From positions 267,001 to 331,000 of the forward strand of contig CP126121.1 of NCBI GenBank assembly GCA_030123625.1: 64,000 nt of DNA, written 5' to 3'. The notes below the pieces were generated by a model. It made no database searches and was not told where the DNA came from. It saw only the letters and a list, made by a program, of their open reading frames with translations. The position numbers and the translations under genes are program-made. Positions 1 to 64,000 of this stretch are shown in pieces. The stretch is from Nitrospira sp. GTDB lineage: Bacteria; Nitrospirota; Nitrospiria; Nitrospirales; Nitrospiraceae. Each line of letters begins with the position of its first letter. Positions within the stretch are counted from its first letter, which is position 1.

Positions 1-741
1 ATGGGTTTTTCACGTGTTAAGCAATTCGAATGGGAGTCGACGTTCGTCGGTGGGAAATATGCGATCGCGGTCGACCTGCACAAGCGGATGACTAGCCAAG
101 AATTTAGTTGTCCGCTTGATTTTGAGTACCTATTGAAGCGTCTCAAGTCTGTCGTTATCGACGGTATCAAAGTCGGTACGCTGTCGCCAGAGGTTACCCT
201 GCTCATGCTTGCCGTCCAGATTACCAAAGACGCCGGGACTCCTTATTTGCAGCTAATCAAGATCTGCGATATTGATCAACTTTTTCGCGCGCATCTAGAT
301 TTTGATTTGAGAGGCACTCTGAGCCAAGCGAACGAACTTGGCTGTGAGCGGATGGTTCTATTTAGTTTATGCTTGGCGCACCATCTTCTAGGCACGCCTC
401 TTCCACAAGAAATCCTCGACGAGGCGCACGCCCAACCGGTCATTCATCAACTTGTGGAGTTTACGCGCCGGCGGCTTTTTGATGGCCCCGACTGGGGTGC
501 TAACGATCGTCGGTCGATTGACCTATTTCGCTGGCATGTGCGTGAACGCGTACGAGATAAACTCCACCCCTACTACATACGCTATGTGCATGCTACCTTT
601 GTTCCTTGCAGCCTCGACGGGCAGCTTTTGTCTCTGCCTGAGAGGTTCGCATTTCTGCATTACATCATCCGCCCGATACGGCTGACATGCAAGTACGGCC
701 TGCTTTTTCTTCGAGGTCGTATCGAAAGGAACGTGCCATAG
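1..741 (+). CDS. Nucleotidyltransferase-fold family protein (NTP_transf_5-like), 5' end cut by window
   Basis: The frame is open from the first base, so the start is probably outside the window and the ATG at base 1 may be internal. The visible 246 residues match the C-terminal two thirds of the uncharacterised nucleotidyltransferase family often found beside peptide-modification genes. The family pattern is seen as LSPEVTLLMLAVQ (about residues 61-73), KICDIDQLFRAH (about 87-98), then GCERMVLFSLCLAHHLLG with a hydrophobic, Arg-rich tail. The catalytic GS-D-x-D part would lie upstream and is not visible. It converges on the precursor-like array at 965-4212. Members of this family occur in lasso-peptide and other RiPP neighbourhoods, so a link to the array is possible but is inferred from position only. 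The function is unknown. Confidence 0.6.
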   Translation: MGFSRVKQFEWESTFVGGKYAIAVDLHKRMTSQEFSCPLDFEYLLKRLKSVVIDGIKVGTLSPEVTLLMLAVQITKDAGTPYLQLIKICDIDQLFRAHLDFDLRGTLSQANELGCERMVLFSLCLAHHLLGTPLPQEILDEAHAQPVIHQLVEFTRRRLFDGPDWGANDRRSIDLFRWHVRERVRDKLHPYYIRYVHATFVPCSLDGQLLSLPERFAFLHYIIRPIRLTCKYGLLFLRGRIERNVP

Positions 742-964
742 GGAGTCCTAAAACCATTTTGATTCAGGGTCATGATTCGGGGTTACATTTTGTTCTGTGC
801 ATGTCTTTCTTACCGCTTATTGGCTCCGGAATAAGTGACCGTCCTGATTGTCTTGCCCCACGACGACCGCGTCTGGCGGGTGCTGTAGAAATCTGCTGAG
901 TGCCTGACACAGGACACTATTCGCCGTCACCGCCATTCAGAGCCAGTGCCGATCCCTCAGCCCG

Positions 965-1204
965 TCATCTCAAGATCCCACCGATCGTGAACGGTGGGAG
1001 CCCCGCGAAAAAGCGGCATATGAGATCACTGCCGCCGTTTGCCCTACATCGGAGGTAGGCACCTATATCAGGATCCCCGACCGATCCGAGGCGAAATTGC
1101 GGCATAACATTGTCTCCGCCCCATATATAGGAAGATACCTTCCCTTGATAGGAGCTTGTAGTTGGACCAAGTGATGATTCCGCATTAAATCCCGGCATAG
1201 TCAT
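965..1204 (-). CDS. Precursor-like peptide with conserved N-terminal leader (last of the array)
   Basis: A 79-aa protein whose N-terminus MTMPGFNAESSL is a variant of the leader shared by the upstream small genes. ATG 1204 was chosen because AGGAGG sits six bases upstream; a longer reading would start at TTG 1210. The C-terminal part is Gly-rich and has only two cysteines (YLRCRANGG...LICRFF), unlike the Cys-rich siblings, so it may be a degenerate or differently modified member. There is no signal peptide. It is the promoter-distal gene of the minus-strand array. Function unknown; a role as substrate of the PatG-like proteins upstream is an inference from operon membership and leader similarity. 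Confidence 0.6.
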   Translation of the reverse strand: MTMPGFNAESSLGPTTSSYQGKVSSYIWGGDNVMPQFRLGSVGDPDIGAYLRCRANGGSDLICRFFAGLPPFTIGGILR

Positions 1205-1460
1205 TGTCAACCTCCTATTTTCGGACTTATCGGTTTATGGTCGCAGACGATGCGGTTGTTTTGACTCATCGCATCGTGTGCCCGGCACGTTTAGTCACGA
1301 ACCACTTCGTAGCCAACGCAGAGGATAGTGGAAATCGGTCCTTCTCCTTTCATCCATCGGTGCTGGCCGCCGTTGTCGCCACACACTGAAGCAGGCTAAA
1401 GAGCAGTAGGCTAAGCATAAGAGCCGATTAAACGGCGGCGATGTCACTCTGAAACAATCC

Positions 1461-1670
1461 CTATTTGTACCAAAATATTGGGTCAGAATAACAAATACAT
1501 TTACAGTTCCCATTTCCATAACAATAGCAATCACACCATGGAGTAGAAAATATGAGCGCTGGGACGACTCTCAATCCGTTGCTCATTCCTGCGATCTGCA
1601 TATTTCGGTAATCTTTAGTCCTGTACATGCTCGCTTCTGCGGTAAATCCTGGCAAATTCAAGGCGTTCAT
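1461..1670 (-). CDS. Precursor-like peptide with CxCxC...CxCxC core
   Basis: A 69-aa protein. The open frame extends to 1733, but ATG 1670 is preferred: it has AGGAGGAG about nine bases upstream and puts the conserved leader (MNALNLPGFTAEASMYRT, then DY) at the N-terminus, as in the siblings. The C-terminus is short and striking: two runs of alternating cysteines, WCDCYCY and NCKCICY, separated by GNG, followed by an aromatic tail ending FWYK. The symmetrical six-Cys arrangement could bind metal, form disulfides or carry thioether or azoline modification; the sequence alone does not decide. No signal peptide. Neighbours on both sides carry the same leader. Confidence 0.65.
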   Translation of the reverse strand: MNALNLPGFTAEASMYRTKDYRNMQIAGMSNGLRVVPALIFSTPWCDCYCYGNGNCKCICYSDPIFWYK

Positions 1671-1739
1671 CTCATGTCTCCTCCTCTGAGACTTGATAAA
1701 CCGGGCTGAACGCGATGCGCCTCCCTCCCTCACTACTTT

Positions 1740-2249
1740 TCATGCACACGATGCACAGCGCCATCCGCATGTCTCCCCATAGCACTTCCGTCGTTCGCGC
1801 AGCGCCTCGGCATTAATCGCATTGCACCAGGTGTCGGAGCCTTCACACGGTTCTAAAGGATGTGCAATATCACACTCCTTTTTGCATTCCCTGCAAATAT
1901 CACGGTCATAATTGGGATTGGGTTGCAGACCTGGCGGACAAGGCACCTCAATGGCAGGATCACCCGTTCCTACACCACCTCCTCCACCTCCGCTATCGGA
2001 TGGCCCGCCAGGTACACTCGACCCACCGCTTCCGGCCCAGGAAGGATCGGGAATGCAGGTCATGTTCTCGCCCTCACCAAGCTGCAGGAAGCCGGGTCTG
2101 CAGCCGAAGACCTCGATTGTCTCGTCCATCATTGCGGGATACATTCGACTGATTATTCGCATCGATGGGGTGTGTACCCGTCCACTGGTTTGGTACCGCA
2201 CGTTGGTCTTATAGAGCGAAGCCTCGGCGGTAAATCGTGGCAAGCTCAT
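1740..2249 (-). CDS. Precursor-like peptide with 12 cysteines and Gly-rich linker
   Basis: A 169-aa protein in three parts. Residues 1-20 are the shared leader (SLPRFTAEASLYKTNVRYQ). Residues about 40-65 form a module with two cysteines, IEVFGCRPGF...GENMTC, also present in the gene at 3398-3937. A Gly/Ser/Pro-rich linker (about 70-98) follows. The C-terminal module holds CRECKKECDIAHPLEPC and ends CGWRCASCA; it resembles the C-terminus of the gene at 2861-3298. GGGAGGGAG precedes the ATG. The 12 cysteines suggest disulfide or metal structure, or many modification sites. No secretion signal is visible. Function unknown; a RiPP-type precursor is the favoured reading. Confidence 0.7.
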   Translation of the reverse strand: MSLPRFTAEASLYKTNVRYQTSGRVHTPSMRIISRMYPAMMDETIEVFGCRPGFLQLGEGENMTCIPDPSWAGSGGSSVPGGPSDSGGGGGGVGTGDPAIEVPCPPGLQPNPNYDRDICRECKKECDIAHPLEPCEGSDTWCNAINAEALRERRKCYGETCGWRCASCA

Positions 2250-2384
2250 GATATCTCCCTCCCATAATTTCGAAAACTCGTTTAGCAGAACGGCATGGGC
2301 GTATCGAGCAAAGGTGGTGCTTGCGCTTGTACCAAGTTACGCTATAACTCACCGGCCTTCCAAAATCACCCCAGGCAGATTTCT

Positions 2385-2744
2385 TCATCCTGGAACGCAG
2401 TTTCCAAACAGGCAAAACGTTCCATTGTGACAGCAGCGTACGCCACCACAGCAAAACATGCCCTCTGGACAACAGCCCCGGTCCGGGGAAGGCGGCGGGG
2501 GTGGTGGAGAAGAAGGTTTCGTACAACAAATCCCCGTTTCTGTACAGGAATCAGGGTCAAACCCAGAACAAAACATCCCGCTAAACCCACTAGGGCAGCT
2601 TGGATCACGAACAGTACAATGGAATCCTTTCGATATTGCGGGAGACACTCGACCATCAAACCCGGTCGCAAAAGCCGCTGTAAGACGATAGTATTTAGTT
2701 GATCTGTCAAGCGTCGCCTCCGCGGTAAAACCTGGTACGTTCAT
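2385..2744 (-). CDS. Precursor-like peptide, knottin-like 14-Cys core
   Basis: A 119-aa protein. ATG 2744 is preferred over ATG 2756 because it puts the conserved leader MNVPGFTAEATL directly at the N-terminus and has GAGGTG just upstream. The body has 14 cysteines: an N-terminal group (HCTV, DPSCPSGF, MFCSGFDPDSC, ICC), a run of prolines, and a C-terminal group CCPEGMFCCGGVRCC...FCLFGNC that resembles small disulfide-knot or granulin-like folds. It sits between two other leader-bearing genes on the same strand. There is no Sec signal, which is unusual for a disulfide-rich peptide. Either leader-dependent export or a cytoplasmic modification seems likely, both inferred. Confidence 0.68.
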   Translation of the reverse strand: MNVPGFTAEATLDRSTKYYRLTAAFATGFDGRVSPAISKGFHCTVRDPSCPSGFSGMFCSGFDPDSCTETGICCTKPSSPPPPPPSPDRGCCPEGMFCCGGVRCCHNGTFCLFGNCVPG

Positions 2745-2860
2745 AATGCACCTCATATGTGCAATATCAGACTCCCCTACAGAAGAGACCGTAGTACCAC
2801 TGAGCAGGTTTCAAAAGCTCGCGCCACACCCAGCCAACAGGTTCCGTTTCATCTACATCT

Positions 2861-3298
2861 TCATATGCAAGGGGCACAATATTCTCGGCAGCGAACTTTG
2901 CAAAGTCTTTGTGCCTGCTCATCCGGATGCTCAATAGCGCATATTCTGTAACATTCGTCACAATTTGCTTGGCTGTAGTTGGCATTCGGTCTTTTTGGAG
3001 GCTTGCACCCACCGCCTCCACTCTCTCCGGGAAAGCCCGGGAACGGCGGATTTTCCATTCCTTCCTGATACGGCCCGCCGGGGGGAGCCCCGCTCTGAAC
3101 CCAGTTCTCAAAGCAATGGAGTTCCGCGCATTCGCCACCTACGCAGTTGCCGCAGTTCACACCGCCGGTATTGATCATGGATGGATTGATCGCATCCATC
3201 ATTGTTGGCACGGAGAACGTGACGGCCTGCATGCCCGTTTGGTAATGCCCATTCGTTTTGTAGAGCGAGGCGTCCGCCGTAAATCGTGGCATCATCAT
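2861..3298 (-). CDS. Precursor-like peptide with 12 cysteines
   Basis: A 145-aa protein. Leader MMMPRFTADASLYKTNGHYQ occupies the first 20 residues. A first Cys cluster (NCGNCVGGECAELHC, about 48-62) is followed by a Pro/Gly linker with PGESGGGG. The C-terminal module NANYSQANCDECYRIC...EHPDE...CKVRCREYCAPCI aligns by eye with the tail of the 1740-2249 gene (N-x-N-Y, C-x-E-C, I-x-H-P-x-E, final C-x-x-C). GGGAGG precedes the first of three consecutive ATGs. Twelve cysteines and no signal peptide. Part of the same minus-strand array as its neighbours. Confidence 0.7.
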   Translation of the reverse strand: MMMPRFTADASLYKTNGHYQTGMQAVTFSVPTMMDAINPSMINTGGVNCGNCVGGECAELHCFENWVQSGAPPGGPYQEGMENPPFPGFPGESGGGGCKPPKRPNANYSQANCDECYRICAIEHPDEQAQRLCKVRCREYCAPCI

Positions 3299-3397
3299 GT
3301 CACACCTCCCTTGTGCAAGGTTGCTCTGAGAACCGTGTCACTCTTAATGCAACTGCACAGTCGGGATTGGGTTTTTCTTTAACCCAATCGACCGGTG

Positions 3398-3937
3398 TCA
3401 ATTCAAATCGTCACATATCTTGACCTCCTTGTCTCCTTGACAACACTGCATCTTTGGATGTACAACCCGTCCCTTCTTTTTTCCCGTGCATTGCACATAA
3501 TGCTGCTTCTCCTCATTTACGCCCTGCGCTATATCATCTTCCTGTTTGCGTAAGCACGGCTTCGCCTCTTTGGACAACAGTTGTCTAGAACTACAGCCGA
3601 ACAAAATAGGTTTGTCCAGGTCAGCATCGGACGGAATGCTTTCACCCCCGTCTTCATCACCGCCACCCGGCCCGCCACTTCCAGAGCCACCACCATCGTG
3701 ACCGCGAGTGCCGAACGGATCTGCTGGATCGACGCAGACCATATTCGCCCCCTCGCCGATTTGAATGAACCCCGCCCTGCACGCGTGGACCTCGATGGGG
3801 CCTTCGTCGCTAATGCCGAGTGCCGGGCCGATCGTGCCCCCCATTTGGTAGGGCAGATTGATCGTGTTTCGATTGGTCTGATAGTGCCCGGTAGTTTTAT
3901 AGAGCGCGGCTTCTGCCGTAAATCGTGGCATCGTCAT
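3398..3937 (-). CDS. Precursor-like peptide with 8 cysteines and Gly-rich linker
   Basis: A 179-aa protein, the longest of the array. It has the leader MTMPRFTAEAALYKTTGHYQ, then the two-Cys module IEVHACRAGF...GANMVC (about 48-69) shared with the gene at 1740-2249, and a Gly/Asp/Ser linker (about 75-100). The Lys-rich C-terminal part contains six further cysteines, including MQCCQGD and KICDDLN. AAAGGAGGG lies upstream of the ATG. The mosaic of leader, common module and unrelated tail supports diversification of the C-terminus. No membrane segment or signal peptide was seen. Function unknown. Confidence 0.68.
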   Translation of the reverse strand: MTMPRFTAEAALYKTTGHYQTNRNTINLPYQMGGTIGPALGISDEGPIEVHACRAGFIQIGEGANMVCVDPADPFGTRGHDGGGSGSGGPGGGDEDGGESIPSDADLDKPILFGCSSRQLLSKEAKPCLRKQEDDIAQGVNEEKQHYVQCTGKKKGRVVHPKMQCCQGDKEVKICDDLN

Positions 3938-4028
3938 GGTTCATCCCTCCTTTCATCCGCCGTTCCAGATGCCAGCGAATGTCGTCCGATCTGCGACCTC
4001 CATCCATCGCGAGGCGATGTGCTTCAGA

Positions 4029-4212
4029 TCACAGACGCACCCTGCATCTCCGAACAAAACAGCCCAACCCAATCCCGGGGGGTGGACAACAAAATTGTCG
4101 GCCATCAATGCATGGGGAACAACGGAAGAAGCCCGGCACGCAGGTGCCTTGCTCGCCTGGTCGCCTCGCCGTACACCTCAGCAGTAAACCCTGGTATATT
4201 GACAATATTCAT
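4029..4212 (-). pseudogene. Frameshifted precursor-like peptide gene
   Basis: From ATG 4212 the frame reads MNIVNIPGFTAEV and then stops after 35 codons at 4105. The +1 frame is open across the same DNA and continues to a TGA at 4029, encoding a Cys-rich tail: GTCVPGFFRCSPCIDGRQFC followed by CPPPG, GCF and RRC. Joining leader and tail would give a normal family member of about 60 residues with seven or more cysteines. One extra base (or two lost) between roughly codons 13 and 20 explains the break. It could be a real lesion, an assembly error, or recoding. It is the first small gene after the PatG-C-like gene. Confidence 0.6.
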
Positions 4213-4238
4213 CTCGCTTCTCCTTCGGACCGTTAGAT

Positions 4239-5144
4239 TTACCGGTCATAGTACGGCGACAGCTTCGTCACCAAGAACGGAAACTCTTCCGTCACATCGC
4301 AGCGTACGCAAAACTTCTCCGTATAATCCGTGTTGCGGTTGGTGTACGCGAAGATGACCTCGACGATCTTGCGCGTGCCGCTTAGCGGTGAAGGCCGCAC
4401 CTCCACCCCGCTCATTGCAAAGTCCCGCGCAAACTGTTCCGCGGCCTTCACATAGATGCCGTGATAGCGCATGGTCAAATAGTTCAGCGCCCGGTGCTCA
4501 TCCGTGGCCCCCGCGTTGTCGGTCATCTCTAGGATCCGATCGAGCACCTCGCCTGCCGCGGCATCAAACTGCTTGCCCGTCGCCTTCTCAGGCCGTGGAA
4601 TGGCTTTAATGAGCGCCTCACGGTCGAACGAGTAGATCTGGTCGAACACGACGATCGGAACCATCAGTCCATTGCACAGCTCCGGCGGCGCAATCGGCCC
4701 CCGCGTGCCGATCACGACATCAAGGTCCAAGGGACTCGGTTGCGGACGAATCGCCTCCACCAATCGATCGACATCCTTTGGATCGCGCGGCATCAAGATA
4801 TAGGTGTCCAACCCTTGAATGGCCAACACCCAGCACATTTGCCGTGCGAGATATCGGTTCTCAGGTTTGGACAGCACGTTGTAGAACGCTTGCTGATCGG
4901 TTTGCCCCGCAGTCTCGGTTCGCCCTGCCGCCTGGGCGAATTCCTTTTCGACCGAGAGACGCGGGAATCGTGCCTCAACCCGGCCGATCGCATATACATA
5001 AGAAACCGGCATAGAGGAAGCGCCAGAACAGGTCGGACAGGACACCTCGGTGATTGGCATGGCCGCGGCGACCTGACCATTGGCAGGAGAGGCCACAGCG
5101 CTATCGATCCGGTTGACTGGTTGCTCGTTCGTTTCGTGGCTCAT
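4239..5144 (-). CDS. Stand-alone PatG C-terminal-domain-like protein
   Basis: A 301-aa protein recognised from conserved blocks of the C-terminal domain of cyanobactin maturation proteases (PatG family): YVYAIGRVEARFP (about 48-60), EKEFAQAAGR, VLSKPENRYLARQMCWVL, PELCNGLMVPIVVFDQIYSF, DNAGATDEHRALNYL and the terminal EEFPFLVTKLSPYYDR. The domain has no assigned enzymatic role in cyanobactin systems. In PatG it is fused behind the protease; here it is a separate gene two genes downstream of the protease. Residues 1-45 are an extra disordered stretch with a CPTC pair (C36, C39). AAAGGAGGAG precedes the ATG. It lies between the 71-aa CGGC gene and the precursor array, so a scaffold or leader-recognition role is plausible but inferred. 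Confidence 0.8.
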   Translation of the reverse strand: MSHETNEQPVNRIDSAVASPANGQVAAAMPITEVSCPTCSGASSMPVSYVYAIGRVEARFPRLSVEKEFAQAAGRTETAGQTDQQAFYNVLSKPENRYLARQMCWVLAIQGLDTYILMPRDPKDVDRLVEAIRPQPSPLDLDVVIGTRGPIAPPELCNGLMVPIVVFDQIYSFDREALIKAIPRPEKATGKQFDAAAGEVLDRILEMTDNAGATDEHRALNYLTMRYHGIYVKAAEQFARDFAMSGVEVRPSPLSGTRKIVEVIFAYTNRNTDYTEKFCVRCDVTEEFPFLVTKLSPYYDR

Positions 5145-5183
5145 CGTTCTCCTCCTTTTATAGGGTGGATGTCCGAGGCATCA

Positions 5184-5399
5184 TCATTTAAACCGGCCGG
5201 TAAAGACCATCCAACGGTTCAGCGCCGCAGCTCGGCGTTCGCACCCGCCGCAAGGGCGTATTCCCATATAGGTGGTCGCCCGCTTGATCACATCGCCCAG
5301 GCCGATCTCTTCCTCAGAAACAAATCCGGGCAGGCGTACTTCATGGGGTTGCCGTCCCTGCCGATCCGCGGAATCGTTTTTTTCGTTTACTGTTGTCAT
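5184..5399 (-). CDS. Small protein with IKRATxxxGIRPCGGCxxRAxxLNRW motif
   Basis: A 71-aa protein. ATG 5399 overlaps the protease stop codon (ATGA) and has AAGGAGG upstream, so translation is probably coupled. Residues about 22-32 read VRLPGFVSEEE, a loose echo of the leader of the downstream array. The second half contains GLGDVIKRATTYMGIRPCGG followed by CERRAAALNRW. This C-x-x-C-x-x-R-A-x-x-L-N-R-W pattern recurs in small bacterial proteins and peptide tails of unknown function. It could be an atypical precursor, a leader-binding adaptor or a metal-binding partner. No signal peptide or membrane segment. Identity beyond the motif is unknown. Confidence 0.7.
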   Translation of the reverse strand: MTTVNEKNDSADRQGRQPHEVRLPGFVSEEEIGLGDVIKRATTYMGIRPCGGCERRAAALNRWMVFTGRFK

Positions 5400-6277
5400 G
5401 CTCGCCTCCTTGCATTCGTGGTCGAAAGAAAGTGATAGGCTGCCATGGCATCCATGAGGGGAGGCACCACCGAGGCTCTTCGCATCGTAGAAGATCGCAT
5501 CAGAGCGAGTTTGATATGGGCGGCACTCATGGAAGGAAATTCCGACCACAAGAGCGCAATCGCCCCCGTCACGAACGGCACTGCGACGCTCGTTCCTCCA
5601 AGCGTGAGAGGTTCACCTTTAGTTCCCAGACTAGTGATGCCCGCACCGGGAGCTAAGAGCCCACGCCTACCCATAGAGCTGCTCAAGTTCGATTCATTCA
5701 GTGGTTTGCCTTGGAGGTCGCATGCCACGACCGGGATGACCCAGGGATGGCGGGTGATTGCGGAGCTGCCGAGCGTGCCTTGATTGCCGGCCGCAGCAAC
5801 GACGAGGACACCACGTCTGGCGCACAGATGGAGCGACTCGTCCAGTGCCTGTTCGCCCTTCGTGGACGGGTGAGCAAGAGCAAGGCTCAGATTGATGACT
5901 CGTACGCTAGCGCCCAGGCAGTCTCGAATCGCCGCAGCAAGTTCTTGAGGCGTGGCGCTCGGCATGGATTCCCTTCCTAAAGTCGTTTCGGGGAAAATGG
6001 ACCGTATAACGAGCGTGCAGTCAGGGCAAATGGCGGGGGCGGGAGAATTCCGCCGTGCAGATAAGATGCCGGCGACAAAGGTGCCATGCAGACATGAGCT
6101 GCTATTGGCATTCGTGCACGAAGCGGCTTGCTTTCCAGAAATCTCGCGGAGGCGCTCGATTGACAGATCAGGATGGTGCGTCAGAACCGGGCCATCGATA
6201 AGTCCTATCTTCACCTCGCTGCGCCCGCTGGTCCTTTCCATCAGCGGGGTGAGTTTGATTAAGTCCAACGGTGCCAT
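5396..6277 (-). CDS. Subtilisin-like (S8) protease of the PatA/PatG cyanobactin type
   Basis: A 293-aa S8 serine protease domain with little else. Catalytic residues are visible: Asp28 in IGLIDGP, His64 in CLHGTFVAGIL, Ser230 in LGGTSVAVPF, with the oxyanion Asn165 in AAAGNQG. There is no signal peptide, so it should act in the cytoplasm, as PatA and PatG do; the size and lack of a propeptide fit that subgroup. ATG 6277 is preferred over GTG 6292 because AAGGA lies about nine bases upstream. It is the first gene of the operon that continues into the CGGC protein, the PatG-C-like protein and the leader-peptide array. The likely role is leader or follower cleavage of those peptides; whether it also macrocyclises cannot be told from sequence. 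Confidence 0.82.
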   Translation of the reverse strand: MAPLDLIKLTPLMERTSGRSEVKIGLIDGPVLTHHPDLSIERLREISGKQAASCTNANSSSCLHGTFVAGILSARRNSPAPAICPDCTLVIRSIFPETTLGRESMPSATPQELAAAIRDCLGASVRVINLSLALAHPSTKGEQALDESLHLCARRGVLVVAAAGNQGTLGSSAITRHPWVIPVVACDLQGKPLNESNLSSSMGRRGLLAPGAGITSLGTKGEPLTLGGTSVAVPFVTGAIALLWSEFPSMSAAHIKLALMRSSTMRRASVVPPLMDAMAAYHFLSTTNARRRA

Positions 6278-6280
6278 GAT

Positions 6281-6303
6281 GTTTTCCTTCACTAAGGGAA
6301 AAC
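6281..6303 (-). promoter_or_regulatory. Hairpin covering the protease ribosome binding site
   Basis: GTTTTCC and GGAAAAC form a perfect 7-bp inverted repeat with a 9-base loop. On the minus strand the 3' arm includes the AAGGA that serves ATG 6277, so folding would hide the ribosome binding site of the first gene of the operon. The palindrome is seen directly; translational control is inferred. Confidence 0.45.
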
Positions 6304-6333
6304 ATGCACAATCATTACCACTTGACGAGGCTT

Positions 6334-6354
6334 AATGAGTTGTGATGACTCATT
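6334..6354. promoter_or_regulatory. Operator-like inverted repeat AATGAGT-N7-ACTCATT
   Basis: A perfect 7-bp inverted repeat with a 7-base spacer lies about 57 bp upstream of the protease ATG. Size and position fit a dimeric regulator site. No regulator gene was found nearby, so the binding protein is unknown. Confidence 0.4.
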
Positions 6355-6420
6355 TACAAGCGGTTCTTTCCTGTGCTTCAGGCCAAGATTTATCTCTGGC
6401 ATCCTCCTTAAACGATATTC

Positions 6421-6432
6421 AGAATTAATTCT
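6421..6432. promoter_or_regulatory. 12-bp palindrome AGAATTAATTCT
   Basis: A perfect palindrome in the AT-rich part of the upstream region. It could be a second operator or chance in AT-rich DNA. Confidence 0.25.
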
Positions 6433-6735
6433 TGACCGAATCCGTCGCCGAAGGTCTATATTGGCTTAGGTGAAGCTGCCAATCAAGCCGCAATTTCGAT
6501 GGTCCGAACTGAATACGTATCACTGCGTAGCAAGGTATATACCTCATCTGGTGAATACCTCTCGCCCCGTCTTTTCATGCAATTCGAATCGAAGGACTTT
6601 TTACACGCAGGCAATTGAATGAATGGGGTGCATCTAAATAGATACTAAACCGTATCGAATGAGATACAGAAATCGTCTGCACAGTTCATCCGGAAGGGAA
6701 AATTTCGGCATTTGCTTACGATGCCCCTTTCCTGA

Positions 6736-7068
6736 TCATCGCTGGAGTTCACTCTCAACCTGTTTAAGAATCTCCTTCTTCTTTCCCAGTCCTCCAATGA
6801 ACTTTACAAATTCTCCATTCCGATACAAAGCCAATGCCGGAAGCGATGAGACTTCCAATTCGGCGGAGATTTGAAAATTCTCGTCCACATTCATCGTAAG
6901 AATGAGAAGACGCGATCCCCTATCGGCTTGCACACGTTCGAGTTCTGCCATGAGTGCTCGACAATGACCACAGCCCGGCTTCCAGAATTCCACCAAGATA
7001 GGGACAGAACTTGCCTCGACTACCCCATCAAACTCTCGATCAGTGACGGCTTGTAGTATGGAACTCAC
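6736..7068 (-). CDS. Thioredoxin-fold protein (CGHC)
   Basis: A 110-aa thioredoxin domain with WKPGCGHC (Cys33 and Cys36 when counted from GTG 7068) and the cis-Pro segment SSLPALALY about 40 residues later. The open frame is longer upstream, but GTG 7068 overlaps the stop of the SGNH hydrolase (GTGA), gives the usual thioredoxin length, and removes a non-homologous Arg-rich extension. CGHC is the PDI-type active site rather than the CGPC of classical thioredoxin, which suggests a less reducing potential. No signal peptide. It forms a two-gene unit with the hydrolase. The next operon downstream encodes many Cys-rich peptides, but a functional link is speculative. Confidence 0.85.
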   Translation of the reverse strand: MSSILQAVTDREFDGVVEASSVPILVEFWKPGCGHCRALMAELERVQADRGSRLLILTMNVDENFQISAELEVSSLPALALYRNGEFVKFIGGLGKKKEILKQVESELQR

Positions 7069-7703
7069 GATTGCGGGTCTTGCGCCAACAACGGCTTCAG
7101 GATCCGTGCTACATGTTCGGCAAATAGGCGATACCCTGCGGTCGTCAGGTGAATCCCGTCGTTCGAGAACTGTTCCGCCAATTGCCCGCTCTGAGGATCC
7201 ACGGTGGCTGCGAACAGATCGACATAGGCGAGGCCTTTTGAGCCGGCGTAATCTTGGATAAGTCTGTTCAATCGGCTTCGACGGTCTAGATGCTCGGCGA
7301 TCCACTCTTGACCCGTCGTGCCGTCCCGACCGTCCTCTCCTCGTATTGAAGGAACCGTCACCGGAAGGGGCATGCCTCCCATCGCAAGGGTCTGCTCGTA
7401 CATCATGACCAGATTATGCATAATTTCCGCGGGTGACGCGTTCCATCCCAGATCGTTGGTTCCTCCTAGAATCGGCACATAGCCGGGCCGATGATCCAAC
7501 ACATCGCGCTGGAATCGCACGATCATTTCGCCCGTCGATTCACCACAGATCCCACTGGTGCGAACTTCGACGACATCGCCCAAATAAGATTGGAGAAACT
7601 GCCCATATGGAGTCTCTCGTCCGATCGGATTGTCTCTCGTCGGCGACTGAAACCCTGCCGTCAGGCTGTCGCCGAAACAGATGACAAGTGGAGTTCTACT
7701 CAT
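7065..7703 (-). CDS. SGNH/GDSL-family hydrolase
   Basis: An esterase or lipase-like SGNH hydrolase of about 212 aa. Block I is VICFGDSLTAGF (Ser of GDSL near residue 12), block III is GGTNDLG and block V is DGIHLTTAGY with the catalytic Asp and His. ATG 7703 was chosen because the GDSL block usually lies near the N-terminus of this family; a longer reading from 7742 adds 13 non-conserved residues, and neither start has a strong ribosome binding site. No signal peptide is evident, so it may be a cytoplasmic acyl-esterase (TesA/arylesterase type). It overlaps the thioredoxin-like gene by four bases. Confidence 0.82.
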   Translation of the reverse strand: MSRTPLVICFGDSLTAGFQSPTRDNPIGRETPYGQFLQSYLGDVVEVRTSGICGESTGEMIVRFQRDVLDHRPGYVPILGGTNDLGWNASPAEIMHNLVMMYEQTLAMGGMPLPVTVPSIRGEDGRDGTTGQEWIAEHLDRRSRLNRLIQDYAGSKGLAYVDLFAATVDPQSGQLAEQFSNDGIHLTTAGYRLFAEHVARILKPLLAQDPQS

Positions 7704-7831
7704 ATTATGACGGCTCGATTCTACCGGTGCCTCCCATGACAAACAAGTCGTGGATCGAACACGAGAGTCGAACGACTGTAAGGAACCGCGATTTCCTTGA
7801 CGAAGCTGAAATCTGCCGGTAGGTCTTACGT

Positions 7832-9631
7832 ATGACGACGGACCTCAAAACGGCTCAAGAAATGATGGCCGCCGCAGTCGCCGCTCGCCCTGCTGAAGAT
7901 CCCGAGATCGTCTCCGTCAAACGTATCCTCAAACTCTTGGATAAGACGGCCAAATCGAACCGGACGTACGGCTCAACGAATCCCGTTGCCCAAAAGTTTA
8001 CGCAGCAGCTGTTTGAAGAGTTGACCCATCACCTCGCTGTGCATTCAAGATTGGCGTTCCTGGTTCAACGATCTGAATTGCTGTGCAAAGACTCTGTCGT
8101 GTACCAAGCAGAAAATGAGGGAGGAAGCGAGAGCGTCGCATTCAAGCTGTATGCCGACGGCATCCGAGAGCTGGTCCTACACCAAGGCCTCACACAAGAG
8201 GATCTGTCGTTCTTCCTCGTTTCCTTATGGAGCGACGCCGACACACATGAGGACGACGATGATATCGTCACGCGCCTGTGGTCTCGGAATCTGTCGACGA
8301 TCACGCTCGTGACCGCCGAGGAACTCTCAAAATTTTCGGCAGAAAACGACCGCTTTATCAGCGTCGATGGAAGCATAAGTTCGTCGGATTCAACCCTCAG
8401 AGAATTGTTGGATCGGGAGCGGGAACACAAAAAACGAGGTGGGGCGGGAACCGATTCAGAGGGTGCGGGTTCTGGAAACGCCAACAGTCGTTTCCAATCC
8501 GGACTGGCAGGTTATGAGGTCACGGAAGAAGAGCTTGCCGTCTTGGCGCAAGAAATCGAGGCTGAGCGGAAACAGGATAGTCTTATGTACCTCCTGGACA
8601 TGCTGACCGCGATCCTCGCGTCGGAGAAATCCCCGGCCTTGCTGACGAAACTCTTCAGTCTGTGGAGCAATGTCGTGGAATCCCTTCTTCGTGAAGGCAA
8701 ATGGACGGTGTTGGAGAACGTCTTGAGTCTCCTCCACGAAACGGATGCCGTGCGGCCTGATTTGGGAGAGGAACACAAGCAACAGCTGGCCTCTCTCCTC
8801 AATGGACTCGGTCGCGTGGAACGGGTGAAGATGATCGAGGTCTATCTCAACCGCAACCCCAACGCCGATGTGAAAGGGCTGTCCACCATTTTGTCGCTGA
8901 TGAAAACGGATGCCGTCTCCTCGCTTTGTTCGCTTCTTGCGAACGTCACATCACCGGTCCACCAAGCCATTGTGTCGGAAGCCCTGGCGGTCTTGGCAAA
9001 GGATCACCCGGATCCCTTGCTGAGAGGATTATCGGATCGGAGGCCTGGGTATGTGCGTAATCTGCTTTCAATCTTGATCAAATGGAATAACCTCAAGTTC
9101 GCCGAACCAGTCGAAAAATTGATCCGGTATCCCGACGCGCAGGTTCGTCGGGAAGTGATTCGCGCCCTCGGCCTGTTCCGGCCCAACGGCAATGGCGCGA
9201 AACTCCTCTCCCTCTCGACCGATGAAGATGAAGGGGTCCGTTTCGCCTCGCTCAAGCTGCTCATGTCCGGCCAGTACACCGTTCCCTTCTCGCTTTGGTC
9301 TCCTCTTCTGTCGGAAGAAGGGTTCATGGATCGCCCCATCAGTGAGCGCCGAGCGGTCTTTTATGCTGTCCGCGCCACATGCGGCGACGAAGCAGTTCCC
9401 TATTGGCAACGTCTGATGACCGAATGGGCCTGGATGAATCGGAGGAAAAAAGAAGAATTGGCGGTCATCGGAGCAGAAACGCTCGGAAAGCTCGCCACCC
9501 CTGCCGCCATCGCGGCTCTCTCCATAGGAGCTCAAAAGGGAAGCGCCGCGGTTCGTCAAGCGTGCGCCGCGGCATTGTCGCAAGCTCAACGGCTACAACG
9601 CGGCGTTCCCTCCACCGGCACAACGCACTAG
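7832..9631 (+). CDS. HEAT-repeat domain protein
   Basis: A 599-aa protein. The first 190 residues are a conserved N-terminal region with RILKLLDKTAKSNRTYGSTN and hydrophobic helices. Residues about 200-225 are polar and low in complexity. The rest is a string of alpha-helical repeats (for example RREVIRALGLFRPNG and RFASLKLLMSGQY) typical of HEAT or PBS-lyase-like repeats, which mediate protein contacts. It lies ten bases upstream of an HD-GYP gene, and the two share local similarity in their N-terminal region (NRTYGSTN versus SKIHGRAN, then predicted LVQR/LWVQDDFLFL segments). This suggests they act together, perhaps in cyclic-di-GMP signalling. The exact role is unknown. Confidence 0.72.
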   Translation: MTTDLKTAQEMMAAAVAARPAEDPEIVSVKRILKLLDKTAKSNRTYGSTNPVAQKFTQQLFEELTHHLAVHSRLAFLVQRSELLCKDSVVYQAENEGGSESVAFKLYADGIRELVLHQGLTQEDLSFFLVSLWSDADTHEDDDDIVTRLWSRNLSTITLVTAEELSKFSAENDRFISVDGSISSSDSTLRELLDREREHKKRGGAGTDSEGAGSGNANSRFQSGLAGYEVTEEELAVLAQEIEAERKQDSLMYLLDMLTAILASEKSPALLTKLFSLWSNVVESLLREGKWTVLENVLSLLHETDAVRPDLGEEHKQQLASLLNGLGRVERVKMIEVYLNRNPNADVKGLSTILSLMKTDAVSSLCSLLANVTSPVHQAIVSEALAVLAKDHPDPLLRGLSDRRPGYVRNLLSILIKWNNLKFAEPVEKLIRYPDAQVRREVIRALGLFRPNGNGAKLLSLSTDEDEGVRFASLKLLMSGQYTVPFSLWSPLLSEEGFMDRPISERRAVFYAVRATCGDEAVPYWQRLMTEWAWMNRRKKEELAVIGAETLGKLATPAAIAALSIGAQKGSAAVRQACAAALSQAQRLQRGVPSTGTTH

Positions 9632-9641
9632 AAAGCTCATC

Positions 9642-11192
9642 ATGAAGGAACGACGGTCAACGTCTCTGCGAAACCCGTCCAACGGAGATACGATGCAGCC
9701 GATTCTGACACACGAAAAGTCGCTGTCGCAGAAGATCGGCCAAGGGTCGGAAGCAGGAGATATCCTCGACCAGCAGTTGGTGATGCTGGGATTTCAGCTC
9801 ATCACACAGCTGAATACGTTGATTAAGACGTCGAAGATCCATGGTCGGGCCAACGCCGCTCTCGACAAACCCGTCGAAACGATGTTGACCCTCATTGAAA
9901 CCCTTTCCCACGACCAACCGGTCACCTTGTGGGTGCAGGACGATTTTCTCTTCCTCGGTGAACACCATCTGAAAGTGACGGCGCAACAAATGCTGGTCGT
10001 CTCAAGCATTCTTGACGCCTTGAAAAAGTGGCGGATCGGCGGGTTGACCTTTTCCTCATCGGTTTCTTCCAAGGACCTTCGAGAGTTCGCCCATCTCTTC
10101 GTCAGTCTTGACCCGACAACGAAGTCGATCGAAGACTTCCGACAGGAGCTGATGAACCTAGCCGTGACCGGCATCGAACTGAAGGACCCTCGATTTCTCA
10201 ACCTAAAAGAAAACCTTGCGGAGGACATGGATTCGAGGGCTCGGCACAAGGCACGTTCGAAAGCCGCGTATGGTAAAGCCGCCGACGCGGTCGGCAATCT
10301 GGTTCAGTCGTCCCGAGACGGCAAAGCGCTGAACTTTCGGCAGGCGAAACGGGCCATTCAGAATATCGTCGACTTGATGATGCAGGACGAGCCGATCATG
10401 TTGGGCCTCACGACCCTTCGCTGCCATGATCAATACACACATAATCACTCCGTCAACGTCTCACTGCTCTCCATCGCTCTTGCAAACAGGGCCGGCTATC
10501 CGAAAGTCGAGTTGGCCGATCTCGGCTTGGCCGCGTTGTTTCACGACATGGGAAAGTCGGCCATTCCTCTTGAGGTCCTGAATAAACCGGGTGAGTTTAC
10601 GGAAGACGAATGGACGATGATGCGTAACCACCCCACGGAAGGAGTTTTGAGTCTCACGCAGTTACGCGGCATCACCAACCTTCCGGCCCGCATGGCCGCG
10701 GCATCCTTTGAACACCACATGAACTTCGACTATTCGGGCTATCCCAAATTGGAAACACCGTGGAAACTCTCTTTGACGGGGCGCATTCTCATGATCGCCG
10801 ATTGTTACGATGCCATGACATCTTCCCGTGTCTACCGCCGAGAGCCGATGTCGCCCTCGAAAGTGCTGAATATGATGCTTGCAAAATCCGGGAGGAGTTT
10901 CGATGCGACCCTGCTCAAACTCTTCGTCAATTGCGTCGGAATCATTCCGATCGGAAGCATGGTGGTCCTCGACTCCGATGAATTCGCCGTCGTGCTCAAG
11001 CCTGCCGCCGATAAGACCGCGAGCGAACGGCCGGTCGTCAAAGTCATCACCGATGCGCAGGGTACTCCCGTCGATAACGGCCCCGAGTTGGACTTGACTG
11101 AAAAAGACGAGGTCGGCGCGTACCGTCACCACATCGTCCGGCTGATTGATAATATGGAGTACAAGTTCGATACGAGCCGTTACTTCCTCTGA
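9642..11192 (+). CDS. HD-GYP domain protein (probable cyclic-di-GMP phosphodiesterase-like)
   Basis: A 516-aa protein. ATG 9693 (MQPILTHEKS) has a better ribosome binding site (GGAG, six bases upstream) and may be the real start. The N-terminal about 200 residues resemble the matching part of the HEAT-repeat gene before it. The HD-GYP domain spans about 240-430: HNHSVNVSLL, FHDMGKSAIP and a degenerate GYP loop FDYSGYP preceded by HH. HD-GYP proteins hydrolyse cyclic di-GMP. The HHExxDGSGYP consensus is altered here (HHMNFDYSGYP), so activity should be tested rather than assumed. No membrane segment. Co-transcription with the HEAT gene is very likely. Confidence 0.85.
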   Translation: MKERRSTSLRNPSNGDTMQPILTHEKSLSQKIGQGSEAGDILDQQLVMLGFQLITQLNTLIKTSKIHGRANAALDKPVETMLTLIETLSHDQPVTLWVQDDFLFLGEHHLKVTAQQMLVVSSILDALKKWRIGGLTFSSSVSSKDLREFAHLFVSLDPTTKSIEDFRQELMNLAVTGIELKDPRFLNLKENLAEDMDSRARHKARSKAAYGKAADAVGNLVQSSRDGKALNFRQAKRAIQNIVDLMMQDEPIMLGLTTLRCHDQYTHNHSVNVSLLSIALANRAGYPKVELADLGLAALFHDMGKSAIPLEVLNKPGEFTEDEWTMMRNHPTEGVLSLTQLRGITNLPARMAAASFEHHMNFDYSGYPKLETPWKLSLTGRILMIADCYDAMTSSRVYRREPMSPSKVLNMMLAKSGRSFDATLLKLFVNCVGIIPIGSMVVLDSDEFAVVLKPAADKTASERPVVKVITDAQGTPVDNGPELDLTEKDEVGAYRHHIVRLIDNMEYKFDTSRYFL

Positions 11193-11264
11193 CCGCCGTA
11201 AACGGGGCGTCTGTCGCCTCCCGAGCCCTCTCCCTTGACAGCCTGAAATCCCATCTTCGACAAT

Positions 11265-12209
11265 GTGGACATGGGTGGACATATCGTCATCGAGCAATTG
11301 GAGTTCCGCGCCCGCTGCGGCGTAACGCCCGATGAACGCGCTCGCCTGCAACCGCTCGCCGTCGATTTGGAATTGGACTGTCGACTGGAGGCGGCAGGAT
11401 TGTCCGATGATCTTGCTCACACGATCGACTACGCGAAAGTGGCTCAGCGTGTCATCGACATCGGAACCGCTCGGGAGTCTCAGCTGCTGGAAACGCTGGC
11501 GGAACGACTCTTGATAACTCTGTTCGATGAATTCCCGATCGATCGTATCAAGCTGTGGCTACGGAAGCTGCATCCCCCGATTTCCCTCGTAACCCGCTCC
11601 CTCGGAATCTGCATGGAACGCACAAGGCTCACACAGCAGGTACTCCGCGCAGATCCGCCACCGGCCTCATTTCTCCTTCAACAACTTCATCGCCTTCCCA
11701 AAGGGAAAATCCTCGACGTGGCTTCCGGCAGCGGCCGCCATGCGCTGTTCCTCGCCTCGCTGGGCTACGAGATCGATGCCGTCGATCGCGATGAGCAGGC
11801 CCTCGCGCAACTGTCTGCCGATGCTCGGGCACGGCACCTCACCGGCATCACATCGCGAGTGCTTGATCTGGAGCAGCCGACGCAGGAGCCGAATCTCGGG
11901 CATGAAACATACGATGCCGTCCTCATCTTCTTTTACTTGAATCGACCGCTCTTCCCCCATCTCATCGACGCGTTGAAACCCGGCGGTGTCTTGTTGTATG
12001 AAACCTTCACCGTCGATAATCACATCCGGCGCCGGCATCCGAAGCGTCCGGAGTTTTGCCTTGCGCATGGTGAACTTTTGAACCTCACACCCGGCCTCCG
12101 CATTCTCCATTATGATGAAGGGCTCCACGAAGGAAACCGACCCTCGGAATCGATTTACACGGCGCAACTCGTGGCTCAGAAACCCCCACCACCTGGATCA
12201 TTTACATGA
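11265..12209 (+). CDS. folB: Fusion of dihydroneopterin aldolase (FolB) with a class I SAM methyltransferase
   Basis: A 314-aa two-domain protein. Residues about 5-118 are FolB-like: IEQLEFRARCGVTPDER, DYAKVAQRV, LLETLAERL and KLWLRKLHPP. FolB converts 7,8-dihydroneopterin to hydroxymethyl-dihydropterin in folate synthesis. Residues about 130-310 are a Rossmann methyltransferase with motif I ILDVASGSGRHALFLA and an acidic end of strand 2 (EIDAVDRDE), closest by eye to TehB/thiopurine-type enzymes. The reading frame is continuous with no stop between the domains. GTG 11265 or ATG 11271 may start it. The stop overlaps the next ATG (ATGA). The fusion is unusual; the methyl acceptor is unknown. 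Confidence 0.82.
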   Translation: MDMGGHIVIEQLEFRARCGVTPDERARLQPLAVDLELDCRLEAAGLSDDLAHTIDYAKVAQRVIDIGTARESQLLETLAERLLITLFDEFPIDRIKLWLRKLHPPISLVTRSLGICMERTRLTQQVLRADPPPASFLLQQLHRLPKGKILDVASGSGRHALFLASLGYEIDAVDRDEQALAQLSADARARHLTGITSRVLDLEQPTQEPNLGHETYDAVLIFFYLNRPLFPHLIDALKPGGVLLYETFTVDNHIRRRHPKRPEFCLAHGELLNLTPGLRILHYDEGLHEGNRPSESIYTAQLVAQKPPPPGSFT

Positions 12210-13054
12210 GCCGCTTAGACCTTCATCTCCACACCACCCACTCTGATGGAAGTTGTACACCGACGGAGGTCATTAGGCTGGCACACCAAGCCGGCGTGAC
12301 GGCTTTAGCCATTACCGATCACGACATCATGACCGGTGTCGCTGAAGCCGTGGCGTCCGGACAAGAATGTGGAATCGAGGTCATACCGGGAGTGGAAATC
12401 AGCTCGACCATCGGCAGCTCAGAGCTCCACATTCTTGGCTACTTCCTTGATCGGCAGGACTCCGATTTGTTCGAGCGCCTGGAGGCCTTGCGAAACGCTC
12501 GTCACCGTCGGAATCCACTGATCATCGAACGATTACAGATCCTGGGAATCGACATTACGTATGACGAAGTCCGTGCACTCGCCGGCACCGATTCGATCGG
12601 CAGACCACACATTGCCCGAGTCTTAATGGACAAACACGTCGTCACTTCTGCCAAAGAAGCCTTCGATCGGTTTCTTGCCGAGGGCAAACCGGCCTACGTT
12701 GCTCGCGAGCTGCCGAGCCCTACCGAAGCCATTCACTGGATCAAGGCCGCTCGCGGACTCGCCGTCCTCGCTCACCCGACATGGGTCAAAGTCACAGAGC
12801 AACCGCTGATCGATCTCGTTCGACAACTCAAAGCCGACGGACTCGACGGGGTAGAGGTCTACTATAGTACACATGCGGCGCGACAAACTCGAGAATACCT
12901 CAGTCTGGCTCAACAACTCGGTCTGTTGGTCACCGGCGGAAGCGACTTTCATGGCCTCACGAAACCCGACATCGAGGTCGGCATCGGCAAGGGCACGTTG
13001 CACATTCCGACATCGTTGCTTCCCAAGATGAAGGAAGCCGCCGGACGTCTCTAA
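12206..13054 (+). CDS. PHP-domain phosphoesterase (TrpH/YciV-like)
   Basis: A 282-aa PHP protein. Metal-binding motifs are clear: DLHLHTTHSDGS at the N-terminus, ITDHD (about 36-40), PGVEIS, then H in VLAHPTW and GSDFHG near the C-terminus. This is the architecture of the RNase AM/nucleoside 3',5'-bisphosphate phosphatase family, which removes nucleotides from RNA 5' ends or hydrolyses pAp. It is cytoplasmic. It overlaps the FolB-methyltransferase gene by four bases, so the two are translated together. Substrate assignment comes from family knowledge only. Confidence 0.85.
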   Translation: MSRLDLHLHTTHSDGSCTPTEVIRLAHQAGVTALAITDHDIMTGVAEAVASGQECGIEVIPGVEISSTIGSSELHILGYFLDRQDSDLFERLEALRNARHRRNPLIIERLQILGIDITYDEVRALAGTDSIGRPHIARVLMDKHVVTSAKEAFDRFLAEGKPAYVARELPSPTEAIHWIKAARGLAVLAHPTWVKVTEQPLIDLVRQLKADGLDGVEVYYSTHAARQTREYLSLAQQLGLLVTGGSDFHGLTKPDIEVGIGKGTLHIPTSLLPKMKEAAGRL

Positions 13055-13139
13055 CGCGGCATCCTCCGCATATTTTTCCCAATTCATTGACTCCTCTTCG
13101 GTATCCGCTAGACTCTGTTATCTTCAGATTTCGTCACCA

Positions 13140-14537
13140 ATGGTCAACGCGCCGAGCTGGACCCTTCAATATGTGCTTGCCGCACTGGTCGCCCTCTTTG
13201 CCGGTCCCGTACTGAGCAAACTGCCGGAGGCGCAGTCGTTTCCACTCACGCTGTTCGGCCTGACCGGCTCCCAAACTCTTCGCCTCATCGTTGAAGGAAC
13301 AGGCCTGGTCGCTCTTTGCCTCCTTTCGCTCCGCGCATTCCGGCAGATGCCGGATAACGGACGAGGGTTCTCGTTTCTGCGACAACTGGTGCTTCCAGTC
13401 ACGATCCTGTTCATTGTGATCGTAGTGGATAAAACTCTTCATATCGAGGGGCTTTCGCTTCTGGACCATGTGGGACCCACCCGCTATGCCTTGACCTATG
13501 CGGCGGCATTGACACTGGTCGGGTTTTGGATCACCACTGCGTGGCTCCGGCATCTCAAGGCTCTTCGCCGTTTTTTCGCGAATCCTGCAGAATCGACTCG
13601 ATATAAAGAACTGGGACTGCGAGCCGAAGGTGACGACGAAATCGACCTGGAACGAGAACGCAGTCAATCCGATACCGCCGCGCACATTCCCACCACGCAG
13701 AATGGTCCGCCCAACACGCTCGGTCGGTACAAGGTGTTGAAGGAATTGGGACGCGGCTCGATGGGAGTGGTGTATCTTGGGAAAGATCCGACGATCCAGC
13801 GATTCGTGGCGATCAAAACCATGCGGCTCGACGAGATCGGCGATCGCGATAAACGACAGGAAGTGAAGGCTCGGTTCTTTCGGGAGGCAGAATCGACGGG
13901 GCGACTCTCTCACCCCAATATCGTCACGATCTTCGACGCCGGGGAAGAAGACGACCTCGGCTACATCGCCATGGAGGTGATTCAGGGCACCACGCTCAAG
14001 CAGTGGTCGCGAAAACCGAATCTCCTGCCGCTGGAAAAAGTGATTCAGATACTGGCGACGGTCGCCGAAGCGATGGACTATGCTCATCAGCAGGGCGTCG
14101 TGCATCGCGACATCAAACCGGCAAACATCATGCTGACCACGGACGAGATGGTCAAGATTATGGACTTCGGCATTGCTAAGATGACAACCTCGTCAAAAAC
14201 CCAGACAAATATCGTGATGGGAACTCCCACGTACATGTCTCCGGAGCAGATCGCCGGGAAAAAGGTGGACGGACGATCCGATATCTTTTCGCTCGCCGTC
14301 GTGATGTTCGAGCTCCTCACCGGTCGTCCTCCCTTTACTGCGGACAACGTTTCGGCACTGCTGTTTGCCATCGCTCACACGCCGCATCTCAGCGCAAGAG
14401 CGATCAGACCTGATCTCTCTCCTGCCATTAAGGCTGTCCTGGATCGAGCGTTGCACAAAGACCCGGTTCACCGCTATCGCCGCGCCGGCGAATTCGCCAT
14501 GGAACTTCGGGCCTGCTTGGAAGGATTAGCCGCGTAG
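13140..14537 (+). CDS. Membrane-anchored Ser/Thr protein kinase
   Basis: A 465-aa Hanks-type kinase. The N-terminal 150 residues contain about four predicted transmembrane segments (for example YVLAALVALFAGPV and LVLPVTILFIVIVV), and the kinase domain follows, starting LGRYKVLKELGRGSMGVVYLG (about 195-214). Catalytic features: Lys in VAIKTM, HRDIKPANIML (about 321), DFGIAK (about 341), and GTPTYMSPEQ. Most bacterial PknB-type kinases have the kinase domain first and the membrane anchor after; here the order is reversed and no extracellular sensor domain is visible. ATG 13140 follows a short leader region. The substrate is unknown. Confidence 0.88.
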   Translation: MVNAPSWTLQYVLAALVALFAGPVLSKLPEAQSFPLTLFGLTGSQTLRLIVEGTGLVALCLLSLRAFRQMPDNGRGFSFLRQLVLPVTILFIVIVVDKTLHIEGLSLLDHVGPTRYALTYAAALTLVGFWITTAWLRHLKALRRFFANPAESTRYKELGLRAEGDDEIDLERERSQSDTAAHIPTTQNGPPNTLGRYKVLKELGRGSMGVVYLGKDPTIQRFVAIKTMRLDEIGDRDKRQEVKARFFREAESTGRLSHPNIVTIFDAGEEDDLGYIAMEVIQGTTLKQWSRKPNLLPLEKVIQILATVAEAMDYAHQQGVVHRDIKPANIMLTTDEMVKIMDFGIAKMTTSSKTQTNIVMGTPTYMSPEQIAGKKVDGRSDIFSLAVVMFELLTGRPPFTADNVSALLFAIAHTPHLSARAIRPDLSPAIKAVLDRALHKDPVHRYRRAGEFAMELRACLEGLAA

Positions 14538-14644
14538 AGATTCGATTGCCAACCGACTCTTCTCTATCGCAGTCTATGAATCGCGTCACAGTTGAAAGCG
14601 ACACAAACAAAGCTGTGCGGTCGCTGCGCCAGATACACAAATCT

Positions 14645-15250
14645 TCAGTTCCGGAGATGAAGACGGCCTTTGGGTAGGCTTTGATAGCAAACTTCCGAGA
14701 GGTCCTGTTCGTGTTCCTGCAAACATTGTAGAAGGCGGCCATCACCTGGCTGTACCGCCGAACAGACCCGCTTCATATCTTCGGCGCAGGCACGCTTATA
14801 GCCTTCAGCTTCCCTCCAGCGTACCAACCGTTGCCGGACGATCTGTTGACAGGGCGCATCCAATCGCTTGAGGCGCTGCATCACACACCGCCGCCGATCT
14901 TCACCCTCAAGAGAATCGGGGCAGTACTGCTGGACTTCCGCCTCGCACTTCACTTCTGCGATTTCCTTGGCACGCCTGTCGCTCGGGACAGACAATCCGC
15001 CAAAAGTGGCCCCCGACAATGCGTCTGCCGTCCCCGCCGATTTTTCGGCAGGCCGGCTGACTACGCCAGGAATCGTGAGATCGAGCTCAGGTCCGCCCTG
15101 CGCTTCACCGCTCGATGAAGCCGATTGCGCCGAGAAGAGTTCTTCCTTTGATGGAAAATTCGCCCAGATGACAGTCCAGATTAAGATCAATCCCACCACT
15201 GAGGTGGAGTTCGTGGCAGCGTTCCCGGATCGAGTGTGAGTCGTTTTCAT
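14645..15250 (-). CDS. Exported protein with cysteine-rich (GLG1-type) repeats
   Basis: About 201 aa when started at ATG 15250 (MKTTHTRSG...), which puts a membrane or signal segment (VVGLILIWTVIWA) near the N-terminus; the open frame extends upstream to 15358. Residues about 70-110 are low in complexity. The C-terminal half has two copies of the cysteine-rich pattern known from the Golgi GLG1/CFR repeat: CEAEVQQYC...RCVMQRLKRLDAPC and CAEDMKRVCSAV...LLQCLQEHEQDLSEVC. In bacteria this repeat occurs in periplasmic proteins of unknown function. The gene stands alone, convergent with the kinase. No obvious operon. Confidence 0.72.
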   Translation of the reverse strand: MKTTHTRSGNAATNSTSVVGLILIWTVIWANFPSKEELFSAQSASSSGEAQGGPELDLTIPGVVSRPAEKSAGTADALSGATFGGLSVPSDRRAKEIAEVKCEAEVQQYCPDSLEGEDRRRCVMQRLKRLDAPCQQIVRQRLVRWREAEGYKRACAEDMKRVCSAVQPGDGRLLQCLQEHEQDLSEVCYQSLPKGRLHLRN

Positions 15251-15373
15251 GACGGTGAGAATAAAATAAAGATGGAGGAAAATCACCGAAACGGACGTTT
15301 TGCGCACACCGTGCCGACGACCGAACAGATAGGTTCGAAAGAGGCAGGAAAAGATCAATCAGGAGCAGCCGGA

Positions 15374-16426
15374 TCAGTTGTCCGGGGTTTCGACGATATG
15401 ATTCTCGAACCTGGTACAGCCTTCCGCCAATAGCCGATTAGTCAACATCTCACCCGGCCATTCAATCGGCAAATCGGCGGTGAAGACCCAAACATCGGGA
15501 GAGGTCCACACCGGACCATGTTCATCAGGAAGTTCCGGATCGAACAGGTCGGTCCACACGGGCATATAGACTCCATTTCCGCATTGCGTATGGAGATGGA
15601 CGATCGTACGGGATCTCACCAGCGGATCCAGTTCCCTCCATACTGCGGCGGTCTCATCGGCAAGATGATGGAGGCGTACCGCATTCTGCGCATCGAACAT
15701 GGCATAGGCGGCGTACACCGGCGCCTCAATCGTATCCGGCGCACATGCCAGCTCCGGACATTGTTTCACCAACCCTTCGAGAATCTCACGGCGCTGTCGA
15801 TCCTCCCATGCATCGGGCAAACCTGGATCCGGAGCGCCGATCAGCTCAAACAAGAGAAACGCGGTATTTTCGACCGGAGGAAGCAACCGTGCCGCCACGG
15901 ATTGGGCACGCCTGGAATCTGCGACCGTCACAAGGTGGTCATGGAACAATTGAAGGTTCAACATCTCCAAGGTAGCATCGGTCAAGAGGCGCGACTCGAC
16001 GCGAACCACTGTTCCAGCAGAAAGTTGGAGATACTTTTGCAGGAGATCGGCCGTGGCGATCGGATCAATCTTCAGCTTGAGAGGGGCGGTTAAGTTCGCC
16101 TGCAGTGGAAGCTCCAGAGCCGCCATCGTGGCATAAGCCGGCTTTTCGTCGTTCGGTCCGTCCAACAGCAACGTACAGCTCGCCTCGGCGACCAGATCGA
16201 ACAGCCATTCGGCCATTTCTTCGTCGAGCGCCGCCAGCACGGTCAGTAGATCGTGCTCCCGTCCTTGCTCGAGAAACGCCTGCAAGGTATCGATCGCATC
16301 ATCGGTGTCGCCATGATCGTGGCGACGGGCATTGATGAGATGAATGAGATCCCGCGTGAGTGGATCGGGACGAGACCAGCCTAACATCAAGGCTCCCTGC
16401 TGACGACTCGACAACTCAAAACGCAT
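15374..16426 (-). CDS. Conserved hypothetical protein, 350 aa
   Basis: Not recognised. It is a soluble, acidic, Leu-rich protein with no signal peptide or membrane segment. Notable local features: MAEWLFDLVAEASCTLLLDG, HLHTQCGNGVYMPVWTDLF near residue 280, and an acidic C-terminus. Length, normal codon use and the absence of competing long frames on the opposite strand support a real gene. It is followed closely upstream by the YjbQ gene on the same strand, with about 76 bp between, so they may be co-transcribed. No function is proposed. Confidence 0.65.
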   Translation of the reverse strand: MRFELSSRQQGALMLGWSRPDPLTRDLIHLINARRHDHGDTDDAIDTLQAFLEQGREHDLLTVLAALDEEMAEWLFDLVAEASCTLLLDGPNDEKPAYATMAALELPLQANLTAPLKLKIDPIATADLLQKYLQLSAGTVVRVESRLLTDATLEMLNLQLFHDHLVTVADSRRAQSVAARLLPPVENTAFLLFELIGAPDPGLPDAWEDRQRREILEGLVKQCPELACAPDTIEAPVYAAYAMFDAQNAVRLHHLADETAAVWRELDPLVRSRTIVHLHTQCGNGVYMPVWTDLFDPELPDEHGPVWTSPDVWVFTADLPIEWPGEMLTNRLLAEGCTRFENHIVETPDN

Positions 16427-16502
16427 GTTGCCAAACTTTTCCTACCCATGCAAGCCTCAGAACGATTATCCGCGCTCACCCCGCACAGATCGGCGCACGT
16501 CC

Positions 16503-16916
16503 CTATTCACCAATAATCTTCACGAGGACCCGCTTGCGACGACGTCCGTCGAACTCGCCGTAAAAAATTCGCTCCCAGGGACCGAAGTCCAGTTTTCCTT
16601 CTGTGAGGGCGACGACGACTTCTCGCCCCATCACTTGTCGCTTCAGATGAGCGTCGCCATTGTCCTCGCCGGTGTCGTTATGCCGGTACACCGCCTCTTG
16701 AGGAGCAAGCCGTTCCAAGAAATCATCGTAGTCCCGCAACAGGCCGGGCTCATCATCATTGATGTACACGCTGGCCGTGATATGCATGGCGTTCACCAGG
16801 ACGAGACCTTCCCGTATCCCACTCTTCTTGACCACTGCTTCGACGTGGGGCGTGATATTGATGTAGGCTCGTCTGGTCTTTGTCTCAAACCAGAGTTCTT
16901 CACGGTAGGACTTCAT
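16503..16916 (-). CDS. YjbQ/UPF0047 family protein
   Basis: A 137-aa protein from ATG 16916, which matches the usual length of the family; the open frame runs to 17012 and ATG 16934 is another candidate. Family landmarks: [57 protein letters not shown] and [13 protein letters not shown]. The conserved His, Glu and Asp residues form a trimer active site. Some members show thiamine-phosphate synthase activity in vitro, but the physiological role is unsettled. Cytoplasmic. Confidence 0.85.
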
Positions 16917-17215
16917 GATCGTCGACCACAACATTGTGCCTGCCGCTTCCATAGACATGCAAGAGGTCCGAGTGAACTTTGCTTCCTCATGATTAATCAC
17001 GCTCGGCTGCACAGAGCTGAGTATGTATGGATCCGGCAGCTGAGAACGTCCGGCACCGTCTTGGCCCCATGTACAGCCCGTTGCGTCGCCTATCTATCAA
17101 GATCGACTTGCAAGATCGACTTGGCTGAATATTTACACTCAATTGACAGCCCCCAGGCTTGGTGATAAGTACTTTTTCAGAGTGTACGATGCTGTCCGCT
17201 GGAGGGAGGTGCTCG

Positions 17216-17989
17216 ATGTTTGCTACTGTGTGGGGTCCGACGTTCACCGGCAATCCTCTGAATTGGAGCCTGTTTTTTGCTCGTCAACCGGAACCGGATC
17301 TGGAATTCACGGAAGAGGAACTGGAACAGACGACCACCATTCGATCGCCTTCGCCCATGAAGCCGCCTAAGAAATCGAGTGGACGCCCTCTTCTGTGGGT
17401 ACTTGTGTTGATCGTAATCGGCGCCGGCGCCTATGTCGCGATGGAGCCGGAGATGATCATGGAGTATGTCGGACCGCTTCTGGGCGAATCGTCGTCCCCA
17501 CAACCATCGCCGCCGCAAATCGCCCGAAAACCACCGAAACCGGCGCCGCCTGTCCCGGCGACTCAGCCTCAAGCCGCTGCTTCGGCTCCATCTCCTGCGG
17601 CACCAGTCGAGATGCCTCAAGCTGCAGCGCCGACACCGGTTCCCGTTCCTGCACCTCCATCCAGCCAGCCGACACCGATGCCCTCAAATTCGATGCAAGC
17701 CTCGCCACCGCCGGCGCCGGCACCCGCTGTATCAAACACCGCTTCACCGACTCCGCTGTTCAGCGAAGGACAACGAGTCAGCGTTCTCGCGGATCCAACG
17801 AATCCCGGGGCAAAAGTGCTCCTGGCTCAAAATCCAGAAGGGACAAAATCGGGACCGGCCATTCCACCGGGAACCGCTTTCACGATTCTCGACGGCGATC
17901 TGCAGGCCGGCGAATGGGTTTATTCAGTTCGGAGTGACTTCGGCACGAAAGGCTGGCTGGCTGAGAAGCAGCTTAAATTACTACCCTGA
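17216..17989 (+). CDS. Membrane protein with Pro/Ala-rich linker and SH3-like C-terminus
   Basis: A 257-aa protein. ATG 17216 was chosen for its strong GGAGGGAGG upstream; the frame is open from 17159. Order: about 57 cytoplasmic residues, one transmembrane helix (LLWVLVLIVIGAGAYV, about 59-74), a 100-residue linker rich in Pro, Ala and Ser, then a domain of about 65 residues (SEGQRVSVLADP...WVYSVRSDFGTKGWLAEKQL) that resembles bacterial SH3 domains, which bind cell wall or protein ligands. The low-complexity linker probably spans the periplasm. No partner gene is evident; it is followed by a HAD phosphatase gene. Confidence 0.7.
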   Translation: MFATVWGPTFTGNPLNWSLFFARQPEPDLEFTEEELEQTTTIRSPSPMKPPKKSSGRPLLWVLVLIVIGAGAYVAMEPEMIMEYVGPLLGESSSPQPSPPQIARKPPKPAPPVPATQPQAAASAPSPAAPVEMPQAAAPTPVPVPAPPSSQPTPMPSNSMQASPPPAPAPAVSNTASPTPLFSEGQRVSVLADPTNPGAKVLLAQNPEGTKSGPAIPPGTAFTILDGDLQAGEWVYSVRSDFGTKGWLAEKQLKLLP

Positions 17990-18112
17990 TCGCCTGTTTG
18001 CACTCACTCACCAGGCACAGAGGACGGCGATACGATCGCCGCTCTCTGTGCTATACTGCCGCCCGTTTGCGCCATCATCATATGGGTGAGACATCACGAC
18101 CCTCAGGAATCC

Positions 18113-18796
18113 ATGCAGGCCGTAATCTTCGACTTCGACGGTGTCATCGCCGACACCGAGCCGCTTCACTTTGAAAGTCTGCGCCGGACACTGGCAGACA
18201 TCGAGATCATTTTGACCGAACCGGATTATTATGCCGACTATCTCGGCTTCGATGATCATGGATGTATTCTGGAAGCGCTACGCATCAATCAACGCCGGAT
18301 CTCTCCCTCGCTTGTCGAAGAGTTGATGGCAAAAAAGGCCGCCGCCTATTTGACCTCGATCAAGGATCACCTGGTGATTTTTCCGGGTGTCAAGGAATTC
18401 GTTGAAGATGCCGCGGCCACCTATCCCATTGCCATCGCCTCGGGTGCCTTGCGTGCCGAGATCGAGTTGGTGCTGGAACAAATCGGAATCCGAAAAGCGT
18501 TCGGTCATATTACCAGCGCGGAGGATGTGACGTGCGGCAAACCGAATCCGGAACCGTTTCTGCAGGCCCTGGCCGGATTAAACCGTCGGCATTCCGCTGC
18601 TCCGATCCCTCCGGATGCTTGCTTGGCTATCGAAGATTCCCGTCCCGGCATCCGGGCTGCACGATCAGCGGGAATGAAGGTCTTGGCGGTAGCCAATACG
18701 CACACCATACAGGATCTTCACGAGGCCGATGCAATCAGCTATAGTTTGGGCGAAACGCGCCTTCAGGATTTGCGCATCCGCTTGTGGCCGGCATAA
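18113..18796 (+). CDS. HAD-superfamily phosphatase (beta-phosphoglucomutase-like)
   Basis: About 227 aa from ATG 18113; GTG 18086 would add nine residues. HAD motif I is VIFDFDGVIADTEPLH (Asp7 nucleophile, Asp9), motif II is in IASGA, the motif III Lys is in CGKPNPEPF and motif IV is IEDSRPGIRAA. The cap is of the helical C1 type seen in beta-phosphoglucomutase and sugar-phosphate phosphatases. Cytoplasmic. Substrate cannot be read from the sequence. Confidence 0.85.
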   Translation: MQAVIFDFDGVIADTEPLHFESLRRTLADIEIILTEPDYYADYLGFDDHGCILEALRINQRRISPSLVEELMAKKAAAYLTSIKDHLVIFPGVKEFVEDAAATYPIAIASGALRAEIELVLEQIGIRKAFGHITSAEDVTCGKPNPEPFLQALAGLNRRHSAAPIPPDACLAIEDSRPGIRAARSAGMKVLAVANTHTIQDLHEADAISYSLGETRLQDLRIRLWPA

Positions 18797-18973
18797 GGTC
18801 CACGACGCGAAGAATAATGAGGCGCACGGTGCGATGAAGAAAGAGCACCACGTTTGCGCACGCCGGCAAGATGGTGAGCGGGCCGTGTCCCGTGAGCGCC
18901 CAGTGTCTTCGAGGCAAGGCGCAATCTTCATCTACGCGATGCGAGAACGACGCTACATGAGTTTATTACAACG

Positions 18974-19915
18974 ATGAGAATCTGCTCACTCATCCCCGGA
19001 GCAACAGAAATGGTCGCCGCTCTGGATTTGGCCGACCGACTGGTCGGTATCAGCCACGAATGCGACTTTCCTGCCTCGATTCGGCACATTCCCGTCATGA
19101 TTGAACCCCTCGTCGGTACGGACGGAGTATCCGGTAGGGAAATCGACAAACAGGTCAAAGAGCTGGTTGCGTCAGGACAGCGGCTCTACCGACTCAATGA
19201 GGATGCCTTTTGCCGCGCCCGTCCGGACCTTATCCTGACGCAGGACCTCTGTCACGTCTGCTCCATCACGCCGGACCAGCTCACCCGCGCGATTGAATCA
19301 CTTCAGCATCGACCCGAAGTACTGACATTCAGCCCAACGACATTGGACGACATGATCCATGATATTGAACGCATCGCCGGTGCGGCAGACGTACCCGCGA
19401 AGGGACGGGCACTCACCAAGGAGCTCCGTCGTCGAGTAGACCACGTGCGTGCAGAGATCGGCAGCACGTCATCGCGCCCCCGCGTGGTGTGTCTCGAATG
19501 GCTGGATCCTCTCTATGTCGCAGGCCACTGGGTTCCGGAAATGGTTGAGCTCGCCGGTGGGCGCGACGTCCTTGGATCTCAGCATGCCCCATCGCATGAA
19601 ACGACGTGGCATGCTGTGGAGGCCGCTCGGCCCGATGTCATCTTTGTGATGCCTTGCGGTTACTCCGTCGAACGCACGGTCAATGAGCTCAGGCACGTCG
19701 GACACCTTGGTGATGCATGGCGGCAAGCTTGCCAACGACGGGCGGAGCTTTACGTCGTCGATGCCTCATCCCTCTTCAGCCGTCCTGGTCCACGACTCGT
19801 CGACGGCGTAGAGTTGCTTGCGGCTATTCTGCACCCCACACCCGACCATCCTCTCGATCCGACCAAAGCGATCAAACTTGAGGCCACGACACTCACCGCG
19901 GACTGCGCGTCATGA
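18974..19915 (+). CDS. BtuF-like cobalamin-binding fold protein without signal peptide
   Basis: A 313-aa class III periplasmic-binding-fold protein: RICSLIPGATEMVAALDLAD at the very N-terminus, LVGISHECDFP, LILTQDLCHVC, VVCLEWLDPLYVAGHWVPEM and DAWRQACQRRAELYVVD. These blocks belong to the BtuF/FecB group. There is no signal peptide or lipobox, and no permease or ATPase gene adjoins, so this is the cytoplasmic stand-alone subgroup whose function is unclear. Its stop overlaps the hpnD start (ATGA), which ties it to the hopanoid genes in one transcript. A link to cobalamin-dependent hopanoid steps is only a guess. Confidence 0.78.
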   Translation: MRICSLIPGATEMVAALDLADRLVGISHECDFPASIRHIPVMIEPLVGTDGVSGREIDKQVKELVASGQRLYRLNEDAFCRARPDLILTQDLCHVCSITPDQLTRAIESLQHRPEVLTFSPTTLDDMIHDIERIAGAADVPAKGRALTKELRRRVDHVRAEIGSTSSRPRVVCLEWLDPLYVAGHWVPEMVELAGGRDVLGSQHAPSHETTWHAVEAARPDVIFVMPCGYSVERTVNELRHVGHLGDAWRQACQRRAELYVVDASSLFSRPGPRLVDGVELLAAILHPTPDHPLDPTKAIKLEATTLTADCAS

Positions 19916-20772
19916 CGGTCTCTGAAGCGCAAGCCTATTGCACCGCCTACACCAAGAAAAGCGGCAGTAATTTTTACTATTCGTTCCTGTTCCTTCCCAA
20001 GGCCAAACGCGACGCCATGTACACGGTCTATGCCTTCTGCAAGGCCGTCGACAGTGCCGTCGATGAACCGACCGCCGGGAGCAACCCAAAAGACGAACTC
20101 AAGCGTTGGCGTGAGGAGCTTGACGCGGTATATTCCGGCACCCCGACCACTCCCATCATGGTGAGCCTCGCCCGCCACGTGAAGGCCTTGGGAATTCCCA
20201 AGGCGTACTTCGAGGAATTGATCAAAGGCGTCGAGATGGACCTGTTCCACAATCGCTATGTCACGTTCGATGAGCTGTCACTCTATTGCTATCGCGTCGC
20301 TTCCGTAGTAGGGCTCATCTGCTTGCATGTCTTCGGTGTCACATCGGCGCGCGCGCAGGATTATGCAGTGGCACTCGGCATGGCCTTCCAACTGACAAAC
20401 ATCCTCCGCGATGTCGGAACAGATGCCGCCGAAAGTCGGATTTATCTACCGTTGGACGACTTACGGAAGTGGAATCATTCTGAAAAAGCCATACTTAATC
20501 GAAGCTATTCTCCGGAGTTCCGCGCATTGATGGAATATGAGGCCTCCCGAGCGCACCATTATTACAAGCGGGCCGATGCGGCCCTCATGGGACTATCGCC
20601 TCGGGAGCGCCGCGCGCTGACCGTGGCAGAAATCATGCGTGGTATTTACAGTCGGATTTTGGAACGGATCGAACAGTCGAACTATCAGGTCTTCGGACCG
20701 CGTATCAGTCTCACCACCGCGCGCCGAGTAGTTATTGCCTTGCGTATTTGGCTCCGCTCCCTATTCTTGTGA
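19912..20772 (+). CDS. hpnD: Presqualene diphosphate synthase HpnD
   Basis: A 286-aa squalene/phytoene synthase-family enzyme. Asp-rich motifs are visible: FCKAVDSAVDEP (about 39-50) and NILRDVGTDAAESRIYLP (about 161-178); YSFLFLP near residue 22 and GLICLHVFG are also typical. HpnD joins two farnesyl diphosphates into presqualene diphosphate in the HpnCDE route to squalene and hopanoids. It overlaps the preceding BtuF-like gene by four bases and the following hpnE by four. hpnC is not in the window. Phytoene synthase is the alternative, made less likely by the neighbouring hpnE. Confidence 0.87.
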   Translation: MTVSEAQAYCTAYTKKSGSNFYYSFLFLPKAKRDAMYTVYAFCKAVDSAVDEPTAGSNPKDELKRWREELDAVYSGTPTTPIMVSLARHVKALGIPKAYFEELIKGVEMDLFHNRYVTFDELSLYCYRVASVVGLICLHVFGVTSARAQDYAVALGMAFQLTNILRDVGTDAAESRIYLPLDDLRKWNHSEKAILNRSYSPEFRALMEYEASRAHHYYKRADAALMGLSPRERRALTVAEIMRGIYSRILERIEQSNYQVFGPRISLTTARRVVIALRIWLRSLFL

Positions 20773-22085
20773 CCCCGCCGTTCTCACACACCATCCTCAT
20801 ACTCGGCGCCGGACTGGCCGGTCTGGCAACTGCGTACCATCTTCACCAACAGGGCTACCACATTACTCTGCTCGATCATCCGGACTGGCTCGATGGATTC
20901 CGGACCGATGCATCACAACCCGCCCCGATTATTCTGGGATGTCACCACCAGACGAGGCAGATCCTTCGTGCATTCGACCGAGAAGGGTCTTCGGAAGCCG
21001 ACCGAACGATTCCACTGGAATTTCGGCTGCCCGATGGGCGAATCGTCCCCTATCAGTCGGCCCGCCTCCCGGGAGCCTTTCAATGGATGATGAGCCTCTT
21101 CAGTTTTCATGGCCTTTCCTGGCAGGATCGGTGGAGACTCTTCTCCCATGTCGAACAAATTTGGGAACAGGCCCAAACCCTCCCGGCGGATTTGGAGAAC
21201 CGGACCGCGGATGAATGGCTGACGGCCACCGGACAAAGTCATGAAGCCAGAGAACGAATTTGGGGTCCGCTCGTCCAATGGTTGACCGGCAATGCGCTGA
21301 CGCGTCTCTCCGCCGCAACCTTCGTTCACCTGCTTTCAACCGTGTTTCTTCGCGATGCGTCAGACGCGAGGCTCATACATTTGACCGGCTCCGTCGACCA
21401 CCGGTTCATGGCACCCATGAAACAGTCGCTCCGCCAGAGTGATGTGCGGATTGTCTCCCTGGCCCATCGGCCTACCCTTCGGTTTGGACAGATCGGCGTG
21501 AGCGAAGTCCGGCTTCATGACGACACCAGGCTGCGGGCCGACCGGTACGTCATTGCGCTGTCCTACCAACATCTATTGCAGCTGCTGCCGGAACGGCTGC
21601 TGACACGCTACGCCTATTTCGCACAGATCGCCGAGCTCAAAAGTTTGAGCGAGGTCGTGATTCAATTGACCTGCCCGACTACGAAGCAACGGCCTCGGCT
21701 GCTTCTCCTATCGGGCCGCCCATTCCATCAGATCACCAGCACATCACTCGGCTCAGGCGAGATCGGGTATCGGTTGTCCGCCGTCGGAAACACGCTCATC
21801 GAGTTGAACAACGATCAGGTGGTCGATGCCGCGCTGACCGAGATATGCGAATTGTTCTCTGAAACGGACAGGGAGAAGGTAACCGTTCGATCAGTCTTTC
21901 GAGAACACCACGCCGCCCTGTCGCTTACGCCCGGTGTCGCGCGCCTGCGTCCGCTTCAACAGAGCCCCATTCAGAATTTGTTCGTCGCCGGGGCATGGAC
22001 CGATACCGGATGGCCGGCCAATCTGGAGAGTGCGCTCGTCAGTGCCCTCCGCTGTGCGAAGCTGGTCACGGGTCACTCAGCTTGA
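20769..22085 (+). CDS. hpnE: Hydroxysqualene dehydroxylase HpnE (FAD-dependent)
   Basis: About 438 aa from GTG 20769, which overlaps the hpnD stop (GTGA); TTG 20748 is an alternative start. The dinucleotide-binding motif ILGAGLAGLATAYHL is at the N-terminus and FVAGAWTDTGWPANLESAL at the C-terminus, as in phytoene desaturase-like amine oxidases. HpnE reduces hydroxysqualene to squalene using FAD. The order hpnD-hpnE supports the assignment. Squalene would then feed hopanoid synthesis in the membrane; squalene-hopene cyclase is not in this window. Confidence 0.85.
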   Translation: MTPPFSHTILILGAGLAGLATAYHLHQQGYHITLLDHPDWLDGFRTDASQPAPIILGCHHQTRQILRAFDREGSSEADRTIPLEFRLPDGRIVPYQSARLPGAFQWMMSLFSFHGLSWQDRWRLFSHVEQIWEQAQTLPADLENRTADEWLTATGQSHEARERIWGPLVQWLTGNALTRLSAATFVHLLSTVFLRDASDARLIHLTGSVDHRFMAPMKQSLRQSDVRIVSLAHRPTLRFGQIGVSEVRLHDDTRLRADRYVIALSYQHLLQLLPERLLTRYAYFAQIAELKSLSEVVIQLTCPTTKQRPRLLLLSGRPFHQITSTSLGSGEIGYRLSAVGNTLIELNNDQVVDAALTEICELFSETDREKVTVRSVFREHHAALSLTPGVARLRPLQQSPIQNLFVAGAWTDTGWPANLESALVSALRCAKLVTGHSA

Positions 22086-22355
22086 TGCGGGGATGCCATC
22101 ATGGTACGAGTAACCAATGATTTCATGGACCCCAATTTTTCGTGCTCGCGCTTCCGCTGATCGTGGGGAGGTTGCACGCAAAGTCCCTACGAACGTGAAG
22201 GACACCCAGCTGAATTCACCCGATATGACGTGGAACGAGATCACAGGAAGTGTGAGTACAAAGCGGGTTTGGCGAACGACTAACACTTCTTCAGCTAAGT
22301 TCACCGTTTCCGTCCGGTGCCGGTTCTCAAAGTCCCGCCGACCATGCCCGTGCAC
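22077..22355 (-). pseudogene. Possible degraded PilZ-like or unknown ORF between hpnE and the IS remnant
   Basis: The stretch 22086-22502 has no confident gene. One 92-codon minus-strand frame contains RDFENRHRTETVNLAEEVLV and ends RKIGVHEIIGYSYHDGIPAS. The first part loosely recalls PilZ domains (R...RTETVNLSE.GVLV), but the RxxxR and glycine signature is incomplete. It overlaps the end of hpnE. It may be a decayed gene next to the insertion sequence remnant, or a chance frame. Confidence 0.25.
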
Positions 22356-22502
22356 TGCATGGCCTTTCGACCATCAATGCTATGCGGGATACCTGTCTGG
22401 CGGCAAAAGGCCACCGGGTCGAATAGTGAAAATTGTCCGACGCATAGATAGCACAGATCCGTCCGCCTCATAGATATTGTTCGAGGCTGACGTAGCTAAG
22501 GA

Positions 22503-23063
22503 CTAGTGTTTGGATGATTTGTACCACTGTGTAAGCTGCCTGAGCAGCCGTTGATGAGTGCCGCCATTGAAGCGCCACTCACACTCCTTCAGATACCAGT
22601 AAAAGCTCTCCTTGCGGATTCCGTTAAACCGGCGCAGATGCCGCTTCGCCTGGTTCCAGAAGTTTTCGATGCCCTTGATGTGGTGGCCGCGTTTCGAGAC
22701 GAACGTTTTACTGTGATTCACACGTCGGTGACGAAACTCGGAGACCTCAAGGGTGTCATAGGCCGTGAAGCTGTCAGTGTATCCGAGGCTATTGGGCCGA
22801 ACCCGCTCACGGATGAGGGGCATGAGCGTCTGGGATTTGGCATTGGGAATGATGGCGGCCACTACATGACCGCCCCGTTTTAAAAGGCCAAACACCAGGA
22901 CCTTCCCGGCAGCAGCCCGCCCGCGCTGGCCTTTCCGCACGCCGCCGAAATAACATTCGTCGGCTTCCACTTCGCCTGATAGCTCGTAATTCGGCAACTT
23001 GCCGGCAATCACCTGGTGGACGCGCTGGTAGAAAGAATGGAAAAGTATACATACTGGCAGCAA
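22503..23063 (-). mobile_element. IS1595-family (IS1016-like) transposase, 5'-truncated
   Basis: A 186-codon frame containing the ISXO2-like transposase core: LSGEVEADECYFGGVRKGQR, GKVLVFGLLKRGG, LGYTDSFTAYDTL, RRVNHSKTF, HIKGIENFWNQAKRHLRRFN and KECEWRFN. The DDE/N catalytic residues are present. The N-terminal helix-turn-helix or zinc-ribbon part (about 45 residues) is missing: homology begins near SFYQRVHQVIAG and the first ten residues look foreign. Without it the element should be immobile. Terminal inverted repeats were not identified. Confidence 0.85.
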
Positions 23064-23081
23064 AAGGATACAGGGAGGTAG

Positions 23082-23702
23082 CTAAAACTTTCCTGCGCGC
23101 AGATAGCAAAGATCCTCAAATCGCTCACCACCTCGATACTTCGCGATGACCATCCACTCTCGCCTAGTATCCGTCAGGCCAAGATAGGACTGATCATCAA
23201 TTAAGAACGGTTGAAGTGAAAAGGATGTCTTCAGTATTGGAGGAGTGGGGACCTTATCAATCCGGAGCGCTGTCAGGGGATAGGTCCCGCCGGTTCGTTC
23301 AAACTTATTGTGGGTCGCCAGCAGCGGACTGAGATCTTGCCAGCTTGCCTGTTCAAGAACGGTGCTGTCGGCAGGAAACACGTAGAGGCTGTCGCTTGGG
23401 GAACCTTTCAGACAGAAGGTCGCCTTCACCACAAGATCCTCATACCCATCATTGTCAAGATCCATTTTCGTCTTGTCGAAGCTCGAGCAGCGCCGCGTCG
23501 GTGGCCCCTGCCCTTTTAACTGGACCGGCTCCCACTGCACCGTCTTCGATAGCTCAGCGTTAAGGTTCAGATGTTCTCCGAACAACGCCACCACCTTTTC
23601 ACAAAAGGGGTTATCTGCAAACGCAGTCAGTTCCGCCGAAGCGGCAACGGCCAGTGCCGGCAACATTGTCAACAGCACACTTCCCACGCCCGTGAGCTTC
23701 AT
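23082..23702 (-). CDS. Secreted hypothetical protein (FG-GAP-like calcium loop)
   Basis: About 206 aa from ATG 23702, which has GAGGAGG upstream and gives a clean Sec signal peptide (KLTGVGSVLLTMLPALAVAA, cleaved near ASA). The open frame runs further upstream to 23831. A segment KMDLDNDGYEDLVVKATFC resembles the D-x-D-x-D-G loops of FG-GAP or dockerin repeats that bind calcium. Four cysteines may form disulfides. It follows the IS remnant directly and diverges from the uracil-DNA glycosylase gene. The function is unknown; a periplasmic location is likely. Confidence 0.7.
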   Translation of the reverse strand: MKLTGVGSVLLTMLPALAVAASAELTAFADNPFCEKVVALFGEHLNLNAELSKTVQWEPVQLKGQGPPTRRCSSFDKTKMDLDNDGYEDLVVKATFCLKGSPSDSLYVFPADSTVLEQASWQDLSPLLATHNKFERTGGTYPLTALRIDKVPTPPILKTSFSLQPFLIDDQSYLGLTDTRREWMVIAKYRGGERFEDLCYLRAGKF

Positions 23703-23798
23703 AGCCATTCCTCCTCGCTCTTGGACAACATTATCTCGATTGACATCCCGGCTTTCCGTTTTTAAGATATCGCTACCAATTTTCACCGTCCTCAACTC

Positions 23799-24455
23799 AT
23801 GGAACTCACCCCTCTCCAAGACCTCGCTCAATCCCTCGTCGGCTGCGAGCGCTGTAAGCTGGCAAAGCTAGGGCGCAGCCAAGTCGTATTTGGCGTCGGG
23901 AATCCTCACGCCAGTATCATGTTTGTGGGAGAAGCGCCAGGTTTCAATGAAGATCAGAAGGGCGAGCCATTTGTGGGAGCGGCTGGAAAGCTCTTAAACG
24001 ACCTCTTGGCCTCGGCAGGCCTCTCGCGCGATCAAATCTACATTGCGAATGTCATCAAGTGCCGACCGCCGAACAACCGCGACCCGGAGCAAGACGAAGT
24101 GGAAACCTGTAAGCCGTTCCTGATGCAGCAGATCCAGCTGATTCGGCCAAAACTGGTCTGCACCTTGGGCAATTGGGCTACTCAAACTCTATTGGAACGC
24201 AAAGTCGGTATCACCAAAGTAAAAGCACAAGCCTTCTACATGAAGGACTTCGTCATCTTTCCGTTGCTGCACCCAGCCGCCGCCCTCCATCAAGGCAACC
24301 TGCTTGAAACGCTGAAAGAGGATTTCAAGAAGCTGAAAGAATTTCTCGACCGCCACTCCAAACCGGCCGAGCCAACCAGCAAAGCCCCTACCCCAGCCGC
24401 ACCAGTCCTGAATATTGAATCATCCCAGCCGACACAGATGGATTTATTCGGGTAA
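23799..24455 (+). CDS. Type-4 uracil-DNA glycosylase
   Basis: A 218-aa family 4 UDG with an Fe-S cluster. Cys16 and Cys19 (VGCERCKLAK), then Cys in IKCRPPNNRDP and ETCKPF, are the four cluster ligands. Motif A is GEAPGFNEDQKGEPFVG, and the C-terminal motif is LLHPAAALHQ. The enzyme removes uracil from DNA and is the usual UDG in many thermophiles and deep-branching bacteria. The C-terminal 25 residues are a Pro/Ala-rich tail ending QMDLFG, similar in form to sliding-clamp-binding peptides (Q-x-D-L-F), so a DNA polymerase beta-clamp contact is plausible. Confidence 0.9.
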   Translation: MELTPLQDLAQSLVGCERCKLAKLGRSQVVFGVGNPHASIMFVGEAPGFNEDQKGEPFVGAAGKLLNDLLASAGLSRDQIYIANVIKCRPPNNRDPEQDEVETCKPFLMQQIQLIRPKLVCTLGNWATQTLLERKVGITKVKAQAFYMKDFVIFPLLHPAAALHQGNLLETLKEDFKKLKEFLDRHSKPAEPTSKAPTPAAPVLNIESSQPTQMDLFG

Positions 24456-24464
24456 TCTTCTGCT

Positions 24465-24640
24465 GAGACGCAGGCCGAGTGTGAGCGGCAACGCAACACC
24501 TTCGTCCGCCTGTACCGTAAGACAGATCCAAGGCCGTGGACACCCTGCTGCGCGACTGGGTCCGGATGGTCACTTTCTACGCGTTTCCGAAAGAACACTG
24601 GATTCACCTCCGAACGACCAACGTCGTGGAGAGGACCGCC
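24465..24640 (+). mobile_element. IS256-family transposase remnant
   Basis: A fragment of the C-terminal part of a mutator-type transposase. LLRDWVRMVTFYAFPKEHW and IHLRTTNVVE are clear in the frame starting near 24536. The preceding segment (CERQRNTFVRLYRKTDPR) is in another frame, so the fragment is frameshifted as well as truncated. It ends abruptly after VVER. No intact IS256 copy was seen. The remainder of 24641-24960 holds nothing recognisable. Confidence 0.7.
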
Positions 24641-24959
24641 GCTGATTCCATTTACACACCTATTGACAGGATCTCCGGTATGCTTTTCGCTCCGCACCGT
24701 CCGCAGAGCATGGCATTGGCGTTTTCCACATCAGCAGAAACCCACCGCGTTTGAAATACAATGTGGTTAGTCCTCGGCGCATGGCTGTACTGCACGCAGG
24801 ACAGGCCTTACTGCCTATCAGTTTCGTTTTTTCAAATTGGCTTCTTACCCATAAAGGATCGCCATTGATCGATGCGTGTTATCGCAACGTTGCTAGGGGC
24901 AGTCTGGGAAGGCTCTATACCTTCACTTAGATTCGAAGAGAGGAGCCTGGCTCCTGGCC

Positions 24960-25035
24960 CTTCCACCTACTTTATCGACCGGCTTCTCTTCTTCCGGCAC
25001 ATCCAAACACTGGACCCGCATCTCATTTCACTAGC
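24960..25035 (-). pseudogene. Decayed 3' fragment of a paralogue of the 25465-25920 gene
   Basis: On the minus strand this DNA reads EMRVQCLDVPEEEKPVDK, matching EEMLVQWFDVPEEEKSAENA near the C-terminus of the gene at 25465-25920. The DNA is visibly similar over about 50 bases. It is a leftover of a duplication, seen by eye only. Confidence 0.4.
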
Positions 25036-25052
25036 GAGATTAGCTGATCAGC

Positions 25053-25231
25053 TTACGGATTTGCCAACATCTTCAGAATGCGTCTGGCGAGATGTTCATT
25101 GATTTCGGTGTGTCGCGGGACCGGCTGGGACATTTTCGTGACGGGATTGTGATACCAGTCGTGCTTTCGCCGTGGCGAACAAGCAGACACCCACTGGTTT
25201 CAAGCTGACGAATGAGGCCTTTGCGCTTCAC
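25053..25231 (-). pseudogene. hicA: HicA-like toxin gene, frameshifted
   Basis: GTG 25231 overlaps the hicB stop (GTGA). The frame reads KRKGLIRQLETSGCLLVRHG, as in HicA mRNA interferases, including the catalytic His. After HGE the HicA sequence continues in another frame: DWYHNPVTKMSQPVPRHTEI then NEHLARRILKMLANP, ending at a TAA at 25053. One missing A in an A-run (GAAAGCAC instead of GAAAAGCAC) accounts for the break. It is either an inactivated toxin or a homopolymer sequencing error. Confidence 0.75.
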
Positions 25232-25419
25232 CGAAGCGTCAGCTCTGCAAGTTTTCGTACGCCTGGTATTTCGCCGCTGGTGAGATCGTGGAAGAGCTCC
25301 CGAAGATTGGCCTGGAGGTCTTCCAAGGACTCCCCTTGCGTCCAGTAATCGGGGAATTCTTGTAGATATCCAAGCCACTGATTGTTGTCCTGCCAGTAGA
25401 TGTACTTTGCTGACTCCAT
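25228..25419 (-). CDS. hicB: HicB-like antitoxin
   Basis: A 63-aa protein with the partial RNase-H-like fold of short HicB antitoxins: YIYWQDNNQWLGYLQEFPDY then TQGESLEDLQANLRELFHDL. It lacks a C-terminal DNA-binding domain, as in the short HicB class. It precedes hicA on the minus strand (order B-A), overlapping by four bases. HicB neutralises HicA, a small double-stranded-RNA-binding-fold mRNA interferase. With hicA apparently broken, the antitoxin may be a relic. Confidence 0.85.
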   Translation of the reverse strand: MESAKYIYWQDNNQWLGYLQEFPDYWTQGESLEDLQANLRELFHDLTSGEIPGVRKLAELTLR

Positions 25420-25464
25420 GATGACTATTATAGCTTCAGCCTCCTAGCTTGCAAATGGAATTGG

Positions 25465-25920
25465 CTAGGTCTTCGATTTGACCGTCTGTGAGGAATCTGA
25501 ATCAGCTGATTGCTCGTCGGCATTTTCAGCAGATTTCTCTTCCTCCGGTACGTCGAACCATTGAACCAACATCTCTTCCCACCAAGCCTGATTTACTTCG
25601 TCTCCTGGATCGGTCCCCAGAAAGGCCACATCTTCTTTCGTGATAGACGATCCGACGAACTGCGGCTGGAATTTCGCCCGGTTAATCACTTCTTTCGTGG
25701 CATAGCCCCCGATGATCCAGGAATCCGGATCGGCTCGGCGGGACTTATAGGCTTTCAAGCCGTGCTTGAGGTACATGAAGATCTGCTGCTGGATCGGATC
25801 AGCGACGCCGGACTGAGACAGGCTAAGAGTTTTTTCGATTTGTTTTCGCCAATGCCGATCATCGTAGCGTGACGTGATCAGCTGCAGCATTTTCTTTCCC
25901 GACTCGGCATCAAGCGGCAT
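25465..25920 (-). CDS. Conserved hypothetical protein, 151 aa
   Basis: Not recognised. ATG 25920 (MPLDAESGKKML) is favoured over the longer frame from 25989, whose first 23 residues overlap the neighbouring PEBP gene. It is soluble and acidic, with Trp-rich blocks (PDSWIIGGYATKEVINRAKF, EVNQAWWEEMLVQWFDVPEE) and a Ser/Glu-rich tail. A decayed partial copy lies near 24960-25035, so the family has been duplicated locally. Confidence 0.6.
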   Translation of the reverse strand: MPLDAESGKKMLQLITSRYDDRHWRKQIEKTLSLSQSGVADPIQQQIFMYLKHGLKAYKSRRADPDSWIIGGYATKEVINRAKFQPQFVGSSITKEDVAFLGTDPGDEVNQAWWEEMLVQWFDVPEEEKSAENADEQSADSDSSQTVKSKT

Positions 25921-25942
25921 GGTGTGAGGTTCCAACTCGTCG

Positions 25943-26500
25943 TTACTTGCGACTGTACAGGCCGGTGAGCGAAGCCTTGGCCAGAGCATTCTGGTTGAGA
26001 TAGTACCCGACCATCGCTCCGGATGACTCAGGCTTCAACGGTAATTGGTCGACTTTCAATGCAAACACCGTAAAAATGTAGCGATGCGGCTTATGCCCAG
26101 GTGGAGGGCAGGGTCCACCGTACCCAGGCTGCCCAAAGTCCGTCATGCTCTGCATGCTGAGTTGCGGAGCCCTGGAACCGTCCGGTTTTCCCGCATCGGC
26201 AACCAGCGCGGTAACATCTGGAGGAATATTGAAGATGACCCAGTGCCACCAGCCGCTGCCGGTCGGCGCATCGGGATCATACACCGTCACTGCGAAGCTC
26301 TTGGTGTCCTTCGGTGCGTTGGTCCAGCGCAATTCAGGGGAGACATTGTCGCCACTGCATCCAAATCCGTTGGAGACATGCGCCTTGCCGATGGTGCCTC
26401 TATGCTTGATGGTCGGGCTGGTGAGCTGAAAATCGGCTGCGACGCCGACGGCAGGAAGGAATGCGATTGCGAACAGAATGCCGCTCCATATCGATCTCAT
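25943..26500 (-). CDS. Secreted YbhB/YbcL-family (PEBP, Raf-kinase-inhibitor-like) protein
   Basis: A 185-aa PEBP-fold protein with a Sec signal peptide (SIWSGILFAIAFLPAVGVAA). Family motifs: NVSPELRWTNAPKDTKSFAV, DPDAPTGSGWWHWVIFNIP, GYGGPCPPPGHKPHRYIFTV and FALKVDQL. The bacterial family binds anionic ligands of unknown identity. The next gene upstream (26551-27132) is a paralogue of about the same length on the same strand, so a tandem duplication is likely. Confidence 0.88.
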   Translation of the reverse strand: MRSIWSGILFAIAFLPAVGVAADFQLTSPTIKHRGTIGKAHVSNGFGCSGDNVSPELRWTNAPKDTKSFAVTVYDPDAPTGSGWWHWVIFNIPPDVTALVADAGKPDGSRAPQLSMQSMTDFGQPGYGGPCPPPGHKPHRYIFTVFALKVDQLPLKPESSGAMVGYYLNQNALAKASLTGLYSRK

Positions 26501-26550
26501 AGCTCATCACCTCTGAAATTCTCTCCGGGATCAGGTCATGCCGACGCATC

Positions 26551-27132
26551 TCATCGGACCTTCTGATAGGTCCCCATCAGGTACGTTTCGCCGAGAATGT
26601 GGCCTTTCATGGCTTGTTCAAGCTGAATTTTGGTCGGCTGCTTCAGATCCGCCAGCACGACGTCAAGCGCGTAGAGTTTATGGAAATACCGATGTCGACC
26701 GATGGGAGGGCAAGGTCCTCCATAACCCGTTCGTTTCCAATCGTTGATGCCTTCTTTAGTTCCCGGCGGGAGTGCCTTCACACCTTCGGACAAGCCGTCG
26801 GTTGCCGGCGGTAAGTTATAGAGCACCCAATGCACCCACGTCATTTTCGGTGCCGCTGGATCCGGGGCATCAGGATCATCGACAATTAGCACCAGGCTCT
26901 TAGTGCCGGTCGGCAAGCCGCTCCAGGTCAATGGCGGCGAAATATCTTTTCCCTCGCAGGTATAGGCTGTCGGAATTGCCCCCTCGTGGCTGAATGCAGT
27001 TGAGGTCATACGCATCTTGTCCACCTCACGAGCCCCAGCTCCTACGGCCGACGCAACGATGAATGCTACTGCAATCGCCCCGTGACAGCTCGACTTTCTC
27101 CCTAACACAGCTTTCTTCCGACAATCGCTCAT
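26551..27132 (-). CDS. Secreted YbhB/YbcL-family (PEBP) protein, paralogue
   Basis: A 193-aa protein with an N-terminal hydrophobic signal (GAIAVAFIVASAVGAGA) and the PEBP blocks KDISPPLTWSGLPTGTKSLV, DPDAPDPAAPKMTWVHWVLY, NLPP, GYGGPCPPIGRHRYFHKLYA and LDVVLADL. It differs from its neighbour in the loop after DPDAP and in the C-terminal helix (LEQAMKGHILGETYLMGTYQ). Periplasmic location expected; ligand unknown. Confidence 0.88.
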   Translation of the reverse strand: MSDCRKKAVLGRKSSCHGAIAVAFIVASAVGAGAREVDKMRMTSTAFSHEGAIPTAYTCEGKDISPPLTWSGLPTGTKSLVLIVDDPDAPDPAAPKMTWVHWVLYNLPPATDGLSEGVKALPPGTKEGINDWKRTGYGGPCPPIGRHRYFHKLYALDVVLADLKQPTKIQLEQAMKGHILGETYLMGTYQKVR

Positions 27133-27174
27133 CGCTTGCCATGGGCCATTGCTCTCGTCTGATCACAAATCCTC

Positions 27175-28560
27175 TTAATGACCGGCCACCATCATCTCGG
27201 AAATCTTGAGTGTCGGACTCGCAATCCGCCCCCGGAACACGAGGTCATTCCCGACCACTTCGATATCGTTGAACATCTGTTTGAGGTTCCCAGCGATAGT
27301 GATTTCTTCAACGGGGTAGGTTAACTCTCCGTTCTCGATCCAGAACCCGCAGGCGCCGCGCGAGTAATCACCGGTGACCATATTAATTCCGAACCCGATC
27401 AATTCGGTGACATAGAGTCCGTCCTTGACGGAACCGATAATCTCTTGCGGACTCTTCAAGCCGGGGACGAGATAAAAATTCGTCGGGGCGACGGAAGGAC
27501 TCTCGCCTACGCTCCGCGACGCGTTGCCGGTCGACGGCAGCCCCAGTTTCTTTCCGGAATAGGTATCGAGCAGATAACTCTTCAGTACGCCGCGTTCGAC
27601 GATCGTATTCTTCCGTGTGGCCAACCCCTCGCCGTCGAAGGGACGAGATCCAAGACCTCCGACCATCCGGCCGTCGTCGTACACGGTCAGCAGATCGGAC
27701 GCAATGGTCTGGCCCAGTTTGTCGAGAAGAAAGGAGGCTCGTTTGTAAAGGCCATAGCCGGATACGGCACTGCATAAGTTTGCCAGCAGGCTCCCCGCCG
27801 TTTCTTGATCGAACACGATCGGTACCCGCTTCGTCGTCACCTTGCGCGCGCCTAGGCGGCGAACAGCTCGCCTGGCCGCTTCTTGCCCGATCGATTCCGC
27901 AGATGCCAACCGTGCAAACTTGCGTTGGACCTCGTACCACATATCCCGCTGCATGGTCCCGGTCCCGGACTCGGTCGCAATGGGAGAGACGGACAGCGAA
28001 AAGGTGGAACTCTTGTAGGACCCGACGAACCCGTGGCTGGTCGCCAACATCACTCGTCCCGATGACGAATCGAACTCCGCACCTTCCGAGTTCGTGACGC
28101 GCGGGTCGGCGGCAAACGCCGCGGCTTCTCCGCGCTTGGCCCAATCGATCTGTGTTTCCGTATCGACCACCGTCTCATCATAGAGATCGAGACTCGGCTG
28201 CTCTGTGGCCAGCTGAGCCGCATCCGGCAACCCTGATACGTCATCTTCAACAACCGCCCTGGCTAAGGTGCACGTGTCTGCAACAAGCCGTTCCAGGGAT
28301 TCTTTCGTGAAGTCGGATGTGGAAGTGGTCGCGGATCGCTTTCCGATGAAGACACGCAGTCCTAACCGCTTCTCTCTCGCCTTCGTCAATCGATCGACTG
28401 TGCCGACCCGCACTTGGACCGAAAGAGTCTCCCCATCGGCCACTACGATATCGGCCTCCGTCGCGCCGCAGACTTTCGCACGAGCCAGGACGTCGGCAGC
28501 CAGCTGCGTATAGCCGTTTACGGCCAGGGTGGGTTCTGGTTCTCGTCGACCTTGAAGCAC
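27175..28560 (-). CDS. pmbA: PmbA/TldE metalloprotease-like protein
   Basis: A 461-aa member of the TldD/PmbA family, the inactive partner (TldE) of the TldD/TldE heterodimer, which degrades unfolded or leader peptides and matures microcin B17 in enterobacteria. Typical parts: RVGTVDRLTKAREKRLGLRV, GTMQRDMWYE, KRVPIVFDQETAGSLLANL, GLATRKNTIVERGVLKSYLL and YSRGACGFWIENGELTYPVE. No HExxxH is present, as expected for TldE. The start GTG 28560 is uncertain. It lies about 100 bp downstream of tldD and is probably co-transcribed. Confidence 0.9.
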   Translation of the reverse strand: MLQGRREPEPTLAVNGYTQLAADVLARAKVCGATEADIVVADGETLSVQVRVGTVDRLTKAREKRLGLRVFIGKRSATTSTSDFTKESLERLVADTCTLARAVVEDDVSGLPDAAQLATEQPSLDLYDETVVDTETQIDWAKRGEAAAFAADPRVTNSEGAEFDSSSGRVMLATSHGFVGSYKSSTFSLSVSPIATESGTGTMQRDMWYEVQRKFARLASAESIGQEAARRAVRRLGARKVTTKRVPIVFDQETAGSLLANLCSAVSGYGLYKRASFLLDKLGQTIASDLLTVYDDGRMVGGLGSRPFDGEGLATRKNTIVERGVLKSYLLDTYSGKKLGLPSTGNASRSVGESPSVAPTNFYLVPGLKSPQEIIGSVKDGLYVTELIGFGINMVTGDYSRGACGFWIENGELTYPVEEITIAGNLKQMFNDIEVVGNDLVFRGRIASPTLKISEMMVAGH

Positions 28561-28575
28561 GCGCTCTCTTTCTCA

Positions 28576-28647
28576 GTCATTGGTCATCGGTCAATGGTCG
28601 TTGGGTAGAGACTTCCCCTTCGTTTAGTCTGCCTATTGACCAATGAC
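28576..28647. repeat. REP-like intergenic inverted repeat
   Basis: GTCATTGGTCA (28576-28586) and TGACCAATGAC (28637-28647) are perfect 11-bp inverted copies with 50 bases between. The spacer carries further GGTCA/GGTCAATGG direct repeats. It lies between tldD and pmbA. It could be a REP-type element or a transcript-stabilising or attenuating stem. Confidence 0.45.
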
Positions 28648-28666
28648 TCATGACCCGTTGACTCTC

Positions 28667-30097
28667 TTAACGTTGTGTACCGCCGACCGTAATTTCATCG
28701 ATTTTAATCGTGGGCAAGCCGACCCCGACCGGCACTGATTGTCCATCCTTCCCACAGGTGCCGATGCCGTTGTCGAGTTTCAGATCATGCCCCACCATCG
28801 ATACCTTGGTAAGGATCTCCGGCCCATTGCCGATCAACGTGGCTCCCTTCACCGGCGACGTGATCCGTCCGTCCTCAATGAGGTAGGCCTCGCTCGCAGA
28901 GAACACGAACTTCCCGTTGGTGATATCAACCTGTCCACCGCCGAACGAGACGGCATACAACCCTTTTTTCACCGATCGAATAATATCCTGAGGATCCGCC
29001 TCACCGGCCAGCATGAACGTATTCGTCATTCGAGGAAGCACCACGCTTTGGTAACTCTCACGCCGACCGTTTCCGGTCAGCGGAATCCCCATGAGGCGGG
29101 CGTTGAGTTTATCGGTGATATAGCGTCGGAGAATGCCCTTCTCGATAAGCGTGGTGCAGGTGGTCGGCGTTCCCTCATCATCCATATTCAACGAGCCGCG
29201 GCGGAACGGAAGAGTTCCATCATCGACGATCGTGCAGACGGCCGACGCCACACGTTTCCCGACCAGATTCGAGAACGCCGATGTTTTTTTTCGATTGAAA
29301 TCGGCTTCCAATCCATGACCAATCGCTTCATGCAACAAGATACCGGGCCATCCGCCGGCCAACACCACGGGCATCACCCCGGCGGGAGCATCCACCGCGG
29401 ACAAGTTCAGGATCGCTTCTCTCGCGGCTTCTCGCGCATAGCTCAAGTGCCGATTGTCCTCGCGGTAGTATTCGAACTCAACTCGGCCTCCTCCACCGAA
29501 GCTTCCGACCTGTCTATTGTCATGGTCCTCGGCGATACAGGTAATTTGCAGACGGGACAACGGTTGAATGTCGCCCACCAGCGCCCCATCAGTGGTCGCA
29601 ACAGCCACGACCTTATATTCAGTGTTAAAAGAAGCCATCACATTCTTAATGCGGGGATCATACCGTCTGGCTTCGGCATCGATTTCATTCAACAGCGCCA
29701 CCCGATCGGCCGTCGCCACTTCGGCCTTCGCCCGTTCGATCGGATACAGGTCTCTGGTCGGTCGGCCCTGGATGGGCACCGGAACGGGGGAATCCCCCCT
29801 GGGGGAATTAGCGATGTAGCGTGCCGTATCGGCCGCAATCTCCAGATCCCGCTTCGTCAATTCATCTGAATATGCAAACCCTGTTTTTTCGCCGGCGGTC
29901 GCACGGACCCCGACTCCTTGAGACACGCTCTTCGCAGCCCGTTTGACGATGCCTTCCTCCATCGAAACCGATTCCGAAATGCGGGACTCGAAATACAGAT
30001 CTGCATAATCGACATCCCTTACGTTCAACCGATCGAGCGCATGTTGGGCTTCGAGTTCGGTGACACCGAAGTGGGTTAATTGGACCGGCTTGAGCAT
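28667..30097 (-). CDS. tldD: TldD metalloprotease
   Basis: A 476-aa zinc metalloprotease, the catalytic half of TldD/TldE. The zinc motif HEAIGHGLEADFNRK gives HExxxH at residues 256-261, and the conserved GSLNMDDEGTPTT and GRRESYQSVVLPRMTNTFML follow. GAGGAGG lies ten bases before ATG 30097. The complex is cytoplasmic and threads unstructured peptides into its cavity. It is widely conserved, but it is also known to remove RiPP leader peptides, which is worth noting given the precursor-like array at 1-4 kb. Confidence 0.93.
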   Translation of the reverse strand: MLKPVQLTHFGVTELEAQHALDRLNVRDVDYADLYFESRISESVSMEEGIVKRAAKSVSQGVGVRATAGEKTGFAYSDELTKRDLEIAADTARYIANSPRGDSPVPVPIQGRPTRDLYPIERAKAEVATADRVALLNEIDAEARRYDPRIKNVMASFNTEYKVVAVATTDGALVGDIQPLSRLQITCIAEDHDNRQVGSFGGGGRVEFEYYREDNRHLSYAREAAREAILNLSAVDAPAGVMPVVLAGGWPGILLHEAIGHGLEADFNRKKTSAFSNLVGKRVASAVCTIVDDGTLPFRRGSLNMDDEGTPTTCTTLIEKGILRRYITDKLNARLMGIPLTGNGRRESYQSVVLPRMTNTFMLAGEADPQDIIRSVKKGLYAVSFGGGQVDITNGKFVFSASEAYLIEDGRITSPVKGATLIGNGPEILTKVSMVGHDLKLDNGIGTCGKDGQSVPVGVGLPTIKIDEITVGGTQR

Positions 30098-30288
30098 AGT
30101 GTGGTTGCCTCCTCGTCCCTGTCGGCTGATGGCGAGTATAGCCCATTCATTTCCACGGTCGCAATGCGATGATCCTCACTGACCGAATTTCTAAAGCCGT
30201 TTCCGAGTTATCGTTTGACATTCCATACCCTCGACAGTAGACTTTCTCCACTTTTCGCGCTGGACAGGAGGAGGCGCTCTAGGCTCGT

Positions 30289-31074
30289 ATGACACACCAC
30301 CCGGCTTCAAGTTTCGATCACCTGTCCGAGAGCGAATTGACCGCCAAGTTGGATCCGGAACTGCTCCCGAAACATGTCGCGGTCATTATGGACGGCAACG
30401 GCCGGTGGGCGGAACTCCGAGGGCTTCCCCGCATTGCGGGCCATCGCGAAGGCATCAATTCCGTCAGAGAGATGATTACTCTTTGTCTGGAACTCGGCAT
30501 CCATGCTCTGACTATTTATGCGTTTTCGCAAGAAAATTGGAACCGTCCGACACAAGAAATCAGCGCACTCATGGGGCTCCTGGAACATTACCTTTCTACG
30601 GAACGGGCCAGCTTGATCGAGCAAGGTGTATGTTTCCGCGCCATTGGTCGCCATGAGTTGCTCCCGCCATCGGCTCAACACTGGGTTCGCACGACCGAGA
30701 AAGAAACGGCGCACCTCGATAAACTGATCCTGACTGTCGCCCTCAGCTACGGAGGACGAGCGGAAATCGTCGACGCCGTGAAAACTCTGGTGGAGGACGT
30801 CCAGACAGGAACCGTGCAACCGAGCCTGATCGATGAAACCATGATCCAGCAGTACCTCTACACGCACCCGCTCCAAGATCCTGACTTACTGATTCGGACG
30901 AGCGGAGAAACCAGGATCAGCAACTTTCTCCTGTGGCAGCTGGCCTATACGGAGTTGTGCTTTACGCCGACCTTATGGCCGGATTTTCGGCGACGTGAGT
31001 TCCTGCTTGCACTGATCGAGTATCAACGGCGGGAACGCCGCTTTGGCCGCGTGCTGAGCACCGTGTCTTCGTGA
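30289..31074 (+). CDS. uppS: Undecaprenyl diphosphate synthase (isoprenyl transferase)
   Basis: A 261-aa cis-prenyltransferase. HVAVIMDGNGRWAELRGLPR (catalytic Asp in MDGNGRW), GHREGINSVRE, LTIYAFSQENWNRP, and the C-terminal LLIRTSGETRISNFLLWQ and YTELCFTPTLWPDF are all diagnostic. The enzyme makes the C55 lipid carrier for peptidoglycan. It starts the plus-strand run uppS-cdsA-dxr-rseP-proS, the common bacterial order. AGGAGG is somewhat far upstream (about 15 bases). Confidence 0.95.
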   Translation: MTHHPASSFDHLSESELTAKLDPELLPKHVAVIMDGNGRWAELRGLPRIAGHREGINSVREMITLCLELGIHALTIYAFSQENWNRPTQEISALMGLLEHYLSTERASLIEQGVCFRAIGRHELLPPSAQHWVRTTEKETAHLDKLILTVALSYGGRAEIVDAVKTLVEDVQTGTVQPSLIDETMIQQYLYTHPLQDPDLLIRTSGETRISNFLLWQLAYTELCFTPTLWPDFRRREFLLALIEYQRRERRFGRVLSTVSS

Positions 31075-31078
31075 GCGT

Positions 31079-31969
31079 GTGGGTCATCCACCCACCACCA
31101 AAACGATCGTCCACAGCTCGATATCCGTGACCACCCCACCTGCACACACTCGACGGTTCGATCTCCGGCGTCTTTATACGGCAGCCGTCCTTATCCCGAC
31201 GGTCTATGTCATCATCGCCTATCTCGCTCCATGGGCCTTGATGCTTCTGTTGATCGCCGTGGGGTCCATTGCGTTAGTGGAGTTCTATCACATCTGTTTT
31301 CAGTCTCGTTTCAACCGTCTCGCGGTCGGAGTCGGACTTGCAGCGTTTGTCCTGTTCGTCGCTCGTGACCACTTGCCTTTCGCTTTGGCGCATCTGCTGG
31401 CTGCCTCGGTTCTCATGGTGTCGATCGCTGTTTCCGTTTCATCCGGTCAGACTGATCGCCGGTGGAAAAGTATACTGATTATCCTTTCCGGTGTGCTGTA
31501 TATCGGCTTTCCCCTCAGCACAGTGGTATCAACGCGCTCATTGCCGGCCGGCGAATTTCTCGTCCTCTTTTTGGCGGTGGTCACATGGGCTGCTGACACC
31601 GGCGCCTACTATGCCGGGACCCTGTGGGGCAAACACCCTCTCTTGCCGTCGGTCAGTCCCAAGAAGACCGTCGAGGGAGTCCTCGGAGGGCTCGCACTGG
31701 CCGTCGGTGCCGCATTAGTGGCCCAATGGTGGTTTGCCTCGCAACTCTCGCGGTCAGATGCATTGATCCTTGGCCTACTGTTGACAGGAACCGGTCTTCT
31801 CGGCGACCTGCTCGAATCGATGATCAAACGTCGGACGGGCGTCAAGGACTCCGGCGGAATCTTGCCCGGCCATGGCGGAATGTTGGACCGGCTCGATAGT
31901 CTCTTGTTCACCGCCCCCGCCTTCTACTACTATGTCGCCTACGTTCGCGGTTTGTCACCGCCTCTATAA
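31079..31969 (+). CDS. cdsA: Phosphatidate cytidylyltransferase
   Basis: A 296-aa integral membrane protein with about eight hydrophobic helices (for example LYTAAVLIPTVYVIIAYLAP). The CDP-alcohol synthase signature is near the C-terminus: KRRTGVKDSGGILPGHGGML then DRLDSLLF. The reaction makes CDP-diacylglycerol from phosphatidate and CTP. GTG 31079 is accepted with reservation; GTG 31127 would remove a polar 16-residue extension. It sits five bases after uppS. Confidence 0.92.
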   Translation: MGHPPTTKTIVHSSISVTTPPAHTRRFDLRRLYTAAVLIPTVYVIIAYLAPWALMLLLIAVGSIALVEFYHICFQSRFNRLAVGVGLAAFVLFVARDHLPFALAHLLAASVLMVSIAVSVSSGQTDRRWKSILIILSGVLYIGFPLSTVVSTRSLPAGEFLVLFLAVVTWAADTGAYYAGTLWGKHPLLPSVSPKKTVEGVLGGLALAVGAALVAQWWFASQLSRSDALILGLLLTGTGLLGDLLESMIKRRTGVKDSGGILPGHGGMLDRLDSLLFTAPAFYYYVAYVRGLSPPL

Positions 31970-31987
31970 AAGAGGAGAGGAGAGAAT

Positions 31988-33148
31988 ATGAAGTCGATTA
32001 TCATCCTGGGGTCAACCGGATCGATCGGAACCAACACGCTCGATATTGTTCGACGGTTTCCCGACGAATTCCGCGTCGTCGGACTGACGGCCGGCAATAA
32101 TATCGATAAGCTCGAAACGCAGATCCGCCAATTCAAACCCCAAGCCGTGGCGGTTTCCACTGAATCCTCAGCGGCGTTGCTCCGAAACCGGTGTGCCGAT
32201 CTCCCGGTGGAGATCATGGCCGGCGAAGAAGGCATCACCCAGGTGGCGTCTGAGTTGGATGCCGAGCTGGTGATTTCCGCCATCGTGGGAGCGGCCGGAC
32301 TCGTCCCGACCTTGTCGGCCATCCGGAGCGGAAAACACATTGCCCTGGCCAATAAAGAACCGATGGTGATGGCCGGCAAGTTGATGCAGGATGAAGCCCG
32401 AAAGCATGGTGTCAGGATTTTCCCCGTGGATAGCGAGCATAGTGCCATCTTCCAGTCGTTGGAAGGACACCGGATCGAAGACGTCCGGCGATTGATCCTC
32501 ACGGCGTCCGGCGGAGCCCTCTGGACACTGCCTCTGGAGCAGCTCCTGAATGTGACACCGGAACGGGCCCTGCAGCATCCCAACTGGAAGATGGGATCCA
32601 AAATCACCATCGATTCGGCCACGTTGATGAATAAAGGATTGGAAGTTGTGGAAGCCCGCTGGCTTTTCGATATTCCCGAGTCCGACATCGATGTCCTGAT
32701 CCATCGAGAAAGCATCATTCACTCCCTGGTAGAGTATAAAGATCGGTCCATGATCGCCCAACTGGGACTTCCGGATATGCGAACCCCTATTTCCTATGCG
32801 ATGCGTCATCCCGCCAGAATGGCCCTTGATCTTCCCTCACTGGATTTGACGGAAATCGGACAATTGACCTTTTGCAAACCCGACCATGATCGCTTTCCTT
32901 GTCTCAATCTCGGATACGAGTCGCTTCGAATCGGCGGCACGATGCCTGCTGCGATGAACGCGGCGAACGAAATCGCCGTCGAGGCCTTCCTCAACCATGG
33001 CCTCCGCTTCAGTGAAATCCCGCAAGTCATTCGCAGTACGATGGAGGCTCATACCCATCATGAAGTGACCTGCCTTGACGATGCGCTGGAAGTCGATCGA
33101 TGGGCTCGAGAAAAGGCCGAATCATTGGTGCATGCCTTACCTCGCTGA
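31988..33148 (+). CDS. dxr: 1-Deoxy-D-xylulose 5-phosphate reductoisomerase
   Basis: A 386-aa enzyme of the MEP isoprenoid pathway. NADPH-binding IILGSTGSIGTNTL is at the N-terminus, followed by ALANKEPMVMAG, PVDSEHSAIFQ (metal-binding Asp and Glu), LTASGGALW, NWKMGSKITIDSATLMNKGL and VHRESIIHSLVEY-like VLIHRESIIH. A strong GAGGAGAGGAGAG precedes the ATG. It provides isoprenoid precursors for UppS and the hopanoid pathway. Confidence 0.95.
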   Translation: MKSIIILGSTGSIGTNTLDIVRRFPDEFRVVGLTAGNNIDKLETQIRQFKPQAVAVSTESSAALLRNRCADLPVEIMAGEEGITQVASELDAELVISAIVGAAGLVPTLSAIRSGKHIALANKEPMVMAGKLMQDEARKHGVRIFPVDSEHSAIFQSLEGHRIEDVRRLILTASGGALWTLPLEQLLNVTPERALQHPNWKMGSKITIDSATLMNKGLEVVEARWLFDIPESDIDVLIHRESIIHSLVEYKDRSMIAQLGLPDMRTPISYAMRHPARMALDLPSLDLTEIGQLTFCKPDHDRFPCLNLGYESLRIGGTMPAAMNAANEIAVEAFLNHGLRFSEIPQVIRSTMEAHTHHEVTCLDDALEVDRWAREKAESLVHALPR

Positions 33149-33214
33149 CGATCATTTGCATTTCAAGCTGCGAATGTTAAAGTAGAAGATCATACACACG
33201 ACACGGAGTCCCTG

Positions 33215-34609
33215 ATGACGTCGGTACTTGCCTGGTCCCCCGATACGTTGTGGCTGCTCCTTCAGAAGGCTTGGTGGTTTCTTGTGGTCCTTGGCGTGCT
33301 GGTCGCTTTCCATGAGCTCGGCCATTTTCTCGCGGCTCGTTGGGTCGGCGTGAGAGTCCTCAAATTCTCTATCGGCTTCGGCCCGAAGTTATTCGGACGC
33401 CAGGTCGGCGAAACCGAGTATCTCGTCTCTGCCGTGCCGCTCGGTGGGTACGTCAAGTTGTTCGGAGAAGATGAAACGGAAGCCACAACACCCGACGACC
33501 GCCGACGGTCGTTTTCTCACCAAGGCCTGTGGGGAAAGGTTCTTATTGTGGCGGCGGGCCCTGGATTCAATTTTATTCTGGCCTATCTCATCTTCGCCGG
33601 ATGGCTGTCCACCGGGGCGCCGCTGTTTGTCCCGACGTTCCGCGATTTGAGCGCCGATGTCGAAGCCCTGGTTCCCGATTCTCCCGCATCGATGGCAGGA
33701 ATAGAAGTCGGCGACCGCATCGTCAAGGTCAACGGCAAAGATATCTCGACCAAAACGGAGTTGTTGGATATCGTCTCCAAGAGCAAGGGCCAGCCGGTGT
33801 CCCTCGAAGTCCGACGAGCTGATCAATTGAAGACGCTGACAGCGACTCCTATTCCGGTTACCGGAGACGGGGCCGCCGATGGAGACGAACCGCTATACAC
33901 GATAGGTGTTGAGGAAACGCCTCCCCTCGTGACCTCGGTTATGCATGGATCGCCCGCCGCCTTGGCCGGATTCAAGCCGGGCGATCGAGTCGTCGCGATA
34001 GAAGGGCAAGCCATCTATACATGGGCACAGATGACCACCCAGGTGAGAGAGCACCCTCAGAAACCGTTACACGTGGAGATCCTCCGAGACGGAAAGCGGA
34101 CGGCACTGACCGTCACGCCGACCAGTGAAAAAATGACGGTGAACGGACAGACTCTCGAAGTGGGGAAAATCGGCATCTCGGGACCCGGACGCTCGTTGAT
34201 GCGTTCCGACAACGCGGCGGAGGCCGTGTATCAAGGACTAGAAGCGACATGGGGATGGACCGAATTGACCGCAATCGGCCTCTATAAAATGATTGTGGGC
34301 GATATTTCAAGCAAGAATATCGGTGGGCCGCTGACGATCGCCAACATTTCCGGTGAAGCGGCTTCCCAGGGCGCCTCCAGCGTCGTGTTCCTCATCGCCA
34401 TCCTCAGCATCAATCTCGGCGTCCTCAATTTATTGCCGATTCCGATTCTCGACGGTGGCCACTTGCTCTTTTTCCTCATTGAGGGCATTCTGCGAAAACC
34501 GCTCGGCGAACGACAGCGAGAGGTTGCGCAGCAAGTGGGGTTAGTCTTATTGGTCGGGGTGATGATCTTCGCTTTTTGGAATGACCTGGAACGCATCTTC
34601 TCCCGCTAA
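33215..34609 (+). CDS. rseP: Site-2 intramembrane zinc protease RseP
   Basis: A 464-aa RseP homologue. HELGH is at residues 33-37 in the first transmembrane helix and the second metal motif NLLPIPILDGGHLLFF is near residue 408. Two PDZ domains lie between: DSPASMAGIEVGDRIVKVNG and GSPAALAGFKPGDRVVAIEG. The protein cleaves anti-sigma factors and remnant signal peptides in the inner membrane. Its 3' end overlaps a possible upstream start of proS, but the preferred proS ATG lies eight bases after the stop. Confidence 0.95.
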   Translation: MTSVLAWSPDTLWLLLQKAWWFLVVLGVLVAFHELGHFLAARWVGVRVLKFSIGFGPKLFGRQVGETEYLVSAVPLGGYVKLFGEDETEATTPDDRRRSFSHQGLWGKVLIVAAGPGFNFILAYLIFAGWLSTGAPLFVPTFRDLSADVEALVPDSPASMAGIEVGDRIVKVNGKDISTKTELLDIVSKSKGQPVSLEVRRADQLKTLTATPIPVTGDGAADGDEPLYTIGVEETPPLVTSVMHGSPAALAGFKPGDRVVAIEGQAIYTWAQMTTQVREHPQKPLHVEILRDGKRTALTVTPTSEKMTVNGQTLEVGKIGISGPGRSLMRSDNAAEAVYQGLEATWGWTELTAIGLYKMIVGDISSKNIGGPLTIANISGEAASQGASSVVFLIAILSINLGVLNLLPIPILDGGHLLFFLIEGILRKPLGERQREVAQQVGLVLLVGVMIFAFWNDLERIFSR

Positions 34610-34616
34610 ACTTTTC

Positions 34617-36335
34617 ATGAAATCCTCTCAGTTACTCATCCCCACCCTACGGGACGATCCCGGCGAAGCGGAAACCGTCAGCCACCGATTGATGCTGCGC
34701 GCCGGGCTGATTCGGAAAGTCGCAGCCGGCATCTATACCTATCTTCCACTTGGTCTCCGTGTGATGCGGAAAATCGAGCAAATCATCCGGGAGGAAATGA
34801 ACCGCGCCGGCGCGCAAGAATTGTTGATGCCGATCGCCTCCCCTGCAGAATTATGGAAAGAAACAGCACGCTGGGATTACTACGGGAAGGAGCTGCTACG
34901 CTTCAAGGATCGCCATGAGCGTGAGTTTTGCCTGGGCCCGACGCATGAAGAAGTCATTACCGACCTCTTCAGGCGTGAAGTGCGTTCCTATCGCCAACTC
35001 CCGCTCAATTTCTACCAGATTCAAACCAAATTTCGGGATGAGATCCGCCCGCGATTCGGGCTCATGCGAGGTCGGGAATTCATCATGAAAGATGCCTATA
35101 GTTTCGACGTCGATGAGGCCGGCGCCAAGGTCAGCTATCAGAAAATGTACGATGCCTACACCCGCATCTTCACGCGATGCGGACTCGCCTTTCGGGCGGT
35201 AGAAGCCGACACGGGGCTCATCGGCGGGGACGTCTCGCATGAGTTCATGGTCCTGGCTGATACGGGCGAAGCCACGGTGGCATACAGCGACCACGGTTCT
35301 TACGCCGCCAATCTTGAACGGGCGGAAGTGCTTCCCTCGTCCGAGGTTGATACGGCCCCCGTTCGCCCCTTGACTCCGATCGCGACGCCGCAGCGCCGGA
35401 CAGTGGAGGACGTCACAACCTTTTTGCAGATTCCCCCTCGTCAGCTCGTGAAGACGTTGCTGTACCGCGCAGGAACTGAAACCGTTGCCGTACTGATCCG
35501 GGGAGACCATGAAGCGAACGAAGTGAAATTGGCGCGGCTACTCAAAGTCACCGATGTTGTGTTGGCCGACGCCGAGACAGTCCAACATGTCACGGGGGCT
35601 CCGCCCGGATTTGCAGGGCCAGTCGGCCTGCAGCACATACGAATCCTGGCGGATCACGCCATTCAGGGAATGAAAAACTTTACCATCGGTGCCAATAAAT
35701 CCGACACTCACTATCAGAACGCCAATTTCGACCGCGATTTCATGGTCGAACAGTTCGCCGATCTCCGCAATGCACAAGCCGGCGACCCTTCTCCCCGAGG
35801 AACAGGTGTGCTCACACTCGCCAAAGGGATCGAAGTCGGACAGGTGTTCTTACTCGGCACCAAGTACAGCCACAAAATGAACGCCACCGTTCTCGACGAT
35901 CAGGGCAAGGAGCGTCTCGCCATTATGGGTTGCTACGGCATTGGGGTCGGTCGGACGGCCGCTGCGGCGATCGAGCAACATCACGATGAGAAGGGTATCA
36001 TTTGGCCGTTTCCCATCGCCCCATTCCACGTACACCTTCTAATGGTCAGTCAATCAGAAAAGACGACCGAGGCCGCTGCACGTCTCTATACCGATTTGCT
36101 GGATGCCGGCTTTGAAGTATTGTGGGACGACCGTGCCGATCGCGCCGGTGTCAAATTCAACGATGCCGATCTTATCGGCGCTCCCTTCCAAATCGTCATC
36201 GGCGACAAAGGGCTTGCGGACGGCATCGTAGAGGTCAAGATTCGGCGCTCTGGAATCAAATCCCGCATTGCACCCGACGATCTTGTCGCTCATCTCGGAA
36301 AACTGTCCGCCGAAGCCGATCCATCCGCCGCGTGA
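34617..36335 (+). CDS. proS: Prolyl-tRNA synthetase (bacterial type)
   Basis: About 572 aa from ATG 34617 (MKSSQLLIPTLRDDP), the usual N-terminus of this family. Class II motifs are visible: TYLPLGLRVMRKIEQIIREE, LLMPIASPAELWKETARW, and FYQIQTKFRDEIRPRFGLMR. The YbaK-like editing insertion covers about 225-380. GIGVGRTAAAAIEQ is motif 3, followed by a C-terminal anticodon-binding domain. Last gene of the uppS-to-proS run. Confidence 0.95.
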   Translation: MKSSQLLIPTLRDDPGEAETVSHRLMLRAGLIRKVAAGIYTYLPLGLRVMRKIEQIIREEMNRAGAQELLMPIASPAELWKETARWDYYGKELLRFKDRHEREFCLGPTHEEVITDLFRREVRSYRQLPLNFYQIQTKFRDEIRPRFGLMRGREFIMKDAYSFDVDEAGAKVSYQKMYDAYTRIFTRCGLAFRAVEADTGLIGGDVSHEFMVLADTGEATVAYSDHGSYAANLERAEVLPSSEVDTAPVRPLTPIATPQRRTVEDVTTFLQIPPRQLVKTLLYRAGTETVAVLIRGDHEANEVKLARLLKVTDVVLADAETVQHVTGAPPGFAGPVGLQHIRILADHAIQGMKNFTIGANKSDTHYQNANFDRDFMVEQFADLRNAQAGDPSPRGTGVLTLAKGIEVGQVFLLGTKYSHKMNATVLDDQGKERLAIMGCYGIGVGRTAAAAIEQHHDEKGIIWPFPIAPFHVHLLMVSQSEKTTEAAARLYTDLLDAGFEVLWDDRADRAGVKFNDADLIGAPFQIVIGDKGLADGIVEVKIRRSGIKSRIAPDDLVAHLGKLSAEADPSAA

Positions 36336-36537
36336 TCCACACAGCAACTTCCGGCTGAGAACCGCCTCACATTTCTTGAAAATCGGCCGACAGAAAATCT
36401 CTTTTCCTTGCCTTCCCAGGTCGTTCCGTTAGACTAAAATTCGATTCGGATCTCGGTGACCTATTCATGGCCCGGCCCCTGCTGATCCGTGTACAACCTG
36501 ATTCATTCACGTTTCGATCTCAGGGAAATACGGTCGG

Positions 36538-38856
36538 ATGCACACCAAACCGATAACTCAGAATGTCCAAGAACTGCAGCACAAGGTCGAGCATGCGGAG
36601 CACGTCAAGCGCATTACCACACAGATTCATGCGGCCAGCAATCTCGACCAAATACTCCTCGACCTCCATAAAGACATCTTAAGTCTGTTCGACGCAGAAG
36701 ACCTGACGCTTTTTGCATTCGACCCCGAAAAAAAGCAAATTTTTTCCAAAGTTCCCCATATCGACGGCGTTGAAGAAGTCCGGATTCCTATTGCCGAGCA
36801 GAGCCTCGCCGGCTTCTGCGCCAAATACCTCCGCCCCGTCAATATCGTCGATGCCTACAACATCGCCGAACTTCATGCCATTCATCCGTCTTTGCTCCAC
36901 GACACGTCCTACGACAAACGCACCGGCTTCAAGACGAAGCAAGTCCTCACCTATCCGATCGTCGCCGACAATAAATACCTGATGGGAGTCCTTCAACTAC
37001 TCAATAAGAAAAGCGGGAGTCGGTTTACCAGAAAGGACGAAGAAGCCGTCGACGAGATCGCCAAAGCGTTGGGGATCGCTTTTTTCAACCTCCGAAAGAC
37101 ATCAAAAAAGAATCCGACGAAATTCGATCTTTTGGTCAGTACCAATCGGATCACTCAGAACGAACTTGACCACGTCATCGCCGACTCCCGAAAAGGGATG
37201 AGCGATCTGGAAAGCATGCTGATCGAAAAACACAAGATTCCCAAGCTCGATATCGGCAGATCGCTCGCCCAGTTCTATAAGTGTCCGTATATCGAATACA
37301 GCGAACGCACCGTCGTCGATGTGGAACTGCTGAAGAATCTCAATGTCGACTACCTGAAAAAGAACCATTGGATGCCGCTCAAGCGAGACCGCATGGCGAT
37401 CGAGATTCTGACCGACGATCCCGGAGACCTTGATCGCGTGCAGGACATCAAGCGGACGTTCCCCGGCCTCAACATTCGGTTCGCCGTCAGTCTTCGCCGC
37501 GATATCGCCCAATTTCTGAACTCGGCTACCGGACAGAGCGACAACGGAGGACGGAAGCTCGACGAAAATGTTTCCGACATCCTCGGCGAACTGGTCACCG
37601 AGGCACAGGCCGAGGCGATGGAGGATTCCGCCACCGCCGGAGGATTGGATGAAAACGACAGCGCGATCGTCCGTCTCGCCAATCAAATCATTGCCGATGC
37701 CTATCGCCAAAATGCGTCGGACATTCATATTGAGCCGTATGGAGAAAAACGCGAAACCCTGGTCCGTTTCCGGGTCGACGGTGACTGTTTCGAGTACATG
37801 AAGATCCCGCAAAGCTACCGGCGGGCTATCGTCTCGCGACTCAAGATCATGGCCAGCTTGGACATTGCCGAGCGCCGCAAACCTCAAGATGGGAAGATCA
37901 AATTCAAGCTCTCGGAGACGAAAGAGATCGAACTCCGCGTCGCGACTCTTCCCACAGCCGGATATAACGAAGACGTGGTCATGCGCATCTTGGCGGCGAG
38001 TGAACCGTTGCCTCTCGACAAAATGGGGTTCTCTGAGCGGAACCTCAGAGTGCTCAAGGAGATTTCAGAAAAACCTTACGGCATCATTCTTTGTGTCGGG
38101 CCGACGGGTTCCGGCAAGACGACCACCCTGCATTCCGTCCTCGGCAACATCAACACCCCGGATATCAAAATATGGACGGCCGAAGATCCGGTCGAAATTA
38201 CGCAGTACGGCTTGCGTCAAGTTCAGGTCCAGCCCAAAATCGGCCTGACATTCGCCAATGCGATGCGCGCATTTCTCCGAGCCGACCCCGATGTCATCAT
38301 GGTGGGAGAAATGCGGGATAAAGAAACGGCCGACACCGGCATTGAAGCATCGCTGACCGGCCATCTTGTGTTGAGCACGTTGCACACCAATAGCGCAGTC
38401 GAAACGGTCACCCGTCTGCTCGACATGGGGTGCGATCCGTTCAGTTTTGCGGATGCTATGCTGGGTGTGCTGGCGCAACGGTTGGCTCGCAGGATCTGCA
38501 AGGACTGTAAGGAACAGTACCTCGGAAGCAAAGAGGAGTATGAAGAACTTCGACTGGGGTATGGGCCGGAGTATTGGGATAAGCTCAGCATCAAACAGGA
38601 CAATACATTCAGGTTGTCTCGTGGAAAGGGATGCGAAACGTGCAACCGATCCGGCTTCAAAGGTCGAGTCGCCTTGCACGAACTCCTCTTGGGTACGGAC
38701 TCCATGAAGCGAATGGTTCAACAAAAGGCACGCACCGAAGAGATGCTGAAAACCGCCCTGGCAGAAGGAATGACGACGCTCGTCCAAGACGGTATTCAAA
38801 AAGTCTTGCAAGGCCACACGACTTACAAAGAAGTCAAAGCCGTCGCCATTAAATAG
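36538..38856 (+). CDS. GAF-MshEN-GspE/PilB-type secretion or pilus ATPase
   Basis: A 772-aa protein. Residues about 25-190 form a GAF domain (LLDLHKDILSLFDAEDLTLF, GVLQLLNKKSG). About 200-345 is an MshEN-type domain, which in other ATPases binds cyclic di-GMP. The GspE/PilB ATPase follows: SDIHIEPYGEKRETLVRFRV, Walker A GPTGSGKTTTLHS (about 521-533), TAEDPVEI, Walker B DPDVIMVGEMRD (about 582-593), LSTLHTNSAVETVTRL, and a zinc site CKDC...CETC (about 653 and 698). The added GAF sensor is unusual for PilB. The next genes encode PilZ proteins, so cyclic-di-GMP control of a type IV pilus or secretion system is plausible. No other pilus genes are nearby. Confidence 0.9.
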   Translation: MHTKPITQNVQELQHKVEHAEHVKRITTQIHAASNLDQILLDLHKDILSLFDAEDLTLFAFDPEKKQIFSKVPHIDGVEEVRIPIAEQSLAGFCAKYLRPVNIVDAYNIAELHAIHPSLLHDTSYDKRTGFKTKQVLTYPIVADNKYLMGVLQLLNKKSGSRFTRKDEEAVDEIAKALGIAFFNLRKTSKKNPTKFDLLVSTNRITQNELDHVIADSRKGMSDLESMLIEKHKIPKLDIGRSLAQFYKCPYIEYSERTVVDVELLKNLNVDYLKKNHWMPLKRDRMAIEILTDDPGDLDRVQDIKRTFPGLNIRFAVSLRRDIAQFLNSATGQSDNGGRKLDENVSDILGELVTEAQAEAMEDSATAGGLDENDSAIVRLANQIIADAYRQNASDIHIEPYGEKRETLVRFRVDGDCFEYMKIPQSYRRAIVSRLKIMASLDIAERRKPQDGKIKFKLSETKEIELRVATLPTAGYNEDVVMRILAASEPLPLDKMGFSERNLRVLKEISEKPYGIILCVGPTGSGKTTTLHSVLGNINTPDIKIWTAEDPVEITQYGLRQVQVQPKIGLTFANAMRAFLRADPDVIMVGEMRDKETADTGIEASLTGHLVLSTLHTNSAVETVTRLLDMGCDPFSFADAMLGVLAQRLARRICKDCKEQYLGSKEEYEELRLGYGPEYWDKLSIKQDNTFRLSRGKGCETCNRSGFKGRVALHELLLGTDSMKRMVQQKARTEEMLKTALAEGMTTLVQDGIQKVLQGHTTYKEVKAVAIK

Positions 38857-39067
38857 TTGGGCGACTGACCTCGGCACCAAAACCCAAACAAAACCTCAGA
38901 GAGCCAGTCGATTCAGATCAGAGCCACCCGAGTCCGTCCTTAAAAATTTGCGGACGACCAAAGACTTCAACACTCTCATGACTGTGCTGACAGGCCGATC
39001 CGACCAACCTGGATCGCAAAGGAAGAGTGAAGTCCGGAGCAAAAGAAGACTCTGCAGGGCCGGAAGG

Positions 39068-39466
39068 TCAGACGGCCAGAGACTGGCTGGATCCGGACTG
39101 GTGGTTCATGAAAGTCTGGAGATGCTGATTATCGTTGAGAGACAATCCCTCAAATTCTACCCCATAGGTTTGTTCTTTGCCCCACCGAACCGTAGCAGTT
39201 TCGATGAACATTGATGTCGCCTGATTGGGCAATCGCAAGCTCATGGCGATTCGGTCTCCTGGTGTGATCACCGCTTCCGTCATGACGCGCACACCTTTTG
39301 CCGACACGTCATAGACGATCCCCAGACCTCGTTCAACCGACCCTTTCCTCAGCAAACCGACTCTGGTCAACGAACAGGGAAATGGAGCCGATACACGCAC
39401 CCGAGGGTGCTTGCGTAATTGGGGGATATGCTGTCCACTGCCGACCTTGACGCCTAGATCATCCAT
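39068..39466 (-). CDS. PilZ-domain protein
   Basis: A 132-aa PilZ protein: RKHPRVRVSAPFPCSL carries the RxxxR motif and DVSAKGVRVMTE the D-x-S-x-x-G-x-R region; a middle segment has GDRIAMSLRLP. PilZ domains bind cyclic di-GMP. The ATG is seven bases after the stop of a second PilZ gene, so both form one transcript. A direct partner cannot be identified, but the GAF-PilB gene ends just upstream on the other strand. Confidence 0.85.
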   Translation of the reverse strand: MDDLGVKVGSGQHIPQLRKHPRVRVSAPFPCSLTRVGLLRKGSVERGLGIVYDVSAKGVRVMTEAVITPGDRIAMSLRLPNQATSMFIETATVRWGKEQTYGVEFEGLSLNDNQHLQTFMNHQSGSSQSLAV

Positions 39467-39473
39467 AATATTT

Positions 39474-39854
39474 TTACTCTTTCGCTATATCCGAACCATT
39501 CATGTACTCAGCCAACTGCCTCAACGATGATTGCGAGAGCGTGCTGAACGCAAGTCCATAGAATTGATGGTTCGTCCAGCAGACGGTGGCCACCGCCACC
39601 TCCACTGGAGCAGTGCCTTTGGTCAGTCGGAGTGTAAGGGAAACCTTGTCGCCCGGCTTGATGGCCGCGTCGGTGCTCACGCATACGCCGTACAGCGACA
39701 GGTCGTAGACCACCCCAACATCAACGACCCGTTTCTGAAACCACCATCTGGTCTCTATCGAGGAAAGGGAACAGCTGAATGGTATGGGGATGCGCGCTCT
39801 GTGGTATCGTCGGGCTTTGTTTCGTGCCGCTTCCGGCTGCTGAATCGCCTGCAT
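39474..39854 (-). CDS. PilZ-domain protein, tandem paralogue
   Basis: A 126-aa PilZ-like protein: RYHRARIPIPFSCSL has RxxxR, and VYDLSLYGVCVSTD corresponds to the D-x-S-x-x-G block with Cys replacing the usual Arg/Gly-Ala position. GDKVSLTLRL and VCWTNHQFYGLAF complete the barrel. Cyclic-di-GMP binding may be weaker than in the downstream paralogue. First gene of the pair. Confidence 0.8.
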   Translation of the reverse strand: MQAIQQPEAARNKARRYHRARIPIPFSCSLSSIETRWWFQKRVVDVGVVYDLSLYGVCVSTDAAIKPGDKVSLTLRLTKGTAPVEVAVATVCWTNHQFYGLAFSTLSQSSLRQLAEYMNGSDIAKE

Positions 39855-39916
39855 AGAGATCCGCCTCGTGAGACACTGTATCTCACGAGGCGGATTCTGC
39901 GAACTATTTTTGCACT

Positions 39917-41203
39917 TTATGTACGGATCGCCGCTACGACACTAGACGATGATGGTTCGACATGGGGCTTTCTCGCGTTGCGGAAGGAGTGGGTGTGGGA
40001 ACGTTTCAGCTGACTCCTCGAAGGATGCCCATCCCGGCGAACACCTCCGCCCGTGGTAGGAATCGTGGGAGAAGGAACCTTGCTTCCTTGAGCTAGTGGG
40101 ACTGCCTGGCCCAATAGACGCTCGATATCTCGCAGTTGATGCTGGTCTTCTCCCGTCACAAAACTTGTGGCGCGACCGGTCGTCTTCATCCGAGCCGTGC
40201 GACCGATACGATGCACGTAATCTTCCGGGCAATTGGGAAGATCGAAATTGATCACATGGCCGATATTCGCGACATCGATTCCTCGAGCTGCGATATCCGT
40301 CGCCACCAGCACACGGAATGTTCCGCGTCTGAAACCTTCCAGTGCGGCGCGTCTCTGCGACAGACTCCGGTCTCCATGCAGCACAGCCACTCGATGGCCC
40401 GCACGACCCAGCAAGCGCCCCAACCGATCGGCACGATGCTTCGTCCTGGTGAAGACCAGCGCGGTAGCGTGGTCAGCCCCCAAAAGTGACAACAAAAGAT
40501 CAGGTTTGTCCCCGTGAGATGTGTAATGCACCGCCTGCGTGACGCCCTCGGCCGTCGTAGCAGACGGCGCAACCATCACCCGCACCGGGTTGTTCACGTT
40601 GGCTTGGATCAGCCGTGCCAAGTCCGCCGGCAAGGTAGCCGAAAACAGCAGCGTCTGTCGCTGTTCCGGCAAGGCATCCAGTATCTGATTGATTTGCGGA
40701 GCAAAGCCCATGTCCAACATTCGATCCGCTTCATCCAACACCAACATCTTAATGGACGACAATATGATCGTGCCGTTCCACATGTGATCGAGGAGACGGC
40801 CCGGCGTCGCGACCAAGACGTCCGGTCGTTGTCGCAAACCTCGCACTTGGGCTTGCATGTCCGCGCCTCCCACGATAACGGTCGCGGAAATGCGTCGGCT
40901 CCGTCCGAGTTTCTCGATCGTAGCCAAGGTCTGCGATGCGAGCTCGCGCGTCGGCGCCAAGATCAATGCTTGGGGCAGCCCTTTTGGAAACATAGCAAGC
41001 CGCTCGATGATTGGAATGACGAAGGCGGCGGTCTTTCCTGTCCCGGTCTGAGCGCATCCGATGATATCCCGGCCCGCAAGCGCAGGCGGAATGGCTCGTT
41101 CTTGGATGGGAGTTGGTGAAACGAATCCGGCACCCGCTAAGTCGCGTAACAGTGCTTCGGACAAACCGAGAGCGTGAAAACTTCCGTGAACAGACGTATC
41201 CAC
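39917..41203 (-). CDS. rhlE: DEAD-box RNA helicase, RhlE type
   Basis: A 428-aa helicase with the full motif set: Q motif PTPIQERAIPPAL, motif I AQTGTGKTAAF, Ia PTRELASQ, II VLDEADRMLDMGF, III LLFSATLP, IV ALVFTRTKHRAD, V VATDIAARGIDV and VI YVHRIGRTARM. The C-terminal tail (about 370-428) is basic and disordered, typical of RhlE, and helps RNA binding. GTG 41203 follows AAGGA. The likely role is ribosome assembly or RNA turnover. Confidence 0.93.
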   Translation of the reverse strand: MDTSVHGSFHALGLSEALLRDLAGAGFVSPTPIQERAIPPALAGRDIIGCAQTGTGKTAAFVIPIIERLAMFPKGLPQALILAPTRELASQTLATIEKLGRSRRISATVIVGGADMQAQVRGLRQRPDVLVATPGRLLDHMWNGTIILSSIKMLVLDEADRMLDMGFAPQINQILDALPEQRQTLLFSATLPADLARLIQANVNNPVRVMVAPSATTAEGVTQAVHYTSHGDKPDLLLSLLGADHATALVFTRTKHRADRLGRLLGRAGHRVAVLHGDRSLSQRRAALEGFRRGTFRVLVATDIAARGIDVANIGHVINFDLPNCPEDYVHRIGRTARMKTTGRATSFVTGEDQHQLRDIERLLGQAVPLAQGSKVPSPTIPTTGGGVRRDGHPSRSQLKRSHTHSFRNARKPHVEPSSSSVVAAIRT

Positions 41204-41320
41204 TACAATTATCCTTTCAGTGTGATCGCATGATGGCGGGATCAGAGAACCGATGGGAGAAACAACCGGGCTGGGTGCTGCTCCGAACTGGACCTGGTCG
41301 CGATGCGATCGCGAAGTCCG

Positions 41321-41524
41321 TTATAGTTTCAACACTTCCTCGCCGGACCACCGCGAGTGAAATGTAGTGTCACCATACAGCACGGCTCTTCCCACGTCAA
41401 CCTGTTCTTCAATCGATACGAAGCAAACTGCGGCAGACCAAAGACCTGAACGTCTATCCCAACACAATATGAGCCAATAGTGATTTGACTCCTTAACAAA
41501 ACACGTGTTAGTGCGGCTGAGCAT
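41321..41524 (-). other. Weak small ORF in the 41204-41738 gene-free stretch
   Basis: The 535-bp stretch after the helicase has no confident gene. A 67-codon minus-strand frame includes YWLILCWDRRSGLWSAAVCF and GDTTFHSRWSGEEVLKL, which has protein-like composition. No good ribosome binding site was found in front of its ATG. Listed only as a candidate. Confidence 0.2.
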
Positions 41525-41738
41525 TTATGCTATTGTCCTCTCCGCGCACTCCTCGTACTCAATCTCAGTTTCTGCGCGAAAGTCTGTAGTATTTCGTTCT
41601 GAGGCTCATCTGATTGAATGGCACCCGCTGTCTTTCTCGCGGATGAAAGTGTCCTTTATTGGCATCGAAACGAGGCTGCTGGTCTTCCCAGTCAGGTATG
41701 CCCTGGCGAGAGCCTCATGCCCACACAGCAGGAGTTCT

Positions 41739-41987
41739 GTGAACCCTTCTTCAGTTTGGAAAAGTCGCAAAGCAGGAAAGAAGAAATCCGCCTATAAACC
41801 AAAGATCCGCTGGGAACTGCTTGGACTAACTGATCCCGATTCGGTGGATAACACTTCCTTAATCGAGGTCATTAGGCGGGAAGTTACTTCGTTGGCGAGA
41901 CATGGTTTTGGACAGGACACCCGCTTGCGCTCCACGGCCCAGGAGGGCAGGTTATTAGGTAAGAACCGCCAAGCGCGTCGGAGGTAG
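41739..41987 (+). CDS. Possible small basic protein
   Basis: An 82-codon frame starting at GTG 41739 with AGGAG five bases upstream. It is Lys/Arg-rich (WKSRKAGKKKSAYKPKIRWE) with a central helix (TSLIEVIRREVTSLARHGFG) and a basic tail. No family is recognised. Start-site signal and composition are reasonable, but no homologue is known to me, so it may be a chance frame. Confidence 0.3.
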   Translation: MNPSSVWKSRKAGKKKSAYKPKIRWELLGLTDPDSVDNTSLIEVIRREVTSLARHGFGQDTRLRSTAQEGRLLGKNRQARRR

Positions 41988-42236
41988 TAGCAGGCATCGA
42001 AAAACCATAGAGACAAGTGGACGTGAAAATCGCTTGAACAGCGAACAGCTATAACATCTATGTCATCCTCCTTTCAGAACTTCGTCCAATGGTTCGTCCA
42101 CAATCCTCTAGCTGCGGCAACCCTGCTGTACATTACGCGAGTGGTTAGCGTCCTCCTCTATACCTATTTCGAACTGCGAGATCAGCATAAATCTTGATCG
42201 ATACTGACGATCGCTTTGTACAACAAGAAAACAATC

Positions 42237-42462
42237 ATGAGTAAACGCGTCTTGTATGTCAGCGGCCTCTCGGACACCACTTGCAGTCATCAGCTCCGCG
42301 ACCTATTGGGAGCCTATGGCACCGTATCTCGCACCTATGTCGTCAAAAACAAATATAGTGGAAAATCGGCCCGGCTATGGATTTGTGGAAATGGGCTCGA
42401 GCGAGCAAGCCGTGAGCGCGGTCATTGCCCTCCACCTCTACCCAAACGCGGGAGAGACCTGA
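42237..42462 (+). pseudogene. RRM (RNA-binding) protein gene, frameshifted
   Basis: ATG 42237 starts MSKRVLYVSGLSDTTCSHQL (RNP2: VLYVSGL) and runs through YVVKNKYSGKS. The RNP1 half, GYGFVEMGSSEQAVSAVIAL, continues in the +1 frame to a TGA at 42462. One extra base near GGAAAATCGGCCCGG explains the break. Intact bacterial RRM proteins of this type have 80-100 aa and bind RNA. This copy is either inactivated or carries a sequencing error near an A-run. Confidence 0.75.
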
Positions 42463-42471
42463 ACCCACACA

Positions 42472-42870
42472 CTATTTCTTTTTACTGCAAATCTCGACTA
42501 TCGCTTCAACTTCACCATCTCTTGGACTGACCATCAACAGCATCCCCTTGTGCTCGGGGGCTCTCTTAAACAACGTGGCATAATTATCGTATTGGCGTTC
42601 CTCGATCGTGGTCTCGCCGCTTTTGCGATCGTATGAGCTTTCGAGGAAAATTGCGTCCACGGCCTGCGTGCCATTCGCCCGCGCTTTGCTCGTGACGCGC
42701 CAGAAGCGACTCTTCGAATCGAGCCTCCTGCTCGATGTATCCAGGGTAGCATTGAAACACAACCTCACACCCTTCGGCACCTCCACATATTCACCTCTAT
42801 CCGCAAATTGAGTGAAGCCTGACAAGGAAAACCCCATAGCGATGGTTAGAACTAATAGATACCCAGACAT
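42472..42870 (-). CDS. Secreted hypothetical protein, 132 aa
   Basis: ATG 42870 has AAGGAGG upstream and gives a signal peptide (SGYLLVLTIAMGFSLSGF). The mature part includes GVRLCFNATLDTSSRRL, AVDAIFLESSYDRKSGETTI and a terminal EAIVEICSKKK; two cysteines could pair. No family is recognised. A periplasmic location is expected. Confidence 0.65.
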   Translation of the reverse strand: MSGYLLVLTIAMGFSLSGFTQFADRGEYVEVPKGVRLCFNATLDTSSRRLDSKSRFWRVTSKARANGTQAVDAIFLESSYDRKSGETTIEERQYDNYATLFKRAPEHKGMLLMVSPRDGEVEAIVEICSKKK

Positions 42871-43046
42871 GTGATCCTCCTTCGTCGAGATAGTGGAAAG
42901 CCATTTGTGCATAGCCGAGCAGATTGAATGGAACTAAATACCCACGTGCCTCAGATATTGGTCTTTCGAGGCTCGCTTCATCGTTCACCCTCATCCGCAG
43001 CCTTTTCCTGAAGTCTGTTCACTCGTGCACAGGAGGACAGACGCCC

Positions 43047-43180
43047 TTACGCCGGGCATCCGAGCCGAGCATGAATCACTAAGACAATCTCCTTTCGCTT
43101 CTGCAAATCTTCCCGCATGGCCTGGTTATTAGTGTGACCGATTTCCGTCCCCCGATCCGAAATTGTACCCTTCACCGCCC
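43047..43180 (-). pseudogene. Decayed copy of the 58-aa gene at 44316-44492
   Basis: The minus strand encodes AVKGTISDRGTEIGHTNNQA then MREDLQKRKEIVLVIHARLG, closely matching AVESAISDLGTEIGHTDNQA and MRQDLQERKRVLLAILDRLR of the intact gene about 1.3 kb away. The N-terminal third does not align and there is no start codon with a ribosome binding site, so this copy looks truncated. The rest of 42871-43257 holds nothing recognisable. Confidence 0.55.
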
Positions 43181-43257
43181 TGCAACAATATGAGATTCTT
43201 GGCAACCAAACCGCCGGTTCAAACTTCTCTCTCCTACTTCCTTGGTATTCGCATGAC

Positions 43258-43548
43258 TTATTTTACCGGCTGTTCAACCTCCCCTTTCGACAATGGGTCG
43301 ACAACTTGGGACTCCGGTATCCTGATATTCTTAGGATCAATCAGCGCCGTGCCCATAGTTGTATCTCCGGACCTCGCGGCCTCTTCGATAGACTGACGAT
43401 AGGTTAAGTTTTTTCGGCCCGTATCGTTCGCAAATTCTCCGCTTGACGGATATCCGGGATGCTTCGGCAGCATCGCCGGATTCGCCATGGCAAGCCCGGT
43501 CATTCCGATGAACACGAGCCCCGTCATCGTAATCGTAAAGAGTCTCAT
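43258..43548 (-). CDS. Small exported protein, 96 aa
   Basis: From ATG 43548 (preceded by GGGGTG) the protein has a signal peptide RLFTITMTGLVFIGMTGLAM cleaved near ANP. The mature part is polar: GYPSSGEFANDTGRKNLTYR and DTTMGTALIDPKNIRIPE. No family recognised. The open frame extends to 43572, but the shorter form is a classic Sec substrate. Confidence 0.62.
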   Translation of the reverse strand: MRLFTITMTGLVFIGMTGLAMANPAMLPKHPGYPSSGEFANDTGRKNLTYRQSIEEAARSGDTTMGTALIDPKNIRIPESQVVDPLSKGEVEQPVK

Positions 43549-44315
43549 GATGAACACCCCTTCGTTAAACACCCCACCAACTCCTCGACAGAAGACGATC
43601 CCGATCTGTGACCGGGAAGTCGTCTCAAGACTGGTCTATGAGGATACCCTCACCAGACCGTCTGACTGCGTCGGCACTCTGGCATTGCAACGGAGACTGA
43701 GGAATCGATCGCGCTAGGAAGGATGCGGGAAGCGCAAAGGATGGGACAGTCGGCGAAACTGGAACGTCAGAGCGTGAGAGAACATACCAACATCCCTAAC
43801 TTTCATGATGTCCAAAAACCAGCGAATACTTCACTGAGAGCCATATTCTCCCGTCACGGTTTATACTACTCGACTTTACTACCTATAGTCAAGTCTGTTC
43901 TTCTTCAATCTCCTTATAACTAGACATATTAACCATTTTTAGTTAATCACCATAAGGGATGCCACTTCTGCCGATCGAGCGAGCCCAACCGCATGCGCCG
44001 TGCACGAAGCGCTCTCATCGATGAGATGCGTGGAGAAAGGACACTCTATTTCCTGATCCCGAAGATGAACATTCATGTTTCCTACCCGATCCTTACATCG
44101 GTTCCTGGCCTATTCGCTCAGATCCACGACCTTGTGAAGCAGAGGGTTACAATTTCCGTTACAGCCCGTCTGGTTAAGATTGGTGTTTCGCTTTTTCCGC
44201 CGCTTCTTTCGTAGTCCAAAGGGAGAAGAAAATTCCCGGCAGGGAGCGATCATGGCAAACATCCTCACCACTGAGCCTCATGTGCGTTCCCCCAGTCTTC
44301 CAGAGAAGACCTCTC
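43549..44315. other. 767-bp stretch without a supported gene
   Basis: Short frames exist on both strands, but none has both a ribosome binding site and recognisable protein features. No tRNA, hairpin-plus-T terminator or repeat was seen by eye. Confidence 0.4.
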
Positions 44316-44492
44316 TCAGGTAGTGACTCTGAGCCGGTCAAGAATCGCTAAGAGGACTCTCTTTCGCTCTTGCAAGTCTTGCCGCATAGCCTGGTTGTCG
44401 GTGTGACCAATCTCGGTACCGAGGTCCGAGATGGCACTCTCGACCGCCCAGGACAATACCTCCTGTTCTTGTGGCGCCAGTGTCAGCTGCAT
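44316..44492 (-). CDS. Small conserved hypothetical protein, 58 aa
   Basis: ATG 44492 has AAGGAG six bases upstream. The protein is a predicted helical hairpin: LTLAPQEQEVLSWAVESAIS then GTEIGHTDNQAMRQDLQERK. A decayed copy lies at 43047-43180, which supports that this is a real family. It is near, and on the same strand as, the BCAM0308-like gene. Function unknown. Confidence 0.68.
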   Translation of the reverse strand: MQLTLAPQEQEVLSWAVESAISDLGTEIGHTDNQAMRQDLQERKRVLLAILDRLRVTT

Positions 44493-44604
44493 ATGATGCT
44501 CCTTCTTGAACCGCACTCCTTTAGCGGACATTGCCTGAAAAGTAGAAACCTGGTGTCGCATCTGCCACATTCGATCGGCAGTGATTCCGACTCTATCCTT
44601 CCGC

Positions 44605-45102
44605 TTAGCACTCCCAGTTCGCCCGGAGCAGATCCTCGTTTTCCTCATAACGACAGTCGAATGTGCCGCGATGGGCGTGATGCAACGCCTCGCCGATGCG
44701 CCGCGCAAGATGGGGATCGGTCGTGGTAATCACCACCCCTTCGGGTGCTTCGATTTGGTCCTCAATCTTAATGATTCGAGCCAGAGGATGTTCGGTTTTC
44801 AGACGAACTTCTTCATTGCGGGCGAGCCCAAGCACCTCGTCCCGATGTTTGGAGATAAACTCACCGGTCAGTAGCAGCACCCCGCTCGGCGCACGGTCCC
44901 GGATCCGTTCACAGGCAGGACACATCACCTCGTGACTGTCCGATGGGACAGGGCCCCACACCCACCGCCCCTTGTGATACACCGCCTGGCACTCATGACA
45001 TACCGACGGCTCCTGAAGTTTGCCTTTGGCTATGTACCGGTCATGCTTTCTGGCTCGAACCGATCGATCTTTCTTGTCTCGAGGATGATGTGGCGTCGAC
45101 AT
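44605..45102 (-). CDS. BCAM0308-type zinc-binding protein
   Basis: A 165-aa protein with two CxxC knuckles, VCHECQAVYHKGRW (about 35-48) and MCPACERIRDRAPSGVLLLT, followed by FISKHRDEVLGLARNEE and EHPLARIIKIED. This layout matches the BCAM0308 family as I know it. The C-terminal half (VVITTTDPHLARRIGEALHH) resembles a nucleic-acid-binding fold. The function is not established. Highly basic N-terminus, no signal peptide. Confidence 0.75.
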   Translation of the reverse strand: MSTPHHPRDKKDRSVRARKHDRYIAKGKLQEPSVCHECQAVYHKGRWVWGPVPSDSHEVMCPACERIRDRAPSGVLLLTGEFISKHRDEVLGLARNEEVRLKTEHPLARIIKIEDQIEAPEGVVITTTDPHLARRIGEALHHAHRGTFDCRYEENEDLLRANWEC

Positions 45103-45569
45103 GTTCCATCACTCCATCGCATGAGAGATATCCGCCGAGTCCGGCTAGACAGAGATCCCCCACCGTATCGATCCTGATTCAGACAGGCCGGTTTCGTACG
45201 TCCTCATTGTCATACCGATCGTGAATCTGCATGTTGAGTGCCATTCCGCAACGGACGTGCGGCATGCGCAAATCCATGGAAACTATGAGAGGAAGAATCT
45301 AAATCCATGGCATCAGGACCAATCTTGAACAACTGACTGACATCGACCAAACGACGTTCGCGTTTGGAGTTGAACCTAGTCTACCCTACGCACGATTCGC
45401 GGTCTGATCAAAATTGCTCAGTTTGCGAAGAACCACCAGTTCCCCTGTGCCTACGAACGATCCTTCACATCATCGTCTCCTATACGGCCAAGTTTCTGCC
45501 ATGACTCGCTCTTAGCTCTAGCGACTCCGCTTTCGATTGTCCCTCCGCGCATAGCGAAGGCGACTCTCC
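45103..45569. other. 467-bp stretch without a supported gene
   Basis: No coding frame with a credible start, no RNA gene and no repeat could be supported by eye. It separates the BCAM0308-type gene from the CBS-domain gene, both on the minus strand. Confidence 0.4.
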
Positions 45570-46022
45570 TCAATCTTCGCCCGAAGTGCCGATGCCGATC
45601 CAGGCTCGCAGGAGATCATGCCGCGTCACAGAGTAGGCAACCCTTCCATTCTGTTTCACCGGGAGATTTAGTAACCGTTTCTCCTCCATCGTCTTCACGG
45701 CTTCTTCGATCGTAGTCTCAGCTGTAACGGCGATTCGATCGTGGACCATCATGTCTTCCGCTGTCAGCTTAGAAAGATCCTTGCCGGCTTCCAACGCGCG
45801 GAGAACATCAAATTCGCTGATGAATCCGATGAACTCGTTGCGATCATCGACCACTGGCGCGCCGGGAGTATGAGTGGACAGTAATTCCAAAGCCATGAGC
45901 ATCCCGTTTTGGCCGGCGTGTAAGATGAGGGTATTTGTCCCTCTGATCTGCCCCACCCTTCGTAATCCTCCGGACGGAACCCCGGGTATTTCCCATTTCG
46001 CCATCTTCTCTTGTTTGAGCAT
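45570..46022 (-). CDS. CBS-domain pair protein
   Basis: A 150-aa protein of two CBS motifs: TPGAPVVDDRNEFIGFISEF then DVLRALEAG, and TTIEEAVKTMEEKRLLNLPV then GRVAYSVTRHDLLRAW. CBS pairs bind adenine nucleotides and regulate partner proteins. AGGAGAGG precedes the ATG. The gene lies alone upstream of the intergenic gap and downstream of the large glucan synthase region; no partner is evident. Confidence 0.85.
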   Translation of the reverse strand: MLKQEKMAKWEIPGVPSGGLRRVGQIRGTNTLILHAGQNGMLMALELLSTHTPGAPVVDDRNEFIGFISEFDVLRALEAGKDLSKLTAEDMMVHDRIAVTAETTIEEAVKTMEEKRLLNLPVKQNGRVAYSVTRHDLLRAWIGIGTSGED

Positions 46023-46238
46023 CGTCCTCTCCTTTCAATTTCATCATAGGTCATGGCGCTTGAATGACTACTCATCCAAAAAAACGAAGATCATGCCAAT
46101 TCGATTCGTCGAAATCCCGGTGGTTGAGAGAACCCAGCACATCTAGACCGATGAGACTTGAGGTGAAACGCCTCATAAGGAAGAACGTTGACGGGGGAAT
46201 ATTGCTACAAAGGCGAATCACGGTCCCTCCCACCTGGA

Positions 46239-49200
46239 TCATCCGAGCACGATACGAAGTTGGTGTTTACCGTCTTTGACGAGGGCGATATTGTCGCGGC
46301 TGATCAATGGCTTGCCATCAAGCTCCGCCAGCGTCACACCGCGGCTCACGAAGCGTGGATTTTCCACCGCGATGTCATAGACCGCCGAATGATACCGGAA
46401 GCGAATCGAATATCCCGGCCATTGGCGCGGAATACAAGGGTCAATGGAGAGCGTGACACCACGCAAGCGAAAACCGAGCATCCACTCCACACCGGCCCGG
46501 TAGAGCCAACCAGCGGCGCCGCTGTACCAAGTCCATCCCCCGCGTCCCACATGCGGCGGCTCGGCATATACGTCTCCGGCGACGACGTAGGGCTCGACTT
46601 TGTAGCGCTGGACGCTCGCTCGCGAGGAGACCCGATGAACGGGATTCAACATGCGGAACAACTCGCCGGCCTTATCCCCGTCACCCAACGCCGCGAAGGC
46701 CAGCACCGTCCAGACCGCCGCGTGGGTATATTGACCACCGTTTTCTCGTACGCCGGGGACATAGCCTTTGATATAGCCGGGATTTCTCGACATCTGATCA
46801 AAGGGTGGAGTCAACAGACGAATTAGCCCGTCCCTGCGATTCACAAGATATCGTTCCACCGACGCCATGGCGCGAGCGCCGCGATCTGGATCTGCTGCGC
46901 CGCTGATTATCCCCCAGGACTGAGCAATGGAATCAATGCGGCATTCCGGGTTTGCAGCGGAACCAAGTGGCGTCCCATCATCGAAGTACGCGCGGCGGTA
47001 CCATTCTCCATCCCACCCGTCCCGCTCAATCGCGGCCTTCAACGCACTCACATGGAGCCGCCACGTTTCAGCACGAGCACGCTCACCGCGCTGAGCCGCC
47101 ACCTTGGCGAACTCCCAGAGCACCGTATGCAGAAACCAGCCGAGCCAGACACTTTCCCCTTTGCCCTGCCGGCCGACACGGTTCATCCCGTCATTCCAGT
47201 CTCCACTACCCATGAGCGGAAGGCCATGACTGCCGACGATAAGACTCCGGTCCAACGCACGCGCACAATGTTCAAAAAGGGTGGCGCGAGTCCCGGACAC
47301 ATGTGGTTCAAAATAGGATTCATGTTGTCCCTCAGCCAACACCGGGTCCTCTAGAAAAGGCACCATTTCATCCAGCACAGTCATGTCGCCGGTCACTTCC
47401 AGAAACTGGATTACTGCGTAGGGCAACCAGAACAGATCGTCCGAAATGCGGGTCCGCACACCCCGTCCTGACGGAGGATGCCACCAATGCTGGACGTCCC
47501 CATCGAGAAACTGCCGCGCAGCCGCTCGCAGCAAATGCTCGCGCGTGATATCGCGTGCCGCCACACTCAGGGCCATGACATCTTGAAGTTGATCGCGAAA
47601 CCCATAGGCCCCGCTCAATTGATAGAACGCCGCACGTGCCCAGACACGGCACACCAGCGTCTGATAGAGCACCCAGCGATTCAAGAAGATATCCCTGGCG
47701 CGCTCCGGCGTATGGACCTGTACGACACCCAATAGGTCGTCCCATCGGCGGGTAACCTCACGCAAGAGCTTGTTGACGTCCATCCCACGATAGCGGTTAA
47801 GCAGGAGACGAGCCTGTTCCCTCCCCGCTGTCTGGCCGATGAACCAGACGATCTCCGTGCGTTCGCCCACCTCCAACTCGATCGACAGTTGAAGAGCCGC
47901 ACAAGGGTCGAGACCCGCTCCGACCTTTCCGGATAATTCACCTCCTGTTTCCAGCGCCAGGGGACGATCGAAAGTCCCATTACGGCCGAGGAATTCCGCG
48001 CGATCACCGGTCCACGAAGTATGCTTCCCTGCAAGATCGGCAAACGCGATGCGCTCCCCGAACTCGCCGCCCCACGCATTCCTAGCAAACAGCGCACGGG
48101 TCTCGGGGTCGATCTCCGTGACGATGTACGGATGGGAGTCACTCCGGGAACTCCCCAGCACCCACTCGGCATAGGCCGTAATGGAAAGACGCCGCGAGCG
48201 ACCGGACGCGTTCCGGAGCGTGAGTCGAGAGATCTTGATCGAGTCTTCGGGTGGAACAAATTGCAGCAATTCGGTCAGGATACCGTGTGAACCATGATGA
48301 AACCGGGTATAACCTTGCCCATGACAGGCGACATAGGGTGCCGGGTCATCGCGAATCGGCAAGGCCGTGGGACTCCACACTTCCTGTGAATGGTCATCGT
48401 GGATATAAAGCGCCTCACCAGAGGGGTCGGTGACCGGATCGTTCGACCAGGGCGTCAGCTGATTTTCGTGGCTGTTCAGCGACCAAGTAAACCCGGAGCC
48501 GGACTCAGACACGAGAAACCCGAACCAGGGATTCGCAATGACGTTGATCCAGGGTCGCGGCGTGCGCAGACCTTCACCGAGAACGGTGACATACTCGCGC
48601 CCATCGTCCGCGAAACCACCCAAGCCGTTGAACAATTCGAGCTCCCGCTCAGGCAACGGCACATCCAGGCGTTTGCGGGCACGCCGTATGGGCCGTGTCG
48701 GCGGGGAAGGAATTTGCCGGCGCTGTAATCGAGTCACCTGCTCCGCCAACGTGCCACGCCGGCTCAGCAGAACGACCCGGGCAACCTGCTGCATCAGTTT
48801 CTGATCTTGTGCCGAAAGCAGGTCGGTCCGCAGAAGGTAAATATTGCCTCGTACGCCGCCGGTGTCGGGACAGAGGCGCAACTGACTTCCGCGCACCAGC
48901 GCCTCCAGCGACCCTTGCAAATCCTGCTCATAGGACGGCGGCTTCTCGTTCAGAATGATCACATCGGCCGAGACTTGCCGCATCCTCCAGTATTCATGTG
49001 CCCGCAGCAATTGCCGCACGAGATCGACGTCCTCCGCTCGATCGATAGAAGCCAGCACAATGGGCAGATCGCCCGAGATGCCCTGGGCCCACAGGGCCGC
49101 ACGATCCAGCGTGCTGTGGACGAACGTGTCGGAAGATGGCCGCAGTGAGGCATCAACATATAACACCGCATTCGCGAGCCGCTGGAAGAGCTGTGCTTCG

Positions 49201-52200
49201 TCGGTCCCGATGCCGAGGTGATGCAGTTGGACTTGCGCTTGCGTCCAGGCCAGCGAAACGGCCCGCTCAAACACTCTCGGGTCGTGATACTTGTCCGCCA
49301 GATCCAGCACCTGCTCACGAGTGGAGCCGGCAATGGTCGAGAACATCAGACGCACGGTCCCGCCGGCTGGCACATGCAGCGTGCGGCGGAGACTCAGCAC
49401 CGGATCGAGAACCGACCCGACGGTATTTGAGAGGGGCCGCCCATCGATCATCGAGACCGCGGTACGAGCATGCTGCCCGCGTCCGAGAAACCGGGCACGA
49501 TCCGTCTCATATTCCAGTGCGCCCACCGTCTCCCCTTCGGCGACCACCACCTGGGCCACCCACACCGGCGCGTCCTCATCCGACCGTCTGCGGCGGGTAG
49601 CGAGCAGCGCACCGATCTCCGGCACGAATTCCGTCTGAACAAAGAGATTACTAAAGGCGGGATGTGCTACATCGGCGGCCTGTGGAGCTAGGGACAACTC
49701 AGCGTAGGAAGTGACTTGCAGATCGCGTGCGCTGCTCCCCAAGTTGGTGACGGACATGCGACGGACTTCAGCATCGTCTTCGGACGACACGACCACCTCG
49801 AGCGTCGTGCTCCAGTCGCCATCCCGTCGGATAATCTCAGCCCGTTCTTCGCAAAAAGATACCTCATAGTCATCGGCTTCGACACCGCAGGGCTGATAGC
49901 CGGCCGACCATACAGACTTGGTCTGTATGTCGCGCAAATACATGTACGAACCCCAGCAATCCCGCGTCGCATCCTCCCGCCAGCGCGTCACCGCAATATC
50001 CCGCCACCGGCTATATCCTGATCCGGCAGCGGTCAACATGACGGCATACTGGCCGTTGGACAGCAGATGTGTCCGAGGGGCCTCCTCATGCGGCGTGGTA
50101 AATCGCCGCATGACGGGCGGGATGAGGTCGCGGACATGAGACGCGGCCGCGACTTCTTCCACGCGCGGTCTGGTCACCGGCACATCGCGCGGCGTTCGTT
50201 CCTGGAGCAGAAGCTCGGTGGCCCGGACCATCGGCTCGGCGTGGAACCGACGCCTCATCACTCCATCGTTCAGAACATTCGCGATGGCGACCAATGACAT
50301 GCCCTGATGATGCGCCATGTAGGCCCGTACGATGGCCACGTCTCTTCCTTCGGGTACTCGTGTCTCCGTGTAATCCAGCGCTTCATAGAACCCATAGGTT
50401 CCCCTCCCTCCAGCCTCGGCGAGGCGCCTGAAGCCTTGTGTGGCCGCCGCGGGATCGATCATCGCCGCGAGCGCGGTGGCATAGGGCGCGACGACGATGT
50501 CGTCGATGAGACCGCGTTTGAGGCCAAGACCCGGTACCCCGAAGCTGGAATACTGGTAGGTCAGATCTAGGTCGCGGGCGTTATAGGCTGATTCCGAGAC
50601 CCCCCAGGGCACATTGCGTTCCGTCCCATACTGAATCTGCCGATGGACGATCAGCTCATACGTTCGGCTCAGCAAGCTGCCTGCCGGGAGCCGCATTACC
50701 AATGCCGGCATGAGATATTCGAAAATGGAGCCCGACCAGGATACCAGCGCCGAACCGGTGTCCACAGGCGTCAGGGCACGGCCCAGGTGAAACCAGTGCG
50801 ATGACGGGATATCCCCCTTGGCGATGGCAAGAAAGCTCGCCAGCCTGGCCTCCGATGCCAGCAAATCGTAGCAATTGGAGTCCGGACTGCTCTCGGTCAC
50901 ACGATAGCCGATGGACAACAGCTTGCGCGTCGGATCGAAGAGAAAGCTGAAATCCATGGCGCGCACCATCTGCTCTGCGATTAGCGCGATCGCCGCGAGA
51001 CGGTGGGTCAGGGCCATGACATCCGCAGCCGAGTGCCGTATGGCACCAGCCAGTACCGCGATCCTCGCGAGACTGACCCGATTCTGCGACGGATTGCTCA
51101 GTGCGTCTCGCCGCAAGCGGTCCAGCGCGCGGAGCGCAGCCGTGAAACGCTCAGGCGCAGCTGCCAGAGTGGGAATGGGATGAAAGAACGGTTCGATGCT
51201 CGCCCATTCCGGCACCGGCCCGGACGGTTGGTCAAACATGGCCACGAGTTCTTTGGAACCCAGGCGGACCCAGGGAAGCAACAATTCCGCGTCCCGGAGA
51301 TGACTTTCCACGCATGCCCGGATCGCATCAGCCCAGGTGCGCAACTCCCCATCGGGCTCATCGCCGCACTCCTGTCCCAATGCTTGAGCCATATCCGAGA
51401 CAGTATGAGACAAGACGGATAGGCTTCTAAACCTGGCGGTCCAGCCGGCGGCATCGACCGGTCTCGACAAGAGCGCCATGGTCAGCACATCGACGGCTTG
51501 GCTCAGCTGCTTCCTAGTCACCGTGTGCGTCTGTCGCTGATCCGGAATCTCCTCCAACGCATCGCGTAACAATTGGATGGCATCATCGATCCCGGCAAAC
51601 ACATCGCCGTTGATGGAAGATTGTTGAATCAGCTCGCGGCATCCGTTTTCCACTACCAATAAATGTCCGGCGAGATTTCCACTATCGACGGAGGACACAT
51701 ATTTTGGATCCATCGGATGAAGGGTACGTGTGTCGTACCAATTGTAGAAATGCCCACGAAACAGCTCGAGACGGTTCATGGCCGCCAGCGTAGCTTCCAG
51801 CCGTTCGGTGGCGTCCCGGGTCCCCAACCATCCGAGGTCACGGGCAGCCAGGGCTGAGAGCAGATAGAGTCCGATGTTGGTCGGCGACGTACGATGGGCG
51901 ACGACGGGTTTGGGATCTTCTTGAAAGTTATCGGGTGGCAGAGCATGGTCCTCGGAAGACACGAACGTTTCGAAGAACCGCCAGGTCCGGCGTACAATCA
52001 ATCGGAGCGTCCGCGCATCGGCCGGAGAAATCGGCTCGGCTCCCATGGGTCGAGGCGGCAGACTGACCCACCTGGCCAGGGCAGGAGCCGACATCCAGAG
52101 CAGCGCGAACGGAGCCGCGGCAGCCCAGGACTCATAGCGCCCAAACACGGCCACTACTCCAGCTGCCATGAGAGCGAGCACCACCGCGCCCGCCATGCGA

Positions 52201-55040
52201 CGATACATCCCCATCAAGTTGCACGTGTAGGCATCTTCGGCTTGAGCTGCGGTCACCCACTCCAACATCCGTTTGTGCGTGAAGACGAGCCGACCGAGAG
52301 TACGAAGAATGGCATCCGTCATGAGCCATGCTTGATGCACGAGGAACGTGACGGTCAACGCGATCTGTCTCACGGCCAATTTTAGGTCGGTGCCTGCTCC
52401 ACGAAAATGAGTACGCAAGGCAATCCCGGATCGGCGCGGGTAGAGCCCGAGTACGAAGGACAACAGCGAGGGAATCGCGATGGTGGTCAGAATAAACCCG
52501 GACCAGACCCAGGCAGATTGTTCCGGCTGCAACCATCCGACGATCAGCGTCAGAAATGCTGCGGGAGCCAACAAGGTACGGCGGAGGTTGTCGAGGATCT
52601 TCCAACGGCCGATGGCGGGAATCACCACTGCGCGATGCGGCTCAGACCCGGTATGCCCCCGACCGAACAGCCAGGGCAGCAACTGCCAATCGCCGCGCGC
52701 CCATCGATGCTGTCTTGCCGCCGCTGCCTCATAGTGGGCAGGAAACGCTTCGAACAGCTCGATGTCGGTCGCCAACGCTGCACGCGCGAACAATCCTTCA
52801 AAAAGATCGTGACTGAGCATCGCATTGTCCGGCACCTTGCCCGCCAGCGCCGCTTCGAATGCGTCGATCTCGTAAATGCCTTTGCCTGTGTAGGACCCCT
52901 CCCGAAATAAATCCTGGTACACATCAGACATGGCCGACGCGTAGGGGTCGATCCCGCTAGGCCCGGAAAACGTCTGTTGAAAATAGGAGCCCTCACCGCT
53001 GCCCGGGAGCGACGGGGTAATCCGCGGCTGCACGACCCCATACCCTTCAAGCACACGCCCGGCGCCTGGATCGAATCGAGGCCGGTTCAGAGGGTGAGCC
53101 ATGGTGCCGATTAACCGGTGGGCGGCTCCACGGGGCAACCGGATATCCGCATCCAGTGTGATGACGAACCGGACCGACGGAATCGCCTCAGGGAGCTGCC
53201 CGCCGACGGACATGAACGTCGTGCTCGTCGAGCCGCGAAGAAATTGATTTAACTCGTGCAGTTTGCCTCGTTTCCGTTCCCATCCCATCCACACCTGCTC
53301 GGACTCGTTCCAGACTCGCCTGCGGTGAAACAGGACAAACCGCGATCCGCCCCCAGCCGCAGCGCCGTACCGCTTGTTCAGATGCGCGATCCCCTCCACA
53401 GCCCTTGCCAGCAGTTCCTCGTCCTCTGGAATGCTTTCGCTCTGGGAATCTCTCCAGTCTGAGAGCAGCGCGAAGCGCAGGTCATCATCCGGATTCGCCA
53501 GATAATGCACTTCCAATCGTTCGACTTGTTCATCGATTCCCTGCAGGCTCGTCAGCAACGTAGGGACCACCACGATCGTGCGCAACTCTTTGGAAATGCC
53601 GTTCCGCAATGCCATACGGGGCAATGACCGCGGCCCGAGGATTGCCATTACCATACGATTAATAAGCGCCATGGCAAGATCCGAAGCCGGCACGAGCGCA
53701 ATCAGACCGAGACACACCAAGCCTGCGACGGCCACACCCGCTTCGAAGGCATACCACAGCGGTATGGCCAGGACCATGGCGGTCCCAACCATCAGCGATC
53801 CCAGATAGCCCGGTGCGGACGCCCGGACATACCAACGCACAAGCCGTTGTTTCCAGGACACCCGGTAGCCGAGCTCACGTTCAAATGCCCGGCGCCCTTG
53901 AGAGATGAGGTAATAGCCGGGATCCCTGTGCCGCTCACGCTCCGGTTGATCACTCGCATGTGGCTCAACCCCTGCCAGCTTGGCACGGTCCACGACCCTC
54001 TCGGTCACCTCGATTTCCGAAAATCCCGTGCCGCGAGAGAGATCCTCGATCGCATGGCGGTACGTGTCCCGGGTGACGAAGTCCATCTCGACGTAGCGGG
54101 AATCGCATCTCAGAATCTTATCGACTAGGCTGACCGCCTCGACAAATTCCGCCCAATTGAATTCAGACGTCAACCGCATGCTCGTAATGATGTTGCGGAC
54201 CGTGACGCTCATGGCCGCCTGTTGCTGATGCTCGGCATGCACCATGTCGTCGGCGGTCGTGCCCTGCGCCGCCAAGCGTTCGTCCAGCCACCGCAGTACG
54301 GGACGCACCTTCGGGTCCAGGTCACGGAGCCGCTGAACCAGCTGCACGGCGAACGCCGTGTCCAACGGGCGCTGCTCAAATCGGCGTAAGACCACGGCCG
54401 GTGATTCCAGAGCCGACGCCCCGCTCCCCAACAAGCTGTCTGCAAGTTCATCGGCTTCCAAGCGGGCCTCCCGGCTATGGACGATCCGCTCGGCTAGCCT
54501 TCGAAGATTCTCCACCAGCACGACACGCAGCGAGATGGCTACAGCCCACAATTCACCGATCGCCAGAGGTTGAACCCGTTGATACGCTGTCACAAAGCGA
54601 CGGAGCATATCGGGATCGAAACGACTGTCAGTGTGGGCAACGAACGCCCAGGCCACTCCATAGACCCGTGGGTAATTCTGCAAGTGGCCCGCCCCAAGTT
54701 TTGGCAATTGCCTGTAATATCCAGGAGGTAAATCGTCGATGATCTCGCGAAGCTGTTCGTCGACAATATGGAAATTATCGACGAACCACTCAGCCGCCGG
54801 GGTAATCGCTTTCTCATCGCGAACCGTACGGGCGATAGCCTGATACGACTTCGCCAATACCCGTCCATTATCAAGGACTCGTGGCGTGAGTAACCGGCCC
54901 ACCCGTGCATCTTCGGTAATGATCTGCGCCACCGCGAGGCTTGCAGCATGCTGTTCGAGCCGCTCGACGCCAAAGAGCTCGGCGCGAATCGGTTCTTCCA
55001 ACTCAGTATTCTTAGCAACAGGTTGAAAAATCATATTCAT
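46239..55040 (-). CDS. Cyclic beta-1,2-glucan synthase-like giant protein (GT84-GH94)
   Basis: A 2,933-aa protein, close to the 2,830-2,870 aa of NdvB/Cgs. Order: N-terminal region (1-420), first membrane helices (about 420-475), glycosyltransferase with IVVVPTLLTSLQG and VITLDADIRLPRG (about 630), further membrane helices (about 825-985), a glucoamylase-like domain with WSGSIFEYLMPALVMRL (about 1442) and AYMAHHQGMSLVAIANVLND (about 1573), two carbohydrate-binding modules, and a GH94 phosphorylase domain with FRDQLQDVMAL (about 2480) and GSGDWNDGMNRVG (about 2613). In Brucella and rhizobia this enzyme makes periplasmic cyclic beta-1,2-glucans, with GH94 setting ring size. ATG 55040 has GGAAAG nearby; TTG 55055 is the longer option. 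The product in this organism is inferred. Confidence 0.9.
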   Translation of the reverse strand: MNMIFQPVAKNTELEEPIRAELFGVERLEQHAASLAVAQIITEDARVGRLLTPRVLDNGRVLAKSYQAIARTVRDEKAITPAAEWFVDNFHIVDEQLREIIDDLPPGYYRQLPKLGAGHLQNYPRVYGVAWAFVAHTDSRFDPDMLRRFVTAYQRVQPLAIGELWAVAISLRVVLVENLRRLAERIVHSREARLEADELADSLLGSGASALESPAVVLRRFEQRPLDTAFAVQLVQRLRDLDPKVRPVLRWLDERLAAQGTTADDMVHAEHQQQAAMSVTVRNIITSMRLTSEFNWAEFVEAVSLVDKILRCDSRYVEMDFVTRDTYRHAIEDLSRGTGFSEIEVTERVVDRAKLAGVEPHASDQPERERHRDPGYYLISQGRRAFERELGYRVSWKQRLVRWYVRASAPGYLGSLMVGTAMVLAIPLWYAFEAGVAVAGLVCLGLIALVPASDLAMALINRMVMAILGPRSLPRMALRNGISKELRTIVVVPTLLTSLQGIDEQVERLEVHYLANPDDDLRFALLSDWRDSQSESIPEDEELLARAVEGIAHLNKRYGAAAGGGSRFVLFHRRRVWNESEQVWMGWERKRGKLHELNQFLRGSTSTTFMSVGGQLPEAIPSVRFVITLDADIRLPRGAAHRLIGTMAHPLNRPRFDPGAGRVLEGYGVVQPRITPSLPGSGEGSYFQQTFSGPSGIDPYASAMSDVYQDLFREGSYTGKGIYEIDAFEAALAGKVPDNAMLSHDLFEGLFARAALATDIELFEAFPAHYEAAAARQHRWARGDWQLLPWLFGRGHTGSEPHRAVVIPAIGRWKILDNLRRTLLAPAAFLTLIVGWLQPEQSAWVWSGFILTTIAIPSLLSFVLGLYPRRSGIALRTHFRGAGTDLKLAVRQIALTVTFLVHQAWLMTDAILRTLGRLVFTHKRMLEWVTAAQAEDAYTCNLMGMYRRMAGAVVLALMAAGVVAVFGRYESWAAAAPFALLWMSAPALARWVSLPPRPMGAEPISPADARTLRLIVRRTWRFFETFVSSEDHALPPDNFQEDPKPVVAHRTSPTNIGLYLLSALAARDLGWLGTRDATERLEATLAAMNRLELFRGHFYNWYDTRTLHPMDPKYVSSVDSGNLAGHLLVVENGCRELIQQSSINGDVFAGIDDAIQLLRDALEEIPDQRQTHTVTRKQLSQAVDVLTMALLSRPVDAAGWTARFRSLSVLSHTVSDMAQALGQECGDEPDGELRTWADAIRACVESHLRDAELLLPWVRLGSKELVAMFDQPSGPVPEWASIEPFFHPIPTLAAAPERFTAALRALDRLRRDALSNPSQNRVSLARIAVLAGAIRHSAADVMALTHRLAAIALIAEQMVRAMDFSFLFDPTRKLLSIGYRVTESSPDSNCYDLLASEARLASFLAIAKGDIPSSHWFHLGRALTPVDTGSALVSWSGSIFEYLMPALVMRLPAGSLLSRTYELIVHRQIQYGTERNVPWGVSESAYNARDLDLTYQYSSFGVPGLGLKRGLIDDIVVAPYATALAAMIDPAAATQGFRRLAEAGGRGTYGFYEALDYTETRVPEGRDVAIVRAYMAHHQGMSLVAIANVLNDGVMRRRFHAEPMVRATELLLQERTPRDVPVTRPRVEEVAAASHVRDLIPPVMRRFTTPHEEAPRTHLLSNGQYAVMLTAAGSGYSRWRDIAVTRWREDATRDCWGSYMYLRDIQTKSVWSAGYQPCGVEADDYEVSFCEERAEIIRRDGDWSTTLEVVVSSEDDAEVRRMSVTNLGSSARDLQVTSYAELSLAPQAADVAHPAFSNLFVQTEFVPEIGALLATRRRRSDEDAPVWVAQVVVAEGETVGALEYETDRARFLGRGQHARTAVSMIDGRPLSNTVGSVLDPVLSLRRTLHVPAGGTVRLMFSTIAGSTREQVLDLADKYHDPRVFERAVSLAWTQAQVQLHHLGIGTDEAQLFQRLANAVLYVDASLRPSSDTFVHSTLDRAALWAQGISGDLPIVLASIDRAEDVDLVRQLLRAHEYWRMRQVSADVIILNEKPPSYEQDLQGSLEALVRGSQLRLCPDTGGVRGNIYLLRTDLLSAQDQKLMQQVARVVLLSRRGTLAEQVTRLQRRQIPSPPTRPIRRARKRLDVPLPERELELFNGLGGFADDGREYVTVLGEGLRTPRPWINVIANPWFGFLVSESGSGFTWSLNSHENQLTPWSNDPVTDPSGEALYIHDDHSQEVWSPTALPIRDDPAPYVACHGQGYTRFHHGSHGILTELLQFVPPEDSIKISRLTLRNASGRSRRLSITAYAEWVLGSSRSDSHPYIVTEIDPETRALFARNAWGGEFGERIAFADLAGKHTSWTGDRAEFLGRNGTFDRPLALETGGELSGKVGAGLDPCAALQLSIELEVGERTEIVWFIGQTAGREQARLLLNRYRGMDVNKLLREVTRRWDDLLGVVQVHTPERARDIFLNRWVLYQTLVCRVWARAAFYQLSGAYGFRDQLQDVMALSVAARDITREHLLRAAARQFLDGDVQHWWHPPSGRGVRTRISDDLFWLPYAVIQFLEVTGDMTVLDEMVPFLEDPVLAEGQHESYFEPHVSGTRATLFEHCARALDRSLIVGSHGLPLMGSGDWNDGMNRVGRQGKGESVWLGWFLHTVLWEFAKVAAQRGERARAETWRLHVSALKAAIERDGWDGEWYRRAYFDDGTPLGSAANPECRIDSIAQSWGIISGAADPDRGARAMASVERYLVNRRDGLIRLLTPPFDQMSRNPGYIKGYVPGVRENGGQYTHAAVWTVLAFAALGDGDKAGELFRMLNPVHRVSSRASVQRYKVEPYVVAGDVYAEPPHVGRGGWTWYSGAAGWLYRAGVEWMLGFRLRGVTLSIDPCIPRQWPGYSIRFRYHSAVYDIAVENPRFVSRGVTLAELDGKPLISRDNIALVKDGKHQLRIVLG

Positions 55041-55205
55041 GGGCTTTCCGACCAACTCCGGAGTCGCCAGGCTGACTCAGTTGCTGAAGCACGCAACCAT
55101 ACCGAACGTGAGATATCGAGTGTGGTCAGGAGAGGAGAGCTGGGATTCAATTGCGCTATTCCGGATGACCACCTGCATGCCCCCTCACCGGCTGTGAGGG
55201 TAGAA

Positions 55206-55883
55206 CTATGGAGCCGTGGTCGTTTCAAACGCTTTCACCATGAGGGTCTTCTCTTTCATTTTGTTCACCAACTCTCCGTAGGAATGGTCGCGGATAATGC
55301 TGGAGAACTGCGCATGGTAATTGCCTACGATCCCAGCGCCATCGATGATCACATCGTACACATACCAATGCCCGACTTTGTCGGCGAGGCGAAAATCTAG
55401 GAGGGTATCAACCTTAAGGCCCGACAGTTTCGCTTTCACCTCGGCAAATTTCTCTTCCCGCTGTTCAGACAGGTAGAGCACTTGCTCGTCGGCGTAGTTG
55501 TCAATTCGACAAGCAAACGTGTCTCGGAGTAATTGAACAAAAAGGGCAACAAATTCCTGCCGCTCGGTGTTAGTCAGTTCTATCCAGGGCCAGCCCAGCG
55601 CCCGTTTGGCCATGTCTTCATAGCTGACACGCTGCCTGATGACTTGCTCAATCTTCTGACGTCGTTCCACCAAGCGGCCCGGCTGCTTCAGCTCTTCACT
55701 GTTGAGAATATGGATCACCTCATCGATGGTGTTCTTGACTGATTCTGTGGCGGTCTGCTCAGCTGAAACCACGGGAGTTCCGATAAGCAGCAGAACCATG
55801 CTAACTATCACTCCCCAGATCATGCCGAGACCCGTTTCGGAACGAATGAACCCCTTATTAGCGGCACTGTTGAATATCTGCTT
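55206..55883 (-). CDS. mlaC: MlaC/Ttg2D-like phospholipid-binding protein
   Basis: About 225 aa from ATG 55883 (GGGAGG upstream). It has an N-terminal membrane segment (LGMIWGVIVSMVLLLIGTPV). MlaC-family blocks: IHILNSEELKQPGRLVERRQ, YEDMAKRALGWPWIELTNTE, FVALFVQLLRDTFACRIDNY and DVIIDGAGIVGNYHAQFSSI. MlaC shuttles phospholipids between membranes across the periplasm. No mlaEFD genes adjoin; instead the giant glucan synthase follows 166 bases later on the same strand. Confidence 0.85.
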   Translation of the reverse strand, partial: KQIFNSAANKGFIRSETGLGMIWGVIVSMVLLLIGTPVVSAEQTATESVKNTIDEVIHILNSEELKQPGRLVERRQKIEQVIRQRVSYEDMAKRALGWPWIELTNTERQEFVALFVQLLRDTFACRIDNYADEQVLYLSEQREEKFAEVKAKLSGLKVDTLLDFRLADKVGHWYVYDVIIDGAGIVGNYHAQFSSIIRDHSYGELVNKMKEKTLMVKAFETTTAP

Positions 55884-56035
55884 CATAGGTTCCTCCCCAC
55901 AGTAATAGATGACGCTGTCACCCATAGACTCATGTCATGCGACTCAGAACTTTGACTTCATGTCCTTCAATGAATCGCCACCTTTTTTCAGTAGGTCTCC
56001 TCCTGGAGTACCCTCACCTTGTGGGGATAGACTGC

Positions 56036-56251
56036 TCAGTTGATCTTTGACTGTTTGACCGTTCCCATATTCTTTTGAAGATCGTCGACATTCTTCTGCA
56101 TGTCCACCAACGCACTGCCGAGCTGGCTCACCGACGTCGAAAAGCCCAAAATCCCTTGGGCAGCAGCATAGTGCAGTGAGAGGCCTCCCAGCCCAAATCC
56201 CAAGAAGAATGCCGTCACGATCATGATGGATGTCTGAGATCTGCTCTTCAT
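56036..56251 (-). CDS. Small membrane-anchored protein with coiled tail
   Basis: A 71-aa protein: a membrane helix TSIMIVTAFFLGFGLGGLSL, then a helical tail SVSQLGSALVDMQKNVDDLQ with heptad spacing. GGAGGGGAG precedes the ATG. No named family. It belongs to a run of small membrane proteins on the minus strand (56.0-57.3 kb). Confidence 0.65.
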   Translation of the reverse strand: MKSRSQTSIMIVTAFFLGFGLGGLSLHYAAAQGILGFSTSVSQLGSALVDMQKNVDDLQKNMGTVKQSKIN

Positions 56252-56425
56252 AGCTCCCCTCCTTTGCGCTTTCCTTGCTTGCCGAGAACATGGCTATTCA
56301 CATCCCTCGAGAACCCTACGCAATCACCACCGCTTCAAACGGGGTGACGCGCTGACGGAACTTGTCATCGGTACGAAAGTAGATCCGTCAGCCGAGGCGT
56401 ATCTATCTACAAGCGCTCACGCTCA

Positions 56426-56602
56426 TTACGACTTTTCAGCTGCCGACGGTCCCAGCCGACCGAGCAGGGTCAAAATTCCCACAACCAGCAGCAGGAAGCC
56501 CAGGCCGCCGCTAGGGAGATATCCCCAGTTGGCGCTGTACGGCCAAAGCGGAAGTACGGAAAGAAGCACTACCCCCATTACGATGATTAGAATAGTATTC
56601 AT
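56426..56602 (-). CDS. DUF3309-family small membrane protein
   Basis: A 58-aa protein from ATG 56602: two membrane helices around the motif LPLWPYSANWGYLPSGGLGF, then LLLVVGILTLLGR. This is the pattern of the DUF3309 family, small inner-membrane proteins of unknown function found in many proteobacteria and often near stress genes. Confidence 0.8.
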   Translation of the reverse strand: MNTILIIVMGVVLLSVLPLWPYSANWGYLPSGGLGFLLLVVGILTLLGRLGPSAAEKS

Positions 56603-56668
56603 CTTAATTCTCCCTTTGTTCGCACATTCACTGCACACTCGATCATTCTGTGGCGATGCACACTGCTG

Positions 56669-56989
56669 TCACGCTTTCTTTTCACCAGGCAGCTGGTCGC
56701 GCTCCCTATGCATGGCCGCACGACCGGCCTCGACCGCCTCGTTCAGGACCGTCTGCTTGTCTTTGATGAACTCGCGTCCCTTGTCCAACGCCTGGTCCAC
56801 AACCTCGGTGGCTTTGTCGGCTAGCTCATGAACACTCCTTTCGGCTCGTCGCGCATACCCTCGCAACTGCTCCTGTGACTGACGACCAGACGGCGGTGCC
56901 AGCAACAACGCCGCCCCAGCTCCCAACAATCCTCCGGCCATAAAAGCCAATCCCGCCGCCACCAACGAACACCCTCTGTTATCTGCCAT
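56669..56989 (-). CDS. YtxH-like protein
   Basis: A 106-aa protein with a Gly/Ala membrane segment LAFMAGGLLGAGAALLLAPP followed by SGRQSQEQLRGYARRAERS and a long amphipathic helix (VHELADKATEVVDQALDKGR). YtxH-type proteins are membrane-anchored helical stress proteins of unknown mechanism. AGGAGG lies upstream of the ATG. Part of the small membrane-protein run. Confidence 0.8.
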   Translation of the reverse strand: MADNRGCSLVAAGLAFMAGGLLGAGAALLLAPPSGRQSQEQLRGYARRAERSVHELADKATEVVDQALDKGREFIKDKQTVLNEAVEAGRAAMHRERDQLPGEKKA

Positions 56990-57049
56990 TAAGCGGTCCT
57001 CCTTTTTCCCCTGACCATCCCTCCGTCTCGTGAATATGCGGAAGTTAGC

Positions 57050-57307
57050 CTATCGAACCGACGAAGGACCGCTGATTTTTCGATAGGCGAGCAACACCAA
57101 AATTGCCCCGATCACGGCCATGATAAAACCGACCGGATCGCTTTCCCCATACCATCCGAGGAGGCGCCCAATAAAACCGCCGATGAGCGCGCCGACGATA
57201 CCCAAGAGGATCGTCACGATCATTCCTCCTGGATCGCGTCCGGGCATCAATAGCTTCGCGACCACGCCGACGACCAAGCCAAAGAGAATCCATCCTATAA
57301 TCGACAT
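57050..57307 (-). CDS. GlsB/YeaQ/YmgE-family stress membrane protein
   Basis: An 85-aa protein with three glycine-rich helices: SIIGWILFGLVVGVVAKLLM, PGRDPGGMIVTILLGIVGAL, IGGFIGRLLGW and GFIMAVIGAILVLLAYRKI. This is the transglycosylase-associated (GlsB/YeaQ) family, induced by general stress in other bacteria. GGAGAT precedes the ATG. Its mechanism is unknown. Confidence 0.88.
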   Translation of the reverse strand: MSIIGWILFGLVVGVVAKLLMPGRDPGGMIVTILLGIVGALIGGFIGRLLGWYGESDPVGFIMAVIGAILVLLAYRKISGPSSVR

Positions 57308-57326
57308 GATTCATCTCCAATGTGTT

Positions 57327-57686
57327 TCAGGCCCTTATCATTTTCATAGCTTGTACGACTGACCTGCCTTGTGCCGGACTCCTTGAAAGAACGCTTTTCA
57401 TCTCCCGGCTTGGTCGCCATTCGGGAGGCTCACCGGTTCGATTAGCACGGTAGGCCCCATGAGTTGCAAGGGCCCTTCGCATTTGACAAAGCTCGGCCTT
57501 ACTTGACCGATCACCGATATGAACGGGTTCCGTATCTATGGCGAGCAACTGTACTTTGATGACCTGTGGCGTCGGCGTGAACGCGAAAATGCTCACTATT
57601 CCATCGGCACCCTGTAAATTCTTTGACACGGTGATCAGCATGCCGTTGTCGACGTCCTCCGGTAGATCAGTCTGCCCAGCCAACAC
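57327..57686 (-). CDS. Possible hypothetical protein, 119 aa
   Basis: GTG 57686 has AGAGG upstream. The N-terminal half (NGMLITVSKNLQGADGIVSI then FAFTPTPQVIKVQLLAID) reads like a folded beta-rich domain; the C-terminal half is Arg-rich. No family recognised. It may be part of one disrupted gene together with the small frame at 57747-57935. Confidence 0.4.
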   Translation of the reverse strand: MLAGQTDLPEDVDNGMLITVSKNLQGADGIVSIFAFTPTPQVIKVQLLAIDTEPVHIGDRSSKAELCQMRRALATHGAYRANRTGEPPEWRPSREMKSVLSRSPAQGRSVVQAMKMIRA

Positions 57687-57746
57687 ATCCTCTTCTCCCT
57701 CAAAGCATCTTGGCCTAGTATGGCGAGAAGTATTGCGGGCGTCTGG

Positions 57747-57935
57747 TCACAATTGCTCAGTGTAGAAGAGATTCACCTGACCTTGAGATTCCCCACGCGG
57801 ATGAACCGAATTGAATGTGGCATGAAATGTTTCCATGGATACACCGAACGATTCCGCACTGTGGAGCGCAAGTCCCCCCCTCGCGCGTGTGAGCAGCATG
57901 ACGGAGATGGCCTTCGCATGATCTGCCTTTGTCAT
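57747..57935 (-). CDS. Possible small protein coupled to the AI-2E family gene
   Basis: A 62-codon frame whose ATG 57935 overlaps the stop of the transporter gene (ATGA). It reads KADHAKAISVMLLTRARGGL then a Ser/His-rich part. No family is recognised and no independent ribosome binding site is clear. Translational coupling is the only argument for it. Confidence 0.3.
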   Translation of the reverse strand: MTKADHAKAISVMLLTRARGGLALHSAESFGVSMETFHATFNSVHPRGESQGQVNLFYTEQL

Positions 57936-59029
57936 GTACCCGTTTCCTTGTTGGGGATGACGGGCCCCTTCGTCTGATATTCTTCCTCATAGATGTGAAT
58001 CGCCGTGAGCAGAATAGCCAATAAGATGGGACCGAGGAACATACCAATAAACCCATAGGCCGCAAGCCCTCCGAGGATACTGAAAAAGAGAAAGAGCGTC
58101 GGCAGCTGCGTCCCGTGTCCGATGAATAGCGGTTTGAGAACATTGTCGACCAAGCCGGCAACCACGAGGACGCCCCACGCGACCATCGCGATTCCCTTCC
58201 AGATGGGTCCGGACACAAAGAGGTATCCGGCGACCGGCACCCAGACCAAGGCGGTCCCGCCGACCGGCAAGAGAGACAACAGCGCGGTGATCGCCGCCAG
58301 CACCAAGGCAAATGGTACACCAAGGACCACATAGGCGCCTCCTGCCAAGACACCCTGCCCGAGCGCGGTCGCAAGCACCCCCTTGACCACCGCCGTCATG
58401 GTGCTGTCCAGCCGATCAAGCACTTTCTGCTTATGTCGCTCTTCCAAGGGCAAGAGGTGATAGAGCCGCCAAAATAAACCTCTGCCGTCCTTATAAAAAA
58501 AGAAGAGGGTGAAGAGCATAATGGACAAATCGAAAGCCACAGAAAAGGCATCACGAGCAAGACCAGAGATGTGAGTCAACAAGAACGTGCCCACTGTCTT
58601 CGTCCCCTCCGCGATCGAGCCTTCGTACCCACTTCCCGCCAGCACGAATGTCCCTAGCTGTTCCTGGATAAACCGCCCAGCCAGCGGAATCTTGCCGAGG
58701 TACTCCGGCAGCTGTTTCATCCCACCGGCCTGGACCCATTCCACGACACTCCGGTAGGCGATCGTTGTTTCCTGCACGAGTAGAAAGGTCAGAGATAGGA
58801 TCGGGAAGACGACGAGGAACATGGTCGCAAATGTCAGCAGAGCGGCCGCCAGTGTGTCTCTCCCCCTCAGAAGATGGACCAATTTCACGTACAGGCCATT
58901 GCTCATGCGGGCGATGATGACGGCCCAGAGGACGGGGACAAGAAAGGGCGCGAAGATCACGGCAATCTGGTAGAAAAGCACAAGGAGGATGAGGAAGGAC
59001 GCCAACACAAACAGTTGATGCTGCATCAT
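57932..59029 (-). CDS. AI-2E family transporter (UPF0118)
   Basis: A 365-aa membrane protein with about eight helices: FVLASFLILLVLFYQIAVIF, FAPFLVPVLWAVIIAR near the start, and the family-typical C-terminal blocks LPVGGTALVWVPVAGYLFVS and GLAAYGFIGMFLGPILLAIL. The family includes the AI-2 exporter TqsA and several Na+/H+ antiporters, so the substrate is open. AGGGAAAG precedes the ATG. Confidence 0.88.
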   Translation of the reverse strand: MMQHQLFVLASFLILLVLFYQIAVIFAPFLVPVLWAVIIARMSNGLYVKLVHLLRGRDTLAAALLTFATMFLVVFPILSLTFLLVQETTIAYRSVVEWVQAGGMKQLPEYLGKIPLAGRFIQEQLGTFVLAGSGYEGSIAEGTKTVGTFLLTHISGLARDAFSVAFDLSIMLFTLFFFYKDGRGLFWRLYHLLPLEERHKQKVLDRLDSTMTAVVKGVLATALGQGVLAGGAYVVLGVPFALVLAAITALLSLLPVGGTALVWVPVAGYLFVSGPIWKGIAMVAWGVLVVAGLVDNVLKPLFIGHGTQLPTLFLFFSILGGLAAYGFIGMFLGPILLAILLTAIHIYEEEYQTKGPVIPNKETGT

Positions 59030-59184
59030 TGCTTTCCCTGCTCAATGCCACAGAACTCCAGGAGGAGGTCCAATACGCGGCACTCATCCAATAGATGTTG
59101 GCCGAAGATGAGATGACGCAAGGCAGGGCTGACCATATTGTGTCGGGCATCAAAATCTCAGAGCCCCGCCGAGAGCCTGCTCCT

Positions 59185-59448
59185 TCAACGAAGTGGTGCA
59201 GGTGACGAACCCCTTTGCTTGGCTGGCTTCCTACCGGCCAATTCTCCCCGTACCAGTCTGAGATAGGTCTTCTCCCGCCGAAGCATCTGAACCTCTGCCT
59301 GAATATCGGCCAACACACAATCCATTTTCCGCACCCTGATCGGCAGACCGGCCGGCCTCCGGTGAATAGGCTGCCGACTGTCCTCACCGTTCATTACGCT
59401 CGCCAATGTTTTAAATGAATCCGGTACATCGTTGTTCCCGCGTTCCAT
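59185..59448 (-). CDS. Hypothetical protein, 87 aa
   Basis: ATG 59448 follows GAGGAGGGA. The protein has a helical middle (RVRKMDCVLADIQAEVQMLR) that could form a coiled coil, and a basic tail. No membrane segment. Not recognised. The open frame extends to 59514, but the internal start has the better signal. Confidence 0.55.
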   Translation of the reverse strand: MERGNNDVPDSFKTLASVMNGEDSRQPIHRRPAGLPIRVRKMDCVLADIQAEVQMLRREKTYLRLVRGELAGRKPAKQRGSSPAPLR

Positions 59449-59626
59449 CTCAAATCCCTCCTCAAAGAAGATTATTCGGAAGTCCCTACCAGCTGCATCA
59501 TCAGAACGCTCCACCGTTCACGCACAGGCTGCCCTTCAGTACTGCGTGCGCAAGATCAGCCTCGCAGTGATTACCAGCATGGGAGCGGAGTGGTATTGAA
59601 GATCCGCACATCGCCCGCTCATCCGA

Positions 59627-59830
59627 TCAATGCTTACTGTCGAGAGTCCTGCGCCTGCGTGGGACACCTCGCGTTCTCTTCGAATGGCGGAAGCGATTCG
59701 CACGAACGACGGCATCCTCGATACACCCACAATTGAGGCTGCGTGTGGCCGTGTAGAGGGAGTCTGTTTCGATGCCCAAATCATTGAAGTTCTCACATAC
59801 AAGTAGTCCCCGACAGTGTTGGCAGACCAT
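59627..59830 (-). CDS. Small zinc-ribbon-like protein, 67 aa
   Basis: AAAGGAGG sits directly before ATG 59830. Two cysteine pairs, MVCQHCRGLLV and LNCGC, are spaced about 30 residues apart and are followed by IEDAVVRANRF and a basic tail. This fits a small zinc ribbon. Function unknown. A decayed ferritin-like fragment lies just upstream. Confidence 0.65.
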   Translation of the reverse strand: MVCQHCRGLLVCENFNDLGIETDSLYTATRSLNCGCIEDAVVRANRFRHSKRTRGVPRRRRTLDSKH

Positions 59831-59857
59831 ATATCCTCCTTTCTGCGTCGAGTGTGT

Positions 59858-60001
59858 TCACATCTTCACGTGGCGAGGACTGATGCCGCCGGTCCTGAAG
59901 TAATGGCGCTTGTAGCGGGGGATGCAGAGAATTTCCGCGGCAAGCGCTTCGTTCAGCAACCTGATAACAGTCTCCGCATTGGCTTTGCATCCCAAGGTCA
60001 T
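59858..60001 (-). pseudogene. Truncated bacterioferritin-like fragment
   Basis: A 47-codon frame from ATG 60001 contains CKANAETVIRLLNEALAAEI then LCIPRYKRHYF, the first ferroxidase helix of Bfr/ferritin-like proteins (usual form NEALATEIVCVLRYKRHYF). It ends after ISPRHVKM, so the remaining helices are missing. A small leftover of a lost gene. The overlapping plus-strand frame 59816-60157 looks like its shadow. Confidence 0.55.
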
Positions 60002-60592
60002 AGGACCGATCTTGATCTTACAAATAGTAATGATTGCATTATGTTTACCTATGGCAGTTTAGAGCGCACCGGGCATATCCCCATCGAATTGGCTCTCTTC
60101 GTTATGTCAAAACATAAAGGAGTGGTCAGCGGCCGTCTGTTCAGAATTGCTCAGTAGATGAGGACACAATGTTGCCAGGCCTGGCTTCCCAGAATCAAAG
60201 AAGCGAAATCAGATGAATGCCCTAGTCGTGGAGCACGACATTGAGGAGGGAGCTATGCACATGGAGGCCGCCATTCCGGCGCAACCCGCCTTTGTAATCA
60301 TGGCAGGCCCATCTCAGATATCTATCTCCGCTGTCCCGCAAAAATCGGCTCCCTTCAACAACTTTCCAACCGTCTCCGGATGCGTCTCCTGATCTTTTCC
60401 GCTCACCACGAGGTCTGTCGCGCGACGCACCAATGCGGATGTCACCGCAGTCATTGATCCGTCTCTCTAATCAATTAGCTGCCAAATGTCTGGACTAACG
60501 TTATCCCTGCGGTTTGGTGCACGCAGCACCACCTCTCTACTATCCGTATCACTTGTTTAGATGCACAGGTTGAGATCGAGCGACTCGAGCAG
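60002..60592. other. 591-bp stretch without a confident gene
   Basis: One candidate is a 46-codon minus-strand frame at 60314-60454 (MTAVTSALVRRATDLVVSGK, then HPETVGKLLKGADFCGTAE), which has protein-like composition but only a weak ribosome binding site. Nothing else was recognised. Confidence 0.3.
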
Positions 60593-60931
60593 TTACATGC
60601 TTCCATCTTCGATCGTACTGAGTTGCGTCGGCTCGCTGGGTGCATGATCCCAGGCCAGGATTGGAATCCTTGCCTCCGTGAGAGTCATGCGTATGGTTTC
60701 GGCCATCGCCTCCACCGTGACCTCAGTCCAGGGTCGGAGATCCAGAATCCGATCTTCCAGTCTTCGGGGCGGAGGGCATTCATGAATGAGTGTCCAGCAC
60801 CGGTTGAATATCGTGGCGCGGAGGGTTTCCGGAATATTCAGGGCAGCCAGCCGAGAGGTGCAGAGTGCCGTCACAACTAAAACAAACTGAAGATCCGGCA
60901 TTTCGGAGTGATGAATATCGAGTGTTTGCAT
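60593..60931 (-). CDS. Hypothetical protein, 112 aa
   Basis: ATG 60931 with GGGAG about ten bases upstream; ATG 60901 is an alternative. Soluble, with LQFVLVVTALCTSRLAALNI and a Pro/Arg stretch CPPPRRLEDRILDLRPWTEV. No family recognised. It lies upstream of nothing obvious on its strand. Confidence 0.5.
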   Translation of the reverse strand: MQTLDIHHSEMPDLQFVLVVTALCTSRLAALNIPETLRATIFNRCWTLIHECPPPRRLEDRILDLRPWTEVTVEAMAETIRMTLTEARIPILAWDHAPSEPTQLSTIEDGSM

Positions 60932-61055
60932 GGTCGATAATCTCCCATCTGAGACGTCGGATAGCTTTCAGCAGGAACGACGCCTTGATTACGGATAGTG
61001 AAAGCTCATGCGTCGTGGGTAGAGTCAGAAAAATGTGTCGCCCGCCTTCATGTGC

Positions 61056-61946
61056 TTACACATGCGGGACTGTCACCACCGGCCTTTGGATAAACTCCTT
61101 ATAACCATATCGATCGGCCAGATAGGCCTTGGCGTCTTCACTGACGTACTCGGTGAATTTGTAGCGATCGTCCTCCACACTCTTGGCATCTTCCATAACC
61201 TTGTCGGTGGGAATCGCATATTCGATATTGCAGGACGTATAGGCCTGAATATAGGTCGGACCGACCTCACGGGCGATCAACACCGCCTTCTTGATGCAGC
61301 TTTCCACCCGCCGCGGGTTATTCGGCACCACGGTGGCGATATAGGCACAGCCGGCGATCTTGGCCATAGCGACCATGTCCATTTTCTCGAACTTCTTGCC
61401 GAGCGGGGCCATCTTGAGCACCGCTCCTCTGGTCGTCATCCCGCTTTCTTGTCCGCCCGTGTTCCCGTACACTTCGTTATCCAGCATGATCGTCGTAAAC
61501 CGTTCTTTCCTGAACCAGGAATGGAGGACTTGCTGGAATCCGATGTCGGCGGTGCCGCCGTCACCGGCCATCACGACGACATCCTTCGTCTTGTCGCCGA
61601 AACGAATCCGCAATCCGCGGGACAGTCCACTGGCGACGCCGTTCTGATCCCCATAATTGCCATAGACAAACGGGATCGCCGCCTGTGAAATCGCCAACCG
61701 GCCACAGCCGGCCGTCCCGACTGTAATCGTGTCTTCGGGATTCGGAAATGCGACGATGGCAAGCCGGATGAACAGGGTCATCGCACAGCCGGCACACATA
61801 GGATGCTCTTCGAGGATTTCTTTGAAGTTGCCCATCTGTGATACGGTGGTCTTCTTTCCGAATGGCCCGCGCTCCACCATGTCCCGATATTCCTTCGGCA
61901 TAAATGCATCGAACCCTGGCGTGAATTTCACATAATCGAGACTCAT
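61056..61946 (-). CDS. 2-Oxoacid:ferredoxin oxidoreductase, beta subunit
   Basis: A 296-aa thiamine-diphosphate-binding subunit. HPMCAGCAMTLFIRL gives the first Fe-S/ThDP region, VGTAGCGRLA follows, and the ThDP motif is VVVMAGDGGTADIGFQQVLH with the downstream LDNEVYGNTGGQESGMTTRG. The C-terminus carries TYIQAYTSCNIEYAIPTDKV. It oxidatively decarboxylates or, in reverse TCA carbon fixation, carboxylates acetyl-CoA or succinyl-CoA with reduced ferredoxin. It lies 160 bases downstream of the alpha-subunit gene. Pyruvate versus 2-oxoglutarate specificity cannot be fixed here. Confidence 0.92.
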   Translation of the reverse strand: MSLDYVKFTPGFDAFMPKEYRDMVERGPFGKKTTVSQMGNFKEILEEHPMCAGCAMTLFIRLAIVAFPNPEDTITVGTAGCGRLAISQAAIPFVYGNYGDQNGVASGLSRGLRIRFGDKTKDVVVMAGDGGTADIGFQQVLHSWFRKERFTTIMLDNEVYGNTGGQESGMTTRGAVLKMAPLGKKFEKMDMVAMAKIAGCAYIATVVPNNPRRVESCIKKAVLIAREVGPTYIQAYTSCNIEYAIPTDKVMEDAKSVEDDRYKFTEYVSEDAKAYLADRYGYKEFIQRPVVTVPHV

Positions 61947-62106
61947 CTGACCCCTCGCTTTCTTTGGTATCCGCGATTGCGGTGGTGGTTATATCACCTG
62001 CGCCGGCCCATGGCTTTGCCACTTTCGCGGTGGCGCGGCTTCACCGTCGCTTCCTGACATGGTTCTAACACGCCGGTCTGTTCCTCCTCGGTGCGGCTTA
62101 GTACAC

Positions 62107-63315
62107 TTATCCACCGCGTCCCGCCAGCACTCCGGATCGCATCCCGATCGCCTTCTTGACTTCTTCCACGATCACTTCCGGTGGCAAGGTCATGCCGCCG
62201 CAGACGCGCGGTCCGGCGACGACCCGCTCGCTGTTGGGGATCGTGGCTTTGATTTCTTTGGCCATCCATCCAATGACATTGAACTCGGGCACGATGATGT
62301 GTGAGGCATGCTTGGTCGCTTCGCGAAGTTCTTCTTCAGGCCATGGACGTAAGGTCTTCACCTTCACGAGTCCAACGCGCACTCCTTCATCGGCCAGTAG
62401 GCGCATGGCTTCCCGTCCCTGGGAGACAGCGGTTCCCGAGGAGATAATGAGGATGTCGGCATCGCCGTCTTCGATGTCGATCAGCCCATCCAGCCAGGCG
62501 ATCGTGTGTTTGCGCGACCGTTCTGCGGCAGCCCAGACTTCCTGTTGCCAGCTCGCGTGCGTGGCGTAGCTGATGTAGTTACTCTTCATCACGAAGGGAT
62601 CGCGCATCATCCGGACCGGCGGGCACTCCATATCCATGCAGGGCACGGGTGAGCGATAGGGATCATAGGGTGGCAGACACATCTCGGCGGGCGTCAGGCC
62701 GACGACGTCTTTCGTGTGGGTCACAAAGAAACCGTCGCAGCAGAGCGCCAACGGCAAATGTACGTCCGGCTCTTCCGACACCAAATAGCCCTTGAGAATC
62801 CAGTCGTAGAAATCCTGTGCGGTTTCGGCATGCCAGACGAGCATGCCCGTATTCATGAGGTAAGCGATCTCGATCGTGTCCGGCTGGATCGACAAGGGAG
62901 AATTGATGCCGCGGCAGGTCACGATACATTGGATCGGCAATCTGGCGCCAGCCCACATCGGAAAGTTTTCCATGGCCCGCATGGTGCCCGGCCCGGCGGT
63001 CGTCGTGAAGACCCGGGCCCCGCCGAAGGCGGCCCCGGCGCACTGGGACATGACCGCAAATTCGCTCTCCCCACGGAAATAATCGCCGATGTACCCCTCG
63101 GCAAAGAGTTCGCCGCACAGGGCGGCGGCCTCGCTCTGGGGCGTAATGGGATAGGCCACCATCACATCGACGTTGGCGCGCTTGACGGCTTCCTTAATCA
63201 CTTCGCTCCCAGTAAAAAACGACGGCGTCCGAGGTGCGTCGTTCATCATCATGCGTGGATCGGTGATGACTTGACCCTTCTTAGTCTTGGCTCCGATGAC
63301 GGCTGTGTTGTCCAT
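62107..63315 (-). CDS. 2-Oxoacid:ferredoxin oxidoreductase, alpha subunit
   Basis: About 402 aa from ATG 63315, which has GGAAGGAAG upstream; the frame is open to 63333. Family parts: MVAYPITPQSEAAALCGELF, SEFAVMSQCAGAAFGGARVF, TTTAGPGTMRAMENFPMWAG, RGINSPLSIQPD and VGLVKVKTLRPWPEEELREA. It pairs with the beta subunit downstream. Gamma/delta-type subunits are not in the window and may lie beyond base 64000, since the operon runs leftward from the right edge. Cytoplasmic, Fe-S dependent. Confidence 0.92.
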   Translation of the reverse strand: MDNTAVIGAKTKKGQVITDPRMMMNDAPRTPSFFTGSEVIKEAVKRANVDVMVAYPITPQSEAAALCGELFAEGYIGDYFRGESEFAVMSQCAGAAFGGARVFTTTAGPGTMRAMENFPMWAGARLPIQCIVTCRGINSPLSIQPDTIEIAYLMNTGMLVWHAETAQDFYDWILKGYLVSEEPDVHLPLALCCDGFFVTHTKDVVGLTPAEMCLPPYDPYRSPVPCMDMECPPVRMMRDPFVMKSNYISYATHASWQQEVWAAAERSRKHTIAWLDGLIDIEDGDADILIISSGTAVSQGREAMRLLADEGVRVGLVKVKTLRPWPEEELREATKHASHIIVPEFNVIGWMAKEIKATIPNSERVVAGPRVCGGMTLPPEVIVEEVKKAIGMRSGVLAGRGG

Positions 63316-63367
63316 AGTTTGCTTCCTTCCCAATCGACGGCGGTGGCCGGCGAACCGTTAGATGGCG

Positions 63368-63688
63368 TTATGCGCTGAATGAACTGCCGCACCCACAGGT
63401 CGTTTTGGCTTGTGGGTTCTTGATCGCGAAACCAGAGCCTTGCACACTGTCAAGGAAATCGACTTCGCAGCCGACCAACAGCGGGGCGCTCTGGGAGTCC
63501 ATGATGACTTTGACGTTGCCTTTTTCGATCACCGTGTCGTCTTCGCTCATGGTGGACTCGAAGGCCATCCCGTACTGGTAGCCATGGCACCCACCCCCTT
63601 TGACATAGACTCGGAGACCAACAGTCTCCTTGTCCTCTTGCATCAATTCCCACATCTTCTCCTCGGCTTTATCTGTAATCGTAATCAT
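63368..63688 (-). CDS. erpA: ErpA/IscA-like A-type Fe-S carrier
   Basis: A 106-aa HesB-fold protein from ATG 63688 (GAGGAGG upstream). The three conserved cysteines are visible: GGGCHGYQYG (first) and TTCGCGSSF near the C-terminus. LRVYVKGGGCHGYQYGMAFE and DSQSAPLLVGCEVDFLDS are typical. A-type carriers deliver Fe-S clusters; position next to a ferredoxin oxidoreductase suggests service to that enzyme. ErpA versus IscA is not resolved by sequence alone. Confidence 0.88.
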   Translation of the reverse strand: MITITDKAEEKMWELMQEDKETVGLRVYVKGGGCHGYQYGMAFESTMSEDDTVIEKGNVKVIMDSQSAPLLVGCEVDFLDSVQGSGFAIKNPQAKTTCGCGSSFSA

Positions 63689-63811
63689 TGGTTCGTCCTC
63701 CTCTATAGGTAATACACTTTGTTCAGTACACGTAAGCACATCGATGATCGCCAGCATGAAGACCAAAATGCCCGATAAATGACCGGCAGTAGTCGCTTGT
63801 AATAAGCCCTA

Positions 63812-63910
63812 TCAACCCCGTCTCTCCTCCTGTTCCTCCGGGATCGAAGCCCAAATCGTCACTCCCCGCAAAAACACGATAATCACAACTAGGCTATAAA
63901 TCTGATACAT
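63812..63910 (-). CDS. 32-aa membrane peptide at the head of the oxidoreductase operon
   Basis: ATG 63910 with GAGGTGAGG three bases upstream encodes a 32-aa peptide: a short membrane helix (YQIYSLVVIIVFLRGVTIWA) and an acidic-then-basic tail (IPEEQEERRG). The strong ribosome binding site and the position upstream of erpA and the oxidoreductase genes argue for a real gene. It might be a small subunit or membrane anchor of the complex; that is inference. Too short for standard gene callers. Confidence 0.5.
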   Translation of the reverse strand: MYQIYSLVVIIVFLRGVTIWASIPEEQEERRG

Positions 63911-63931
63911 GTTCCTCACCTCGCGTTGAAT

Positions 63932-63946
63932 CACCCTTCGAGGGTG
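63932..63946. promoter_or_regulatory. Perfect hairpin CACCCT-TCG-AGGGTG
   Basis: A 6-bp perfect inverted repeat with a 3-base loop, 22 bases upstream of the 32-aa peptide. No T-run follows on the minus strand, so a terminator for upstream genes is doubtful; a leader stem or chance are alternatives. Confidence 0.25.
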
Positions 63947-64000
63947 CTCATTTTGTCTCTATTCACCTACCTTCCACCATCCGGTAAGGGCTAGAAGAAC

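Follow-up and report, generated by a model that had tools for sequence, protein, structure and literature searches.

What does the C-terminal domain of the cyanobactin proteases do when it is encoded as a protein of its own? This domain of PatA and PatG is conserved in characterised cyanobactin pathways, and its structure was solved in 2014. The isolated PatG DUF displays a novel fold, bound neither unmodified nor heterocyclised PatE by NMR, and its role was left open (PMC4259220). We analysed a 64,000-nt stretch of Nitrospira sp. DNA (the window), which covers positions 267001-331000 of a complete-looking, one-contig genome of 4.69 Mb that has three further PatG_DC loci. The original prediction placed a subtilase and the C-terminal domain here on two genes with a 71-aa gene between them, and both the coordinates and the Pfam assignments agree with it. 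The PatG_DC domain occurs here unfused to a protease and, in the genus tested, beside a putative substrate family exclusive to it; after more than a decade without an assigned role, the domain is now testable on its own, with its binding and function directly accessible. The features of the locus are as follows.

5396-6277, minus strand: SUB, a stand-alone PatA-like S8 subtilase of 293 aa (Pfam Peptidase_S8, 9.8e-25)
5184-5399, minus strand: S71, a 71-aa protein (family alignment), whose start overlaps the SUB stop (ATGA)
4239-5144, minus strand: DC, a stand-alone PatG_D-PatG_C protein of 301 aa (Pfam PatG_D 4.4e-35, PatG_C 1.5e-33)
4029-4212, minus strand: degenerate, frame-broken leader gene, MNIVNIPGFTAEVYGEA... 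(reading frames; Shine-Dalgarno AAGGAG; shared repeat D1 at 4175-4202)
3398-3937, minus strand: leader-tagged protein 1, 179 aa, MTMPRFTAEAALYKTTGHYQT..., motif IGPA
2861-3298, minus strand: leader-tagged protein 2, 145 aa, MMMPRFTADASLYKTNGHYQT..., motif INPS
2385-2744, minus strand: leader-tagged protein 3, 119 aa from the second Met, MNVPGFTAEATLDRSTKYYRL..., motif VSPA, tail very Cys-rich
1740-2249, minus strand: leader-tagged protein 4, 169 aa, MSLPRFTAEASLYKTNVRYQT..., motif MYPA
1461-1670, minus strand: leader-tagged peptide 5, 69 aa, MNALNLPGFTAEASMYRTKDYRN...VVPALIFSTPWCDCYCYGNGNCKCIC..., motif VVPA
965-1204, minus strand: leader-tagged peptide 6, 79 aa, MTMPGFNAESSLGPTTSSYQGK..., motif VMPQ

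SUB, S71 and DC are separate, consecutive genes, each with a clear Shine-Dalgarno sequence ahead of it. Downstream of DC, on the same strand, lie six intact leader-tagged genes (965-3937) and, directly after DC, the broken one, whose Cys-rich continuation sits in another frame; this break may be real decay or a sequencing error. The intact and degenerate leader genes belong to the SUB-S71-DC unit, and the extent of the locus was therefore underestimated by the original prediction, which omitted them together with the three further PatG_DC loci. A 28-bp leader-coding repeat occurs seven times in the array. The 79-aa leader gene recurs in identical form beyond the window, at a distance of about 2.6 kb (G000:C1:265474-265581), and these twin genes mark a recent event in which part of the array was duplicated. 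Elsewhere in the same genome, locus L007 (5308-9052) is a divergent cassette with a 724-aa leader protein and a second subtilase, of 453 aa. Just upstream of SUB and on its strand, window positions 6736-7305 encode a thioredoxin-like protein with a CGHC motif; since this gene was found at three Nitrospira loci only, two of them in the same genome, it probably lies outside the cassette.

The intact leader genes of the window start M..P[GR]F[TN]A[ED] and continue into hypervariable, mostly Cys-rich tails, and each intact protein carries a [VIM]xP[QAS] motif about 30 residues past PGF/PRF. Over 166 non-redundant proteins the leader consensus is P98 G82 F100 T71 A96 E87 x S79 L73 Y49 K/R T, with Y77 at +15. 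A [VIL]xP[QA] motif is present in 107 of the 166 (shuffled mean 12), its stricter variant [VIL]xPQ lying for the most part between +28 and +33, and a clean motif is absent from about one third of the leaders. Cys accounts for 0.5% of the first 20 residues versus 9.4% beyond. A conserved leader joined to a hypervariable core and encoded beside a processing enzyme is the arrangement by which RiPPs are generally recognised, and the locus has it. The leaders have no visible signal peptide and the family has no Pfam or NCBIfam model; no description was found in the papers searched, an absence that is no proof of its being undescribed. Literature searches with leader strings, PF18065 and PatG in Nitrospira gave no result, and cyanobactin with Nitrospira returned passing mentions. 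In two rhizobial records PatG_DC is annotated as 'hypothetical protein' and the protease as 'S8 family serine peptidase', and the leader genes are present and unlisted. At the level of sequence, the unit is an operon of SUB, S71, DC and genes sharing the leader M..PGFTAExSLYKT...Y joined to hypervariable tails.

How tightly is the leader tied to the stand-alone domain? PatG_C is found in 9 of 79 genomes of the genus and in 11 of 295 in a phylum sample. A profile built from 42 leaders (A3) matched only G000, G018, G054, G055, G056 and G059 among the 79. These six are exactly the genomes with a close split PatG_DC, and every match lies at a cassette, with no orphans; the other 73 gave no match, including G063, which has only a fused protein of about 667 aa, and G065 and G072, which have a divergent PatG_DC. 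The overlap has p ~4e-9 with the genomes counted as independent, which related genomes are not. As judged by this profile, neither the leader family nor the close split PatG_DC occurs without the other in the 79 genomes of the genus. In 13 distant genomes, leader matches occurred in nine, on the same contigs as PatG_DC and clustered beside DC, and in the other four there were none. Some Nitrospira (L029, L030, L031) also carry the fused S8-PatG_D-PatG_C protein of about 667 aa, with no leader genes nearby.

Scanning GTDB genomes with the stand-alone PatG_DC as query yielded at least 80 loci with 48-76% identity to it; the fractions given here describe this stand-alone family and not all PatG_C proteins. 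The loci come from Nitrosomonas, Nitrosospira, Nitrotoga, Methylobacter, Acidobacteria, Brocadia, Chloroflexi, Cyanobacteria, Streptomyces, Amycolatopsis and others, with two archaeal records that are drafts and call for caution. Among the matches listed, a separate subtilase ORF (at least 160 aa) is present at 76 of 80 loci and fused at one (L126), the gene being fragmented in L064 and L093; S71 is present at 63 of 80, leader genes at 64 of 80 and all parts at 49 of 80. Cassette copies are plasmid-borne in Sinorhizobium, Mesorhizobium and Streptomyces. Of 292 cyanobacterial genomes, 27 carry PatG_C, most with long fused reading frames of PatA/PatG type; stand-alone DC-family proteins occur in Calothrix NIES-4105 and Pseudanabaena lw0831, both with a cassette, and the remaining short PatG_C frames fall in the cyanobactin-type group. 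The order SUB-S71-DC-leader genes is conserved over many phyla, and the split is therefore neither a frameshift nor chance. Homologues that never co-occur had been named as the outcome that would speak against a functional pair; the opposite is seen, with SUB, DC and leaders co-occurring across loci. Pairwise distances of SUB and DC also correlate (r 0.81 over 78 loci; permutation maximum 0.31), as do those of S71 and DC to a lesser degree (0.46). SUB is missing beside DC in L103, L108 and L111, two of these genomes having no SUB at E<=1e-15, so SUB is either not strictly required or replaced.

In quick maximum-likelihood trees, which have long branches and SH-aLRT support only, the split proteins cluster in a single deep group that includes neither cyanobacterial PatA/PatG nor the fused Nitrospira proteins. 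L126 falls inside the split group, and its fused SUB-DC is best read as a secondary fusion. The pair could alternatively be a recently broken and decaying PatG gene without function, as its domains are the same as those of fused PatA/PatG. The split form is, however, conserved in about 75 loci of many phyla as a deep separate clade, with its catalytic and DC residues retained; conservation across loci rules this pseudogene out, and we give it practically no weight. On these trees, the SUB/DC pair is an old separate lineage and not a recently broken PatG. The label "split PatG" holds insofar as a separate gene encodes the C-terminal domain, and fails in that the protease is PatA-like and the pair a deep lineage instead of a PatG split product. 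Pieces of the PatG_DC 3' end turned up at 16 places, nine of them followed by a leader gene that begins 22-39 nt further on, which suggests that the leader arrays expand through duplications at this end of the gene.

SUB has an intact triad (D28/H64/S230) with oxyanion N165, conserved over 78 loci at 98% (D), 98% (H), 100% (S) and 100% (N), and a C84PDC87 motif whose cysteines are kept at 91% and 98%. Neither a signal peptide nor a prodomain is apparent in its sequence. Its best PDB match is the PatA-type protease 4h6w (4.7e-28), ahead of the PatG macrocyclase (2e-14). The spacing from the catalytic Asp to the His is 36 residues (28-42 over 69 SUBs); the PatG-type insertion before the His is not present in SUB, whose model aligns to PatA-type chains without a gap of this kind, and the second, PatG-type protease at L135 is longer than SUB by about 40 residues at this point. 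By these comparisons, SUB is a PatA-like and not a PatG-like protease. With 4h6w as its closest structure and an Asp-His spacing that lacks the PatG-type extra residues, SUB is predicted to act as a leader protease rather than a macrocyclase. When the cassette was compared with defence-partner models, SUB matched only generic subtilase/IetS protease models, and DC and S71 matched none.

Like PatA (S8-PatG_D-PatG_C, TIGR03895), the locus encodes a homologous protease and C-terminal domain, with PF00082, PF18047 and PF18065 all present, and SUB resembles PatA in lacking the insertion before the catalytic His and in its predicted cytoplasmic leader removal. Unlike in PatA, the domains lie on separate genes with the 71-aa gene between them, and SUB and DC score 102 and 27 bits against TIGR03895, both below its cut-off of 421. 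The precursor leader is also unrelated, YcaO/PatD is lacking, the cargo is Cys-rich instead of consisting of short cyclised cores, and many phyla are involved. In cyanobactin biosynthesis PatA cuts after G(L/V)E(A/P)S and PatG before AYDG (PMC10885120); neither recognition sequence was encountered here, where the leaders read P-G-F-T-A-E-x-S-L. No YcaO gene lies near the locus, the only ones in this genome being at 3.70 Mb, away from the window at 0.267-0.331 Mb. A cyanobactin cluster with a missing part was ruled out, given the lack of YcaO and of PatE motifs. The subtilisin-type RiPP leader proteases NisP and AmyP (PMC10885120) are similar in that an S8 protease is encoded with leader-bearing precursors, and differ in that SUB pairs with PatG_DC, the leader and site motifs are others, and no recurrent lanthionine synthetase lies nearby.

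We consider it probable that the locus is a self-contained, cytoplasmic, RiPP-like leader-processing cassette, in which SUB would cut the leader while DC and S71 present it. The original prediction had offered leader recognition or scaffolding as the job of the domain, and this is a good hypothesis because DC co-occurs with leader-bearing substrates. PatG_DC, together with S71, would recognise or hold the common leader and hand it to SUB, which would cleave at or near the conserved [VI]xP[Q/A], some 28-31 residues into the leader, and free the Cys-rich tail. This proposal draws on the conserved gene order, the linkage of leader and DC, the SUB-DC correlation and the natural SUB-DC fusion, as well as on the lack of a recurrent extra family, the intact SUB active site and the LPGF of S71. 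Two further observations also count in its favour, namely the motif in 49 of 96 DC N-tails described below and the DC fragments before leader genes. Against it stand the lack of a modelled interface, the three loci without SUB and the third of leaders without a clean motif. The failure of the PatG DUF to bind PatE (PMC4259220) counts against it as well, though the PatE leader differs.

DC itself matches the PatG DUF (PDB 4uvq) by profile (7.2e-8). Its AF2 model (pLDDT 82; residues ~1-45 disordered, forming an N-tail with C36xxC39) aligns to 4uvq by Foldseek at 2.5e-11 and by VIA with Z 18.2 over 230 residues at 20% identity, the next VIA match having Z 7.4. According to the model, DC shares the PatG-DUF fold (PMC4259220); it differs from 4uvq in standing alone, and where the protease would be it has a disordered N-tail that contains Cys. 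We considered and rejected reading DC as an OB-fold nucleic-acid binder or as a protease inhibitor: SSB, AspRS and Potempin gave Z <8, mostly over residues 44-179, and these matches span a common arrangement. A viral fold library gave no significant match to the DC model. As for the SUB-DC interface, a model of the natural fused protein (pTM 0.49, linker disordered) did not place the two parts with confidence, the C-terminal half of SUB being poor owing to the mixed alignment.

The DC N-tails carry a [VIL]x[PAS]Q followed by Cys in 49 of 96 cases (shuffled mean 2.7), and the natural SUB-DC linker bears the variant VISQ..C. This resembles the leader motif plus cargo, and the [VIL]xPQ..C of the tails may be a second site of SUB or a docking motif. 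It could also mean that DC regulates SUB, the N-tail sitting in the protease as a pseudosubstrate whose cutting switches SUB on; the strong SUB-DC co-variation would fit this too. However, DC remains where SUB is missing, about half of the tails lack the motif, that of the window included (it has CPTC only), and neither the PatA nor the PatG protease needs the DUF for its activity (PMC4259220), so that we regard such regulation as very improbable.

Conserved cysteines are found in DC, S71 and SUB alike. DC C104/C157 are 98% conserved, and CxC or CxxC occurs in 84 of 96 DC N-tails. S71 has the family consensus LPGFxxxEEIGLGDVIKRATxxxGIxPCGGCxxRAAALNRW, with LPGF at 93-100%, then GLGD and an invariant CxxC; P24, C50, C53 and R56 are at 100% in 65 sequences. 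Pfam and NCBIfam searches with S71 gave no match, and its second half (GLGD...PCGGCxxR) weakly matches phrog_32048, a family of Nonlabens phages of unknown function. In L050 and L126 the S71 protein has a complete leader at its N-terminus, which for the S71 that goes with the natural fusion reads MSIPGFTAETTV. Its alignment marks S71 as a conserved cassette component. The CxxC motifs of S71, the DC N-tail and SUB (C84/C87) might together make up one zinc site or thiol relay, and DC and S71 would then be a modification machinery that introduces disulfide or thioether links into the cargo before cleavage; that the cargo is Cys-rich agrees with this. We nevertheless consider it improbable, as no enzymatic activity is known for the PatG-DUF fold (PMC4259220), the CxxC tail of DC is disordered in the model, several loci lack S71 and no oxidoreductase fold is recognisable.

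The nature of the cargo bears on what happens after cleavage. Leader-tagged proteins have a median length of 86 aa, many cargoes extending just 30-60 aa past the motif. Pfam searches on 47 tails returned Kazal inhibitors in three, Stig1 in two and otherwise almost nothing, and the 724-aa member has Stig1/MXAN_6577-like Cys repeats. Kazal and Stig1, which some cargoes contain, are disulfide-rich domains of extracellular proteins, so export of disulfide-rich peptides or proteins is a more probable outcome than macrocycles. The leader might then be mainly a sorting or export tag, with DC and S71 escorting the tagged, disulfide-rich proteins to an exporter encoded elsewhere, while SUB removes the tag, so that the products would be secreted proteins and not natural-product peptides. 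Cargo of up to 724 aa with Stig1/MXAN_6577-like repeats agrees with this, as do the Kazal domains in three tails and the occasional loss of SUB where S71, DC and leader protein stay. The ORF clustering of about 100 loci cuts both ways: no recurrent cyclodehydratase/YcaO, radical SAM or other modifying enzyme was found, and neither was a transporter linked across phyla. As SUB and the leaders also lack visible signal peptides and the many short cargoes are RiPP-like, we judge a principal role in export to be rather unlikely, and continue to favour leader processing.

The leader would be a modular tag on diverse cargo. Through the cassette, a leader family comes to light whose cargo is very diverse and whose carriers include nitrifiers, acidobacteria, actinomycetes and rhizobia. 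More tentatively, the PGFTAExSL leader, DC and S71 could represent a new, horizontally spread class of leader-tag system with PatG_DC as the reader, a broader view that we rate as somewhat less likely than not. Arbitrary Cys-rich cargo would then arise by tail swapping, and PatA and PatG of the cyanobactin pathways would be specialised relatives with reader and protease in one chain. The Kazal-type inhibitors carrying the leader are those of L035, L036 and L037; they are encoded with a subtilase in the first two of these loci and without one in L037.
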